Origin: an uncultured Eubacteriales bacterium
GTDB lineage: Bacteria; Bacillota; Clostridia; Oscillospirales; Acutalibacteraceae
Assembly: GCA_900316345.1 (NCBI GenBank)
Contig: ONCR01000004.1
Span: forward strand, 1 to 51,128
Length of the DNA stretch: 51,128 nucleotides
Direction: 5' to 3'
How positions within the stretch are numbered: the stretch's first letter is position 1; each line of letters begins with the position of its first letter. Below the pieces are notes generated by a model. It had not been told where the DNA came from. It saw only the letters and a list, made by a program, of their open reading frames with translations, and did no database searches. Position numbers and translations under genes: made by a program. Of this stretch, positions 1 to 51,128 are shown piece by piece.

Positions 1-1
1 C

Positions 2-817
2 GAGTGGATGCCCGGTTCTCATCCCGATTTCGGTATGGCGGAACCGCTTGACCATAGCATAAAATGCTTAAAACAACTCAAAACAGCAGGCTGTGTGTTC
101 ACACGCTTTCACTGGCAGCAGGACAGCGCGCTTTTTGATTGGTGTGACGAAAACGGATTGCTTGTGCAGGAAGAAATTCCGTACTGGGGTTATCCGAAGC
201 AGGCAACGCCGCTTCAGCTCGATATTGCAAAGCAGCAGGCAGACGAAATGATGCATTTTCATTTTAACCATCCGTCGATTGTCTGCTGGGGCGTCGGCAA
301 CGAACTCGGCGCAGAAACCGTGCCCACTATTCAGTACGTCAAGGATATGGTGCAGTATTTTAAGACATACGATAAGCGTCGTCTTGTGAACTATGTTTCC
401 AACACCCTCAGCAGAGTGGAAAATGCTGAAAAGGACGATGCCGCCCTTTACGGCGATATCGCTATGTGGAACGATTATCTCGGACTTTGGGAGCCGAGCG
501 ACGACATAATAAATCATATGCTTCGCACCTGCAAAAAGGCGGAGGGCATGCCGCTACTTGTATCGGAGTTCGGGCTCTGCGAGCCTCATTTCAAGGGCGG
601 TGATGAGGAGCGTTCACGCATACTGAAAGAGCGTCTTGCGATGTATAAGGAGATTCACAACATCTGCGGCTATATGTGGTTTTCGCTCAACGATTACCGC
701 ACGCATTGCGGTGAAGAAGGCGAGGATAAACTCCGCCGCCGCGTCCACGGCTCAACGGATTTATACGGCAATGAAAAACCGTCCTACCGCCTTCTATGCA
801 GATTACAGAATCAGTAA
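2..817 (+). CDS. Glycoside hydrolase family 2 C-terminal catalytic part (5' end outside window)
   Basis: The open frame runs in from base 2, so the N-terminal sugar-binding and immunoglobulin-like domains lie outside the window. What remains is the GH2 (alpha/beta)8 barrel, the family of beta-galactosidases, beta-glucuronidases and beta-mannosidases. Visible motifs are the Asn-Glu pair in GVGNELG (bases about 293-313), where the Glu is the acid/base, and the Glu in LVSEFG (about bases 557-574) as candidate nucleophile. The fragment also has WMPGSHPD at its start and a final YGNEKPSYRLL typical of the barrel end. Substrate cannot be decided from this fragment. A bidirectional hairpin terminator follows directly, so it is the last gene of its transcript. 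Confidence 0.85.
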   Translation, partial: EWMPGSHPDFGMAEPLDHSIKCLKQLKTAGCVFTRFHWQQDSALFDWCDENGLLVQEEIPYWGYPKQATPLQLDIAKQQADEMMHFHFNHPSIVCWGVGNELGAETVPTIQYVKDMVQYFKTYDKRRLVNYVSNTLSRVENAEKDDAALYGDIAMWNDYLGLWEPSDDIINHMLRTCKKAEGMPLLVSEFGLCEPHFKGGDEERSRILKERLAMYKEIHNICGYMWFSLNDYRTHCGEEGEDKLRRRVHGSTDLYGNEKPSYRLLCRLQNQ

Positions 818-823
818 AAACCA

Positions 824-849
824 AACACCGCCGAATACTCGGCGGTGTT
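824..849. terminator. Bidirectional hairpin terminator
   Basis: A perfect 11-bp stem (824-834 with 839-849) closes a 4-nt ATAC loop. An A-run lies on the left and a T-rich stretch on the right, so it can serve the glycosidase gene on the plus strand and the TfoX-like gene converging from the minus strand. Confidence 0.75.
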
Positions 850-872
850 GTTTATGCGTTCATTTTTATAAC

Positions 873-1184
873 TTAGCTGTCTCTCGGTTTCCGTTCAGGC
901 AGTTCCGCATACATACCTTCCAGTAATTCCGTAATCAAATCCGCGTCTTCAAATTTGTCAAATACGTGCATCAGCGTTTTTGAACCTTCGTAAGGATAAC
1001 GCAGTTCTAAATCCGCAAGCAGCCTGTCCGATGTCGGCGTTCTTTTCAAAAACAGTTCATTACCGCAAATGTCACCTATCAGCTTACCGTTGAAGTAAAC
1101 AAGATATCCGCCCATCATTGATTTTATAACAATATCACCGGTTGCGGAAAAAACCTCACTAACATATTCGTTATATTCATTCAC
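873..1184 (-). CDS. TfoX N-terminal-domain-like protein
   Basis: A small protein of about 103 residues resembling the TfoX/Sxy N-terminal domain. The diagnostic stretch is MMGGYLVYFNGKLIGDI followed by ELFLKR, matching the family pattern of a glycine-rich turn and a short beta-sheet. I chose the GTG at 1184 because ACGGAGG lies 7-8 bases upstream; a longer frame to 1214 has no ribosome site. In proteobacteria TfoX regulates competence, but stand-alone N-terminal domains in Firmicutes have no established role, so function is unknown. It stands alone, separated from the cofactor operon by an AT-rich palindrome. Confidence 0.7.
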   Translation of the reverse strand: MNEYNEYVSEVFSATGDIVIKSMMGGYLVYFNGKLIGDICGNELFLKRTPTSDRLLADLELRYPYEGSKTLMHVFDKFEDADLITELLEGMYAELPERKPRDS

Positions 1185-1275
1185 TATGATTACCTCCGTA
1201 GATTTCAGTTTCATTTTACATTAAAACACAGTTCAAATCGTCAGTGCATTTTCCTTTTCTTGGGCCGGTTCTTTC

Positions 1276-1293
1276 TTAAAAAAATTTTTTTAA
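1276..1293 (-). terminator. AT-rich palindrome at the end of the moa operon
   Basis: TTAAAAAAATTTTTTTAA is a perfect palindrome, extended imperfectly by CTT/AAG arms. It overlaps the stop codon of the MOSC gene. It probably ends the leftward cofactor operon, although the stem is only A-T pairs. Confidence 0.45.
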
Positions 1294-1724
1294 AGAAGTT
1301 TTATTTCGTCGTTAACTTTTACCGTTCCGCCTTTAAGGACTATTCCGAAAACGCCCTCGCGCGGCATAATGCACTGACCTACAAGCTCTTTTATGGCACA
1401 GCCGTCGTGGCATTCCTTGCCGATTTGCGTTATTTCAATAACAGCGCTTTCACCGATTTTCAGTTTTGTTCCTACCGGAAGCGTATGAAGCACAATGCCC
1501 TCGGTAGTAATGTTTTCGGCAAACATACCGTGGCAGAGCCCGTCGGTACGCATTCCCTGCGCGCGCTCTATGCTCTCTTTTGCAAGAAGGCTGACCTGAC
1601 GGTGCCACTTACCGGCGTGAGCGTCATTTTCAAACCCGAAGTTTTCAATCAGCTTTCCTTCGGGAATGCTTTTTTTCGGCGTTTTTTTCTTTTCGCTTAT
1701 ATTGACAGCCACTACCTTTGCCAT
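1290..1724 (-). CDS. MOSC domain protein
   Basis: A 144-residue stand-alone MOSC domain (the C-terminal domain of Moco sulfurase, also found in YiiM). Visible features are GFENDAHAGKWHRQVSLL near residues 30-47, the conserved cysteine in IGKECHDGC near residue 105, and the beta-barrel end REGVFGIVLKGG. MOSC proteins bind pterin-metal cofactors or carry sulfur on the conserved cysteine; the exact reaction of short Firmicutes versions is not established. It is the last gene of the tup-moe-moa operon, 3 bases after moaA, which supports a role in maturing or sulfurating the tungsten or molybdenum cofactor. Confidence 0.85.
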   Translation of the reverse strand: MAKVVAVNISEKKKTPKKSIPEGKLIENFGFENDAHAGKWHRQVSLLAKESIERAQGMRTDGLCHGMFAENITTEGIVLHTLPVGTKLKIGESAVIEITQIGKECHDGCAIKELVGQCIMPREGVFGIVLKGGTVKVNDEIKLL

Positions 1725-1727
1725 AAT

Positions 1728-2696
1728 TCATCCTCCTGTTCTGTTAAGCCCGTGAGGTGCCTGCATATTTTCAAAGCTGTGCCCTGCGGGCTTTTTAAGA
1801 ATAATGCTTTTTATTTTGTTTACGAGTTTTTCGTTATCGTCTATGTACGGCATAATATTGTACGACGTATCATACCCGAGGCAGGGTTTTACCTTACCGT
1901 CGCACAGAAGACGTACACGGTTGCATTTTCCGCAAAATTTATGCGTTACGGGATTGATAAGACCGACTCTGCCTCTAAACCCGTCAGCCGTATAGTATTT
2001 TGCCGTGCCGTCCTCGCCTTTTACGGGAGAAAGGAACGGGAAGCGGCGTAAAATCTCATCGCCCGTTACTATTAAATCGGCATTCTCGCCCTCATCGGAA
2101 AACGGCATAAGCTCAATAAAACGCACGTCAATTTCACGGCCCTTTGCAAGGCTGATAAGCTCCCCTGCTCCGTCGCTGTTGACGCCCTTCATCAACACGG
2201 CGTTTATTTTTATCGGGGCAAGCCCTACTGCTTCGGCTTCATCGATGCCTTCAAGCACCTTTTTAAGTACGTCGGCGCCCGTTAGATGACGGTATGTGCT
2301 GCCGTCGGTGGAATCAAGGCTGATGTTCACGCCGTCAAGCCCTGCGGCTTTCAGCTTTTTAGCGTATTTTTTTAAATATACGCCGTTGGTTGTAAGCGCA
2401 ATTGTTTCAATTTCGGGTATAGTTCGGATTAGCCTCACAATCTCGGCAATATCATTCCTTACAAGCGGCTCGCCGCCGGTTATACGTATTTTTTTAATGC
2501 CGCATTTTGCAAAGGCTTTTGCAATAGTGAAATACTGCTGCGGCGTAAGCTCCGCGGCTTTTTTGGCGCAGTCCTCCCGGCCGCAATAAACGCAGTTTAA
2601 ATTGCAGCGCTGGGTTACGGAAATCCGCAGATATGAAATTTCTCTGCCGAAATTATCCTTCACGGTGATAATCACTCTTCCCGCCTGTTTTTTCAA
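1728..2696 (-). CDS. moaA: GTP 3',8-cyclase MoaA
   Basis: Radical-SAM enzyme for the first step of molybdopterin synthesis, rearranging GTP to 3',8-cyclo-7,8-dihydro-GTP. The N-terminal cluster motif CNLNCVYC and the preceding LRISVT match MoaA. The C-terminal cluster is seen as CGKCNRVRLLCDGKVKPCL near residues 254-273, with CX2C and a distal Cys. Length (322 residues) is normal. The start is uncertain: the TTG at 2696 has GAGGAA 10 bases upstream but overlaps moaC by 43 bases; a GTG at 2663 gives an N-terminus closer to other MoaA proteins. It follows moaC in the leftward cofactor operon. Confidence 0.93.
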   Translation of the reverse strand: MKKQAGRVIITVKDNFGREISYLRISVTQRCNLNCVYCGREDCAKKAAELTPQQYFTIAKAFAKCGIKKIRITGGEPLVRNDIAEIVRLIRTIPEIETIALTTNGVYLKKYAKKLKAAGLDGVNISLDSTDGSTYRHLTGADVLKKVLEGIDEAEAVGLAPIKINAVLMKGVNSDGAGELISLAKGREIDVRFIELMPFSDEGENADLIVTGDEILRRFPFLSPVKGEDGTAKYYTADGFRGRVGLINPVTHKFCGKCNRVRLLCDGKVKPCLGYDTSYNIMPYIDDNEKLVNKIKSIILKKPAGHSFENMQAPHGLNRTGG

Positions 2697-3120
2697 GCAA
2701 TTTTATTTCCTCAACGGTCATAGCTCTGTCCATTGCCTTACACATATCATAAACGGTAAGAGCAGCGACGGAAGCACCCGTCAGCGCCTCCATTTCAATT
2801 CCCGTTTTATATGTGCATTTCGCATTTACATAAATACCGAGCGCGGTTTCGCCCTCTTTTTCAAAATCAACAGTAATCTTGTCAATAGGAATATTATGGC
2901 ATAGCGGAATAAGCTCGCTTGTTTTTTTTGCGCCCGTTATTCCGGCAATTCTTGCGGCGGAAAGTCCGTCGCCCTTTTTTAAATCGGCGTTCAGCAGCGC
3001 GTCAAGCGTTTCGCTTTTCATTCTTATTCTTGCATACGCCCTTGCGGTGCGCACGGTAACTTCCTTTTCGCCGACGTCAACCATAACCGCCTCGCCGTTT
3101 TTATTAATATGTGTGAGCAT
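2653..3120 (-). CDS. moaC: Cyclic pyranopterin monophosphate synthase MoaC
   Basis: Acts after MoaA to form cyclic pyranopterin monophosphate (precursor Z). The 155-residue length and the motifs KKTSELIPLCHNIPI, GIEMEALTG and DMCKAMDRAM are signatures of MoaC; the conserved Lys, His and Asp residues of the active site lie within them. It begins at the stop codon of the MoeA-PBP gene (one-base overlap at 3120) and overlaps moaA, indicating translational coupling within one transcript. Confidence 0.95.
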   Translation of the reverse strand: MLTHINKNGEAVMVDVGEKEVTVRTARAYARIRMKSETLDALLNADLKKGDGLSAARIAGITGAKKTSELIPLCHNIPIDKITVDFEKEGETALGIYVNAKCTYKTGIEMEALTGASVAALTVYDMCKAMDRAMTVEEIKLLEKTGGKSDYHREG

Positions 3121-4991
3121 TATACGTAGCCTCCCATTTCGGAAAGTCTTATTTGAAATTCGTCAGAATACAGAACATCAAGGAACGCCCTGACCATCGG
3201 ATTATCAAGATAGTTTTTATCAATTAAAAACTCGTAGGTTTCGTTACAAATCGGAATAAAATCCAAGTCATACATCTTCGCGGCGGAATAGATACCGAGC
3301 CCTGCGTCCGCATTACCCGCGGCAATCAGCGCAGCTACCGCCGTGTGAGTAAATTCCTCGTTATAATAACCGTCAACTTCTTTAGGTGAAATAGCGTTTT
3401 GTTCCATAAGCCAATCGCATAGAATGCGCGTGCCTGCGCCTCGCTGACGGTTAACATAACGAACGTTTTTTATATCCTTGAATTCTTTAATATTAAGAGG
3501 ATTGCCTTTTTTCACCATCAATCCCTGAACTCTGCCGACTCCTTTAACAGTTACGGCGTTGCCGTCGGGAAGATATTTTTCAACATAGGATTTATTGTAT
3601 TCTCCCGTTTCGGTATCAAGAAGATGAATACCGCCCATATGTGCAAGTCCGTCGCGCACGGCATAAATTGCACCCATACTGCCGACATGGGTGGAGCAAA
3701 CTCTGAATGGCGCGCCCCTCCTTGCAAGAAAATCCGAAACCTCGTCAATCAGCGGGTCGTGGCTTCCTGTTATAATAAGAGTATTTTCAATTTCACATAG
3801 CGGCTTATAAAGACGGATTTCCACCTCTTCGCCGGCTTCAATACCCTCGCAGTTTTGCGGAATAATCAGCACGCCGTCAGCCTTGGTAAAGCTTGTTATA
3901 ACTCCTGCGCCGCGCGCAAGGGGCGAAGCGGACAGCTTGCCGCCAATTCTTCCGAGCGACACGCGGACATATTCGCTGTATTTGAGAGAAGAAACTATCT
4001 TCTTTGCAAGCGTTGCCTTTACCGTTTCTCCCGTTAACCGTGGTTTCCCGTAATACATTGCAACAACTTCGGACACGATTTCATCCATAATAACAATAGC
4101 TGATACGGGATAACCCGGAAGGCCGATTACGGGCTTGCCGAGCGCCTCACCGAGCACGGCGGGCTTACCGGGTTTAACGGCAATGCCGTGAACAAGCACC
4201 GTACCGAGCGAAGCTATAATTTCACTCGTATAATCGTCGCGCCCTGCAGAGGAGCCTGCCGATACAAGTACAATATCACATTCGGAAAGCGCAGTTTCAA
4301 TCGCTGATTTTATCAAATCTTTTTTATCGGGCGTTATAGGGTACAACTTTGATTCGGCGTTAAAGCCGTTAAGCATCCCCTTAAAGACGGTTGAATTAAA
4401 TTCAATAATATCGCCCTTTTTCGGGTCTGCAGTCGGAGTTACGATTTCATCGCCCGTCGGGATAATACCGACAAGCGGCTTTTTTATAACCTCAATTTCG
4501 GTAATCCCGCCTGCAAGAAGCGCGCCGCAAAGCGAAGGGGTAAGCGCCGTTCCCGATGGGGCAATCATATCGCCCATACAGATATCCTCGCCTACCTGGC
4601 GAACGTTCTGCCACGGCACGACGGAAGAGATAATATCATAATTTCCGTTTTCGCCTTCAATTAAATCCTCAACCATAATTACCGAATCAGCTTTGTCGGG
4701 GAGCGGGTCGCCTGTATCAACAACGGTATAATCCGCCGGCGTTAAGGTAACGGGCGTGCGCTCGCTCGCGGCAAAGGTGACCGCCGCCTTAACCGCAACG
4801 CCGTCCATCGCCGAAGCGTTATAATGCGGCGAACAGATATGCGCATACGCGGCGTCTTTAATCACTCTGCCGCACGCGTCGGTTACGGGTACGGTTTCGG
4901 TTTTTTTCGTAAAGCCGACCTTTTTAAGATGTTCATAGTATTTGCTTTTTGCCTCGTCAAGCGGAAGGTTGTTAAGATAGTTATATTTCAT
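3120..4991 (-). CDS. MoeA-family molybdotransferase fused to a periplasmic-binding-like domain
   Basis: A 623-residue two-part protein. Residues about 1-395 are a MoeA domain with YNASAMDGVAV, VDTGDPLP, GDEIVTP, SAGSSAGRDDYT and GLPGYPVSA. Residues about 405-623 are a PBP-like domain (LIITGSHDPLID, RGAGTRILCDWL, ADAGLGIYSAAK), related to molybdate/tungstate-binding folds but with no signal peptide, so cytoplasmic. MoeA inserts the oxyanion into adenylylated molybdopterin. The fused domain could hold or sense molybdate or tungstate; that is inference. It is the second moeA of the operon, overlapping the first by 4 bases. In organisms with two MoeA proteins, separate Mo and W use has been proposed. 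Confidence 0.88.
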   Translation of the reverse strand: MKYNYLNNLPLDEAKSKYYEHLKKVGFTKKTETVPVTDACGRVIKDAAYAHICSPHYNASAMDGVAVKAAVTFAASERTPVTLTPADYTVVDTGDPLPDKADSVIMVEDLIEGENGNYDIISSVVPWQNVRQVGEDICMGDMIAPSGTALTPSLCGALLAGGITEIEVIKKPLVGIIPTGDEIVTPTADPKKGDIIEFNSTVFKGMLNGFNAESKLYPITPDKKDLIKSAIETALSECDIVLVSAGSSAGRDDYTSEIIASLGTVLVHGIAVKPGKPAVLGEALGKPVIGLPGYPVSAIVIMDEIVSEVVAMYYGKPRLTGETVKATLAKKIVSSLKYSEYVRVSLGRIGGKLSASPLARGAGVITSFTKADGVLIIPQNCEGIEAGEEVEIRLYKPLCEIENTLIITGSHDPLIDEVSDFLARRGAPFRVCSTHVGSMGAIYAVRDGLAHMGGIHLLDTETGEYNKSYVEKYLPDGNAVTVKGVGRVQGLMVKKGNPLNIKEFKDIKNVRYVNRQRGAGTRILCDWLMEQNAISPKEVDGYYNEEFTHTAVAALIAAGNADAGLGIYSAAKMYDLDFIPICNETYEFLIDKNYLDNPMVRAFLDVLYSDEFQIRLSEMGGYV

Positions 4992-6184
4992 AATTCAAAT
5001 ATTTCCACGGTTGTTCCCTTAAAAAGCCCTTCGGTATTGCGGGATATGCGGATAAAGCCCTCCGCTTCGCTTAGTACGGATACAATTCCTGATTTTGTAT
5101 GAACGGGAACAATCTCATTATTTTCATTTTGTTTAATGCAGAGAAATTCCTCTCTGCCGTGGTTTGAGGGAATATTTACCGCGAGAGCGCCGCTTTTTTT
5201 CGGCTTGTCTTCGGGCATATTCAGTATATTCCGCAGGTATTCGCTTACTATAAGGCGGAATACGAAGTACGCCGCCAAGGGATGGCCGGGAAGGCCGAAC
5301 ACGGGTTTGTTTTCTGCAATCCCGAAAATAGTCGGTTTGCCGGGCTTCATAGCAATTCCGTGGAAATACGCCCTTCCGAGCGAATCAATAATATCCACGG
5401 TCATATCTCTTGCCCCTGCCGAGGAGCCGCCCGAAATAAGAACGGCGTCGGCTTTATTTATACATATTTTCAACGCGCTTTCAATTTCATTTCTGTTATC
5501 CCTAACCGCACCGTATTCAAATACGTCGCAGCCGAATTGCTTTACAGCGGCAGAAAGAAGAAAAGTGTTGATATCTCTGATTTGCCCCTGCTTTATTTCG
5601 CCGTTTACGATTTCGTCGCCGGTTGAGATAATTGCAATCAAGGGCTTTTTATATACGGGTATTTCATAAACGCCGAGAGCGGCAAGCACGCCTGCTTCGG
5701 CAGGGGTGATTTTTGTTCCTTTTTTCAGCGCGGTTTTGCCGAGCGCAATATCGTCGCCCGTTTTAGTAACATTCTCATAAGGCGCAACGGATTTGTAGAT
5801 AAGGCAAAGCCCGTTTGCATTATCCGTATGTTCAACCATAACGGCGGCGTTGGCGCCCTTAGGTAACATACCGCCCGTAGAGATTTTTACACATTCACCG
5901 CTTTTTAACGTGAAATCCGCACTTTCGCCCATAAGAATTTCACCAACGATTTCAAGCTGAGCCGGCATTGACGCGCCTGCGCCGAAGGTATCGGCAGCGA
6001 TGACGGCATAGCCGTCAACGGTCGTTCTGTCAAACGCGGGGATATTTTCGCTTGAAACAACATCCTGTGCAAGCGTTCTGCCGAGAGCATCGCTGATATT
6101 CACTTTTTCGGTTTCGGGAATAAAGTTTGCCGTTTTTTCATTAATAAGCGCAACGGCTTCTTCCCTTGTCAGCACATTAAGCAT
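4988..6184 (-). CDS. moeA: Molybdopterin molybdotransferase MoeA
   Basis: A normal-length MoeA (398 residues) that inserts molybdate or tungstate into the pterin dithiolene. Visible motifs include FDRTTVDGYAV, ISTGGMLPKGANAAVMVEHT, IISTGDEIV, SGGSSAGARDMT and GLPGHPLAAYFV. I take the ATG at 6184, which shares one base with the stop of the upstream ABC ATPase gene (TAATG) and follows GGGTGG; a longer TTG frame to 6220 would run into that gene. It is paired with the MoeA-PBP gene directly downstream. Confidence 0.93.
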   Translation of the reverse strand: MLNVLTREEAVALINEKTANFIPETEKVNISDALGRTLAQDVVSSENIPAFDRTTVDGYAVIAADTFGAGASMPAQLEIVGEILMGESADFTLKSGECVKISTGGMLPKGANAAVMVEHTDNANGLCLIYKSVAPYENVTKTGDDIALGKTALKKGTKITPAEAGVLAALGVYEIPVYKKPLIAIISTGDEIVNGEIKQGQIRDINTFLLSAAVKQFGCDVFEYGAVRDNRNEIESALKICINKADAVLISGGSSAGARDMTVDIIDSLGRAYFHGIAMKPGKPTIFGIAENKPVFGLPGHPLAAYFVFRLIVSEYLRNILNMPEDKPKKSGALAVNIPSNHGREEFLCIKQNENNEIVPVHTKSGIVSVLSEAEGFIRISRNTEGLFKGTTVEIFEL

Positions 6185-6837
6185 TATATTTTCCACCCTG
6201 CAATAAAGCTTTTTGCCCAATCTGTTTCCGGGTTTGTAAGCACCTCTTTAGGTGCGCCGTCCGCCGCAATCGCTCCGCTGTTAAGTATAATCAGTCTGTC
6301 GGCGGCGTTTAATGCAAGCACGGGAGAATGGGTGCTCATCAAAACTGTACAGCCGTATTTTTTCTGATAATCCTTTATCGCGCCGATTACAAGCTCTGCG
6401 CCTTTGGCATCGCACGCGCTGGTAGGCTCATCAAGAAGAAGCATTTTGCAATCTCTGACAAACAGACGGCACAGCGCCAGCCTTTGCAGCTCTCCGCCCG
6501 AAAGCGAGGAAGCTTTTTTATCCTTAAGATGCAATAATTCAAGCTTTTCAAGAAGTCTTTCCGCTTCGGCATTATCCGCATCGCCGAGCGTGATATTTTT
6601 TAATAAATTGCCGCGAAAGGCGTAGCTTTGCTGCGGAAGATAAAGCAGCTCTTTCGGCGCTGTAACTTCGCCTTCAGTTGCTTTAAGCATACCCGCAAGA
6701 ACACGGAGCAGGGTTGTTTTTCCGCTTCCGTTTGCGCCGGCAAAGGCAACTGTTTCGCCGTCGTTTATCTTAAGTTTCGGTATATCCAATACGGTGCGTT
6801 CACCGTAGCATTTTTTCAAATTATCTATTCTAATCAT
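6184..6837 (-). CDS. tupC: Tungstate/molybdate ABC transporter ATPase (TupC type)
   Basis: A 217-residue ABC ATPase with Walker A GANGSGKTT (about residues 34-42), signature LSGGE (about 114) and Walker B MLLLDEPTS (about 135), ending with the H-loop MSTHSP. It lacks the extra C-terminal TOBE domain of classical ModC, which suits a TupC-type tungstate transporter. Its partners are the adjacent permease and the TTTSVNDSGLL-type binding protein. It overlaps the permease gene by 8 bases and the moeA start by one base. Confidence 0.88.
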   Translation of the reverse strand: MIRIDNLKKCYGERTVLDIPKLKINDGETVAFAGANGSGKTTLLRVLAGMLKATEGEVTAPKELLYLPQQSYAFRGNLLKNITLGDADNAEAERLLEKLELLHLKDKKASSLSGGELQRLALCRLFVRDCKMLLLDEPTSACDAKGAELVIGAIKDYQKKYGCTVLMSTHSPVLALNAADRLIILNSGAIAADGAPKEVLTNPETDWAKSFIAGWKI

Positions 6838-7516
6838 TAGGCGCCTCCTTTACGATGAAAGAAGCGAGTGCGTTGACAATAAAGGCGATGAGCAGCAGGA
6901 TAATACCGAGCGCAAGCGCAAAGGAAAACTTACCCTTATTGGTTTCAAGCATAATCGCCGTAGTCATAACCCTTGTTTTCCACTGGATATTGCCGCCTAC
7001 AATGCTTACGGCGCCAACCTCCGCAATAGAGCGTCCGAAGGCGTTCAGTACTACGGAAAAAAGCGAGGAGCGCCCCTCTGAAAGGCAAAGCCCCGCGATT
7101 TTTCTTCTTGAAAGCCCCAGGCCTCTCGCCGTTTCAATCACGGGCTTTGATGTGCTTTCAATAAATGAAGAAGAAAGCCCGATGACAACGGGCGTAATTA
7201 ATAATACCTGAGCGATTACCATTATCTCAACGGTGAACAGAAGATTCATTTTTCCAAGCGGTCCGTAATGGGTAAACAGCGTATACACAAGCAGGCCTGC
7301 CACCACCGGCGGCAAGCCCATCAATGTGTGTATCAGTTTTTTAACAAACGCTTTTCCCTTAAAGCTGCGGGTGCCGAGCAGCGCACCGAGCGGCAAGCCT
7401 ATCAGGCACGAAATTGTCGTGCTGAAAAAGGACATCCTGAGCGTAACGCCTATAATCTGTAACAGCTCTTTGTCAAGGGATTTTAACAGTTCAAACGCCT
7501 GTTTAACCGCTTCCAT
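6830..7516 (-). CDS. tupB: Tungstate ABC transporter permease (TupB type)
   Basis: A 228-residue inner-membrane permease with about five hydrophobic segments. The EAA-type coupling loop is visible in ETARGLGLSRRKIAGLCL (about residues 133-150), followed by GRSIAEVGAVSIVGGNIQ, a stretch typical of tungstate and molybdate permeases of the TupB/ModB group. Its stop is shared with the ATPase gene and its start overlaps the stop of tupA at 7516, so the three transporter genes are tightly coupled. Confidence 0.9.
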   Translation of the reverse strand: MEAVKQAFELLKSLDKELLQIIGVTLRMSFFSTTISCLIGLPLGALLGTRSFKGKAFVKKLIHTLMGLPPVVAGLLVYTLFTHYGPLGKMNLLFTVEIMVIAQVLLITPVVIGLSSSFIESTSKPVIETARGLGLSRRKIAGLCLSEGRSSLFSVVLNAFGRSIAEVGAVSIVGGNIQWKTRVMTTAIMLETNKGKFSFALALGIILLLIAFIVNALASFIVKEAPND

Positions 7517-8385
7517 TATTCGTCAAGAAGATTGAAAAGCGCAACTCCGTATTCTTCTTCGCCGTATTTGGCGATAAGCGCGCTTGCTTCGTCGCCGAGC
7601 ATCCAATCAATAAATGCCTTTGCGCCTTCGGTATTAATCCCGTCAATTTTTTCGGGGTTAACGGCGATAAGAGAATAGGTGTTCTTCATATCCTCGCCCT
7701 CTTCAAGAGCGATGTCGAGATTGAGCTCGTCCTTCATTGAAAGGAAGGTAGCCTTATCAGTAAGGCAGTATGCCTGCTGTTCGCTTGCCATTGTAAGACA
7801 AGCGCCCATGCCCTGCCCTGCGCTTATATACCATTCGTCAGTTTCGGCGTTCGGCTCGTTGCCTTCGCCCCAGATTTTCAGCTCCGCCTTATGCGTTCCG
7901 CTTTCGTCACCGCGGGATACAAACTTGCTTTTGCTGTCCTTAATTTTGCCAAAAGCGGTAGCTGCGTCAGCGCTGTCCTTAATTCCTGCGGGGTCATCCT
8001 TCGGGCCAACGATAACAAAGTAATTGTACATAAACGGCAGCCTTTCAACGCCGTAGCCGCCGGCAATAAATTCTTCTTCCGACGCCTTTGCGTGAACGAG
8101 AATAACGTCGGCGTTGCCGTCTATTGCCTTCTGAATTGCCGCACCGGTACCTGCGGACTGTACCTCAACCTTGTATCCCGTTTCCTTCTCAAAGGTCGGA
8201 AGAAGGTAAGGAAGAAGTCCCGAGTCGTTAACAGAGGTCGTCGTTGAAAGACGGATTACCTTGTTTTCCTCCGCTTCAGCCGTTGTTGACGAGGTAGGGT
8301 CAACGCTGTCTGCGGGCTTTGCACTGCACGCTGCAAATGCAAATGCCATAATGAGTGCCATGAGTAACGCTAAAATTTTTTTCAT
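7516..8385 (-). CDS. tupA: Tungstate-binding lipoprotein TupA
   Basis: Extracellular substrate-binding lipoprotein of the transporter. The signal peptide ends in a lipobox with Cys near residue 20 (FAFAACSAK). The mature protein begins with the tungstate-binder hallmark LSTTTSVNDSGLLPYLLP, followed by VQSAGTGAAIQKA and ADVILVHAKASEEEF, all typical of TupA/WtpA-like proteins rather than ModA. The start at 8385 has AAAGGAG 8 bases upstream. It is first in the leftward operon and is preceded by a structured leader RNA. Preference for tungstate over molybdate is inferred from the motif and from the neighbouring aldehyde oxidoreductase. Confidence 0.93.
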   Translation of the reverse strand: MKKILALLMALIMAFAFAACSAKPADSVDPTSSTTAEAEENKVIRLSTTTSVNDSGLLPYLLPTFEKETGYKVEVQSAGTGAAIQKAIDGNADVILVHAKASEEEFIAGGYGVERLPFMYNYFVIVGPKDDPAGIKDSADAATAFGKIKDSKSKFVSRGDESGTHKAELKIWGEGNEPNAETDEWYISAGQGMGACLTMASEQQAYCLTDKATFLSMKDELNLDIALEEGEDMKNTYSLIAVNPEKIDGINTEGAKAFIDWMLGDEASALIAKYGEEEYGVALFNLLDE

Positions 8386-8401
8386 GATAACTGCTCCTTT
8401 T

Positions 8402-8523
8402 CAAACACGGAAGGCATTGCCGTTTCCCGCAATACCCTTTAGCCGATGTGAGGTTTATTTCGGCTACGCTTTGTAAGGCGTATGTCTATTAACACTTAGC
8501 CTTACAGAGTCGGGCATTATCAT
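8402..8523 (-). promoter_or_regulatory. Structured leader of the tup operon, candidate Moco/tungsten-cofactor riboswitch
   Basis: Read on the minus strand, AATGCCC (8512-8518) can pair with GGGTATT (8431-8437, one G-U) to close a domain holding two hairpins: an 8-bp stem (8499-8506 with 8472-8479) and a 7-bp stem (8460-8466 with 8440-8446). The 3' strand of the closing stem can instead form an 8-bp hairpin with GCAATGCC (8413-8420). The two folds exclude each other, as in riboswitches. In the first fold the freed GCCTTCC could pair with the AAGGAG of tupA. Moco RNAs are known upstream of such operons, but I could not confirm the consensus. Confidence 0.5.
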
Positions 8524-8530
8524 CACTCTT

Positions 8531-8558
8531 ATCATAGCACATATTACTAAAATTTCAA
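8531..8558 (-). promoter_or_regulatory. Promoter of the tup-moe-moa operon
   Basis: TTGAAA (8553-8558) and TATGAT (8531-8536) on the minus strand are separated by 16 bases. Transcription would start near 8523-8525, right before the structured leader. Confidence 0.6.
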
Positions 8559-8580
8559 TCTTATTTTTTAATTTTTTGTG

Positions 8581-8610
8581 TTGAATTTACAAAATTCATA
8601 TGATAATATA
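8581..8610 (+). promoter_or_regulatory. Possible promoter of the mogA-aor operon
   Basis: TTGAAT (8581-8586) is followed by overlapping -10 candidates GATAAT (15-base spacing) and TAATAT (18-base spacing). The start site would lie only about 10 bases before mogA, so the leader is very short. The spacing is not ideal. Confidence 0.35.
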
Positions 8611-8626
8611 AGGTTGGGTGATAAGA

Positions 8627-9121
8627 ATGAAATTCGGAATAATTTGTATCAGCGACAGATGCTATCGCGGTGAATGCGAGGATAAAAGCGGCGTATCGAT
8701 TGCGGAGTGCGTAAAGGAAATCTGCAATGAAAGCGTTTACCGTCTTGTTCCCGACGTTCAGATTAAAATTGCAAAAGCGCTTTGTGAGCTCGCAGATGAT
8801 GAAAAATGCGACGTAGTTTTCACAACGGGCGGCACAGGCTTTGCTCCGCGCGACGTAACCCCCGAAGCAACGAGGGCAGTTATAGAAAAAGAGGTTCCCG
8901 GTATAAGCGAGGCAATAAGAGCAAAAAGCCTTGAAATTACGGAAAGGGCTATGCTTTCACGCGCCGTGAGCGGTATCAGAGGCAAGACGCTGATTATCAA
9001 CCTTCCCGGTTCGCCAAAAGCGGTAAGGGAAAGCATTGAAGTTGTTCTTCCCGTACTTCCGCACGCCGTGGAAACCCTTAGCGGTAACACGCAAAACTGC
9101 GGAGGAAATTACGGAAAATGA
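8627..9121 (+). CDS. mogA: Molybdopterin adenylyltransferase (MogA/MoaB family)
   Basis: Adenylylates molybdopterin before metal insertion by MoeA. The 164-residue protein has the family motifs FTTGGTGFAPRDVTPEAT (about residues 68-85) and LPGSPKAVRE (about 128-137), with the conserved Asp residues of the nucleotide and pterin site. I prefer the ATG at 8627 (MKFGIICISDR, like other MogA proteins) over a GTG nine bases upstream; both share the GGTTGGGTG stretch. It is the first gene of the rightward operon and overlaps the next gene by 4 bases (ATGA). Confidence 0.9.
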   Translation: MKFGIICISDRCYRGECEDKSGVSIAECVKEICNESVYRLVPDVQIKIAKALCELADDEKCDVVFTTGGTGFAPRDVTPEATRAVIEKEVPGISEAIRAKSLEITERAMLSRAVSGIRGKTLIINLPGSPKAVRESIEVVLPVLPHAVETLSGNTQNCGGNYGK

Positions 9122-9765
9122 GCATAAAAAGCGAAGTTCAGGGCTTTGATATTTCAAACAAAAGCGCCGTTATTATCGGCTGCGGCGGGCTCGGCACAAA
9201 TGCCGCCGTGCACCTTGCAGGGGCAGGCGTCGGCAGGCTTCTTCTTGTTGACTTTGACAAGGTTGAAAAGCGAAATCTCAACCGTCAGTTTTTCTATACA
9301 AAAGAAGATACCGGCAAGGAAAAATGCCGTCTTCTTGCAAAAAAGCTGCGCGCATATGCGCCCGAAACAGAAATCAAAAGCCACTGCGGCAAATTTGAAC
9401 CCTCTTTTGCTTACGGTTATGACATCATCATTATCGCTGTTGATAATATTGAAACGAGAAAAGAGATAAATTCTTTTTGCAGGGCAAGCAAAATGCCCTG
9501 CGTTAACGGCAGTATTGACGGCTTTTTCGGCACGGCATATTTATATATCCCCGATAAAACGCCCGATTTAGAGGCGGCGGGATGCCTTAATAAAACGGAT
9601 AAAAAGATGCGTTCCCCAAGCGTTGCCGCGGGAATTATAGGCGCGCTTGAAGCACAGCTTGCAACCGATTATTTTCTCGGCAAAGGCGAAAGCGCAGGTA
9701 AGCTGTATATATACGATAACAATGAAATTCACGCACTTACTATAAGGAGTGATAACTTTGACTAA
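9118..9765 (+). CDS. E1-like adenylyltransferase (ThiF/MoeB/HesA family)
   Basis: A 215-residue ThiF-fold protein that adenylates the C-terminal glycine of a ubiquitin-like sulfur carrier. The nucleotide site GCGGLGTNAAVHLAG (about residues 22-36), the VDFDKVEKRNLNRQFF stretch and the Asp of VDNIETR fit the family. The MoeB zinc-binding CXXC pairs are absent, as in shorter ThiF-like members. Its natural substrate is very likely the MoaD/ThiS-like protein encoded two genes downstream (ending Gly-Gly). It overlaps mogA by 4 bases and the oxidoreductase gene by 8. Confidence 0.87.
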   Translation: MSIKSEVQGFDISNKSAVIIGCGGLGTNAAVHLAGAGVGRLLLVDFDKVEKRNLNRQFFYTKEDTGKEKCRLLAKKLRAYAPETEIKSHCGKFEPSFAYGYDIIIIAVDNIETRKEINSFCRASKMPCVNGSIDGFFGTAYLYIPDKTPDLEAAGCLNKTDKKMRSPSVAAGIIGALEAQLATDYFLGKGESAGKLYIYDNNEIHALTIRSDNFD

Positions 9766-11695
9766 CTTAAAAGGCTATATGGGCAAGGTTTTGTTTGTTG
9801 ATTTAACAGAACAGACCTACAGTGAATTCCCCTGGACGGATGAGGACAGGCAACGCACGCTCGGCGGAAAGGTAATGGCGGCGGATATTCTTCTTCACCA
9901 CATAACGCCCGAAATGAAAGCTTTTGACGCGGACAACTGGCTTGTTGTTACTACGGGTCCGCTCACCGGCACCGGCTGCCCGAATACCTCGCGTTTCAAT
10001 ATTTCCACGATTTCCCCGCTGACGAATATTATTACATCGTCCAACTGCGGCGGAGACTTCGGGCTTTCGCTAAAGCGGGCAGGCTATGACGCAGTTATTT
10101 TCAGCGGAAAAAGCGAAATCCCCGTAACAGTTCACATTGAAGAGGACGAGGTTACCTTTGAAAGCGCAGAAGAGCTTTGGGGGCTCACCACGGGTGAAGC
10201 ACAGGAAAAGCTTCTTGATTACCCCGGCAGGCTTGTTATCGGCCCCGCAGGCGAAAACAAGGTTCTTTATGCCTGCGTTTTCAGCAACGAAAGAACGGCA
10301 GGCCGAGGCGGCGTCGGAGCCGTATTCGGCGATAAAAACCTGAAAGCCGTCACGGCGAGAGGCACAAAGCTTCCCGAATTATATAACGAAAAAAAGCTGC
10401 GCGACCTCAATATCAAATGGACAAAGGTTTTGCAGACTCATCCCCTGACGGGACGCCAGCTTCCCAAGCTCGGAACGGCAGGCCTTATCGCCCCTATGCA
10501 GGCGCATTCCATTCTTGCAACAAAGAATTTTTCGGCAGGAAGATACGACGGCTTTGAAAAGGTATCGGGCGAGGAGCTTGCGGAAAAGCATCTTGTTTCA
10601 AACGGCGCGTGTACAACCTGCGTTATTCGCTGTGCAAGAAGAGTAAACGTAGGCGGCAAGGTTGTAAAAGGTCCCGAGCTTGAAACGCTCGGATTACTCG
10701 GCCCGAATATTTTGAACGATGACATAGAAAAAATACTAAAATGGAACTGGGAGCTTGACGAGCTCGGCATGGACGCTATTTCCTGCGCAGGCTCGGTTGC
10801 ATTTGCTATGGAGCTTGCCGAGAAGGGCGTTCACGATTTTGGAATTCATTTCGGCGAAACGGATAATATTTCAAAAATGTTTGAGGATATTGCCTACCGC
10901 AGAGGCGAAGGCAACGAGCTTGCAAACGGAAGTAAGCGCATGAGCGAAAAATTCGGCGGAAAGGAATATGCAATTCACGCCAAGGGTATGGAGCTTGCAG
11001 CTTACGAACCTCGCCACGCAGTCGGTCAGGGACTCGGCTACGCTACTTCAAACCGCGGCGGATGTCATCTTAACGCCGGCTATATGGTTGTTGTTGAAGG
11101 GCTCGGGCTCGACGTTGATTCCCTTACTCCGCACGGAAAAGCGGCGCTTGCGATTATGTTCCAGAATCTTATGGAATCTGTTTCCGCGGCCGGCAGCTGT
11201 TTGTTTACAAGCTACGCGGTGCTTCCCGGTTTTCTTATCGGCAAGCCGAATATGTTTTTAACAAAAGCGATTCTTGCGGCGTTCCCGTATGTAGGGCCCG
11301 TTGTAAATCTTTTAAGCCATTTTACAAAGGTTCCGCAAATCAACATTCCGCTTTTACCGCACGCTATTGCTGTTAAGCACGCAACGGGAATGAAATCCAA
11401 TATGGCAAAATTCCTAACCTGGGGCGCGTACGGTTGGAACGCAGAGCGCATCGGCAACGTAATTTTAGGCCAGAAGGCGGGAGCTGATAAGCTTCCGAAG
11501 CGGCTGACCGAGGAATTGCAGGACCCGAATAATCCGAAAACTAAGGTACCGCTTGAAACGATGAAAAAGGTATTTTACCGCGCGAGAGGCTGGAGGGACG
11601 GTATTCCCAAATGGCACCGCCTTAAAACGCTCGGAATAAAAATAGACAAAGCGCTTTATGACTCAGCTGTTGCGGCGGCACAAAAAACTGATTAG
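9758..11695 (+). CDS. aor: Aldehyde:ferredoxin oxidoreductase, tungsten-dependent type
   Basis: A 645-residue member of the AOR family, which oxidises aldehydes to acids and passes electrons to ferredoxin, using a bis-pterin tungsten centre and one [4Fe-4S] cluster. Three cluster cysteines are in CTTCVIRC (about residues 287-294) and the fourth is probably the Cys in AAGSCLF (about 490). Pterin-side motifs include LGGKVMAADIL, NERTAGRGGVGAVFGDKNLKA and NRGGCHLNAGY. A hydrophobic stretch after the last Cys (about residues 495-545) is longer than I expect. The TTG start at 9758 has AAGGAG 8 bases upstream. Tungsten use is inferred from the tup genes opposite. Confidence 0.93.
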   Translation: MTNLKGYMGKVLFVDLTEQTYSEFPWTDEDRQRTLGGKVMAADILLHHITPEMKAFDADNWLVVTTGPLTGTGCPNTSRFNISTISPLTNIITSSNCGGDFGLSLKRAGYDAVIFSGKSEIPVTVHIEEDEVTFESAEELWGLTTGEAQEKLLDYPGRLVIGPAGENKVLYACVFSNERTAGRGGVGAVFGDKNLKAVTARGTKLPELYNEKKLRDLNIKWTKVLQTHPLTGRQLPKLGTAGLIAPMQAHSILATKNFSAGRYDGFEKVSGEELAEKHLVSNGACTTCVIRCARRVNVGGKVVKGPELETLGLLGPNILNDDIEKILKWNWELDELGMDAISCAGSVAFAMELAEKGVHDFGIHFGETDNISKMFEDIAYRRGEGNELANGSKRMSEKFGGKEYAIHAKGMELAAYEPRHAVGQGLGYATSNRGGCHLNAGYMVVVEGLGLDVDSLTPHGKAALAIMFQNLMESVSAAGSCLFTSYAVLPGFLIGKPNMFLTKAILAAFPYVGPVVNLLSHFTKVPQINIPLLPHAIAVKHATGMKSNMAKFLTWGAYGWNAERIGNVILGQKAGADKLPKRLTEELQDPNNPKTKVPLETMKKVFYRARGWRDGIPKWHRLKTLGIKIDKALYDSAVAAAQKTD

Positions 11696-11705
11696 GAGGG
11701 TTAAA

Positions 11706-11957
11706 ATGGCAAAAGTAAACGTAAAGCTTTTCGGAGTATACAGAGTTGATACCCATATTTCGGACATTGAAATATCTGCCGAAAAGCTCTCCGATTTGTT
11801 AAATGAGCTAAACAAAATTGCAACCGGCGAGCATAAAAGCAGCCTTTCCTTCAGCGATGCCGCCGTATATATTAACGGCGAACACTGCAAAAAGAAAAAG
11901 CAGAAATTAAACGACGGGGACGAGGTATGGTTTCTCTCCCCTTCATCGGGAGGTTAA
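11706..11957 (+). CDS. MoaD/ThiS-like ubiquitin-fold sulfur carrier
   Basis: An 83-residue beta-grasp protein ending in SPSSGG; the terminal Gly-Gly is the site of adenylation and thiocarboxylation. GDEVWFLSPSSGG matches the C-terminal strand of MoaD (small subunit of molybdopterin synthase). The ATG at 11706 follows GGAGGG by 5 bases. Its activating enzyme is probably the E1-like protein of the same operon. No MoaE, the partner subunit that receives the sulfur, is encoded in the window, so it must be elsewhere or the carrier has another target. Confidence 0.85.
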   Translation: MAKVNVKLFGVYRVDTHISDIEISAEKLSDLLNELNKIATGEHKSSLSFSDAAVYINGEHCKKKKQKLNDGDEVWFLSPSSGG

Positions 11958-11960
11958 GCT

Positions 11961-12344
11961 ATGGCATTTAAAATTGATGAAAACCTATGCGTAGGCTGCG
12001 GAGCTTGTGCGTTCACCTGCCTGTTTGATTCAATAAACCCGGCCAATGACGATGCTTCGCTTTATGAAATTGACGAAACAAAGTGCGTTGAATGTTCGCA
12101 GTGCTCCCACGTCTGCCCGGTAAGCGCTATCAGCGCTCCCGATGGCTTCAGACGAATTAAAAAGGTAACGATTATCCCCGAAAAATGTAAGGGCTGTACG
12201 ATGTGCAACCGTGTCTGCAAGGCTAAAGCGCCTACGGGCAAGGTTAAGGAGCCGTTTGAAATCAATCAGGAAAAATGCTTCAAATGCGGCCTTTGCGCAA
12301 CAAAATGCCGCTTCGGCGCCATTGAAGTTGAATATTATGATTAA
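11961..12344 (+). CDS. Polyferredoxin with four 4Fe-4S motifs
   Basis: A 127-residue ferredoxin with four CX2CX2CX3C sets: CVGCGACAFTC, CVECSQCSHVC, CKGCTMCNRVC and CFKCGLCATKC, so it can carry four [4Fe-4S] clusters. Position directly behind the oxidoreductase and carrier genes makes it the likely electron acceptor or the bridge between the oxidoreductase and a further redox partner. There is no signal peptide, so it is cytoplasmic. A strong terminator follows. Confidence 0.93.
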   Translation: MAFKIDENLCVGCGACAFTCLFDSINPANDDASLYEIDETKCVECSQCSHVCPVSAISAPDGFRRIKKVTIIPEKCKGCTMCNRVCKAKAPTGKVKEPFEINQEKCFKCGLCATKCRFGAIEVEYYD

Positions 12345-12356
12345 TGCGTAAAACAG

Positions 12357-12391
12357 AAAAACCGTTGCAGGGCGCCCCTGCAACGGTTTTT
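12357..12391. terminator. Strong bidirectional terminator
   Basis: A 16-bp perfect stem (12357-12372 with 12376-12391) with a 3-base loop, flanked by A-run and T-run. It ends the ferredoxin operon rightward and overlaps the stop codon of the converging acetolactate decarboxylase gene. Confidence 0.9.
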
Positions 12392-13116
12392 TATTTTCCC
12401 TGTTCCACTTCTTTAATATCCTTATTTGAAACCTCTTTAAGCGCGTAAGTATCAAACTCGGCAGTAGCGGGAAATTTAATTTCAATTGTGCTGATTCTGG
12501 AAAATAAAGCCCTGCCCTGCTTTAGGTCAATATCAAACACATGACCGCCGCAGGCTTTGTTTTCGGACACAAAATGAAGGTGCCACCCCGGAGCGTTTAT
12601 ACCGTCCATATAATCGGGAAAATAGACGCAGACCAGGGTGCCTTTAATATTTTCAAAGCAAAAATCCTGCTGATTGTTTTCAAGAATTCTTTTAAGCTCA
12701 ATATGGCGGGATTTTAGCCCCTCTTCGGAACGGGCCATAACCCTGTTAAACAGGCCGTCAATCCTTACAATATGCATACTGTTTAGCGCAAACGCCTCGT
12801 CAATCAAAACGTCAAGAAGCTTTTTTAAATCATCAATACTGTTGATGTTTTCAACGGTTACTTCTCTGCTGTTATTCATAAAGGAAACTGCGCAAAACGG
12901 AACGCCTGTTTTGCCCTCGGCTTCATTAATAGTTCCGTCATACCTTGCCTGATAGCAATGCCCGTCAAGCACAATCATTTCGCCGTTTACGTCCTCAAAC
13001 GTTCCGAGGCCTATATCGCCGTGCTTCAATAGCTCTTCAACGGTTATAACGGATTTTGTGTAGCCGAGCATTAACGCCTGCAGCGTTGACACCTGAAACA
13101 TTTTTGATTCTTTCAT
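12391..13116 (-). CDS. budA: Alpha-acetolactate decarboxylase
   Basis: Converts 2-acetolactate to acetoin with CO2 release, diverting pyruvate carbon to a neutral product. The zinc-binding motif WHLHFVSENKACGGHV (His-X-His-X9-10-His, about residues 182-197), GTFEDVNGEMIVLDG (about 40-54) and the late Glu-rich stretch match the family. The ATG at 13116 follows GCGGAGG by 7 bases, giving 241 residues; an in-frame TTG at 13122 is too close to the ribosome site. It lies 43 bases behind the PAP2 gene and may share its transcript. Confidence 0.93.
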   Translation of the reverse strand: MKESKMFQVSTLQALMLGYTKSVITVEELLKHGDIGLGTFEDVNGEMIVLDGHCYQARYDGTINEAEGKTGVPFCAVSFMNNSREVTVENINSIDDLKKLLDVLIDEAFALNSMHIVRIDGLFNRVMARSEEGLKSRHIELKRILENNQQDFCFENIKGTLVCVYFPDYMDGINAPGWHLHFVSENKACGGHVFDIDLKQGRALFSRISTIEIKFPATAEFDTYALKEVSNKDIKEVEQGK

Positions 13117-13159
13117 AATCAATCCTCCGCTGTTAAAAATCGGGAATAACTTTAACGGA

Positions 13160-14170
13160 TTAATGCTTAAACAGCGATTTAATATTTGAGCCCTTAAAAA
13201 TGAATATTTCCCGTGAAATTATCATCAGCACAAACGAAAACGTTCCGCCCATAAGAACGTCGCTCATAAAATGCGCGCCTACCATAATTCGGCTTAAAGC
13301 AACGGTTCCCGTAAAAACTACGGGAATAATCCAGAAGGCGGCTCTTACTCTTTTGCTTTCGGGCTTAAGCGTGCTGTTGAGCATAATCAGCGCGTAGGAA
13401 ACGCCTGCCGCGCCCGTATGGCCGCTCGGGAAGGATTTGTTAGCGTCGGTATGGCCGAAGGCGGCCATCATAACGTCATCGCTTACGCTGTGGCCTTTAA
13501 GCTCATACCACCTTGAAAACGCCGAAAAGCCTAAAACGTCGTCATTCGGATTAACGTTCATTGCGCGAAAGCGCATTCTTCCGAAGGCGTCCTTAAAGCC
13601 GAGGTTAATAGCTATTGTTGAAACCGCGGCAAAAACAATCGTAGCAACGGCAAACTTAACAAGGCTTTGAAGAGCTTCATCCGAAAAATTGTTAACCGCA
13701 AGTATGCCCAAAACGGCAAAAAGAATGCCGAAAAACAGGAAAGTAAGATTAAGATATAAGCCCTTAGTAAGCTCAACGCTCATACCGAAAAGAACGTGGG
13801 GCTTAAGGCGGTTAAAGACAATAGTACAAAGAACATACCCTGCAACCACCGAAAAAACGCCCGAAACAGCCATAAGTATTGCCCTTTTTGCCTTACTTAA
13901 AAAACGCAGTGCGTAAACAAAAAGTATATCTATTGCAAAGGCAAGAACAATTTCAACCGGACTGTCGCCTATAATTTCAAAAAATGCGCCGAAGGAATTA
14001 TTTGTATCATATTTCCCGGGAGCAAGAATTCCCTTTGTAAGAAAGCGGCTGATTTGCAAATCATAAAAGGTTGCAACCAGCAGCAGTGCGGCAAAAATAC
14101 CGCTGAAAAGCAAAAGCGAAGCTATTACCCTTTTTCTTTGCTCATTTATTTTTTTATCGGTAATGCTCAT
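13160..14170 (-). CDS. PAP2-superfamily membrane phosphatase
   Basis: A 336-residue membrane protein with about eight hydrophobic segments. The three PAP2 motifs are visible: a degenerate first motif KDAFGRMRFR (about residues 189-198), PSGHTG (about 245-250) and SRIMVGAHFMSD (about 287-298), which supply the phosphate-binding Lys/Arg, the acid His and the nucleophilic His-Asp pair. PAP2 enzymes dephosphorylate lipid phosphates such as undecaprenyl pyrophosphate or phosphatidic acid; the substrate here is unknown. AAGGAG precedes the start, and the gene begins 3 bases after the GH31 gene ends. Confidence 0.85.
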   Translation of the reverse strand: MSITDKKINEQRKRVIASLLLFSGIFAALLLVATFYDLQISRFLTKGILAPGKYDTNNSFGAFFEIIGDSPVEIVLAFAIDILFVYALRFLSKAKRAILMAVSGVFSVVAGYVLCTIVFNRLKPHVLFGMSVELTKGLYLNLTFLFFGILFAVLGILAVNNFSDEALQSLVKFAVATIVFAAVSTIAINLGFKDAFGRMRFRAMNVNPNDDVLGFSAFSRWYELKGHSVSDDVMMAAFGHTDANKSFPSGHTGAAGVSYALIMLNSTLKPESKRVRAAFWIIPVVFTGTVALSRIMVGAHFMSDVLMGGTFSFVLMIISREIFIFKGSNIKSLFKH

Positions 14171-14173
14171 AAT

Positions 14174-16138
14174 TTACTGCTCCTTTTCGTTAAAGCATTC
14201 AAGCACCTTTGCGCCTTTTTTTACAAAGGCAACAAATTCATCCCTGCTTACGCTTATTTCATATTTTCCGCCTGAATATTCGCTTTTATCCTTAGTTAAA
14301 ATCCATTCGCCCTTCGGAAGATAAACGGCTTTAAGCGTTTGCCCCTTATTCACTACGGGAGCAAAAATAATATCACTTCCGAACATATACTGCTCGCCGA
14401 GGGTGTAGCAAATTTCATCCTCGGGATAATAAAAAAACATCGGGCGCATTACCGGATATCCCTTTTCAGATGCGATTTTCATATGCTTTTCAATATACGG
14501 CCTAAGGCGTTCGCGAAGAAAAACAAGCTTTTTAAGCGTTTTAAAATTCTCATCGCCGAAGCTCCAGATTTCGTTAGGGTCGCCCGAAGCCTCCTTAACA
14601 TCGCGCTTTTTTTCGCCGTGGCGGTTTCGGTTGCCGTGAAGGCGCATTACGGGAGAGAAAACGCCGTATTGGAACCAGCGCACTATCAGCTCACGGAATT
14701 CCCCGCTTTGGGTATCGCCGCCGTAAAATCCGCCTATATCCGTATTCCACCACGGTATGCCGCACATCGCCATATTCAGCCCTGCCTTAACCTGCATTGA
14801 AAGGCTTTCAAAGCTTGACGGAATATCGCCGCTCCACACAAGCGCGCCGAATTTCTGAGAACCGAGGTAGGCGCAGCGCGTAAGCGTTACGGGAACCTCG
14901 TCGCTTACGCCTTTAAAGCCGTCATAAGCCATTTTTGAATAATAGTAGGGATAGATAAGCGCATTTTCTCCTCCCCTGCCGATATGAAATATTAAATCAT
15001 CAAAATATTCGGGGTGTATTTCGGGCTCCGCCTCATCAAACCAAAGGGCGTCAACGCCGTTATCAAGATAGTTTTCTTTAAGCTTTGAAAATACAAATTC
15101 CCTTGTTTTCGGGTTAGTTACGTCAATTTCGGCCTGAGGACCGTAAAAGCTGAAAACTCTATCGGTACCGCGCGTTGTTTTAATAAGCATTCCGTTATCG
15201 CGCATAAAGGCGTAGTTTTCGCTGTTTTCGTTAATCGTCGGCCACATTGATACAATAAGCTTCGTTCCCATTGAATGAAGCTCATCTGTCATCGCTTTGA
15301 CGTCGGGCCAATATTTTGAATCGAATTTATAATCCCCCTGCTCTGTCCAGTGAAAATAATCGCAGACGATTGCGGCAAGCGGAATTCCCTCTTTTTTATA
15401 ACGTCTTGCAACCTCAAGCAAATCCTCCTGCGTTTCATATCTCAGGCGGCTCTGCCAGAAGCCCGTCGCCCAATGGGGCATAACGGGAGCGTGGCCCGTT
15501 AAATCGGCAAGCGCTTCGCTTACCTCCTTCGGGCTACCCGCAATAACTACGTAGTCTGTCTTTTTTGTACAGCCCACGCTCCAGCGCGTTCTGTTGTTTG
15601 AAAGCTCGACGCTTCCGACGGCAGGATTGTTCCATAAAAAGCCGTAGCCGAGCGAGGAATAAACAAAAGGAATTGTACATTTCGCGTTTACGTGGCGTAA
15701 ATCGAAGGAACAGCCCTTCAAATCAAAACAGCCGCTCGCCTCATGGCCGAGGCCGTAAAAATGCTCGTTATCCCTCGGTGCAAAGGTAATGCGCGCAGAA
15801 TAGCTTTCTTCGCCGTTTTTTTCGTAGTGCCTGAAGCCGTCGTTAAAGGTAAGCTCGGGCTTTTCCTCTAAAATCACATTACCTTCGTTATAAAAAGTAG
15901 CCTTGCCGTTTTGTTCAAGCTTAACGCAGAGCGAGCCCGATTTAAGGCTCACCTCCCCTTCGTCTTCGGTTATTTCACATTCCGAAGATAAAGGCATAAG
16001 CGTAAAGTTTTCATCAAATACCTCCCCGCCGAAAAAGCCTTCAAAGCGAATTGCGTTTTTCCTGCAGGAACTTATTCTTACCGTTTCTTCATTACGTGTA
16101 AAAATAATTTCATTTTTCTTAATCAGAAGGTTTTTCAT
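14174..16138 (-). CDS. Glycoside hydrolase family 31 alpha-glucosidase/alpha-xylosidase
   Basis: A 654-residue GH31 enzyme without signal peptide, so probably acting on imported oligosaccharides. The catalytic nucleophile is the Asp of ALWFDEAEPEIH (about residue 343) and the acid/base is the Asp in WSGDIPSSFESL. Also present are FYGLGHEASG, the GH31 N-terminal motif PHWATGFWQSRLRYE and WWNTDIGGFYGG. GAGGTGATTA precedes the ATG. Specificity (glucose or xylose at the non-reducing end) cannot be fixed from sequence reading alone. It heads an operon with the PAP2 and decarboxylase genes. Confidence 0.92.
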   Translation of the reverse strand: MKNLLIKKNEIIFTRNEETVRISSCRKNAIRFEGFFGGEVFDENFTLMPLSSECEITEDEGEVSLKSGSLCVKLEQNGKATFYNEGNVILEEKPELTFNDGFRHYEKNGEESYSARITFAPRDNEHFYGLGHEASGCFDLKGCSFDLRHVNAKCTIPFVYSSLGYGFLWNNPAVGSVELSNNRTRWSVGCTKKTDYVVIAGSPKEVSEALADLTGHAPVMPHWATGFWQSRLRYETQEDLLEVARRYKKEGIPLAAIVCDYFHWTEQGDYKFDSKYWPDVKAMTDELHSMGTKLIVSMWPTINENSENYAFMRDNGMLIKTTRGTDRVFSFYGPQAEIDVTNPKTREFVFSKLKENYLDNGVDALWFDEAEPEIHPEYFDDLIFHIGRGGENALIYPYYYSKMAYDGFKGVSDEVPVTLTRCAYLGSQKFGALVWSGDIPSSFESLSMQVKAGLNMAMCGIPWWNTDIGGFYGGDTQSGEFRELIVRWFQYGVFSPVMRLHGNRNRHGEKKRDVKEASGDPNEIWSFGDENFKTLKKLVFLRERLRPYIEKHMKIASEKGYPVMRPMFFYYPEDEICYTLGEQYMFGSDIIFAPVVNKGQTLKAVYLPKGEWILTKDKSEYSGGKYEISVSRDEFVAFVKKGAKVLECFNEKEQ

Positions 16139-16157
16139 TTAATCACCTCATAAAAAT

Positions 16158-16186
16158 ATAATACCACATCGCGCTTACAAAGTAAA
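16158..16186 (-). promoter_or_regulatory. Promoter of the GH31 gene
   Basis: TTTACT (16181-16186) and TATTAT (16158-16163) on the minus strand have 17 bases between them, about 20 bases before the start codon. Confidence 0.5.
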
Positions 16187-16196
16187 TCGAGCTTTA

Positions 16197-16225
16197 TTGA
16201 CCTTTTGCGTGCGATATGATAAAAT
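16197..16225 (+). promoter_or_regulatory. Promoter of the iron alcohol dehydrogenase gene
   Basis: TTGACC (16197-16202) and TAAAAT (16220-16225) are separated by 17 bases and lie 31 bases before the ATG; they face away from the GH31 promoter. Confidence 0.55.
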
Positions 16226-16256
16226 TAGACAAATAACTTAAAAAAGAGGTAGCATT

Positions 16257-17387
16257 ATGCAATGGAGCTTTAATCTTCCCGTACGTCTTGAATTCGGATG
16301 CGGAAAAAGAAAAGAAATTAAAAGCTATATTGATTCAATCGGCGGCAAAAACGGCGTTCTTGTATGCTCAAAAACGCTTGCAAAAAACGGTGTTGCAGAC
16401 GAAATAATAAAGCTAAGCGAAGGTGCAATTACCGCGGTTTTCAGCGATATACGACCTAACCCTACAACCGATAACGTTAACGATTGCGTTGCGCTTTTAA
16501 GAAAAGTCAACGCGGATTTTGCCGTTGCGCTCGGCGGCGGCTCGCCAATGGATTGCTGCAAGGCGGCCTGCGCTATCGCAAGGGGCAGCGATATAATTGA
16601 GCCTTACCACAGCGGCGAAAAAGCGGTAAGCGCAGATGAGGCCATACCGATGATTGCCGTTGCAACAACCTCCGGAACGGCAAGCGAGGTTACAAACATC
16701 TCGGTTCTTACCGACCTTAAAAAGAGCCTGAAACAGCCGATGAACGATAACGCAATGTTCCCGAAAATAGCGGTTATTGACCCGGAGCTTACCCTTACCG
16801 TACCGCCTCAGGTTACGGCATCAACAGGGCTTGACGTTCTCGCCCATGCGATTGAAAGCTATTGGTCAACGCTTAATCAGCCGGTTTGCTCTGCGTGCTC
16901 GGTTTCGGCGGCGAAAACGGTTTTTGAATGGCTTGAAAAAGCGTATAACGAGCCCGACAACCTTGACGCAAGAGAGAAAATGGCTCAGGCTTCAATCGTA
17001 GCCGGAGTTGCCTTCAGCCATCCGAGAACAACGGGCTCACACGCCTGCTCCTTCCCTCTTACAAATATTTACGGGCTTCCCCATGGCGAGGCTTGTGCCT
17101 TTACGCTTGATTACTTCCTTCGCTTTAACGCGGATAACGCAGACGGCGACGGAAGAATAACGGCTCTTGCAAACGCCTGCGGCTTTGCTTCGCCCTACGC
17201 AATGGCTGATGAGATTTCAAAAATGAAAAAGACTATGAAAATGAAAACACGCCTTAGCGAAATCGGCTGCACAAGCGACGAACAGATAAGGGAGCTTACT
17301 AAAAAGAGTATGTCTATGCTGATGACAAGGAATCCGATACCCCTCACCGAAGAGGATATATATAAAATGTACAGCGAATTGAAATAA
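16257..17387 (+). CDS. Iron-containing alcohol dehydrogenase
   Basis: A 376-residue group III (Fe-dependent) alcohol dehydrogenase, NAD(P)-linked. The nucleotide site is VALGGGSPMDCCKA (about residues 92-105). Metal ligands are visible as Asp and His of GLDVLAHAIESYWS (about 194-207) and the His residues of SHPRTTGSHACSFPLTNIYGLPHG (about 257-280). It could reduce an aldehyde made by the acid/aldehyde metabolism of this region or a fermentation intermediate; the substrate is not visible. AGAGG lies 7 bases before the ATG. The next frame, a RAYT transposase, starts one base after its stop. Confidence 0.92.
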   Translation: MQWSFNLPVRLEFGCGKRKEIKSYIDSIGGKNGVLVCSKTLAKNGVADEIIKLSEGAITAVFSDIRPNPTTDNVNDCVALLRKVNADFAVALGGGSPMDCCKAACAIARGSDIIEPYHSGEKAVSADEAIPMIAVATTSGTASEVTNISVLTDLKKSLKQPMNDNAMFPKIAVIDPELTLTVPPQVTASTGLDVLAHAIESYWSTLNQPVCSACSVSAAKTVFEWLEKAYNEPDNLDAREKMAQASIVAGVAFSHPRTTGSHACSFPLTNIYGLPHGEACAFTLDYFLRFNADNADGDGRITALANACGFASPYAMADEISKMKKTMKMKTRLSEIGCTSDEQIRELTKKSMSMLMTRNPIPLTEEDIYKMYSELK

Positions 17388-17388
17388 T

Positions 17389-17895
17389 ATGGAACAAAAA
17401 AGAAGAAAAGCAACAAGGCTTAAGGGATTTGACTATTCCCAAAACGGCGCTTATTTTATAACTATTTGCGTTAAGGATATGAAATGTGTATTGGCTGAAA
17501 TCGTAGGGGCTGACGACCTCGGCAGCCCGTTAATTTTTCTTACAGATTACGGAATGATTGCTGAGAAAAACATAGTTAAAATGAACAGCATATACGATAA
17601 TATAGCTGTTGATAATTATATTATCATGCCGAACCACATTCATTTATTAGTAAGCATATCAAACGAAAAAAGCGCAACGTACGGGGCGCCGAGGTCGTCG
17701 CCCCCTACAAATGCACTTTCAAGATTTGTTACCGCATTTAAAAAATATACAAGTAAAGAAATCGGAACAAATATTTGGCAAAGGGGTTTTCACGACCATA
17801 TTATCAGAAACGAAAATGATTACTTAACAAGGTGGCAATATATAGATGAAAACCCGAAAAAATGGTTATTAGGCAAAGATAAATATTATGCATAA
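17389..17895 (+). CDS. REP-associated tyrosine transposase (RAYT), Y1/IS200-like
   Basis: A 168-residue single-domain Y1 transposase. The HUH metal-binding motif lies in NYIIMPNHIHLLV (about residues 77-89), and the C-terminal YIDENPKKWLL carries the Tyr that cuts DNA. The N-terminal RLKGFDYSQNGAYFITICVKD is typical of RAYTs. Such proteins act on REP hairpins footed by GTAG. Two such hairpins lie inside this frame (17503-17528 and 17683-17708) and encode residues about 39-47 and 99-107. No ribosome site precedes the ATG, which follows the dehydrogenase stop by one base, so expression may depend on reinitiation. A strong terminator follows. Confidence 0.88.
   Translation: MEQKRRKATRLKGFDYSQNGAYFITICVKDMKCVLAEIVGADDLGSPLIFLTDYGMIAEKNIVKMNSIYDNIAVDNYIIMPNHIHLLVSISNEKSATYGAPRSSPPTNALSRFVTAFKKYTSKEIGTNIWQRGFHDHIIRNENDYLTRWQYIDENPKKWLLGKDKYYA
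17503..17528 (+). repeat. REP hairpin, family A, copy 1 (inside RAYT 1)
   Basis: GTAG foot at 17503-17506, stem GGGCTG/CAGCCC and a 10-base loop that reads CCGAGGTCGT on the other strand. It is in frame within the transposase gene and inverted relative to copy 2. Confidence 0.75.
17683..17708 (-). repeat. REP hairpin, family A, copy 2 (inside RAYT 1)
   Basis: Stem GGGGCG/CGCCCC around the loop CCGAGGTCGT, with the CTAC foot (GTAG on the minus strand) at 17705-17708. Compared with copy 1 the loop is identical while both stem arms change together. Confidence 0.75.
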
Positions 17896-17928
17896 AAAGA
17901 GGAGGGCTTGGGGCGCCCTCCTCTTTTT
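17894..17928. terminator. Strong bidirectional terminator
   Basis: A 14-bp perfect stem (17894-17907 with 17915-17928) with A-run and T-run on the outside. It serves the RAYT gene rightward and the beta-helix gene leftward. Confidence 0.88.
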
Positions 17929-17929
17929 C

Positions 17930-20071
17930 TTATTTCCAGCTGCGGGCACGTTTTCCGCTCTTGGTGATTTTGTTTTTGCTGTCCTTTTTAATCTGTTTTT
18001 TTGTTGAATTAATGCCGTAACGCTTACTTGATTTTATGGTATTATTTGTTATAACAATCTTATTTGATTTAACAATATTAATACCGTCGCGCTTTTGGGT
18101 TACAAACTGGTTTTTATCAATTTTTGCGCTGTCAGCCTTTTCAAGCTTAACGGCATCGCTTGAGCAGGTTGTTGATTTATTTGAAACAATCTTTGCCGAC
18201 TTTGAAGCCTTAAGGTTTACTGCTGTTCTGCACTTCTTAACTTTATTTTTCGTTATGTTAAGCGAAGCGCTGCTTTCAGCAAGAACGGCGTCGCGCGCAG
18301 AGCTGTTTATAACGTTTGACAAAACCTTTGTTTTCTTTGCGGAAACGAGGTGAATACCGTCCCTGCCAACGCCGGTTATAGTGTTGGTATTAAGCGTATT
18401 TGAAGCGGAGCTTTCAACCTTAATGCCGTCCTTCTTGGGTTTGGAAACCGTATTTTTATAAACGGTATTTGAATTAGAGCCCTCAAGAAGGTTGATGCCG
18501 AACATATCGCTGTCATAGCCGCCCTTCGGCGTAGTGTTATAAATCTTATTTTCACTTAAGGTGTTGCTGATGCTTGCGTTAAGGCGAATACCGTCGCCCG
18601 TTCCGCCGCTCTTTTTCTTTGTTAAGTTACAGGTAATCGTATTATTTGTAACAGTATTCTTTGCAGCGCCCTGAAGCCAGATTCCGTATGCAGGACAGTT
18701 TATGGTTATGGTATTCTTTGTAACCGTAACACCTGAAACTCTGAAATCGCCCTCGGGGCAAACGTAATTCTTACCCTTCTGCTTTTGAATCGCCTTGCTC
18801 TGTTCGGCGGTAAACTGCTCGCCGTAAAGCTGAATTCCGTAGCATGTGTTAACAAAATCTTCTTTATAACCCGGGCAGATTGTAATAGTATTATTTTCTA
18901 TTCTGCCGTTCATAATGATATAAGAAGTCTGCTTAACATAGGCCTTTGCTCTCGGTTTATAAAAATTGCTGTGAGAGCCGTCAACGGTTCTGAAAAGAAT
19001 GCCTGCGCCGCAGTTGGTTATTTTATTACCGCTTACAACGCTGTTCTTATAATTTGAGCATATAATTGCATAGCCTTCAATGTTTTCAAAGGTGTTATTT
19101 GTAATTTTAATATTATCAAACAGCGAGGTTGCAACGGTTGAATGAGTACCTACGCCCCTCTTCAGGTTTTTGAAGGTGCAGTTTGTAACGGTAATATTAC
19201 GGCTTATTGTTTCATCGCCGTCGGGGTTATAGTTGCTGAAATGCTCGGGCACCGCAGCGTCTATCTGAAGCGCTTCAATGTTGCTGTTGCCGCCCCACGG
19301 GCCTGCGAAATTAAGGAACTTGCAGTTTTTAAAGGTTACGTTTTCGCTCGCCGCAAATTCAACATAGTGCTTTTGAGCAACGTTGGTCATCGTTACGCCG
19401 TCCATTGTAACACCGCTTAAATGGCCGAACTTGAATATTGCCTGAGTTTTTCCGCCGCCGTCAAGCGTACCGCCGATAAACGAAACATTTCCTCCGGCAG
19501 TATAACCCGGGTATCCCTTGCCGTCGTTGGCGTTTGTAAATTCCGCCTTTTTTGCAAAGCGGAACATCGGGCTGTCCTTGGCGTCAGTATCGTTATGTAT
19601 GAGTTTAACGCCTTCGGTTAAATCCAGAATTGTATTTGAATAAATGTGAACCTGGCTTGTTGTATAGTAAGTACCCGAGGTTGTAAACTTAACTCTGTAG
19701 GTTTTGCCGTCGTTCGCATCCCTTATGCTTTTGAAAGCGCTTTCAAGCTCCTCGGTAACATCAGCGCCCTCAGCTGCTTTAATATACAAAATTTCCTCGC
19801 TGTCCTGCGAAGGGTCTTCACCGGCAGGCTCCGATGTGTTTTCCGTAACATCTTCGCTTGTATCTTCCGTTACGTTTTCACTTGTGTTTTCCGTAACGTT
19901 TTCGGTTATGTTTTCACTTGTGTTTTCGCTTGTATCTTCTGTTACGTTTTCGCTTGAAGAATTTGTTGTTAATTCCTCAATAACATCATCGGCTAAAGCG
20001 CTTAAAGACATAGCGGAAATAACTATGACGAAAGCTATTAATACCGATAAAGCCTTTTTTAAGTTGTTCAT
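17930..20071 (-). CDS. Secreted right-handed parallel beta-helix protein
   Basis: A 713-residue exported protein. A signal peptide (about residues 5-27, ending SALADD) is followed by an acidic low-complexity tract of TSEN/VTE units (about 41-81). Residues about 95-690 form many beta-helix coils recognisable as recurring N-x-I/V-x-x-N-x-I motifs (NITVTNCTFKNL, ITNNTFENI and similar), as in pectate-lyase-like and NosD-like folds. The C-terminus is basic, with no LPXTG motif. Such proteins bind or cleave polysaccharides, but no catalytic set can be assigned. AAGGTGA overlaps the stop of the upstream kinase gene 11 bases away, so both belong to one operon. Confidence 0.8.
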   Translation of the reverse strand: MNNLKKALSVLIAFVIVISAMSLSALADDVIEELTTNSSSENVTEDTSENTSENITENVTENTSENVTEDTSEDVTENTSEPAGEDPSQDSEEILYIKAAEGADVTEELESAFKSIRDANDGKTYRVKFTTSGTYYTTSQVHIYSNTILDLTEGVKLIHNDTDAKDSPMFRFAKKAEFTNANDGKGYPGYTAGGNVSFIGGTLDGGGKTQAIFKFGHLSGVTMDGVTMTNVAQKHYVEFAASENVTFKNCKFLNFAGPWGGNSNIEALQIDAAVPEHFSNYNPDGDETISRNITVTNCTFKNLKRGVGTHSTVATSLFDNIKITNNTFENIEGYAIICSNYKNSVVSGNKITNCGAGILFRTVDGSHSNFYKPRAKAYVKQTSYIIMNGRIENNTITICPGYKEDFVNTCYGIQLYGEQFTAEQSKAIQKQKGKNYVCPEGDFRVSGVTVTKNTITINCPAYGIWLQGAAKNTVTNNTITCNLTKKKSGGTGDGIRLNASISNTLSENKIYNTTPKGGYDSDMFGINLLEGSNSNTVYKNTVSKPKKDGIKVESSASNTLNTNTITGVGRDGIHLVSAKKTKVLSNVINSSARDAVLAESSASLNITKNKVKKCRTAVNLKASKSAKIVSNKSTTCSSDAVKLEKADSAKIDKNQFVTQKRDGINIVKSNKIVITNNTIKSSKRYGINSTKKQIKKDSKNKITKSGKRARSWK
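19829..19951 (-). repeat. Minisatellite encoding TSEN/VTE low-complexity tract
   Basis: Imperfect 12- and 24-base units encode alternating ENTSEN, ENVTED and ENITEN blocks just after the signal peptide of the beta-helix protein. Length changes in units of 12 would keep the frame. Confidence 0.7.
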
Positions 20072-20082
20072 ATTATTTCACC

Positions 20083-21699
20083 TTACCCGTTAAGAATTTC
20101 AAAGTTCTTTTTATTACACTTATAGAGATTCTTGAACACCTCAAAGTTTCTTTCGTAAACAGCTTTATTGGCCGGATTCGGTTTATAGGTCATCTTTGCG
20201 GGGATAAGCTTTTTAACGTCCTTCATTGAAGGAATTAAGCCCATACCTACAACTATACAAGCCGCCGCGCCTACTGCGCCGATATTCTGGGGTGAATCAA
20301 CAACCTCAATATTTTTTTGAAGAATATCCGCAAGAATCTGACAGGTAGCCTCGCCGAGAGCGCCGCCGCCGCAGAAGCGGATTGTGTCATTAATATGAAC
20401 CTTCTTATTCTGCCTTTCAAGCATCCACTTAAGGTGGAAACAGATACCCTCAACAACGGAACGGATAAGCTCCGTTTTACCCGTTTCAAGCTTAATGTTG
20501 AAGAACATACCTGCGGCGTTCGGGTCCTCAAACGGACAGCGGTTGCCGTGGAGCCAAGGCGTAAATATAACGCCGCCCGAGCCGGGCTCCGCTCTGCCGA
20601 TAACCTCTTCAAGATAATCGTAAAGGTTAAATTCAAAGGATTCGTAGCTATAAACATTTTCAGTAGGGTGAGACTGAAGATAAACGCCTATTTCATCAAG
20701 AGCAAGGTGGTCTTTTACCCAGCCTACGCATTTATTTGAGGTTTCAAGCTCGCCGAAGTAGTTATAAGCAGTCGGGTCTGCGCCGACGATTGAAGCCATC
20801 ATCGCGCCTGCGTCAACCATCTGTTTTTCAACAACTGTTCCAACCCAGCCTGAAGTTCCCGAATAAATATGGGTATCGCCAACCTCGACCGCGCCGGTAC
20901 CTACGCCGATAAGCGAAGCGTCGCCGCCGCCGCCGTATACTGCCGTTCCGGGGGCAAGGCCGAGCTCTTTTGCGGCTTTTTCGGTTACCTCGCCTACTTT
21001 TTCGGTTGACGCTTTGATTTCGGGCATATGCTCAATTTTTACGCCAACCATATCGCAAATAGGCTTGCACCATCCCTCGTGGCCCTTTCTTGTATCGTAA
21101 AGAAGGGTTCCGAAAGCGGAATCGTTAGTCATAACGAATTCGCCGCTTGCACGGCAGATTAAATATTCCTTAATATCAAGCCACTTATAAATCTTCTTGA
21201 AGTTTTCGGGCTCATGAGCTTCAACCCATTTATATTTCCAGATAGGGTCTTTAACGGAAGATGATACCGCGCCCGTATAGCGAAGATATTTAAGCAGCTT
21301 TGTAACCTCTGCGCCTGCAACCTGAACGCCGTAAGCAATTCCCTTTTTCAGCTCTTCCCTTGCACGCTGGTCCATATAGGTCATCGGGCGGCGGATGCAT
21401 TTGCCCTCCTTGTCAACAAGAACAAGGCCCTGCATTGCACTGCAGAAGGAAATACCCTCAATCTGCTCCTTTTGGATATCGGGCCTCTTTTTAAATACAA
21501 CCTGGGTTGTAATGCACATCGCTTTCCACCACTCATCGGCGTCCTGCTCTGCGCCGCCGTCAACGCCTGTTTCTTCGTTAACGTAAAGCTTATATCCCTC
21601 TGTTGCGGAAGCGAGAATTTTTATTTCCTTATCAACCTCAATAAGGCATGTTTTAATTCCCGTTGTTCCGATGTCATAGGTGATTACAAATTTGCTCAT
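20083..21699 (-). CDS. FGGY-family carbohydrate kinase
   Basis: A 538-residue sugar kinase of the FGGY family (xylulokinase, glycerol kinase and relatives). The N-terminal phosphate site VITYDIGTTGIKT, the MTYMDQRA stretch, the YGGGGDASLIGVGTGAVEVGDTHIYSGTSGWVG block and the C-terminal RFCGGGALGEATCQILADIL with VGAAACIVVGMG support this. The ATG at 21699 has GAGAGG 10 bases upstream; a TTG nine bases earlier is too near. The gene lies 17 bases behind tetR and feeds, by context, the aldolase and aminotransferase opposite. The true substrate is unknown. Confidence 0.88.
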   Translation of the reverse strand: MSKFVITYDIGTTGIKTCLIEVDKEIKILASATEGYKLYVNEETGVDGGAEQDADEWWKAMCITTQVVFKKRPDIQKEQIEGISFCSAMQGLVLVDKEGKCIRRPMTYMDQRAREELKKGIAYGVQVAGAEVTKLLKYLRYTGAVSSSVKDPIWKYKWVEAHEPENFKKIYKWLDIKEYLICRASGEFVMTNDSAFGTLLYDTRKGHEGWCKPICDMVGVKIEHMPEIKASTEKVGEVTEKAAKELGLAPGTAVYGGGGDASLIGVGTGAVEVGDTHIYSGTSGWVGTVVEKQMVDAGAMMASIVGADPTAYNYFGELETSNKCVGWVKDHLALDEIGVYLQSHPTENVYSYESFEFNLYDYLEEVIGRAEPGSGGVIFTPWLHGNRCPFEDPNAAGMFFNIKLETGKTELIRSVVEGICFHLKWMLERQNKKVHINDTIRFCGGGALGEATCQILADILQKNIEVVDSPQNIGAVGAAACIVVGMGLIPSMKDVKKLIPAKMTYKPNPANKAVYERNFEVFKNLYKCNKKNFEILNG

Positions 21700-21716
21700 A
21701 TGTATCAATCCTCTCT

Positions 21717-22376
21717 TTATTTTTCAAAAGTAAATGCGCTTTCAATGAACTTAAGAAGCTGATTTACAACCTGTTCGTCGTCCATCTCATCTACATTGAT
21801 TCCGGTATAAATTTCAAAACGGTCACGGTAGTAATCGCAGGTATAGGAAAACTGAAGCGACATAAGTAGGTTATCAAGAAAGAAGGCGAAAAGCCGAGGG
21901 TCCAAATCCTGCCTAACGTCGTTATTTGCAAAAGCCTGCGCGATTGAGGTTATATATTTTCGGCTTGTTGAAAACTCAATTTCCTCTGACAGCGCCTTGG
22001 CGAGCTTCGGATTTTTTTCGCTTGTAATTTCGTTATAAAGCCTTATGTAGTTGGCATTTTTCTTTGAATGGTAACAGGTTGTTCTTATAACCTTTTCGGC
22101 CTTAATAAGAAGCTTATCGTCGCTTTTCATAATTTCATCAAGCGCGTCGTTAAGAATGGTACAGCCGCGCTGAATGCAGGTTAAAAACAAATCCTCTTTA
22201 GTTGCAAAATACTTATACATAAGCCCTATGCTTATGCCTGATTTTTTAGCGATAACGTTTATATTTGCATTTTCAAAGCCGTTATTTGAAAACTCCTCAA
22301 TACCGACCTCGAGGATTTTTTCTTTCCTTTCATCAGTGGCGCGTTCAAAGGCTTCCTTGTATCTTTTCTCTATCAT
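21717..22376 (-). CDS. TetR/AcrR-family transcriptional regulator
   Basis: A 219-residue regulator with an N-terminal helix-turn-helix (about residues 18-62: KILEVGIEEFSNNGFENANINVIAKKSGISIGLMYKYF) typical of TetR proteins and a helical ligand-binding domain. It heads the leftward kinase/beta-helix operon and faces the aminotransferase-aldolase operon. Two 16-bp palindromes downstream of the facing promoter are its likely operators. No clear ribosome site precedes the ATG, and a long inverted repeat sits in its leader, suggesting low expression. Confidence 0.9.
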   Translation of the reverse strand: MIEKRYKEAFERATDERKEKILEVGIEEFSNNGFENANINVIAKKSGISIGLMYKYFATKEDLFLTCIQRGCTILNDALDEIMKSDDKLLIKAEKVIRTTCYHSKKNANYIRLYNEITSEKNPKLAKALSEEIEFSTSRKYITSIAQAFANNDVRQDLDPRLFAFFLDNLLMSLQFSYTCDYYRDRFEIYTGINVDEMDDEQVVNQLLKFIESAFTFEK

Positions 22377-22383
22377 AATGTAT

Positions 22384-22436
22384 TTTTGTAGGGTTGCACA
22401 AACTAAGCGCTTGTTATTTGTTTAAAACCTACAAAA
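22384..22436 (-). repeat. Inverted repeat in the tetR leader
   Basis: TTTTGTAGG (22384-22392) and CCTACAAAA (22428-22436) form a perfect 9-bp inverted repeat enclosing a further near-symmetrical ACAAA...AAGCGCTT...TTTGT segment. It could fold in the tetR mRNA leader or serve as a protein site. Confidence 0.5.
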
Positions 22437-22527
22437 CTCCTTCGGTGAGCATTAATTCACTAACAATATACTAACATTTATCGCTTTTTTTTGCAATAAA
22501 AATAAACAAAAATTTTTAAAATATCAT

Positions 22528-22555
22528 TTGACAAATCGTAAAAAAGTGATATACT
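22528..22555 (+). promoter_or_regulatory. Strong promoter of the aminotransferase-aldolase operon
   Basis: Consensus TTGACA (22528-22533), 16-base spacer and TATACT (22550-22555). Transcription would start near 22562, just before the two palindromic operators. Confidence 0.7.
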
Positions 22556-22570
22556 TAAAGTGCAAATATA

Positions 22571-22612
22571 GTGAGTGGTGGCTCACGCAATAAATGGTGA
22601 GCGACGGCTCAC
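22571..22612 (+). promoter_or_regulatory. Two tandem 16-bp palindromic operators, likely TetR sites
   Basis: GTGAGTGGTGGCTCAC (22571-22586) and GTGAGCGACGGCTCAC (22597-22612) share GTGAG...GGCTCAC arms and are spaced 26 bases centre to centre. They lie directly downstream of a strong promoter and next to a tetR gene, where bound repressor would block RNA polymerase. Confidence 0.7.
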
Positions 22613-22634
22613 TAAATCACAAGGAGGAATAATT

Positions 22635-24128
22635 ATGGATACAAGATTTGCTATCTCCGAGTATCCCAACGCTGCGGCTATAACAGCACAGCTTGACGCA
22701 CTCATCAAAAAACCGATTTATTCAATCAACAGAGATGCTCTTAAAAAATATGTTGACGAGTATTTCGGCAAAAAATGCGCTAAATCCAAGGAAATGATTG
22801 AAGAAGCTAAAAACATCATTCCCGGCGGTGTTCAGCACAACCTTGCATTTAACTACCCCTTCCCGATTGTTATGGTTAAGGCTAAGGGCAACAAGCTTTA
22901 CGATATTGACGGAAACGAATATTTCGACTTCCTTCAGGCAGGCGGCCCTACAATTATCGGCTCAAACGATGACGTTGTAAAAGAGAAGGTTAAGGAATTA
23001 CTTGACGACTGCGGTCCGTCAACAGGTCTTTTCCACCCCTACGAATACAAGCTTGCTAAAAAAATCAGCGAATGTGTTCCTTCAGTAGAAATGTTCCGTA
23101 TGCTCGGTTCGGGTACTGAGGCTTGTATGTGCGCTGTTCGTGTTGCAAGACTTGCAACAGGCCATAAGAACATCATCAAGATGGGCGGCGCTTACCACGG
23201 CTGGTCAGATCAGCTTGCGTGGGGTATGCGTGTTCCCGGAACGCTTAATACACAGTCTCACGGTGTTCCGCTTTTCGTTTTCAAGCACACTCAGGAATTC
23301 TTCCCCAACGACCTTAAGTCGCTTGAAATGAAGCTTAAGATTAACAAATTCCGCGGCGGCACTGCTGCTGTATTCATTGAGCCCTGCGGCCCCGAATCGG
23401 CAACACGTCCCGTTGATAAGGACTTCCCGAAGGGTGTTCAGGCTCTTTGCCGCAAGTACGGCGCTCTCCTTGTTTCAGACGAGGTTGTTACAGGCTTCCG
23501 TATCGGTTTATCAGGCGCTCAGGGTTATTACGGATATGACCCGGATATCACCATCTTCGGTAAGATTATCGCCGGCGGTTATCCCGGTGCAGGCGGAATC
23601 GGCGGCCACAAAGAAGTTATGAAGTATCTCGGCGCAGGTCTTGACAAGGCTGAAGGCAAGAAGATTCACAAGGCTATGTGCGGCGGTACAATGGCTGCTA
23701 CGCCAATTTCATGCGTTGCAGGTTACACCGTTATCTGCGAAATCGAAAAGCGAAATGCTTGCCAGGTAGCAGGAAGAATGGCTGACAGACTTACAAAGGG
23801 TATCAACGAAAGCATTAAGAAGTATGACCTTCCGTTCGTATGCTATAACGTTGGCTCAATCTGCCACCTTCACACTGTTGCTACAATGCAGTTCAGAATT
23901 AACTGGAAGAAGATTTGGGAGGTACCGTCAGTTCTTAAGCAGACCGGTATCCGTCAGAAGGAAATGCAGTATATGGGCGCTGCTTACATGGCTGAAGGCC
24001 TTGTAACTCTTGCAGGCTCACGTCTTTACACCTCAAGCGCTTATACCGAAGAGGATATCGATGAATGCATCCGTCGCTTTGACAAGGTTCTTTCTCAGTG
24101 CGAAAGAATTACGGAATACGATAAATAA
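22635..24128 (+). CDS. Class III PLP aminotransferase, glutamate-1-semialdehyde-aminomutase-like
   Basis: A 497-residue fold-type I PLP enzyme. Family features are IIPGGVQHNL, YDIDGNEYFDF, GSGTEACMCAVRVAR, GGAYHGWSD, the Asp in LLVSDEVVTGFR, and the PLP lysine in FGKIIAGGYPGAG. The sequence is closest in style to GSA aminomutases and amino-sugar aminotransferases, but no other haem genes are here, so a catabolic role with the aldolase and kinase is more likely. The N-terminus (about 55 residues) is longer than in HemL. The ATG at 22635 follows AAGGAGG; it is the first gene of the operator-controlled operon. Confidence 0.88.
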   Translation: MDTRFAISEYPNAAAITAQLDALIKKPIYSINRDALKKYVDEYFGKKCAKSKEMIEEAKNIIPGGVQHNLAFNYPFPIVMVKAKGNKLYDIDGNEYFDFLQAGGPTIIGSNDDVVKEKVKELLDDCGPSTGLFHPYEYKLAKKISECVPSVEMFRMLGSGTEACMCAVRVARLATGHKNIIKMGGAYHGWSDQLAWGMRVPGTLNTQSHGVPLFVFKHTQEFFPNDLKSLEMKLKINKFRGGTAAVFIEPCGPESATRPVDKDFPKGVQALCRKYGALLVSDEVVTGFRIGLSGAQGYYGYDPDITIFGKIIAGGYPGAGGIGGHKEVMKYLGAGLDKAEGKKIHKAMCGGTMAATPISCVAGYTVICEIEKRNACQVAGRMADRLTKGINESIKKYDLPFVCYNVGSICHLHTVATMQFRINWKKIWEVPSVLKQTGIRQKEMQYMGAAYMAEGLVTLAGSRLYTSSAYTEEDIDECIRRFDKVLSQCERITEYDK

Positions 24129-24140
24129 AAAAATTAAGAG

Positions 24141-24187
24141 GGGTACAGAGTAATCCCCCCGACGGGAGGGCCTCTGTGCCCTCCCGT
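24141..24187 (+). other. Intercistronic RNA with two mutually exclusive stems
   Basis: A perfect 10-bp hairpin (24162-24171 with 24178-24187, 6-base loop) overlaps a second possible stem of GGGTACAGAG (24141-24150) with CTCTGTGCCC (24172-24181, one G-U). No T-run follows, so it is not a simple terminator; mRNA processing or coupling control between the two genes is possible. Confidence 0.55.
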
Positions 24188-24209
24188 AAATTATTACAGG
24201 AGATATAAT

Positions 24210-25427
24210 ATGGCTTACGAAATTGAAGAAGCTAAAAGATTAGTTGTTCAGGCAGGTCTTGACCTTATTAAAAAAGGCCTTATCGCCCGTACTTGGGGAA
24301 ATGTTTCAGCCCGTATTTCCGATACTCAGTTTGTTATCACTCCTTCGGGCAGAGCTTACGAGGATTTAACGCCGGATGAAATCGTTGTTGTTAACATCGA
24401 CGACTGTTCTTATGAAGGCGACATTAAACCCTCTTCCGAAAAAGGCGTTCACGCTGCGGCTTACCGCCATCATCCTACGGTTGACTTTGTTATTCACACT
24501 CACCAGAAGGCTGCCACAATCGTTTCAATTACCGGAATGGAAATCAGAAACGTATATCCCGAATTCAGAGACGTTCTCGGCGAGAAGGTTCCCTGCGCTG
24601 CATATGCTATGTCAACAACGGACAGCCTTCGCAAGAAGGTTGAGCGCTGCATCGAGATGAACCCGAGAGCTCGCGCAATTATGATGATGCATCACGGCAC
24701 GGTTTGCATGGGCGATTCATACGAGCACGCTTTCGCTCTTGCTGAAAACCTTGAAGCTTGCTGTGAAAAGGTAATTAAGGATAACTACCTTCGTCATTCC
24801 TGGGAAACGACTTACAGCGACGATAAAAAGCGCCAGTTCTTCCTTGATAAAAACGAAGCCGGCGATATGCCCTGCTGTATTCCCGACCTCGGCTCATCTA
24901 TCAGAAACGGCAACTATTTCACCCTCACCGTAGGCGATACAACGGTTGACGTTGATATTGAAACAGGCGTTGGAATTAACGGCCTTGCGCCGAAGATTGA
25001 AAAGCTTCACCGCGCTATCTATAACGCAGAGGACTGCACGATGATTAAACACCTTGCAACCCCCGACGTTGTAGCTGTTTCGTGCACGGGCGAAGGCATT
25101 ACTCCGATGATTGACGACTTTGCCCAGATTGTTGGCATTGACGTAAAGAACTGCCCGTGGATTGACGGCAGCACGGATGAATGCGCAAAGGAAATCGGCG
25201 AAGCAATTGATAACAGAAACGCTGTTCTTATTCAGGGCGCAGGCGCTCTTATTACGGGAAATACCGACGGCGATATGCAGGCGCTTGACATCATTATGGA
25301 TAAGCAGTGCCAGGCTATTATTGACGTTGACATTTTCAACCGCGCTCACTACGTTCCGAAGCTTGAATGCTTCCTTATGAGAACCGTTTACCTTGCAAAA
25401 TACAGCAAGAAAATCAACGAAAAATAA
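24210..25427 (+). CDS. Two-domain class II aldolase/adducin-like protein
   Basis: A 405-residue protein. Residues about 1-205 form a complete class II aldolase domain: ARTWGNVSARI, PSSEKGVHAAAY with the catalytic Glu, the zinc His pair in VIHTHQKAA and the third His region MMMHHGTVCMGD. Residues about 235-400 appear to be a second, degenerate copy: NRNAVLIQGAGALITGNTDGD aligns with the HHGTV region but has Gly-Ala in place of His-His. Class II aldolases cleave sugar phosphates such as fuculose-1-phosphate or ribulose-5-phosphate types. ACAGGAG lies 8 bases before the ATG. Confidence 0.85.
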   Translation: MAYEIEEAKRLVVQAGLDLIKKGLIARTWGNVSARISDTQFVITPSGRAYEDLTPDEIVVVNIDDCSYEGDIKPSSEKGVHAAAYRHHPTVDFVIHTHQKAATIVSITGMEIRNVYPEFRDVLGEKVPCAAYAMSTTDSLRKKVERCIEMNPRARAIMMMHHGTVCMGDSYEHAFALAENLEACCEKVIKDNYLRHSWETTYSDDKKRQFFLDKNEAGDMPCCIPDLGSSIRNGNYFTLTVGDTTVDVDIETGVGINGLAPKIEKLHRAIYNAEDCTMIKHLATPDVVAVSCTGEGITPMIDDFAQIVGIDVKNCPWIDGSTDECAKEIGEAIDNRNAVLIQGAGALITGNTDGDMQALDIIMDKQCQAIIDVDIFNRAHYVPKLECFLMRTVYLAKYSKKINEK

Positions 25428-25441
25428 ACTAATAATAATGA

Positions 25442-25472
25442 AAAGTAGAATGGCTTATTGCCATTCTACTTT
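25442..25472 (+). terminator. Terminator after the aldolase gene
   Basis: A 13-bp perfect stem (25442-25454 with 25460-25472) with a 5-base loop and flanking A and T stretches. It separates the catabolic operon from the second RAYT gene. Confidence 0.85.
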
Positions 25473-25492
25473 ATTTATGATAGTATTCTGTT

Positions 25493-25981
25493 ATGGAACA
25501 GTTACCTAAAAGAAAGCCTAATAGGTTAAAGAATTATGATTATTCTAAAAACGGCGCATATTTTATTACTTTATGCACCAAAGACAGAAAGCATATCTTG
25601 TCACAAATCACCGTAGGGACGAGCATTGCTCGTCCGCAGGAAATACATCTTACGGAAACAGGCGAAATCGTAGATAAATCAATAAGGGAAATTCCAAATC
25701 ATTATGAAGGCGTTTTTGTTGATAATTATGTTGTAATGCCCAATCATATTCACATGATAATCCGTATAGAAAGAAATGACGGACGAGCAATGCTCGTCCC
25801 TACGGTATCAAGGATTATACAACAGATGAAAGGCTATGCAACAAAACAAGCAGGTAAGCCGATTTGGCAAAACAAGGCATATGACCATATCATTCGGGAC
25901 GATTACGACTATATGACAAAATATCAGTACATTGATGATAACCCCGCAAAATGGCTTCTTAAACAGGATGAATACAATTGA
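25493..25981 (+). CDS. REP-associated tyrosine transposase (RAYT) 2
   Basis: A 162-residue Y1 transposase related to the one at 17.4 kb: RLKNYDYSKNGAYFITLCTKD at the N-terminus, the HUH motif in NYVVMPNHIHMII (about residues 79-91) and YIDDNPAKWLL at the C-terminus. It has its own pair of inverted GTAG-footed hairpins in frame (25613-25635 and 25781-25803), at the same protein positions as in RAYT 1 but of a different hairpin family. A third copy lies downstream at 26014. No ribosome site precedes the ATG. Confidence 0.88.
   Translation: MEQLPKRKPNRLKNYDYSKNGAYFITLCTKDRKHILSQITVGTSIARPQEIHLTETGEIVDKSIREIPNHYEGVFVDNYVVMPNHIHMIIRIERNDGRAMLVPTVSRIIQQMKGYATKQAGKPIWQNKAYDHIIRDDYDYMTKYQYIDDNPAKWLLKQDEYN
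25613..25635 (+). repeat. REP hairpin, family B, copy 1 (inside RAYT 2)
   Basis: GTAG foot followed by an 8-bp stem GGACGAGC/GCTCGTCC with ATT loop. It is in frame in the transposase gene. Confidence 0.8.
25781..25803 (-). repeat. REP hairpin, family B, copy 2 (inside RAYT 2)
   Basis: The same 8-bp stem with AAT loop and CTAC foot at 25800-25803, inverted relative to copy 1, also in frame. Confidence 0.8.
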
Positions 25982-26013
25982 AATAAACGCAATCTGATTG
26001 AACAAAGAATAAC

Positions 26014-26036
26014 GGACGAGCAATGCTCGTCCCTAC
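26014..26036 (-). repeat. REP hairpin, family B, copy 3 (downstream of RAYT 2)
   Basis: Identical stem and foot to copy 2, 33 bases after the transposase stop codon and not in a gene. Confidence 0.8.
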
Positions 26037-26063
26037 GATGATATTTTTCCTTTTATAACAGTT

Positions 26064-26098
26064 AAAATGAGTTAGAGAAATTTACTCTAACTCATTTT
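26064..26098. terminator. Bidirectional terminator
   Basis: A 14-bp stem (26064-26077 with 26085-26098) with A-rich left and T-rich right ends, between the RAYT 2 gene and the converging aminotransferase gene. Confidence 0.8.
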
Positions 26099-26132
26099 TC
26101 ATTTGCAAATTATAGTCCACTCGCGGTTGTTT

Positions 26133-26972
26133 TTATTTACACTGTTCTTCAAAATCGGCAACAAGCGCGTCCTGAATAGCTTTCAGCATTTTCGGGGCTT
26201 TGCCACCGACGGGCTTTCCGTCAACATGGGCAACCGGAATACAGAAGGAGCCCGTCGAATGAACTATGATTTCATCGGCATTCATAAGCTCGTTAAGGGT
26301 GTATTCCCTTTCCTCGGTTTTATAGCCGAGCTTTTCGGCAAAGGCAAGAAGTCTTATTCTCGCCGTGCCCGGAAGCACCTTATCGTCAAGCGGATGGGTT
26401 ATAACCGTACCGTCCTTAAAAATTGAAACGTTGGAATGGGCGCATTCAGTTACAATACCGTCCCTTACAAATATCGCCTCGCCGCAGCCCTTACGGTTGG
26501 CGGCGGTTGCGGCAAGAACGCTCGGTATAAGATTGAGCGTTTTTATATTGCAGTAATAAAAGCGCTTATCTTCAAAGGTAATAACGTCAACGGGCTTATA
26601 AGTATCCCTTACCGGCTCCGGCGTAAGCATAATGCAAAGATTGCCCTTAATTCCCTTTTCGTAAACGTGTTCCCTTATTCCGCTGCCCCTTGAGCATTGC
26701 ATATAGATAAACTGCTCCGGGCTGTCAACCTTAAGAACAAGCTCCTTTAACAGCGCTTCAAGCTCGCTTCGTTCAACAGGGATATTAATATCAAGAAGGC
26801 GCGCACTGTTGTAAAAACGGTTAAGGTGGGCGTCTATATCAAACACCTTATGGTTATGGGCATAGGTTGCGTCATAAATACCGTCGCCGTAATAAACAGC
26901 TCTGTCCGTTACGGGAATCTGCATTTCTTCAATCTCTGCAACGCTCCCGTTATAATAGCAAAGGTTTTTCAT
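26133..26972 (-). CDS. dat: Class IV aminotransferase, D-amino-acid-aminotransferase-like
   Basis: A 279-residue fold-type IV PLP enzyme. The N-terminus NGSVAEIEEMQIPVTDRAVYYGDGIYD, the PLP lysine in CNIKTLNLIPSVLAA (about residue 147), and GIVTECAHSNVSIFKDGTVITHP follow the Bacillus D-alanine aminotransferase layout closely. That enzyme interconverts D-alanine and D-glutamate for the cell wall. A branched-chain aminotransferase or aminodeoxychorismate lyase function is less likely given these matches. It starts directly after the stop of the alpha-galactosidase gene, so the two are co-transcribed. Confidence 0.85.
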   Translation of the reverse strand: MKNLCYYNGSVAEIEEMQIPVTDRAVYYGDGIYDATYAHNHKVFDIDAHLNRFYNSARLLDINIPVERSELEALLKELVLKVDSPEQFIYMQCSRGSGIREHVYEKGIKGNLCIMLTPEPVRDTYKPVDVITFEDKRFYYCNIKTLNLIPSVLAATAANRKGCGEAIFVRDGIVTECAHSNVSIFKDGTVITHPLDDKVLPGTARIRLLAFAEKLGYKTEEREYTLNELMNADEIIVHSTGSFCIPVAHVDGKPVGGKAPKMLKAIQDALVADFEEQCK

Positions 26973-28613
26973 TTAATACACCGTACCTGTTGTTATATCA
27001 AAGGCAAGAACGCTCGGCTTGCCGTTTTGTATGTAATCAATAAACACCTTATTATTCTCTTCAATAACGTTGACAACTCTGCTGTCGTCATCGCTTAATA
27101 CGTCCTTGAAAACCTCAAGTTGCTCTTCATTATACTTGGAAATATCGTCGCTCATAAACAGAACGCCACCGAAAAGCTTAATAAACTTAGCAAGCGTTTT
27201 TTGCTGTTCAAAGGTAAATTCAATGTTATCGCGGCGAAGAAGAAAAACGTCCGGGTCACAAAGGAAGGCTCTGCCGTTAAGGCAACGGCGGTAAATGCTG
27301 TTATGAATAGCGTTAGGGGTTGAAACATCCTCTCGGTGCATATTCCTGCGAAGGAGCTTATGCGGCCACCAAAGAGCCATATCGGGCCCTATACGCATAT
27401 ATTCAACCTTGCCGAAGCAGGGCATCTGCTGAACGCCGCAACCGAGAATTTCCTTATCGCCTACGCATTCGCGAAGAAGGTCAATGCTGTCATAGGCAAT
27501 CTCGCCCCTCGTTTTGCCGTGCATCGGTTTTACCGAAGCGGCATAGAGGAAATCAAGCTTTACAAGGTCAAAGCCCCATTCGTCAAGAACGGTTTTAAAA
27601 ACCTTTTTAATGTAATTTCTTGCACTCTCGTTATAAATGTCAAGCGCATAAAAGCCGCCCCAGTTATGGCCTACGGGAACCGGCTTTCCCTTTTCATCCT
27701 TAATAAGCCAATCCTTATGTTCCTTAGCAAGAACGGAGCCCTTCTGCGCTCCGAAGGGCGCAAGCCAGATTCCGGCCTTGAAGCCCTGCTTATGGATAGC
27801 GTCGGCAATCGGCTTCATACCGTTGGGGAATTTCTTTTCGTCAACGATAAGCCAGTCGCCCACCTTGGCTTCATAGCCGTCGTCAACCTGATAAGTATTA
27901 ACGTATTCCTTTTGCGATGAAAGCGAATTAAGGTCGCGCAGGATTATTTTTTCGCTTATATCCTGATAGTAATTATACCACGAAGTATAACCCTTAATTT
28001 TGTTAAGGGTAAGGGGCTTAACGCCCATCTCTTTAAAGTATTCGTCAAAAACCTCGTCATATTCGCCGCCCGTAATGAATAGATTTAAAATCTCATACGG
28101 TTCGGTAATTGTTATGCCGTCAAGGTCCTTTGAAAAGCGCATAGTATTGTTATGCATATCGGCATAAATCAGCGTATAACCCGTTCTGTCGGTCAGCGAA
28201 CCGAAAAGGTCAATGGTATTTCCGTTTCTTACGTACGCAAAGCCGTGGGAATGGAACTGTCCCTTCTTTCGGTCGTTATGAATAAAGGTGTAATCACCTA
28301 CGTACTTCATACCGTACATTTTGCCGTAGGGACTTTTGCCGATGGTATTGAGGTCCGACACGGTTTCATCAATAGTGAATTCCTTAGTATCAGTCCAGGA
28401 CTGAAAACCGTTTGCAAAAAACTTTGACGTTGGGTAAAACTTATAATCAAGCTGAACGTAAAATTCCATAATCTTTATGGGATTAACCGGAGTAAGAACA
28501 ACTTTAAGAGAGTTGATGTTTTCCGTCATCTCAAACGTAAAATCCTCATTAGGCTTATTGGCAAGCTTGGTTTTGCCGCCTACCGAATATTTGAAATAAT
28601 ACTTGTAGTGCAT
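26973..28613 (-). CDS. Glycoside hydrolase family 36 alpha-galactosidase-like enzyme
   Basis: A 546-residue GH36 enzyme with no signal peptide. Barrel motifs are YQVDDGYEAKVGDW, GFKAGIWLAPFGAQ and the nucleophile Asp of LVKLDFLYAAS (about residue 344); the acid/base is probably the second Asp in FLCDPDVFLLR (about residue 455). It is shorter than long GH36 alpha-galactosidases and lacks most of the N-terminal sandwich. Probable substrate is alpha-galactoside such as raffinose or melibiose taken up by the cell. It is followed directly by the aminotransferase gene. Confidence 0.87.
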   Translation of the reverse strand: MHYKYYFKYSVGGKTKLANKPNEDFTFEMTENINSLKVVLTPVNPIKIMEFYVQLDYKFYPTSKFFANGFQSWTDTKEFTIDETVSDLNTIGKSPYGKMYGMKYVGDYTFIHNDRKKGQFHSHGFAYVRNGNTIDLFGSLTDRTGYTLIYADMHNNTMRFSKDLDGITITEPYEILNLFITGGEYDEVFDEYFKEMGVKPLTLNKIKGYTSWYNYYQDISEKIILRDLNSLSSQKEYVNTYQVDDGYEAKVGDWLIVDEKKFPNGMKPIADAIHKQGFKAGIWLAPFGAQKGSVLAKEHKDWLIKDEKGKPVPVGHNWGGFYALDIYNESARNYIKKVFKTVLDEWGFDLVKLDFLYAASVKPMHGKTRGEIAYDSIDLLRECVGDKEILGCGVQQMPCFGKVEYMRIGPDMALWWPHKLLRRNMHREDVSTPNAIHNSIYRRCLNGRAFLCDPDVFLLRRDNIEFTFEQQKTLAKFIKLFGGVLFMSDDISKYNEEQLEVFKDVLSDDDSRVVNVIEENNKVFIDYIQNGKPSVLAFDITTGTVY

Positions 28614-28626
28614 AGCTTTTCTCCAT

Positions 28627-28663
28627 AAAAATAAGGTTACATATGAATATATGCAACCTTATT
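28627..28663 (-). terminator. Terminator of the left amino acid ABC operon
   Basis: On the minus strand a 15-bp stem with one G-U pair (28663-28649 with 28644-28630) and a 4-base loop is followed by TTTTATGG. It separates the ABC transporter genes from the GH36 gene. Confidence 0.75.
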
Positions 28664-28674
28664 ATACATATTCT

Positions 28675-29433
28675 TTAAAACTTTTCAAGAGAATTAGCTA
28701 AAAAAGATTTTGTTTTTTCGCTCTGCGGATTTTCAAAAACCTGCTGCGGCGTTCCCGCTTCAACAACAACTCCGTCAGCCATAAAAATCACCTTGTCGGA
28801 AACGTTCTTTGCAAACTCCATTTCGTGGGTTACGACTATCATTGTGCTTCCGCTTTCCTTAAGGGATTTAATAACCCTTAAAACCTCGCCTGTAAGCTCG
28901 GGGTCGAGCGCGGAGGTGGGCTCGTCAAAACATAGAATATCGGGCTCCATCATAAGAGCGCGCGCAATTGCAACCCTTTGCTGCTGGCCGCCCGAAAGCT
29001 GGCAGGGATAGTAATCCGCCTTATCCGAAAGATTTATCCTTTCAAGCAATTTTCTCGCCTTTTTATCAAGCTCCTCTTTTGCAGCAAGCTTATCAAGCAG
29101 CGGTGCAAGCATTAAATTCTGCATAACCGAGTATTGGGGAAACAGGTTAAACTGCTGAAAAACAAGCCCGAAATGAAGGCGCTTTGAGCGAAGCTCCTTT
29201 TCCTTGAGCTTTTTATCCTTTTCGCCGTCATAGATGGTTTCGCCGTTTACGGTTATTGTTCCTATCTGGGCGAATTCAAGGAAATTAATACAGCGAAGAA
29301 GCGTCGTTTTTCCCGAACCGGAGGAGCCGATAATTGAAAGCACCTCGCCCTTTTCAAGCTCAAAATCTATTCCCTTAAGAACCTCGGAGCTGCCGAAGCT
29401 TTTATGAATATTTTTAACGGTCAATAATGCCAT
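28675..29433 (-). CDS. Polar amino acid ABC transporter ATPase (GlnQ type)
   Basis: A 252-residue ATPase of the PAAT family. Walker [10 protein letters not shown] (about residues 36-44), [13 protein letters not shown], signature LSGGQQQR (about 145) and Walker [14 protein letters not shown] are clear, followed by VVTHEM. It overlaps nothing but starts 2 bases after the permease gene. It powers uptake by the adjacent permease and binding protein. A near copy of this system faces it at 31.2-33.6 kb. Confidence 0.93.
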
Positions 29434-29435
29434 AA

Positions 29436-30080
29436 TTAACTCCTGTAATAATCAAGTTTCTTTTCAATTCTTCCGAAAATAACGGTTAATATTCCGTTAA
29501 ACAGAAGGAAGAATACGCCCGTATAAAACAGCGGCCAAATAAGCCCGCGCGCCGTAAAACGGTCCGCCATCATAATAACCTCCGAAACGGCGATAACGCG
29601 CGCAAGCGAGGTATCCTTAACAAGGGTAATTATCTCATTGCTCATAGGCGGCACTATTTTCTTTATAACCTGCATAAGGGTAATTCTGAAAAATATCTGG
29701 CTCTTAGTCATTCCAAGCACCATTCCCGCCTCATGCTGACCTACGGGGACGCTTTCAATTCCGCCCCTGTAGATTTCGGAAAAATACGCCGCATAGTTAA
29801 TTACAAACGCAACAAGCGCCGCCGTAAAACGCGTTTTCATAGGCGAATTGAAAACAATTCCGGGAACGTAAAAAACTATGAAAAGCTGAAGCATAAGCGG
29901 CGTTCCCCTGATAATCCAGACAAAGGTTTTTGAAAGCCACTTAAGCGGAGGAAATTTTGACATTGAGCAAAAGCTTACCAAAAGCCCGAGGGGAAGCGCA
30001 AAAATCAGCGTAAGGCCGAAAAGCCTTATATTCTCCCAAAAGCCTTTTAAAAGCTCAAAGGTTATTGTTGAAAAATCCAT
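29436..30080 (-). CDS. Polar amino acid ABC transporter permease
   Basis: A 214-residue permease of the His/Glu/Gln/Arg/opine (HEQR) family with about five membrane segments. The family motif [15 protein letters not shown] (about residues 54-68) and the EAA loop [24 protein letters not shown] (about 118-141) are present. TTCTCC (GGAGAA on the gene strand) precedes the ATG. One permease gene only, so it probably works as a homodimer. Confidence 0.92.
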
Positions 30081-30141
30081 TTTATTCTCCTGCTAAAAAC
30101 AGCAGGCAGATTTCTCCGCCTGCCGATAAATTATTTTGCTT

Positions 30142-31011
30142 TTATGCAAGCTGTTCGCCGAGGTTATACTTTTCGGCAATTTTCTGAAGAGTTCCGTCAG
30201 CCTTAAGCTCGTCAATAGCTTTGTTAACAACCTCGGTAATATCACTGCCCTTACGGAAAGCAATACCGTACTGCTCGTCGGCAAATGACTTTTCAACGAT
30301 TGCAAGGTCTTCATAGCTTGAGCCTTCACCGAGGGAGCCGATACCCGTTACATAGTCGATTACGGCAGCGTCGGCTGTTCCCGATTTAACCTCCATAAGC
30401 GCTGTTTTCATATCCTGAACAGCAACATATTCGGCTTTTCCGAAGAAGTCCGCATAATCTTCAGACTGAACGATTTCTTCACCGTAGGATTCCTTTTCCG
30501 CAACAACGGTTTTGCCGTCAAGAGCGCCTGCAGTTGCGAACGAAGCCGCATTTTCTTTTTTACAGATAATAACCTGTTTATTGTTCATATAAGGATTGGA
30601 AATCGACATTGCCTCCTGTCTTTCGGGAGTTATCGTAAGGCCGTTCCAGATACAGTCAATGTTTTTTGCGCTGAGCTCTGTTTCCTTTGCTTCCCATGAA
30701 ATCTCCTGGAACTTGGGTTCAACGCCGAGCTTTTCGCAAACTGCCTTGCCGAATTCAACCTCAAAGCCTGTAAGCTCATTATTTTCATCATAATAATCCA
30801 TAGGCTCAAAAATTGTTATACCGATTACAAGGCTTCCCTTATCCTTAACATATGCAAGGTCGGAATCGGCGGCAGCAGCCGCGGCGCTTTCGCCCTCTGC
30901 AGGTGCCGGTGAAGAAGCGTTATCGGTCTTTTTGCCCGAGCAGGCAACGAAGATAACAGCAACCATTACAATTGAAAGAAGTACCGCTAAAAGCTTTTTA
31001 ATGTTTTTCAT
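30142..31011 (-). CDS. Polar amino acid-binding lipoprotein
   Basis: A 289-residue family 3 substrate-binding protein. The signal peptide ends with the lipobox FVACSGKK (Cys about residue 24), and an Ala/Ser-rich linker follows. Binding-domain features: IGITIFEPMDYYDENNELTGFEVEFGKA, ISWEAKETELSAKNIDCIWNGLTITPER and the C-terminal GTLQKIAEKYNL. The ligand is a polar amino acid; which one is not visible. Its first 30 residues closely resemble those of the divergent binding protein at 31.3 kb. Confidence 0.92.
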   Translation of the reverse strand: MKNIKKLLAVLLSIVMVAVIFVACSGKKTDNASSPAPAEGESAAAAAADSDLAYVKDKGSLVIGITIFEPMDYYDENNELTGFEVEFGKAVCEKLGVEPKFQEISWEAKETELSAKNIDCIWNGLTITPERQEAMSISNPYMNNKQVIICKKENAASFATAGALDGKTVVAEKESYGEEIVQSEDYADFFGKAEYVAVQDMKTALMEVKSGTADAAVIDYVTGIGSLGEGSSYEDLAIVEKSFADEQYGIAFRKGSDITEVVNKAIDELKADGTLQKIAEKYNLGEQLA

Positions 31012-31047
31012 AATTTCGTCCTCTCTTTAATTTTTTAAGGTGAGCCC

Positions 31048-31076
31048 ATTATACTTTATTTCTTTAGCAAAGTAAA
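31048..31076 (-). promoter_or_regulatory. Promoter of the left amino acid ABC operon
   Basis: On the minus strand TTTACT (31071-31076), 17-base spacer and TATAAT (31048-31053), about 37 bases before the start codon. Confidence 0.65.
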
Positions 31077-31165
31077 GCGTTAATTCTTTAAATTGTTAAA
31101 TTGCACAAAAAAACGTTTTCCGTTAATGCATAATTATGAATTTTGTGGTAAAATAGAAATTAGTA

Positions 31166-31194
31166 TTGACTTTGTATAATTAATGTGATATTGT
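31166..31194 (+). promoter_or_regulatory. Promoter of the right amino acid ABC operon
   Basis: TTGACT (31166-31171), 17-base spacer and TATTGT (31189-31194). A TATAAT at 31175-31180 lacks a good -35 element. The leader before the start codon would be about 55 bases. Confidence 0.45.
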
Positions 31195-31256
31195 ATGTTC
31201 ATACAAAAACAATGTATAAAAATTCGTTTTCAATAAATATTAAGGAGGAAATGAAA

Positions 31257-32075
31257 ATGAAAAACATGAAAAAAATCATTGCAATTATTGCAGCTATTGC
31301 AGTTATCTGCGCTGTATTCGTTGCCTGCTCGGGCAAAAAGACTGACGAAAAGTCTAACGCAAATTCTGCAAACAACGCTTCAGTATCCGAAAAGGCAGAC
31401 GAAGAAGCAACAGGCGGCAAGCTTGTTATGGCTACAAACGCCGAATTCCCGCCGTATGAATTCCACGAAGGCGATTCAATAGTAGGTATCGACGCTGAAA
31501 TCGCAGCTGCTATAGCCGAAAAGCTCGGCATGGAGCTTCAGATTGAAGACGTTTCGTTCGATTCCATCATCCCCGGCGTTCAGGCTAAGAAATACGATAT
31601 GGGTATGGCCGGTATGACCGTTAACGAGGACCGTCTTAAGGACGTTGACTTCTCTGATTCATATGCAACAGGCGTTCAGGTTGTTATTGTTAAAGAAGGC
31701 AGCGATATTGCAACCGTTGACGATGTAGCAGGCAAGAAGATTGGCGTTCAGACCTCAACAACAGGCGACATCTATGCTACAGACGATTTCGGCGATGAAA
31801 ACATTACCCGTTACGATAACGGCGCTGTTGCTGTTCAGGCTCTTATTTCCGGCAAGGTTGACTGCGTTATTATTGATAACGAGCCTGCAAAGAGCTACGT
31901 AGCAGCTAACGAAGGCCTTAAGATTCTTGATACCGAATATGTAGAAGAGCAGTACGCTATCTGCTTCAACAAGGAAAACACAGAGCTTAAGGATAAGGTT
32001 AACGGCGCTCTTAAAGAGCTCATCGCTGACGGCACTGTTCAGAAAATCGTTGATAAATACATCAACGCTGACTAA
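31257..32075 (+). CDS. Polar amino acid-binding lipoprotein (right operon)
   Basis: A 272-residue family 3 binding protein. The lipobox is FVACSGKK (Cys about residue 23). Key features: MATNAEFPPYEFHEGDSIVGIDAEIAAAIAEKLG, DMGMAGMTVNEDRLKDVDFSD, and the closing DGTVQKIVDKYI. I take the ATG at 31257, 8 bases after AAGGAGG; earlier starts would add a non-signal extension. Paired with the permease and ATPase genes downstream; a hairpin after the stop probably makes this protein more abundant than its partners. Confidence 0.93.
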   Translation: MKNMKKIIAIIAAIAVICAVFVACSGKKTDEKSNANSANNASVSEKADEEATGGKLVMATNAEFPPYEFHEGDSIVGIDAEIAAAIAEKLGMELQIEDVSFDSIIPGVQAKKYDMGMAGMTVNEDRLKDVDFSDSYATGVQVVIVKEGSDIATVDDVAGKKIGVQTSTTGDIYATDDFGDENITRYDNGAVAVQALISGKVDCVIIDNEPAKSYVAANEGLKILDTEYVEEQYAICFNKENTELKDKVNGALKELIADGTVQKIVDKYINAD

Positions 32076-32092
32076 TAAAAATACAATAGATT

Positions 32093-32113
32093 AGGGCGGA
32101 ACAGCTCCGCCCT
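32093..32113 (+). other. Intercistronic hairpin between binding protein and permease genes
   Basis: An 8-bp GC-rich stem (32093-32100 with 32106-32113) followed by GATTTTATG. It is a weak terminator or 3' stabilising stem that would lower downstream expression relative to the binding protein. Confidence 0.6.
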
Positions 32114-32140
32114 GATTTTATGTTTTTAAAGGAAGCACCT

Positions 32141-32875
32141 ATGAATACATTTACCCTTTCAATCGTTGAGGATTTTAAAAGAATTATTATTGAGGATAAC
32201 CGCTATCTTAAGCTGATTGACGGTTTTTTTAACACGCTTAAAATCACCTTCGGCGCGCTTGTTATCGGCGTTGTAATCGGCATTATAGTTGCTGCGGTAA
32301 GAACCTCATTTGATAAAAACCGCGAAAGCATGAAGCTGCACGGCGGTGTCGGCTACTACATTCTCGGATTTTTCAATTTTATTTGTAAAATCTATTTAAC
32401 TATTATAAGAGGAACGCCCGTTGTTGTTCAGCTTATGATTATATATTTCGTTATTCTTCAATCGGTAACAAACGGCGTTATAGTCGGAATAGTTGCCTTC
32501 GGTATAAACTCCGGCGCGTACGTTGCCGAAATATTCAGGGCAGGCATTATGTCCGTTGACGAGGGGCAGTTTGAAGCAGGGCGAAGCCTCGGCTTCAACT
32601 ATCTTCAAACGATGAAATCAATAGTAATTCCCCAGATGTTCAAGGCCGTGCTCCCTACCCTTTTAAACGAATTTATCGCGCTTCTTAAGGAAACCTCGGT
32701 TGCAGGTTACGTAGGCGTTATGGACCTTACAAAATCGGGCAACGTTATTGCGGGAAGAACGTTTAACTACGTTATTCCGCTTGCTATAGTTGCGCTTGTT
32801 TACCTTGCGGTTGTAATGCTTCTTACCTCCATCGTAGGCAAGATTGAAAGGAGGCTTCGCAAGAGTGACAGATAA
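32141..32875 (+). CDS. Polar amino acid ABC transporter permease (right operon)
   Basis: A 244-residue HEQR-family permease with about five membrane segments. [15 protein letters not shown] (about residues 90-104) and the EAA loop [24 protein letters not shown] (about 143-166) identify it. A loop between the first two membrane segments contains a hydrophilic insert ([16 protein letters not shown]) that is absent from the left-operon permease. The ATG at 32141 has AAGGAA 7 bases upstream. It overlaps the ATPase gene by 11 bases. Confidence 0.92.
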
Positions 32876-33611
32876 CAATGTTTTAATTGAAGTTAAAGAT
32901 TTAAAGAAGCACTATATTGGCGGTACCGTTAAGGCGCTTAACGGAATTACAACGGAAATTAAAAAGGGCGAGGTTGTTGTTATAGTAGGCCCCTCAGGCT
33001 CGGGAAAATCGACCTTCCTTCGTTCGCTTAATCTTCTTGAAATACCGACAAGCGGTCAGATTATTTTTGAAGGAACCGATATAACCGCAAAAAACGTTAA
33101 TATTAATCTTCACCGCCAGAGAATGGGAATGGTTTTCCAGCATTTCAACCTTTTCCCGAATATGACTATTTTGAAAAACCTTACAATAGCCCCGATAAAG
33201 CTTCTAAAAAAGAGCAAGGAGGAAGCTGACGCAAAGGCTATGGAGCTGCTCGGCAAAGTAGGCCTTGCCGACAGGGCGGATTCCTACCCAAGCCAGCTTT
33301 CAGGCGGGCAGAAGCAGAGGGTTGCAATAGTCCGCGCGCTTTGCATGGAGCCCGACGTTATGCTTTTTGACGAGCCTACTTCAGCGCTTGACCCCGAAAT
33401 GGTAGGCGAAGTGCTTCAGGTTATGAAGGACCTTGCAAACGACGGTATGACAATGGTTGTTGTTACTCACGAAATGGGCTTTGCCAAGGAAGTGGGAACG
33501 CGGGTTATCTTTATGGCTGACGGTAAAATACTTGAAGAGAACACGCCTGAGGAATTCTTCTCAAATCCGCAAAACCCGAGGCTTATTGATTTCCTTTCAA
33601 AAGTATTATAA
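32865..33611 (+). CDS. Polar amino acid ABC transporter ATPase (right operon)
   Basis: A 248-residue PAAT-family ATPase: Walker [37 protein letters not shown], Walker [14 protein letters not shown] and [13 protein letters not shown]. The GTG at 32865 is chosen because GGAGG lies 10 bases upstream and an earlier TTG would overlap the permease further. A clear terminator follows. Together with the two preceding genes it makes a complete second transporter. Confidence 0.93.
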
Positions 33612-33616
33612 AAGCA

Positions 33617-33646
33617 AAACCGATGACGAATGTCATCGGTTTTTTT
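33617..33646 (+). terminator. Terminator of the right amino acid ABC operon
   Basis: An 11-bp stem (33617-33627 with 33632-33642), 4-base loop and a run of T's to 33646. Confidence 0.9.
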
Positions 33647-33694
33647 ATAAATAGGGATTTGCAGGGGTCATCAGGTTAATGGGAGCTCGAGTTC

Positions 33695-33720
33695 GTAGGG
33701 GACGACGACCCCGGCGTCCC
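33695..33720 (+). repeat. REP hairpin, family A, copy 3
   Basis: GTAG foot at 33695-33698, stem GGGACG/CGTCCC and a loop reading CCGGGGTCGT on the other strand, one change from the RAYT 1 copies. It lies outside any gene. Confidence 0.75.
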
Positions 33721-33862
33721 GCGCGCTGCGAGCCCTTGTCAGTTGATTGAGCGAAGCGAGATACCATCAACAAAGCGCGTTTACGCGCTTTGTTGCCAAA
33801 ACAAACGTTGTTTTTATAATGGTGTATCAGAAACGACAATATACGATTGGCGAGGTTTCAAC

Positions 33863-33887
33863 GGGGCGCCGAGTCGTCGCCCCCTAC
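33863..33887 (-). repeat. REP hairpin, family A, copy 4
   Basis: Stem GGGGCG/CGCCCC, loop CCGAGTCGT (one base shorter than copies 1 and 2) and CTAC foot at 33884-33887, inverted relative to copy 3. Confidence 0.75.
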
Positions 33888-33931
33888 GGCTCCGTTCCGG
33901 TTGCCCATCATCCCGACAAATACTGATTTAA

Positions 33932-35446
33932 CTATTTGCTTTCCTCTTCATGCTTTGCAACAAGCGCAGCGAGCATCTTTTCGTGGTCTTCCTTTGTAAT
34001 TTCGTACTTAATTGTAGGAATAACAGCGATAATCATACCGATTGCGGCAGGAATTGTAAGAAGGAACCACATAGCCCACGAATACTTTGCATAGCGCGGG
34101 TCGGTAGCAAAGTGAGCTCCGTTTGCAAGCGCATTGTTCAAATCGTCAATGTTCTTTCCGCTGTAGCCTACGGCATTATAAACGTAAGCCGAAATGATTG
34201 AGGAAATACCTGCGGAAAGCTTTGTAATAAAGCTCTGACCCGAGAAGAAGATTCCGTCGGGACGGAAGCCGTTATGGAATTCCTCATAGTCGATACAGTC
34301 GGAAATCATCATGCTCTGGCAAACCATTACAAGGCCGAAGCCTACGCCGGCAATCAGGATAAGCACGCCGAGAATGGCAACATATTTAACCTGGTCAAGC
34401 TCAGTCGGATGAAGCTTATAGAGAAGGAAAATAAGCGCTGTGGGAATACCGGCAAGGGCTGTAAGATTATAAAGCTTTTTAACGTCAATCTTTTTGATAA
34501 GATACGGGAAAACACCCATAATGCCGAACTGACCGATGAAAAAGCCGCCGGCAATAATAAGAAGGATGGCAAGCATCTTTTTGTTGGTAAAATCAAACGC
34601 CCTGTTCATATCGCCGTCGCAGTAATAATAAGTGAACAGCGTCATAACAACGATAGTCATAAGCTGAATGGGAGCACGAAGAACGCCCGATATAAGCAAT
34701 CTTCTGAACGGCTTACAGCTCCACATAAGCTTAAAGCTTTCCTTCATTGATTTTGTTTCTTCCGTTACGGGAACTCTTTCCTTTGTGCCTATGCCTGCAA
34801 GCTCGAACAAAGCTGAGGCTACAACCGTTGTTATTATTGCGGCTATAATGAAGCCCTTTTGTGCGTTGGGGGTTTCGGTGCCGTTAATTGCCTGAGAAAT
34901 AGGGATAATGCCAACAACCATTGTTGCGCCGAAGATTGATGCAAAAATCCTTGCAAGCGAAATAAGCTTTGCTCTGTCGCCCTCGTCTTCGGTCATACGC
35001 GGTATAATACCCCAAAGCGGAATATCGCCGATGGTATAGCTCATACCCCAAAGGATATAAGAAATCGCGGCCCATGCGGTGATAAGAACCATTTTTGAGG
35101 TTGCGCCCGCCCTTTCGGCAACGGCATAGTTACCGTTAAGGAAGGTTGCGATGGTTATAACGCAAACAACCGGCGGAACAAACAAAAGATAAGGCCTGCA
35201 CTTGCCCCATTTGGTTTTTGTTTTATCAACGATAGTTCCCATCATAGGGTCGTTGATTGCGTCCCACACTCTTGCAAGAGCCATTATCCATCCGAGGGCA
35301 ACGGCATTAAGACAGATTACGTTCTGGAAATAGAAATACAAGCCCGTAGCGATGATATTATAAATCATATTCTGACCGCCGAGACCTACAAGGTACATAG
35401 CGGCTTCGCGTTTGGTATATGTATTTTTCTTTAGATTTTTAGCCAT
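33932..35446 (-). CDS. GPH-family sugar:cation symporter (MelB-like, MFS)
   Basis: A 504-residue transporter with about 12 membrane segments. Features of glycoside-pentoside-hexuronide symporters include DAINDPMMGTIVDKTKTKWGKCRPYLL (about residues 65-91) and CIDYEEFHNGFRPDGIFFSGQSF (about 400-422). Likely imports an oligosaccharide for one of the cytoplasmic glycosidases nearby. AAGGAGG lies 7 bases before the ATG at 35446; a longer frame to 35485 would overlap folA. It ends a leftward run from mltG, 13 bases after folA. Confidence 0.9.
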   Translation of the reverse strand: MAKNLKKNTYTKREAAMYLVGLGGQNMIYNIIATGLYFYFQNVICLNAVALGWIMALARVWDAINDPMMGTIVDKTKTKWGKCRPYLLFVPPVVCVITIATFLNGNYAVAERAGATSKMVLITAWAAISYILWGMSYTIGDIPLWGIIPRMTEDEGDRAKLISLARIFASIFGATMVVGIIPISQAINGTETPNAQKGFIIAAIITTVVASALFELAGIGTKERVPVTEETKSMKESFKLMWSCKPFRRLLISGVLRAPIQLMTIVVMTLFTYYYCDGDMNRAFDFTNKKMLAILLIIAGGFFIGQFGIMGVFPYLIKKIDVKKLYNLTALAGIPTALIFLLYKLHPTELDQVKYVAILGVLILIAGVGFGLVMVCQSMMISDCIDYEEFHNGFRPDGIFFSGQSFITKLSAGISSIISAYVYNAVGYSGKNIDDLNNALANGAHFATDPRYAKYSWAMWFLLTIPAAIGMIIAVIPTIKYEITKEDHEKMLAALVAKHEEESK

Positions 35447-35459
35447 AATTATCCTCCTT

Positions 35460-35927
35460 TTACTTTTTATATAAAACGTGTTCAAAATGAACGCCGTCTA
35501 TATCGTATTCGGCGAGCTTTTCGCGCTCATAAAGCGATTTATCAAAGCTCGGAAAGAAGACGTCAGCCTCGGGGCATTCAGCGTCAATTTCGGTAAGATA
35601 AAGCCTGTCGCAGCTATCAAGAAAGGCTTTATAAATGCTTGCCCCTCCGATAACAAAGGCGTTATCCCCTGCCGCTTTAAGCGCCTCGTCAAGGGATAAA
35701 ACGGTTTCAGCCCCGTCCGCTTTAAAATCCGCGCTTCGCGTTATAACGATATTCTTTCTTCCGGGTAGAGCCTTCGGGAGCGATTCAAAGGTTTTGCGGC
35801 CCATTATAACCGCGCTTCCCATAGTCGTTTCCTTAAAAAATTTCATATCCTCGCGGAAATGCCAGATTAAGCCGTTATCCTTGCCAAGCTCGTTATTTTT
35901 GCCTATTGCGGCGATAAGTGAAAGCAT
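35460..35927 (-). CDS. folA: Dihydrofolate reductase
   Basis: A 155-residue enzyme reducing dihydrofolate with NADPH. Conserved blocks: SLIAAIGKNNELGKDNGLIW, FREDMKFFKETT with the acidic residue of the active site, VIMGRKTFESLP, NIVITR and FVIGGASIYKAFL. It lies 11 bases behind thyA, whose reaction produces dihydrofolate, the usual pairing. Confidence 0.95.
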   Translation of the reverse strand: MLSLIAAIGKNNELGKDNGLIWHFREDMKFFKETTMGSAVIMGRKTFESLPKALPGRKNIVITRSADFKADGAETVLSLDEALKAAGDNAFVIGGASIYKAFLDSCDRLYLTEIDAECPEADVFFPSFDKSLYEREKLAEYDIDGVHFEHVLYKK

Positions 35928-35938
35928 ATTACCACCCC

Positions 35939-36841
35939 TTACTGCGCTATCGGAAACGCGATTTTACCGAGATGGTTATAATCAATCAGCTTAACGTCCT
36001 TAAGGTCACGCGAGTTATCAAATTTAAAGAAATCGTCAATTTCGGGATTGAGCCAAAGCTTTGGCGCGGGTAGGTCGCCGATTTCATCCATACGGCGAAT
36101 TTGTTCCTTAATCCCGTCAACCTGATTAACGTAGATATGGGCGTCCTTAATTGACCAATCAATTGTTCCCGGCTTTAAGCCCGTAACCTGAGCAAGCATA
36201 CAAAGAAGCGTTGCGTACTGCGTTACGTTAAACGGAAGCCCGAGCGGAACATCGCACGAACGCTGGTGAACCCAGCAGTTAAGCTTACCGTCCGTCACAT
36301 CCCATTCGCTTGACCATACGCAGCTCGGAAGCACGGCGGTATCAAGATAATCGTTTTGCCAAAGGGTCATAACCATTCGTCTGTCCTTCGGATTTGTTTT
36401 GATTGTGTTAATCAAATTCTGTGTCATCTTGAATTTATTAACAATATAACCGTAGGCGGTGCCGATTGTATGGGCGTATTCCTTGCCGAAATTCTTATGG
36501 ATGGTTACCTTTTTCAGCTCTCCGTTTTCATCGGGAAGCATTTGGTCGGCCGTCCAGATTCCGTTTTCATCAATCTCCCATTCGTTCCATATTTTAACGT
36601 CGCGCTCCTGAAGCCAGCGAACATCGTTTGACTGTGCCTGATAAATCCAGAGCATTTCAAGAACGGCCTGGCGAATAAAGAGCTGTTTTGTTGTTAAAAT
36701 AGGGAATTCCTCGCTTAAATCGAAATGAAAATGATGCGACGGAACCTTAATGGTGTTTATTCCCGTTCGGTTTTCAACCTCAACGCCGTCGCTTAATATT
36801 CTTCTGCATAAATCGAGATAATCCTTATCCCATTTAGACAT
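35939..36841 (-). CDS. thyA: Thymidylate synthase
   Basis: A 300-residue ThyA that methylates dUMP using methylenetetrahydrofolate. The nucleophile Cys is in AVLPSCVWSSEWDV, and the dUMP-binding RSCDVPLGLPFNV and the final DYNHLGKIAFPIAQ region are present. The residue after the catalytic Cys, usually His in LPPCH, is Val here, a variant form. The ATG at 36841 follows GGAGGA by about 6 bases. The gene starts 2 bases after mltG ends. Confidence 0.93.
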   Translation of the reverse strand: MSKWDKDYLDLCRRILSDGVEVENRTGINTIKVPSHHFHFDLSEEFPILTTKQLFIRQAVLEMLWIYQAQSNDVRWLQERDVKIWNEWEIDENGIWTADQMLPDENGELKKVTIHKNFGKEYAHTIGTAYGYIVNKFKMTQNLINTIKTNPKDRRMVMTLWQNDYLDTAVLPSCVWSSEWDVTDGKLNCWVHQRSCDVPLGLPFNVTQYATLLCMLAQVTGLKPGTIDWSIKDAHIYVNQVDGIKEQIRRMDEIGDLPAPKLWLNPEIDDFFKFDNSRDLKDVKLIDYNHLGKIAFPIAQ

Positions 36842-36843
36842 AA

Positions 36844-37896
36844 TCAGTCCTCCTTCCAAGGATACTTCTTTTGAAGCTCAACGAATTCATCATAGGTTTT
36901 TGCGAAGTGAAATTCCTTTTTTAAATCGGAATAAAAGAACATATAATCGGTTTTAGGCGCGTTAACAACCGCGTTTATAATTGATTCGCCCGAATTGGTA
37001 ATAGGCCCTGCAGGGAGGCCGTCGCAGCGGTAGGTATAATAAGCGTCATAAACCTTTTGCGAAAAACCGTATTCATCGCGCAAATCACGCGCATAAAAAT
37101 AGGTAACGTCGCTTTGAAGCTTGGTATTGCTGTTAAGGCGGTTAATAAAAACGGAGGCAATGTTTTCAGCCGAGGTATTATCAAAAGCCTCCTCTTGAAC
37201 AACGCTCGCAAGAGTTACAAGCTCAAAAAGAGTCATACCGTTTTTCTTGCAGAATTCCTTCATTGCACCGCTGTAGTGGTCGTCAAAAGCGTCGAGCATA
37301 GCGATAATAACGTTTTTCGGCTCGCAATTCTGGGGAAGGTCATAGGTTGCGGGGAAAAGGAAGCCCTCAAGCCTGTATGCAATAAGCTTATTATCGGGAA
37401 TTTCGCTTAGCCATTCGTAATCGTAGCCCTCGCTGTTTTTACATTCCTCAAGGAATTCATCAGCACCGCAAATTCCGTTTTCCTCAAGCGTTTTTGCTAT
37501 CTGCATAACGTTATAGCCCTCGGGGATAGCAACCTTAATTGTTTTATGCGAAACGTCGGGAGCCTGAAGCTTTTTTGCAATTTCGTCATAGCTCATATCG
37601 GACGACAGCTTATATTCCCCGTTGATATAAACAAAATCGGGATAGTGAGAGCTCATCCAGTTAACCCACACGGTTGCGTTGGTTATAATTCCGTTTTGGG
37701 CAAGTTTTGCGGCAATCTCATCGTCAAAATCGCTTTTTTCAATAACAAGGGTATATTCCCTAACAGGCTGTTCATTGCCTTTTATATCATTACTGATTTT
37801 TGAATAGATATTATATCCGAAGCCAGCAATTACGCCGACAAGCACTAAAGAAAGCAGGGCGATAATCACTTTGCTTTTATTTTTCTTTTTAGCCAT
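36844..37896 (-). CDS. mltG: Endolytic murein transglycosylase MltG
   Basis: A 350-residue membrane-anchored protein with one N-terminal helix (about residues 11-31) that cleaves nascent glycan strands. The YceG domain is clear: GEYKLSSDMSYDEIAKKL, IPEGYNVMQIAKTL, LEGFLFPATYDLP, the catalytic Glu in LASVVQEEAF, LQSDVTYFYA and GLPAGPITNSGESIINA. GAGG lies 5 bases before the ATG at 37896. It heads the run mltG-thyA-folA-symporter. Confidence 0.93.
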   Translation of the reverse strand: MAKKKNKSKVIIALLSLVLVGVIAGFGYNIYSKISNDIKGNEQPVREYTLVIEKSDFDDEIAAKLAQNGIITNATVWVNWMSSHYPDFVYINGEYKLSSDMSYDEIAKKLQAPDVSHKTIKVAIPEGYNVMQIAKTLEENGICGADEFLEECKNSEGYDYEWLSEIPDNKLIAYRLEGFLFPATYDLPQNCEPKNVIIAMLDAFDDHYSGAMKEFCKKNGMTLFELVTLASVVQEEAFDNTSAENIASVFINRLNSNTKLQSDVTYFYARDLRDEYGFSQKVYDAYYTYRCDGLPAGPITNSGESIINAVVNAPKTDYMFFYSDLKKEFHFAKTYDEFVELQKKYPWKED

Positions 37897-38017
37897 AAGC
37901 ACCTCAAAAAAATAATCACTTATAATGATTTTATCATATTACTTAAAAATCTACAAGTGTTTGTTGTTGACTGTAACAATAATTTAATTTATAATTAAAA
38001 TAATGCGAGGTGATGAA

Positions 38018-38785
38018 ATGAAAAAACGATTTTTAAGCTTAACGGCCTTAATTATAATAGCCGTTTTAATGCTGTGCTCATGCAACGCAGGCGTTATTAC
38101 GGGCGCTCCGCCGACGCATAGCGAAGCAAGCTCCTTTTCATCGCCCGAGGAAGCAGCTACAGCAAAAATTCAAGCCGAAAAAACGACAAATAAAATTGAG
38201 GACGCTACAACAAAGACTAAGGAAACCGAAAGCAAACAAAACGCCGCAACGGCAAGGGAAAGCACAACGGCACAAAGCACTAAAAAGAAAGAAAACAAAA
38301 CCGAAAAGCCCTCTGAAAACAAAAGCACAACAAAAAAGGAAACTGCAAATCCTGACACACCCTCAGCAACAGGCGACCCGCAAACCGAAAAAAAGCCCGA
38401 TAATCTTTGCACGCTCACTATTGAATGCACGGATATTCTTAAAAACATTGAATATCTTAAAGAGGGGCACGAGCAGTACGTTCCTAAAAGCGGTTACATT
38501 TTAGAAAAAACGGAATTCACCTTTACCGAAGGCGAAACCGTCTATGATTTGATGATGCGCGCGGCAGAGACATATTCAATCAAGGTTACAGCCGAGCACA
38601 CCTCCTACGGAATTTACATTTCGGGAATCAATAATCTTGACGAATTTGACGTCGGCAAAGCGCAGGGCTGGACAAGCGGCTGGGTTTATTACGTAAACGG
38701 TGAATTTGCAAAATATTCAAGCAGTAAATACGTTATTGAAAGCGGCGACAGCATTGTGTTTTCATATTCGTGTAAATACGATTAA
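38018..38785 (+). CDS. DUF4430 lipoprotein
   Basis: A 255-residue lipoprotein. The lipobox is LMLCSCN (Cys about residue 21), followed by a long Lys/Thr/Glu-rich linker (about 30-130) that probably spans the wall. The C-terminal domain (about 135-255) has the DUF4430 pattern with GWTSGWVYYVNGEFAKYSSSKYVIESGDSIVF, related to the transcobalamin C-terminal fold. Such domains occur on surface proteins; the ligand is unknown. GAGGTGAT precedes the ATG at 38018. It is a single gene with a shared terminator. Confidence 0.82.
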   Translation: MKKRFLSLTALIIIAVLMLCSCNAGVITGAPPTHSEASSFSSPEEAATAKIQAEKTTNKIEDATTKTKETESKQNAATARESTTAQSTKKKENKTEKPSENKSTTKKETANPDTPSATGDPQTEKKPDNLCTLTIECTDILKNIEYLKEGHEQYVPKSGYILEKTEFTFTEGETVYDLMMRAAETYSIKVTAEHTSYGIYISGINNLDEFDVGKAQGWTSGWVYYVNGEFAKYSSSKYVIESGDSIVFSYSCKYD

Positions 38786-38787
38786 AT

Positions 38788-38812
38788 AAAGGGAAGGATA
38801 CACCTTCCCTTT
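38788..38812. terminator. Bidirectional terminator
   Basis: A 10-bp stem (38788-38797 with 38803-38812) with A-run and T-run, between the DUF4430 gene and the converging membrane protein gene. Confidence 0.85.
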
Positions 38813-38814
38813 TC

Positions 38815-39777
38815 TTATTTATCAAAATCTATTTTCTTTACGTCCTTTTCAAACTCCTCGCCGGGTTTATGCTTTGACGTGGTTCTTTCGTAATAATCGT
38901 CCATATAATCCGTCAGCGTGTCATCCTCGGTAAGCCTGCTTGCAAGATGCGCCTGTTTTTTACGCCTGAAATAATTATAGTTAGCAACAAGCATAATAAA
39001 GCCGGCGGCAAAATAAACAAGCCCGAGAGCAAAGAATATTTTAAACAGATTAATGAAGCAAAGCTGAATTGCTACGTTGTAAGCATCAAATGAGCAGAAG
39101 CGGTATTTAAGCAAGAAGCCCATTTTATAGATAACCGCGAAGCAAGCCACCATAACCGCACCTGCGGTTGTTATGCCCATACCGATGTAGTTGAACTTTC
39201 TGTGGCGCCCTCTGTTAAGGAAATCAAGGGCAACGATGCTTGCAATGATTACCACGGCGCAAACCGAAACGGCAATCATCATCATTCTTCCTCTTACAAA
39301 GCCGAAAATCGAAACATTTGCGGTATCGTAGCTTCCTACAGCCTCGTTAACGCAGTCAACGGCATATGAGGAAATACGGTTGATTTCATCATCGCTTAAG
39401 TGCATACCGTTTTCGTTTGAATAATTGCTAACTGCCGAGCTTATCGCGCCGTAAATCTCGGTTGAATTTGAAAACGCGGTTGCATAACCGTAAACGAAGT
39501 TGTGGGCAACCTCTGAAATTACAATATCAATATTATCATTATTAATAGCGCCTACAAGCATTTCCTTAGGAACAGAAAGCCTTTCCGCCCCGTTTTCAAG
39601 CTCGGTATCAATTGTTTCTATTATTGCGCTGCTGTTCCTTTTAAGGCCGTTTGCAATAAAACCGTCGCTGTGGAAAAGCCCTACAGCAAGAATGTTAAAG
39701 GAAAGAAGAACAAGCGCAACTGCAATAGCCATTGAAAGGCCGAAAATCAAAAGCTTATGAAGGTAATATCTAATCAA
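38815..39777 (-). CDS. Polytopic membrane protein, TIGR01906-like
   Basis: A 320-residue protein with membrane helices near residues 8-30, 163-185, 200-222 and 240-268. The roughly 130-residue loop after the first helix should lie outside and includes SYAVDCVNEA. The overall plan resembles the TIGR01906 integral membrane family found in Firmicutes, whose function is unknown. The cytoplasmic tail is highly charged. It lies 12 bases behind the sortase-fold gene, so the two probably act together at the membrane. Confidence 0.65.
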   Translation of the reverse strand: MIRYYLHKLLIFGLSMAIAVALVLLSFNILAVGLFHSDGFIANGLKRNSSAIIETIDTELENGAERLSVPKEMLVGAINNDNIDIVISEVAHNFVYGYATAFSNSTEIYGAISSAVSNYSNENGMHLSDDEINRISSYAVDCVNEAVGSYDTANVSIFGFVRGRMMMIAVSVCAVVIIASIVALDFLNRGRHRKFNYIGMGITTAGAVMVACFAVIYKMGFLLKYRFCSFDAYNVAIQLCFINLFKIFFALGLVYFAAGFIMLVANYNYFRRKKQAHLASRLTEDDTLTDYMDDYYERTTSKHKPGEEFEKDVKKIDFDK

Positions 39778-39789
39778 GAAAGCACCCCC

Positions 39790-40386
39790 TTAAACCATTT
39801 CGGCTACAAATACCTGGTAAAAATAATCGTTACCGAGGTTTGTAAAATCGTAATACTGAAGGCAGAGCAAAAGCCTGTTTTCGCCTAAATGAGAGCTGAG
39901 TTTCTTTTCCTCTTCACAGGGAAGGATTTTAGTCAGCCTGTAGGTATATACGTCCTTGTTGTAAAAACTGACCTTAAAGGTATCGCCGATTTGACAGCGA
40001 TGAAGCGGCTTGAAGCTGTCGCTCGTATTAGCGCCGATAAGAAGAAGGCTTCCACCGTTCCACGGCTCCTTGCTCGCCTTGCTCATAATAATGCTTCCGT
40101 CCTCGGCGGCATGATAACTAATTGCCTTTTCGCCGAAGCCGATATCCTCGCTTGAAACCGAGCCGACAAAATCGCCGCTTTTCAGCTCCGAAAAGCCTTC
40201 GTAGCTTTTTGCCGAAAATGCAGTAATATCAAGCGTTTTAACCGTATTTGAAGTTTTATTACCAACAGCCGCCGTTTTAGCAACGGCCCTCGGCCCTGCA
40301 AAAATCAGAACTGCAGCTGCAAGCGCCGCGCAAACGGCGGGGACTATAACAGCCCTTTTGATAAAATTAAAAACCAATGAATTCAT
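39790..40386 (-). CDS. Sortase-fold membrane-anchored protein lacking catalytic His and Arg
   Basis: A 198-residue protein with an N-terminal helix (about residues 12-32) and a sortase-like domain. LLLIGANTSDSFKPLHRCQIGDTF aligns with the sortase HTF/GD region, and RLLLCLQYYD...YFYQVFVAEMV aligns with the SrtA end LITCDDYN...RKIFVATEV. In this reading Cys175 matches the nucleophile, but the catalytic His is Ala119 and the Arg is Tyr190. It is therefore unlikely to be a normal transpeptidase. Located before a TIGR01906-like membrane protein gene. The alignment was done by eye. Confidence 0.65.
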   Translation of the reverse strand: MNSLVFNFIKRAVIVPAVCAALAAAVLIFAGPRAVAKTAAVGNKTSNTVKTLDITAFSAKSYEGFSELKSGDFVGSVSSEDIGFGEKAISYHAAEDGSIIMSKASKEPWNGGSLLLIGANTSDSFKPLHRCQIGDTFKVSFYNKDVYTYRLTKILPCEEEKKLSSHLGENRLLLCLQYYDFTNLGNDYFYQVFVAEMV

Positions 40387-40426
40387 ATTTACACCAAATT
40401 TCAGTCAAATATAATGAGCAGAGTAT

Positions 40427-40455
40427 ATTATATACTATTAATCCGAAATAAGCAA
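40427..40455 (-). promoter_or_regulatory. Promoter of the sortase-fold/membrane protein operon
   Basis: On the minus strand TTGCTT (40450-40455), 17-base spacer and TATAAT (40427-40432). Confidence 0.6.
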
Positions 40456-40522
40456 GAAAAACTATTTCCATAGCTGTAAAAATTATAAATACAATTGTAA
40501 AGCATTCAGATATGATATATTA

Positions 40523-40684
40523 TTAATTAAAAAAACAAGGAATAACAGTTATGAAAAAAACAAACGACGTTATAAGCGAATTCTTTTTGCTCAAATTAAA
40601 GCTTTTCTTTTCCTCACAGCGAAAGCTTCCGTAATTATTAATATCATCAAGCGCGGTTTTAGGCTTAACCGTCCAAACTAACAT
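40523..40684 (-). CDS. Possible small protein of 53 residues
   Basis: An open frame starting at an ATG with GAGGT 7 bases upstream and ending in a hydrophobic run (SFVFFITVIPCFFN). Nothing similar is recognised. It occupies the 490-base stretch between the sortase-fold gene and the sigma factor gene, which otherwise shows only promoters. It could be chance; a 27-residue frame on the plus strand at 40551 is less convincing. Confidence 0.2.
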   Translation of the reverse strand: MLVWTVKPKTALDDINNYGSFRCEEKKSFNLSKKNSLITSFVFFITVIPCFFN

Positions 40685-40771
40685 TGCAATTACCTCAATC
40701 CGTGTTATTCTTTGCGTTTTAATCTTAACATAACATTTTTACATTTTCAACAATCGGTTAAGCTAAAAGCG

Positions 40772-40800
40772 TTGATTAGCGGCAATTCATATGATAAAAT
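40772..40800 (+). promoter_or_regulatory. Promoter of the sigma factor/LRR operon
   Basis: TTGATT (40772-40777), 17-base spacer and TAAAAT (40795-40800), 80 bases before the start codon. This is a housekeeping-type sequence rather than a typical ECF promoter. Confidence 0.5.
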
Positions 40801-40879
40801 TAAAACAATTGAAATAATTAAAATCAAAAGGCTGTCTTATTCGTCTTAAATATAAATATACTATTTTAGGGAAAAAGCT

Positions 40880-42700
40880 ATGAGTAATGAAGAATTAAAA
40901 CGATACGTTAAAGAGGCAAAGAATAAAAATTCAAAGGCCTTTGAAAAAATCTATAAAGCCACTTACCAAGAGGCATATATTATCGCCTATTCGCTGGTTG
41001 ACGATAAAGACAGTATTGAAGACATAATACATGACGTTTACATAAAGGTTCTTTTAAATCTTCCCAACCTGAAAAATGACAGTAGTTTTAGACCGTGGTT
41101 TAAGCGGATTGTTACAAACACCTGTAAGGATTTTATGATTAAGAAGAAGCCCGATTTGTTTTCTTCTTACGATTTGGACAATGTTTTTGAGGAGGATTTT
41201 GACCAAAGGCTTGTTGACGCACAAAGCCTTGAAAAGCCGTTTACAAGCAAAGCCGAAGCACAAGAGATTTCAAAAAGAATTCTAAAGGCAATAGAAAAAC
41301 TGCCTGATGAGCAGCGCATTTGCGTAATGATGCACTACTTCTCCGAAATGAAGGTTGACGAGATTGCAAATACGCTCGGAATTTCAAGAAACACGGTTTT
41401 AAGCAGATTGAGCTATGCAAGAAAAAAGCTGAAAAAAGAGCTTGAAGATGATAAGGATAACAACTTCTTCGGCATTGTTTTATTCCCGTATATTCAAAGC
41501 ATCGGGCTTGCTCCTGAGGCAGCGGCACTTAAAGCGAGCGGAGAAACGCTTGCGGCGATTATGGCAAGCACCGAAGCGAAGGCGTTTTTTGCTTTTTCGG
41601 CAACGGGATTTTTTGCAAAAATCGCGGCGCTGACGGCCCTGCAAAGAATAATTCTTATAGTTTCAGCCGTTGCGATTATTGGCGGAATATCGGCTTTTTT
41701 TATCAACGCCCGAACGAACGGCGAAAGTGCGGAATTAAACACGAAGCATACAGAAGCGACCACACGCGTTTCCGTTGAAAAAACAGATAACAAGAAAGAA
41801 GCCCTGAGCTACTCATACGGAAATCTTTTGCTTAGCTTAAACGGATATACTTATTTTTCGGATAACGGCAGTATATTCAGGACAAGCGGGAGCATAGCAA
41901 AAAGAGAAAAAATTGCCGACGGAAATGCAAATAATTTCGTCACGGACGGAAAAAATATTTACTTCATTTCGGACGGTTCGCTAAATCAGTATGACGCTGA
42001 CGAATGCAAGATTATTAAAAGCGTAAAAACCGAGAGCGAATATATTGCATTCAGCGGCGAAGAGCTGTATACGGTATCGGTAAAGAACAAAATAATAAGC
42101 AGGCTTGACGCTTCGCTCGGCGAAGAAAAGGTAAAGGCGTTAGACGCAGGGAATTTGCGCTTTTTCGGTAATACCCTTTCGTACTACAAAGGAAGCGATA
42201 TGTATTATGCTGATTTTTCAAACGGCGATTTTAACGGCAAAATGGTAATTGACGGAAAAGAGCTTAAGGGGATGAAGTTAGCTTCGCAAATCCTTGACGG
42301 AAGAGTATATTATCCCGATTTTAACAGCGACGAAACGGGCATACTTAACGTAGGCTCAACGAACGGAGAGCCGCTTTACAAAATCAGGCTTAAACGCGGC
42401 TATGTTGATTTCGGAGTATGCAATAACAAGATTATTTACAGCGCTACGGACGGCGGAACGTACTCGGCTGATTTAAACGGCGAAAGCGACAAACGCGTTT
42501 CAAGCGGAGATTACAGCATTACAGCCTGTTCAAAGCCCTATGCGCTTTGCTACAGCTCAAAAAACAATACAAGCGTACTGTTTAACGCACAAAACGAAGA
42601 ATTCATAACGCTTTCAGGCGGATATGTTAAGGAATTTGAATACTCTTCGGGGGTTGTGTTTTACAGGTTAAACGGAGTAAATTTTGTTAAAGAATTATAA
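40880..42700 (+). CDS. ECF-type sigma factor fused to a membrane helix and predicted extracytoplasmic propeller domain
   Basis: A 606-residue fusion. Residues about 20-90 are sigma region 2 (DSIEDIIHDVYIKV), about 130-185 are region 4 (LPDEQRICVMMHYFSEMKVDEIANTLGISRNTV). An alanine-rich stretch leads to one membrane helix (about 255-275), a Thr-rich linker, and a domain of about 300 residues with repeated YFSDNGSIFR, NIYFISDGSLN and YYADFSN strands, like DUF5050 or beta-propellers. A charged linker lies between regions 2 and 4. The design suggests a sigma factor held at the membrane and controlled by an outside signal, without separate anti-sigma. The LRR gene starts 11 bases later. Confidence 0.85.
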   Translation: MSNEELKRYVKEAKNKNSKAFEKIYKATYQEAYIIAYSLVDDKDSIEDIIHDVYIKVLLNLPNLKNDSSFRPWFKRIVTNTCKDFMIKKKPDLFSSYDLDNVFEEDFDQRLVDAQSLEKPFTSKAEAQEISKRILKAIEKLPDEQRICVMMHYFSEMKVDEIANTLGISRNTVLSRLSYARKKLKKELEDDKDNNFFGIVLFPYIQSIGLAPEAAALKASGETLAAIMASTEAKAFFAFSATGFFAKIAALTALQRIILIVSAVAIIGGISAFFINARTNGESAELNTKHTEATTRVSVEKTDNKKEALSYSYGNLLLSLNGYTYFSDNGSIFRTSGSIAKREKIADGNANNFVTDGKNIYFISDGSLNQYDADECKIIKSVKTESEYIAFSGEELYTVSVKNKIISRLDASLGEEKVKALDAGNLRFFGNTLSYYKGSDMYYADFSNGDFNGKMVIDGKELKGMKLASQILDGRVYYPDFNSDETGILNVGSTNGEPLYKIRLKRGYVDFGVCNNKIIYSATDGGTYSADLNGESDKRVSSGDYSITACSKPYALCYSSKNNTSVLFNAQNEEFITLSGGYVKEFEYSSGVVFYRLNGVNFVKEL

Positions 42701-42711
42701 AGGAAGTTTTG

Positions 42712-44694
42712 ATGAAGAGGATAATAAAAACACTTATTGCGACTATTATTGCATTAGTCTTTTGTATAAACTCCGCGATAATCGCTGCGGCTGATGGCGA
42801 AACCTCTGGAAATTGCGGCGACGGCGTTACCTGGAATTATGACGCAGGCACTTCAACGCTGACAATTGAGGGCAGCGGAAGAATGAACGATTATTCGTCA
42901 GGTGAAACGCCTTGGTATCAGTACAGGGCGGATATTCGTAGTATTAAGATAAATGAAGGCGTTACATATATTGGTAAATATGCCTTTTATAACGTTCGCT
43001 CTAACGATTATACAAAATTAACTACAATATCCTTGCCCGAAGGACTTACGGAAATTGCCGCTTACGCCTTCAGATATTGCAGAATAGAAACGCTGAACCT
43101 TCCCTCAACCTTAACTACCATACAAACTGCCGCGCTTAATGATATACAGGAGCTTAAAAGCGTTACCGTTGCAGAGGGAAATACAGCTTTTGCAATGTAT
43201 AACGAATGTCTTTACACTGCAGACTATAAAACGCTTGTTTTTTATCCGCGTGTTTCGGCGGTAAAAGACGTTGTAATAAAAGATGGTTGTGAGGAAATAG
43301 GCATATATGCTTTTTACGGCAGTGGAATTAAAACGGTAACGATACCTTCCTCCGTAACAGTGATAGGGGAGTCAGCGTTTTCAGGCTCCGGAATTCAAAG
43401 CGTTGAAATTCCGTCTTCGGTTAAAACGATTAATCACGGCGCTTTTAGCAGCAGCTCGCTCAAATCCGTAATTCTTAACGAGGGCCTGGAAACAATAAGC
43501 GCATATGCGTTTAGCGGAACAAAAATAAATTCAATATCAGCTATCCCCAAAAGTGTTAAAGTAATTGAAGCCGGTGCGTTTAAAGCAATGGGCGACGTTA
43601 CAACGGGATATATTGATGAAATAACCCTGCTCAGCACGGATTGCTCTTTCCCTACCGATTCGGGCAGCTTTAATGACGTTTTTTATAGTTCCTCCCATCT
43701 GCCTGAGGTGCGTTTCGTTTACAGTCAGTCAACCGAGGAATATCTCAAACGCGTTGAGCATACGAAATATACCGCACTCTGCCTTGACGCAACGGAAAAT
43801 CACACCTTTGAAAAAGCATCAACCACTGCAACCTGTACGGAGGCCGGCACGGCAACAATGACCTGTTCCGTTTGCGGCTATTCCAAAGAGGAAGATGAGG
43901 AGGCGCTCGGTCACAGCTTTACTAATTATGTAAGCGACGGCAACGCAACCTGTACTGCCGACGGCACGAAAACCGCCGAATGCGACAACGGCTGCGGCGA
44001 AACCGACACGGTAACGGATGAAGGCTCAATGACGGAACATATATATGAAGAAACTGTTATCGCTCCTACCTGTACCGAGCAGGGATATACCGAATATAAA
44101 TGTAAGGACTGCGGTAATACATATAAATCCGATTACGTTGAAGCTAAAGGCCACACGGCCGAAACCGTAATTATTAAAGAAGCGGAAATCGGAGAAACGG
44201 GGTTAAAGCAGGAAAAATGCTCCGTTTGCGGCGAGGTATTAAGCGAAGCGGAAATTCCGGCTTTGGAGGAAACGACTACCGAAGAGGAATTAACTCAAAC
44301 AACAGAAACGATAACGGAAGAAACGACTAAAGAAGCCGCTTCAACATCCGAAAAAGAAAATACAATGAAACGGGAAACCGTAACCGCAACCGAAAAGCAG
44401 GACAACTCCTTTAATACGGATTATTCGCTTTTCAGAGTAGTAGGCGGAATTGAATGCGCGAAGGCCGCGGTAAGGTTTGACGAAGAAATAACCGGCTATG
44501 AGGTATTTATCTCGGACGGCTCGGGCTTTAAAAACGGCGGTGAAATAACAAACAGCGATGAAAACTATGTTGTATTTTTAAACCTCAAATCGGACTGTAA
44601 CTATCAATTCAAGCTTAAGGCATTCAAAATCATTGACGGTAAAAAAATATATGCAAACGAGGAAAGCAGGACCGTCACCGTAATGATAAAATAA
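42712..44694 (+). CDS. Secreted BspA-type leucine-rich-repeat protein with CXXC repeats
   Basis: A 660-residue exported protein. The signal peptide (about residues 1-28) is followed by an N-terminal GDGVTWNYDAGTSTLTIEGSG motif and LRR_5 repeats (about 75-300: repeated ...IGESAFSGSGIQSVEIPSS units). Residues about 360-510 hold four CXXC-containing units (TCTEAGTATMTCSVCGYS and similar), then a Thr/Glu-rich stalk and a C-terminal fibronectin-like domain (about 565-660). No LPXTG. BspA-type LRR proteins act in adhesion and surface binding. AAAGGAAG precedes the ATG at 42712; it is coupled to the sigma factor gene. Confidence 0.85.
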   Translation: MKRIIKTLIATIIALVFCINSAIIAAADGETSGNCGDGVTWNYDAGTSTLTIEGSGRMNDYSSGETPWYQYRADIRSIKINEGVTYIGKYAFYNVRSNDYTKLTTISLPEGLTEIAAYAFRYCRIETLNLPSTLTTIQTAALNDIQELKSVTVAEGNTAFAMYNECLYTADYKTLVFYPRVSAVKDVVIKDGCEEIGIYAFYGSGIKTVTIPSSVTVIGESAFSGSGIQSVEIPSSVKTINHGAFSSSSLKSVILNEGLETISAYAFSGTKINSISAIPKSVKVIEAGAFKAMGDVTTGYIDEITLLSTDCSFPTDSGSFNDVFYSSSHLPEVRFVYSQSTEEYLKRVEHTKYTALCLDATENHTFEKASTTATCTEAGTATMTCSVCGYSKEEDEEALGHSFTNYVSDGNATCTADGTKTAECDNGCGETDTVTDEGSMTEHIYEETVIAPTCTEQGYTEYKCKDCGNTYKSDYVEAKGHTAETVIIKEAEIGETGLKQEKCSVCGEVLSEAEIPALEETTTEEELTQTTETITEETTKEAASTSEKENTMKRETVTATEKQDNSFNTDYSLFRVVGGIECAKAAVRFDEEITGYEVFISDGSGFKNGGEITNSDENYVVFLNLKSDCNYQFKLKAFKIIDGKKIYANEESRTVTVMIK

Positions 44695-44712
44695 ATTTTT
44701 AAAATTAAAATC

Positions 44713-44753
44713 AAAACACTTATATAATCGTCTGTATTATATAAGTGTTTTTT
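44713..44753 (+). terminator. Terminator after the LRR gene
   Basis: A 16-bp AT-rich perfect stem (44713-44728 with 44736-44751) and a T-run to 44753. Confidence 0.85.
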
Positions 44754-44770
44754 ATTATGGGAGGTATAAA

Positions 44771-45952
44771 ATGGAAAATATTGAGTATAACGCGACGTAT
44801 GATACGCCTGACAGCGGAGGTAAAGACGGCAGGGACAGCCGATTTTTAAACGGCTTTTTATTGGTGTTCGGTCTTGACAAAATAGTTATTCTTTTAGTAA
44901 TTATTTTTACCGTTATAGGCGTTAAGTTCCTTACAAATCACGTTACCTTCAGCGGCTACGTTCTTGAAAAGAACCTTATTGTTGAGGGAGATAACGGCCA
45001 AGGCGTGCTTTCAAAGCCTTACGACGTTATTGATATTCGCTCTTTTTATAACGATTATTCAAACGGCACGCTTACCTACCCCGAATTTGCAAAGCTTTTT
45101 GACGTAAGCGTTGAGGGCGATACCGAAAATATTACACACGATACCAAGCTTAAATTCACTATCAGATTAGATAAAGATAAAGCCGAAGCGGCGATGAACA
45201 AAAAGCTGCTCAAAAGCGTTTATAAATATGATTATGAAGCGTCGGCTTATGATAAACCGATGATTAATCCCTTTAAATATCTAAAGCTTACTTATGAGGG
45301 AACCGAGGGTAACGCTTCCGCAAAAATAACGACCGATGAATCTCAGTCAAATCAGTACGGTTATACGCTTAAGGTAAAAACCGAAAAAGAAATCAGCGGT
45401 ACAATGAAGGATTATCTTGAGATTTACAAGGGCTCGGAATATATAAACTCATACGAAATAGAACACGAACGCTATCTCGGCAGCTCCTCAAACGGAAAAA
45501 TCAGTGAAGGCGACGCCATTAAGGTAACTCTTTCGCAAAAAACGCAAACCGACGAATACCATATTTGCAGCAACCATATTGTTTTTGTTAACGCGCTTGA
45601 CGAAATAGTTACCGAGAAGCAAAGCATAAACAAGGAATCGATAGAAGCCTTTAAGAAGGCGGCTATTGAGCAGGTTCCCGACGGAAAGTATTTACATACC
45701 TACTTCCTCGGCGAAACCAAGTTCGGCTCCATTCTTGTTGCAACATTTGAAGAACCCGAATATAATTATCTTCACATTGCGGATATTACAAATCCCGGAA
45801 TTGACGAAAACGGCAATATACAGCAATACTCGCTTGATTCCATAGAGACGGACGTAATAGTTGTTGACGATTTTAACAACCTTGATATAAACAAGGAGCT
45901 TAAAAACTATTACAAATATGAAACCTCGGTTGACGACGCGCAGCTTGATTAA
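44771..45952 (+). CDS. Membrane-anchored envelope protein of unknown function
   Basis: A 393-residue protein with a short charged cytoplasmic N-terminus, one membrane helix (about residues 35-56) and a large external part. The start of that part, NLIVEGDNGQGVLSKPYDVIDIRSFYND, resembles SITFVGTDGHGTIDFGK...NIQGLYND of the lipoprotein two genes downstream, and both end with an N-G-N-I stretch near the C-terminus, so the two appear paralogous. Function unknown. GGGAGGTAT lies just before the ATG. The gene follows a terminator, so it probably has separate expression from the LRR gene. Confidence 0.7.
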   Translation: MENIEYNATYDTPDSGGKDGRDSRFLNGFLLVFGLDKIVILLVIIFTVIGVKFLTNHVTFSGYVLEKNLIVEGDNGQGVLSKPYDVIDIRSFYNDYSNGTLTYPEFAKLFDVSVEGDTENITHDTKLKFTIRLDKDKAEAAMNKKLLKSVYKYDYEASAYDKPMINPFKYLKLTYEGTEGNASAKITTDESQSNQYGYTLKVKTEKEISGTMKDYLEIYKGSEYINSYEIEHERYLGSSSNGKISEGDAIKVTLSQKTQTDEYHICSNHIVFVNALDEIVTEKQSINKESIEAFKKAAIEQVPDGKYLHTYFLGETKFGSILVATFEEPEYNYLHIADITNPGIDENGNIQQYSLDSIETDVIVVDDFNNLDINKELKNYYKYETSVDDAQLD

Positions 45953-45980
45953 CCGTTTTTAGGAAAGGAGGGTTAAAAAT

Positions 45981-46391
45981 ATGTTAGATGATTTATTTGA
46001 ATTTGAATTTGAAGATGATGAACAAGCAAAAAAGGACGTTATAGTTCAAAGCATTATTTTAATAATAAAAGGAATATTCACTACCGGCGCGTTAATTACA
46101 ACGATAGTTCGTTTTACCAAGCACGGCAACGAAGGCGTTTTCTATTTAGGGCTTGCATTTTTATTCACCGCAGCGGCATGCTTTGTTTATAAGCTTGTTA
46201 TATATATTGTTAAGCTATTTGTTCTTTCCATAGCCATAATACCGATTCCCATAATACACATTTTTGCAGCGCTTTTGGTTGTTTTAACGGTAATTTATTT
46301 AATACCCGCTGCATTTGCCGTAGTTTCGCTTATTGAATCAGCGTTTCACTATACGGCGGCAAGAAAATATTTAAAAGGAGATTATATATGA
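45981..46391 (+). CDS. Small four-helix membrane protein
   Basis: A 136-residue protein with an acidic N-terminus (DDLFEFEFEDDEQ) and four hydrophobic helices (about residues 22-42, 50-72, 74-92 and 95-120). Not assigned to a family. GGAGGGT precedes the ATG, and the gene overlaps the following lipoprotein gene by 4 bases, so the products are made together. Confidence 0.7.
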   Translation: MLDDLFEFEFEDDEQAKKDVIVQSIILIIKGIFTTGALITTIVRFTKHGNEGVFYLGLAFLFTAAACFVYKLVIYIVKLFVLSIAIIPIPIIHIFAALLVVLTVIYLIPAAFAVVSLIESAFHYTAARKYLKGDYI

Positions 46392-47581
46392 AAAAATTTA
46401 TTAAACCGTTTATTGCCGTTTGTCTTTCAGCGGCCATTACAGCAATGATTTTTACCGGATGCGGTAAATCATCAAAATACATTAATCTTGAGGATTATTT
46501 TTACGACAGCATTACCTTTGTAGGAACCGACGGCCACGGAACGATAGACTTTGGCAAAGACGAAGAAAACGTTTATAATATCCAGGGCCTGTATAACGAT
46601 ATGGTAGGCGCGCAGGAGGGAGCGAAGGCTTCAGCCGGTTTAGCGGACGGAATAACGTTTATTGATAATATAGACATTGAGGAAGAGGGCAATTTAGGCA
46701 GCCTTAAAAACGGCGACGAGGTTGAAATTATTGTTACCGTTGTTCCCTCAAAGCTCAACGCAGTGCAGGGCGTTATAAAAACCATAAAGGAAGACGAAAC
46801 AAGGGTTACAAGAAAATACACCGTAAGCGGCTTAGAGGAGGAAAAAGAGGTTAACGCTTTTGACGCCGTTGCAGGCGTTTATTACGTTGACGGACATATA
46901 AAGGTTGATACCAAGGCTGATTACAGCGTGGATTTGGCAAAAGGCAAGCTCAGAGGCGCAAAGCCCTTCTCCGTATATCAGGGACTTATTATTGAAGAAA
47001 ACGAAGAGTCTTTACCCGAAAACATTCCGATAAACACGGATATAACCTCGGCTGACAGCTTCCAAAAAGGAATGAAGGTAAACCTTGAATTAGGCTGTGA
47101 GCTTGACGCATACAATAAATACGGCATAGTTTTTTCCTCAAAAACTCAGGAATTTGAGGTTAAGGAAGCCGTATATCCAACCAAGCCTGACCAAATTTCA
47201 AAGGCGTCGTTAGATACGATTAAGGCTTACACGGATGAAGTGATTAAGGAATTCACAACGGACAGCAGCGGAGTTGAGCATGAGGCGCAATTCGTGGGGA
47301 TGTATTTTGAATATGAAAAGCCGAGCGATTCCATATTCGGAAAAGAAGAACACGGAGAAGCAAAAATCACGGCTCTTTATTCGGGAATTTTTGGCGGTAA
47401 GCAGCAGTTCAGAACGTTAGAGATTCACGACGATATTATGCTTGATGAAAACGGGAACATTATTTTACTTGCCATGTTTAATTCAAGCTTAGGCTACCGT
47501 GATTACGATTCCGAAAAGGATTACTTAAGCCGTTATGACGGTTATCTTACAGAAACAACAATTACCAAAATCAATTACTAA
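46388..47581 (+). CDS. Lipoprotein paralogous to the 44.8-kb envelope protein
   Basis: A 397-residue lipoprotein with lipobox MIFTGCGKS (Cys about residue 25). The mature protein opens with FVGTDGHGTIDF and has repeated beta-rich segments each preceded by a GD/GM turn (LKNGDEVEIIVTVVPS, FQKGMKVNLELGCE), suggesting tandem immunoglobulin-like domains. A C-terminal domain (about residues 285-397) includes DIMLDENGNIILLAM. Its order of motifs matches the membrane-anchored protein at 44.8 kb. Function unknown; AAAGGAG lies just before the ATG. Confidence 0.75.
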   Translation: MKKFIKPFIAVCLSAAITAMIFTGCGKSSKYINLEDYFYDSITFVGTDGHGTIDFGKDEENVYNIQGLYNDMVGAQEGAKASAGLADGITFIDNIDIEEEGNLGSLKNGDEVEIIVTVVPSKLNAVQGVIKTIKEDETRVTRKYTVSGLEEEKEVNAFDAVAGVYYVDGHIKVDTKADYSVDLAKGKLRGAKPFSVYQGLIIEENEESLPENIPINTDITSADSFQKGMKVNLELGCELDAYNKYGIVFSSKTQEFEVKEAVYPTKPDQISKASLDTIKAYTDEVIKEFTTDSSGVEHEAQFVGMYFEYEKPSDSIFGKEEHGEAKITALYSGIFGGKQQFRTLEIHDDIMLDENGNIILLAMFNSSLGYRDYDSEKDYLSRYDGYLTETTITKINY

Positions 47582-47620
47582 AAGAAAGAAGAAGCGAAAT
47601 AATTCGCTTCTTCTTTCTTT
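47581..47620. terminator. Strong bidirectional terminator
   Basis: An 18-bp perfect stem (47581-47598 with 47603-47620) with ATAA loop, between converging genes. The left arm includes the last base of the lipoprotein stop codon. Confidence 0.9.
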
Positions 47621-47647
47621 TACGCCTTCGTTATTGCCTGCATACTT

Positions 47648-48835
47648 CTATTTTGCAAACATAGCTTTTATTTTTTTAGGAAGATATGTTATAACGTTTC
47701 CTATACAGTAAGCGCTTGATTCCTTTATTTTTTCAATTCTTCGTTTTAGTTTTTTCTTTTGCCTTTTCAGTTTTTTTACTTTAAATAACAGTTCTTCTTT
47801 TTCTTGTTGTAAAGCTGCATTCTGTTTTGCAAGCTCTTGCTTTTCTTCTGTAAGAACGGACAGCGTTTTGTAAATCCAGGAAGGATAAACCACCATTTGT
47901 TCAAAGAGAGTCCGTTCGTCAGGAGCTAAGTCAAAGCGCTTTGCCTTCTCTTCTTCGCAAAGTGAACGGTATCTGTTAACAGCAATCTGCTGAAGCGTCA
48001 CAATTCGTTTATATTCGTAGTTCCCGTTATCCTCTTTGTTAATGCAATCCGTATGATTTGCAATATACTCTCTTATATCGCACGCGGCGGAAAAAGGGCC
48101 GTAGCTATGAGAAAACGTATATTTTGACTGAGTAATAGAGTTATTTCGTATTCGGTTTTTATATAAAACTCTGTTAATACAGCTGCAGCGCGTCATACTC
48201 ATAAGCGCCGAAAACATCCAAAACTCGTCTTCATATACAACACCGGGACGAAACCACAGCCCGTTATCAATAAAAGCGCTGCGCAGAATTACGCAAGACC
48301 ATACCGTAACAACAACGGATGTTTTAACCGACAATTCATGAAAAAGCTCTTTTCCGGTATATACCTTTTTATCGTTAAGGGTTCTTGTATAGTATCTTTC
48401 ATTCATCCTTTCGGCAACTTCAACCTTATCTTGACTGTCTGCAAATCCTACCGCGTTAAAACAAACGTATTCAAGATTGCGCTTTTTCATATCATTTATA
48501 CATAGTTCAAGCGCTTCGGGTTCAATAATATCATCGCTATCCATAAAATAAAGAAATTCGCCTTTTGCTTCACGCGCACCGCAGTTACGCGCTTCCGACA
48601 CGCCCCTGTTTTCCTGAGTAATAACTCTGATACGCTCGTCACGCGCTGCGTATTCTTTCAGAATTTCAGGCGAATTATCCGTTGAGCCGTCATCTACACA
48701 GATGATTTCCATATCGCTTATGCTTTGGGCAATAATGCTGTCAAGGCATTCCGAAAGCCAAGCTTCAACATTATATACGGGAACGACTACCGAGATAACA
48801 GGCGTTATTCTTTTTTCGCTATTATTCATATTCAT
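47648..48835 (-). CDS. Family 2 glycosyltransferase with C-terminal coiled coil
   Basis: A 395-residue enzyme. The GT-A domain (about residues 12-230) has ISVVVPVYNVEAWLSECLDSI, IICVDDGSTDNSPEIL, RGVSEARNCG and the metal-binding DSDD. Residues about 318-375 form a strongly charged coiled coil (LAKQNAALQQEKEELLFKVKKLKRQKKK). GT2 enzymes of this type make capsule, teichoic acid or surface glycans; sugar and acceptor are not visible. The ribosome site is weak (AAAGG). It has no neighbours of the same pathway in the window. Confidence 0.88.
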   Translation of the reverse strand: MNMNNSEKRITPVISVVVPVYNVEAWLSECLDSIIAQSISDMEIICVDDGSTDNSPEILKEYAARDERIRVITQENRGVSEARNCGAREAKGEFLYFMDSDDIIEPEALELCINDMKKRNLEYVCFNAVGFADSQDKVEVAERMNERYYTRTLNDKKVYTGKELFHELSVKTSVVVTVWSCVILRSAFIDNGLWFRPGVVYEDEFWMFSALMSMTRCSCINRVLYKNRIRNNSITQSKYTFSHSYGPFSAACDIREYIANHTDCINKEDNGNYEYKRIVTLQQIAVNRYRSLCEEEKAKRFDLAPDERTLFEQMVVYPSWIYKTLSVLTEEKQELAKQNAALQQEKEELLFKVKKLKRQKKKLKRRIEKIKESSAYCIGNVITYLPKKIKAMFAK

Positions 48836-48974
48836 TCACATAGCCTTTCTGCCCGCAAATGATAACTAAAATTCACAACAAAATCTCTTCTTGTTGGGCA
48901 GACAGGGCGTTGAATGTGAATTTAGCCATCAATCATTGCCGCAAAGCGAGAAAACGGGCGGGAAACATAATTGC

Positions 48975-48996
48975 TTAGTGTGAATTGTCACACTAA
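48975..48996. promoter_or_regulatory. Palindrome in the gap before the glycosyltransferase gene
   Basis: TTAGTGTGA (48975-48983) and TCACACTAA (48988-48996) are perfect 9-bp arms around a 4-base centre. No T-run follows on either strand in the right place, so an operator is as likely as a terminator. The rest of the 185-base gap shows no gene. Confidence 0.4.
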
Positions 48997-49020
48997 TAAC
49001 TCCTTTATAATAGTAGTTTT

Positions 49021-50181
49021 TTATACTTTATTTAAAACACAAACTGTTTCAACGTGCTTGGTAAACGGGAACATATCGACGCCCTGAATTTCGCACACTC
49101 TGAAGCCGTGCGCAACAAGAAATTCAAGGTCGCGCTTAAGCGTTACGGGGTTGCACGAAACGTAAATAACGCGCTTAGGTTCGGCTTTAACTACGGATTT
49201 TAAAAACTTAACCGTTGAGCCTGCGCGCGGAGGGTCCATAATCACAACGTCAAAGCGCTCGCCCTCGCCCGTTATGTATTCAAGATATTCGCCCGCGTCG
49301 TCACAGGTAAAATAAATATTCTTAATTCCGTTTTGCTTTGCGTTTATTATTGCGTCCTTAACGGCGGCCCTGTTAACCTCAACGCCGAGCACCTGCTTTG
49401 CGCTTTTTGAAGCGATAAGCCCTATCGTTCCCGTTCCGCAATAGCTGTCAAAAACCGTTTCACTGCCCGTAAGCCCTGCAAGCTCAATCACTTTATTGTA
49501 CAGCACCTCGCACTGGCTTGGGTTAACCTGGTAAAACGAAGACGGCGAAATTCTGAATTTCAACGAGCAGAGCTCATCCTCAATATACCCCTTGCCGTAA
49601 AGCACCGTGCTTCTTTCGCCGAGCATAAGGTTAATATCCGAATTATTAACGTTATGAATAACCGTTGTTATTTCGGGATGGGCGGAAAGAAGCGCCTTAA
49701 CGAAGTTATTCTTTGACGGAAACGCAGGCGTTGCGGTTACTATTACAACCATAATTTCGCCCGTTTTTACGGCGTTTCTGACAAGTATATGGCGAACAAA
49801 GCCGTAGCCCTTTTTAATATCATAGGGCTTCAGCTTAAAGCTGTCACACAAACGGCGAACCGTAACAATAATCCTATCCGCATTTTCATTTTCAAGCAGG
49901 CAGGAATCAACGGGAACAATGCTTTTTGAAGTGCTTTGATAAATCCCCGAAGCGGTTCGCTGTCTTTTAAAATCAAAGTAGAACGCCGCCTGCGCCTTAT
50001 TACGGTAGCGTAAGGGATTTTCCATACCGATTATTTTATTCACCCTTGAAAACCCGCCGAGAAGCGAATTAAGCTGCCTTTGCTTGTATTCAAGCTGTTC
50101 TTCATAGCTCAAATTTGAAAGCTGACAGCCGCCGCAACGTTTTGAAACCTTACAATTATAGCTTTCCATAATCAGAACCAT
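49021..50181 (-). CDS. RlmD-type 23S rRNA (uracil-C5)-methyltransferase
   Basis: A 386-residue member of the TrmA/RlmC/RlmD family that methylates uracil C5 in rRNA using SAM. The iron-sulfur site CX5CX2C (Cys 10, 16 and 19) plus a later Cys (VDSCLL) fits RlmD-like enzymes. SAM motif VFDSYCGTGTIGL, IMDPPRAG, and the catalytic Cys in YVSCNPVTLKRDL are present. The usual N-terminal TRAM domain is missing. It overlaps the CorA gene by 10 bases; the first in-frame ATG after that stop is at 50169, so the start is uncertain. Confidence 0.88.
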   Translation of the reverse strand: MVLIMESYNCKVSKRCGGCQLSNLSYEEQLEYKQRQLNSLLGGFSRVNKIIGMENPLRYRNKAQAAFYFDFKRQRTASGIYQSTSKSIVPVDSCLLENENADRIIVTVRRLCDSFKLKPYDIKKGYGFVRHILVRNAVKTGEIMVVIVTATPAFPSKNNFVKALLSAHPEITTVIHNVNNSDINLMLGERSTVLYGKGYIEDELCSLKFRISPSSFYQVNPSQCEVLYNKVIELAGLTGSETVFDSYCGTGTIGLIASKSAKQVLGVEVNRAAVKDAIINAKQNGIKNIYFTCDDAGEYLEYITGEGERFDVVIMDPPRAGSTVKFLKSVVKAEPKRVIYVSCNPVTLKRDLEFLVAHGFRVCEIQGVDMFPFTKHVETVCVLNKV

Positions 50182-51011
50182 TTGCGCTTTTTGCCGATAA
50201 TTGTTAAAAGAAGAATAACGGTTATTGAAAGCGAGATAACGTAGATATACCCGTATTTCCAGCCGAATTCGGGCATTGAAGAAAAGTTCATTCCGTACCA
50301 GCCGACTATCAGCGTAAGCGGAAAGAATATGCTTGTAATAACCGTAAAGAACTTCATCGTGTGGTTAAGCCTTAAATCGAGGTAGGACGAATAGGCGTCC
50401 TGAAGATGAGTTACGGAGCTTGAAAGCGAATCAACGTCCTCGCGCAGACGGGTAATTCTTAACCCCAGGTTTGAAATATAGCGCAAATCCTCGTTATCAA
50501 ATATATTGTTTTCGTTTTCTTCAAACGCGTCGGTAATATCAAGAAGCTGTTCATAGTAATTATGAAGGGTAAGAAGCTCGCGTTTAAGGGTTAAAAGCTC
50601 CATATTAAAGCCGTCGTCGGCGTTGCCCTTAAGCACGTTTTCCTCCATTTCGGTTATTTCGTTTCCCCTGTTTTCAACATACTTGAAATCGTTAACAATA
50701 AGGGCGTCGAGAAAAGAATAGATAACCTTTTCAAGCGTTGCGTTTTCGGCGCTGAATTTGTTAACGGTATCAAGGAAAAGCTTTTTGGTTGAGGAGTCAA
50801 AATCCTCAACGTCAACGACCAAAAGAAGATTCTTTTTAACGTAAAGCGCAACGCAGTCTACCCTGCCCCTCGTCTCCTCGGGAGAGGCAATGCGAAGCTC
50901 GGTAAAGGTATAGTCCCCGTTGCCCTTTGTCACGAAGAACGCGGCGACCCCTATCACGGCGGCTATGCCGAGATAGGTAAAGAACCTGGGGTCACTGAAC
51001 AAACGCTTCAT
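50172..51011 (-). CDS. CorA-family metal ion transporter with unusual N-terminus
   Basis: A 279-residue CorA-like protein. Two C-terminal helices flank the pore signature YGMNF (about residues 240-244), and a long helical region (about 95-215) matches the CorA funnel. The first 50 residues are unusual: they contain a hydrophobic segment (about 12-28) and are encoded in clearly more GC-rich codons than the rest. CorA proteins normally begin with a soluble cytoplasmic domain. The switch lies near base 50860. The N-terminus could be acquired or could reflect an assembly join. Magnesium or cobalt is the usual substrate. Confidence 0.8.
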   Translation of the reverse strand: MKRLFSDPRFFTYLGIAAVIGVAAFFVTKGNGDYTFTELRIASPEETRGRVDCVALYVKKNLLLVVDVEDFDSSTKKLFLDTVNKFSAENATLEKVIYSFLDALIVNDFKYVENRGNEITEMEENVLKGNADDGFNMELLTLKRELLTLHNYYEQLLDITDAFEENENNIFDNEDLRYISNLGLRITRLREDVDSLSSSVTHLQDAYSSYLDLRLNHTMKFFTVITSIFFPLTLIVGWYGMNFSSMPEFGWKYGYIYVISLSITVILLLTIIGKKRKWF

Positions 51012-51017
51012 GAGCCT

Positions 51018-51128
51018 TTAAAGCCCCGCTTCCCTGCGGTAGCGCTCGTATTCCTCGGTGCAGTTGGTGAAGCCGCCCAGCACCACGCCCACGCACTTTT
51101 CAAACATGCCCGCCTGGCGAAGCTGGGT
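51018..51128 (-). CDS. C-terminal end of an LD-carboxypeptidase (S66 family) gene, partial
   Basis: The minus-strand frame enters from the right edge and stops at 51018. The 36 visible residues, LRQAGMFEKCVGVVLGGFTNC and a charged tail, resemble the C-terminal part of S66 muramoyltetrapeptide carboxypeptidases, where the enzyme trims murein peptides. Codons are distinctly GC-rich compared with most of the window. The stop lies 7 bases before the CorA start. Confidence 0.6.
   Translation of the reverse strand, partial: TQLRQAGMFEKCVGVVLGGFTNCTEEYERYRREAGL

Follow-up and report, generated by a model that had tools for sequence, protein, structure and literature searches.

RAYT genes that probably carry a cognate REP pair, in REPIN geometry, within their own reading frame

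The RAYT (REP-associated HUH transposase) genes of the clade analysed here, from gut-type bacteria, are probably best explained as carrying a cognate pair of REP hairpins inside the gene, arranged in REPIN geometry. One REP would lie on the coding strand before the HUH motif and the other on the opposite strand after it, about 190-206 bp apart from foot to foot. Judged from comparative sequence analysis, it is very likely that the coding sequence holds the RAYT's own cognate REP pair and that selection at the DNA level keeps it there; the RAYT could well also act on the hairpins within its own gene, a step about which we are slightly more doubtful than confident. The main support comes from the fixed position and orientation of the hairpins, the matching of the two members of each pair, their extra conservation, the restoration of pairing inside individual hairpins, and the covariation of hairpin sequence with helix alpha3 of the protein. 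The features lie in the window (the whole 51,128-nucleotide stretch of DNA that was analysed) as follows, L and R denoting the left and right hairpins.

17389-17895, + strand: RAYT gene 1 (168 aa; NHIH, WQ, YIDENP), from motifs, a profile search and an AlphaFold model most like TnpAREP 4er8
17503-17528, + strand: L REP hairpin of gene 1, GTAG foot on the coding strand
17635-17643, + strand: HUH codons of gene 1 (H83 I84 H85), from the motif
17683-17708, - strand: R REP hairpin of gene 1, GTAG foot on the non-coding strand
17704-17763, + strand: helix alpha3 of gene 1 (model residues 106-125), from the model and covariation
25493-25981, + strand: RAYT gene 2 (162 aa), from motifs and a profile search
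25613-25635, + strand: L REP hairpin of gene 2
25745-25753, + strand: HUH codons of gene 2 (H85 I86 H87), from the motif
25781-25803, - strand: R REP hairpin of gene 2
26014-26036, - strand: third copy of the gene-2 REP, 33 bp past the stop codon
33695-33887, no strand assigned: non-coding, foot-out REP pair of the gene-1 family (33695-33720 on + and 33863-33887 on -)

The initial annotation had placed GTAG hairpin pairs inside both RAYT ORFs, and we found them at exactly the positions it gave, in frame and foot-out. Its coordinates likewise agree in setting the hairpins on either side of the HUH codons, some 190-206 bp end to end (outer spans of 206 bp in gene 1 and 191 bp in gene 2), and its observation that the hairpin families differ between the genes was borne out: L and R are alike within each gene, matching at 27 of 27 nt in gene 2 and at 80% over 35 nt in gene 1. 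The non-coding pair is REPIN-like, with an outer span of 193 bp and a geometry almost that of the in-gene pairs. In the AlphaFold model of gene 1, the L hairpin encodes residues 39-47, at a beta-hairpin turn, and the R hairpin residues 99-107, nearly all of them in a low-confidence loop.

By sequence and motif, both proteins are clear relatives of RAYT/TnpAREP, though they score under the 80-bit cut-off of the NF047646 (REP_Tyr_transpos) profile, at 58.7 and 65.3 bits (E 5.6e-16 and 5.2e-18); PF01797 gave 21.1 and 22.1 bits against a threshold of 23, and the PHROGs search matched only a family of unknown function. The RAYT motifs NHIH, catalytic Y151 and YIDENP/YIDDNP are present, and W130, Q131, D136, H137 and R140, the residues corresponding to GTAG contacts, are invariant in alignment A1. 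The best Foldseek match of the model is 4er8 (E 1.8e-7, TM 0.58), and the sequence alignment to 4er8 is weak (E 0.0018). Dispersed cognate REPs, as expected of a RAYT, occur in the genome, and the two inverted REPs with a spacer that define a REPIN are also present.

The source genome (G000; 2.13 Mb in 129 contigs, 95% complete) has the internal pair in all five of its intact RAYT genes. A sixth, frameshifted RAYT (C126) also bears the hairpin pair, a RAYT fragment (C75) retains the left hairpin, and the RAYT gene on C73 has five in-frame tandem copies at the L site. As the initial annotation would lead one to expect, dispersed copies of these hairpin families exist: the gene 1 palindrome occurs at eight places, six of them outside gene 1, and the gene 2 palindrome at 11, five of which are neither in nor beside a RAYT. 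The REP pattern as a whole was found at 63 places, 55 of which start GTAGGGGAGGG, the family of the C43 RAYT; two of these sit inside the C43 RAYT gene itself.

Inverted GTAG hairpins recur at the same two positions in the relatives surveyed, with families that differ between genes. Among 232 distinct relatives, 162 have L with its foot on the coding strand and none has it reversed, whereas R has its foot on the non-coding strand in 179 and on the coding strand in six; both hairpins occur in 147. The pair is not indispensable, since 36 of the 232 lack both hairpins, 15 have L alone and 32 have R alone, and in a phylum-wide sample of 26 genes, 18 are without hairpins and none has the pair. Five genes that bear hairpins supplied the survey query, and relatives of that kind may be over-represented. 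The count leaves aside 13 loci with no intact HUH ORF (L005, L007, L009, L038, L108-L113, L122, L135 and L229), duplicates with an identical core (merged), the false positive L087x, the dispersed-REP loci L147-L181 and the repeats L008 and L236. L begins in frame 0 in 95 of the 98 genes of the first set. REPs lie on at least one flank of 44 of the 175 genes that have internal hairpins, and on both flanks of a single one.

When all 256 tetranucleotide feet were scanned (with L087x still included), no foot other than GTAG and its two shifted forms, TAGG and AGGG, exceeded four genes at L on the coding strand or seven at R on the non-coding strand. Other feet reached up to 36 genes at L on the non-coding strand and 29 at R on the coding strand, which we attribute to the same hairpins viewed on the opposite strand, together with a conserved 3' flank. 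In 5000 synonymous-codon shuffles per gene, a GTAG hairpin scoring at least 18 arose six times for gene 1 and ten times for gene 2, and two such hairpins together arose in none of the 5000 for either gene. We reject a chance origin of the hairpins on the basis of these shuffles and the scan of feet.

Within a gene, L and R have the same length in 144 of 147 cases and are 92% identical (52 of the 147 pairs are wholly identical), against 62% for same-length hairpins of different genes; 134 different hairpin sequences occur among the 147 two-hairpin genes. In 47 gene pairs with 70-80% protein identity, the hairpins are 93% identical and the other coding DNA 72%, with 52% at third codon positions and 39% at fourfold sites. 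Where L and R differ in their stems, the difference is mostly compensated within the hairpin, with 58 compensated against 23 broken on the R side and 52 against 18 on the L side; these counts apply no hairpin threshold and replace a thresholded count of 51 against 3, which the threshold biases. A five-species alignment of the gene-1 group, invariant at 26 of 26 positions in L, 26 of 26 in R and 180 of 407 in the rest, illustrates this conservation and does not test it, because the genes were chosen for identical hairpins.

Such uniformity could also be kept up by dispersed REPs being copied back into the genes. As the explanation of the uniformity, repeated copying of this kind is unlikely: it accords with the match between in-gene families and dispersed REPs and with tandem copies that show the sites to be dynamic, but the changes that distinguish L from R in the gene-1 group are shared by all five species (again genes chosen for identical hairpins), and no gene pair with a C-segment distance below 0.35 and a core distance below 0.4 has unlike hairpins (distance above 0.4). 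Frame and orientation are moreover fixed, and copying alone leaves the covariation with alpha3 unexplained.

This covariation is strongest in a short part of the protein, the top nine hairpin-covarying columns of 117 all falling in residues 110-132 (hypergeometric p 3.6e-8). The strongest alpha3 positions are 115, 116, 119, 120 and 122; those behind the effect size were chosen on the same data. No corresponding silent-site signal was seen, fourfold-site identity not being raised there (0.324 versus 0.315 elsewhere). The counterpart of alpha3 in E. coli TnpAREP is, by alignment, the helix that reads the REP; there, according to PMC8266576, K82 touches the REP bulge, and in the weak alignment to 4er8 (E 0.0018) K82 corresponds to K118, central among the covarying columns. 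The earlier proposal that the gene bears its target in its own reading frame is supported, with families that also match the dispersed genomic REPs, and the coevolution of hairpin and alpha3 sequences lends support to self-recognition at the DNA level.

It might instead be argued that REPs occasionally land in permissive loops of RAYT proteins and are tolerated there with no further meaning. This reading, which comes nearest to that of Quentin et al. 2018, would suit a predicted beta-hairpin turn at L and a low-confidence loop at R, the REPs within other genes already in print (PMC3733652), the in-frame tandem copies (the C73 gene; more than one hairpin at a site in four of 232 genes) and hairpin losses scattered over the tree (28 changes versus 34.9 in shuffles, minimum 31, with L087x still included). 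We nevertheless consider it improbable, given that L is never reversed and R hardly ever, that L and R match, that their conservation exceeds that of silent sites and that they covary with alpha3. Moreover, the nine non-RAYT ORFs of at least 150 aa that cover a REP in the source genome either are without a Pfam match (seven) or have the REP before the domain (two).

The hairpins might alternatively act in the mRNA, each alone or through a long L:R stem, limiting translation or stability of the RAYT message. L is indeed in REP sense in the message and is nearly complementary to R, but the R foot lies on the antisense strand, and where R has non-canonical outer pairs, these are, on that strand, G-T in 13 distinct sequences and A-C in 1, many of the G-T cells coming from one position of one hairpin type; in mRNA these G-T pairs would be A-C. 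Differences between L and R are, in addition, mostly repaired hairpin by hairpin, despite the damage to an L:R stem. The mRNA-level recognition entertained in the initial annotation is thus not supported, because the R foot and the tolerated G-T pairs belong to the antisense strand, and we regard such self-control as very improbable.

The initial annotation also raised the possibility that the hairpins bound a mobile core, such that L-core-R is a REPIN excised and reinserted by the RAYT and the surrounding gene is its carrier. Of 20 regions picked by eye among broken matches, 12 lack the HUH stretch, their N-terminal part running into the C-terminal part at or close to the two hairpin sites; six of these relics retain one hairpin footed at both ends, two retain remnants and four no hairpin, and locus L112 is a further hairpin-free relic. 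A solo core (L318, on contig C32 of genome G045) begins at the 3' edge of L, ends precisely at the CTAC of R and is identical over 164 bp to the same genome's own RAYT, and the non-coding pair of 193 bp span in the window would also fit. The relics and the solo core suggest that the L-core-R unit can be lost or moved. Against the proposal, the six double-foot relics are explicable by enzyme-free collapse between two near-palindromes, and the solo core was the only one among 20 loci inspected from a core-only genome search; rearrangement is possible for it, because its left flank has a 76-bp match in the region downstream of the intact copy. Furthermore, hairpin similarity tracks the C-terminal segment after R, with a partial r of 0.42, more closely than it tracks the core, with 0.13, the segments being unequal in length. 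Altogether, a mobile core seems a doubtful account of the pattern. Comparing hairpin with protein distances for the pre-L, L-R and post-R segments did not favour cassette shuffling of the core, since the core segment did not stand out.

Under the preferred reading of an in-gene cognate pair, the RAYT would bind, and may cut, the hairpins whenever its own gene exposes the GTAG strand in single-stranded form, for example at a replication fork. The internal pair would most likely take the place that flanking REPs have in a classical REPtron and may hold enzyme and matching substrate genetically inseparable, so that the gene would seed its REP family wherever it goes; loss of L-core-R, as a side effect, would take out the active site and kill the gene. 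More speculatively, and rather unlikely in our estimation, the RAYT gene might be its own REPIN, from which an over-active enzyme excises its own catalytic core, sometimes to land elsewhere, with alpha3 and hairpin forming a readable code in which each gene documents its own specificity. If true, core excision would be a self-limiting switch at the DNA level.

REP recognition by RAYTs, and the reason why each keeps its own REP family, are known from a handful of enzymes. Each gene here carries its candidate target, so that sequence alone yields 147 protein/hairpin pairs, with 134 distinct hairpins among them; these already point to alpha3. The arrangement appears to show clearly how a recognition site inside coding sequence can be under selection as DNA, and it gives a simple account of how an enzyme that moves horizontally keeps its substrate.

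In the open PMC literature searched, only Quentin et al. 2018 (PMC6006769) report REPs inside RAYT genes, for TnpAREP/TnpAY1 subclass 2.4, which is Bertels group 4 in their Table 1. The genes studied here share with subclass 2.4 the NHxH, WQ and Y---NP motifs, in-frame GTAG REPs and a variable loop between HuH and W. NHIH and WQ are present, and the Y motif is YIDENP/YIDDNP, not the YIxNNP of the Table 1 consensus; the in-frame REP between HuH and Y corresponds to our R site, and the L site before HuH is additional. Where those authors, in the sections consulted, place the insertions as a rule between HuH and Y and expect them to matter little, we find two fixed sites flanking the HUH codons, opposed, matched and covarying with alpha3. 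What appears new relative to that account is that the REPs are fixed, paired, coevolving and mostly replace flanking REPs. E. coli TnpAREP, in the structure with a bound REP hairpin (PDB 4er8), has W94, Q95, H101 and R104 aligned with W130, Q131, H137 and R140 (offset 36), but differs in E100, here D136, shares 22% identity and has REPs that flank its gene. The classical REPtron (Nunvar et al. 2010, PMC2817692) likewise combines a RAYT with two inverted REPs and shows REP/RAYT coevolution; its REPs flank the gene, however, whereas here they lie within the reading frame and both flanks carry them in just one of 175 genes. Finally, like a REPIN (Bertels and Rainey 2011, PMC3116915), the arrangement has two inverted REPs around a spacer, but here the spacer is protein-coding and contains the HUH motif.

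Both RAYT genes of the window carry a pair of GTAG-footed hairpins in frame, at the positions that the initial annotation had given for them: a left hairpin (L) on the coding strand upstream of the HUH codons and a right hairpin (R) on the opposite strand downstream of them, with the core in between.

17389-17895, plus strand, RAYT gene 1
25493-25981, plus strand, RAYT gene 2

Two such hairpins arose in none of 5000 synonymous shuffles of each gene. The two proteins match NF047646 (REP_Tyr_transpos) and PF01797 with scores under the curated cut-offs, and the structure closest to gene 1 as modelled by AlphaFold (mean pLDDT 84.8, pTM 0.80, 48 sequences) is TnpAREP in complex with a REP hairpin (PDB 4er8; E 1.8e-7, TM 0.58). 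Fold, motifs and associated REPs therefore identify them as divergent RAYTs, whereas the curated scores do not. A non-coding, foot-out REP pair of the gene 1 family lies at 33695-33887, its span of 193 bp being near the 206 bp in gene 1; it lies shortly after the end of an ABC-transporter ATPase gene, and the stretch between its REPs, judged by eye, is not RAYT-like. Separately, an array of twelve-base repeats at 19835-19956, near the start of a 713-aa ORF (17930-20071, minus strand), encodes a low-complexity, TSENVTEN-like stretch.

Relatives were drawn from a contig search (80 loci) and from genomes of the genus (60), family (150), class (391) and phylum (398), supplemented with 60 more stretches; five hairpin-bearing genes were aligned to form the query, which may favour relatives of that kind. 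Duplicates were dropped, as were one false positive and 13 loci in which no HUH ORF is intact, leaving 232 genes. In these, L was found on the coding strand in 162 and reversed in none, and R on the other strand in 179 and reversed in six. The inverted pair recurs at both positions in 147 homologues, while 15 genes have L only, 32 R only, 36 neither (including locus L091, where the pair lies just below the score threshold) and two an odd arrangement. Both hairpins were present in 5/5 genes from the window's own genome, 58/79 from the contig search, 26/31 from the genus, 25/37 from the family and 33/54 from the class; no pair was seen outside the class among the 26 genes of the phylum sample (0/26), where single R hairpins and two double-footed hairpins occur. 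A scan of all 256 tetranucleotide feet revealed enrichment at L on the coding strand and at R on the opposite strand for GTAG and its shifted readings only.

Within the 147 paired genes, L and R are equal in length in 144 and identical beyond the foot in 52, with a mean identity of 92%; when L and R are combined between different genes, 47% are equal in length and those are 62% identical. The paired genes contain 134 distinct hairpins. Where the stems differ, with no threshold applied, compensated cells outnumber broken ones both for R compared with L (58 versus 23; 157 genes, 5 without counterpart) and for L compared with R (52 versus 18; 155 genes, 24 without counterpart). Each hairpin thus keeps its own stem pairing; for L:R duplex formation alone, that would be unnecessary.

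Across all pairs of the 147 genes, the hairpins also outlast the rest in similarity as the genes diverge. At 80-90% protein identity (9 gene pairs) the hairpins are 98% identical versus 82% for other coding DNA; at 70-80% (47 pairs) all hairpins are equal in length and 93% identical, against 72% for other coding DNA, 52% for third positions and 39% for fourfold sites; and at 60-70% (236 pairs) 84% are equal in length and those 87% identical, against 66%. In a five-species alignment of the gene 1 group, whose members were chosen for identical hairpins, the constraint is visible base by base and the L-versus-R differences are the same in 5/5 species. L starts in frame 0 (GTA GGG, Val-Gly) in 95/98 genes, and R ends in one of two frames (86/102 and 16/102). 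The bases beside the hairpins are biased as well, with G directly after L in 127/147 paired genes and C directly before R in 122/147, so the REP may reach one base beyond the hairpin.

The initial annotation had also entertained self-binding at the mRNA level. The antisense strand, however, is the one that bears the foot of R. Among the seven outermost pairs, read 5' to 3' on the REP strand, G-T outnumbers A-C at L (24 versus 2 cells; 13 versus 2 distinct sequences) and at R (24 versus 1; 13 versus 1), although many G-T cells come from one position in one hairpin type and are of limited independence; other mismatches number 74 at L and 75 at R. The excess at R points to folding on the GTAG-bearing DNA strand rather than in mRNA.

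Of the three protein segments, the one after R has distances that correlate best with hairpin distance (r 0.48, partial 0.42); the correlation is weaker for the core (r 0.29, partial 0.13) and absent for the part before L (r 0.04). The segments are unequal in length, and hairpins of unequal length were assigned a distance fixed at 0.6. Once overall protein distance is removed, the top nine of 117 columns (119, 116, 120, 122, 115, 128, 132, 126 and 121, gene 1 numbering) all fall within 110-132, a range holding 21/117 columns (p 3.6e-8). The covarying positions lie on helix 106-125 of the gene 1 model, directly after the R-encoded loop. This helix aligns with alpha3 of E. coli TnpAREP. In the alignment to 4er8, which has little sequence support (E 0.0018, offset 36), K82 of TnpAREP pairs with K118; Corneloup et al. 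2021 (PMC8266576) place K82 on the DNA-binding helix alpha3 and report its contact with a bulge base of the REP. Among distant pairs (protein distance >0.45), 3.56 of five helix positions agree when hairpins are near-identical (n=179) versus 0.60 when they are unlike (n=7129), a difference of 2.97 against a maximum of 0.91 in 2000 random five-column sets elsewhere; since the five positions were chosen on the same data, this effect size is inflated, and the column clustering is the sounder result. Linkage does not account for the covariation, because fourfold-site identity is not raised in the 110-132 stretch (0.324 versus 0.315 elsewhere for same-hairpin pairs, 0.299 versus 0.295 for unlike-hairpin pairs).

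In the window's own genome, gene 2 as query returned nine rows representing seven places: the two window genes, contigs C69, C43 and C73, a frameshifted gene on C126 and a fragment on C75. All five intact genes and the frameshifted one have the hairpin pair, the fragment retains L, and the hairpins form four families. The C73 gene (locus L006, 1289-2007) holds five tandem in-frame REPs at L with a 42-bp period and one at R, with four extra tandem copies downstream at a 45-bp period; the tandem REPs at L are array growth within the reading frame. The families of these RAYT genes were also found dispersed elsewhere in this genome, bearing out the suggestion that in-gene hairpins match genomic REPs. 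The 35 stretches around dispersed copies contain 113 GTAGG-type hairpins, 58 of which lie within ORFs of 80 aa or more, many of these being REP-rich ORFs. Nine non-RAYT ORFs of at least 150 aa cover a REP; in a Pfam scan of all nine, seven had no match, and the remaining two, an alpha-amylase and a signal peptidase II, have the REP ahead of the domain, close to the predicted start. Mosaic multi-family arrays were seen, often near contig ends (L147, L151, L153, L154 and L156, on C4, C29, C58, C95 and C117); for some of their families, namely GTAGGGCAAGGTG..., GTAGGGGCCGGTC... and GTAGGGGCGATTC..., none of the seven places has a RAYT that matches.

Beyond this genome, a loose REP pattern was commoner than its reversed control in 7/9 genomes (for example G057, 254 versus 12, and G006, 91 versus 37), with no excess in G045 (5 versus 8) or in G099 (3 versus 3), for which the family-genome search listed no RAYT match. 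Among the matches listed, G036 and G006 have dispersed copies of families present in their RAYT genes.

Twenty regions were hand-picked by eye from broken matches in the genus, family and class searches. Twelve of them lack the HUH stretch, their N- and C-terminal parts meeting close to the hairpin sites: six of these relics retain one hairpin that is footed at both ends (L298, L301, L305, L306, L307, L311), four have no hairpin (L299, L302, L303, L317) and two have remnants (L300, L304). The rest comprise L313, with a larger loss, and seven other fragments; L112, retrieved separately, is another hairpin-free relic. Quentin et al. (PMC6006769) propose that central deletion of an inverted pair could yield double-foot REPs. 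Such deletion is seen here inside genes and requires no enzyme, and the single hairpin replacing L, core and R in six relics is a possible origin of double-foot REPs.

A solo core with its R hairpin was found in G045 (L318 468-631, contig C32), its 164 bp identical to the RAYT of the same genome, beginning at the 3' edge of L and ending precisely on R's CTAC; that intact copy lies ~7 kb away. It stands behind another gene, where that gene's terminator-like stem would be. Local rearrangement is an alternative source, since 76 bp of the solo core's left flank recur, 96% identical, downstream of the intact RAYT. The core-only search of 80 genus genomes gave further matches, but no second clear solo core among the 20 loci examined, some of which are the same place. 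Several contigs of G983 end within the RAYT core or at R (L358-L362), and this genome may therefore contain additional copies.

The best reading is that the gene embeds its cognate REP pair and that selection acts on this pair at the DNA level, in keeping with the earlier proposal that the gene carries its own target in its reading frame. The pair would anchor enzyme and substrate together, and the RAYT possibly acts on its own gene. REPs within many genes were listed by Di Nocera et al. 2013 (PMC3733652). The present work adds the fixed pair around the HUH codons, its orientation, L/R matching and constraint, as well as the alpha3 covariation, the replacement of flanking REPs and the relics; we found no earlier report of any of these in the open-access literature, supplementary figures aside. 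According to Quentin et al. 2018 (PMC6006769), in-frame REPs inside tnpAREP are unique to subclass 2.4; they generally lie between HuH and Y and probably have little impact. In the present clade, by contrast, a fixed pair surrounds the HUH codons. Nunvar et al. 2010 (PMC2817692) state that two inverted REPs always flank a RAYT ORF, whereas among 175 genes here that hold internal hairpins and have 500 bp or more on either side, a GTAGG hairpin occurs in a flank in 44 and in both flanks in 1; the REP pair of this clade has, in effect, relocated inside the gene.
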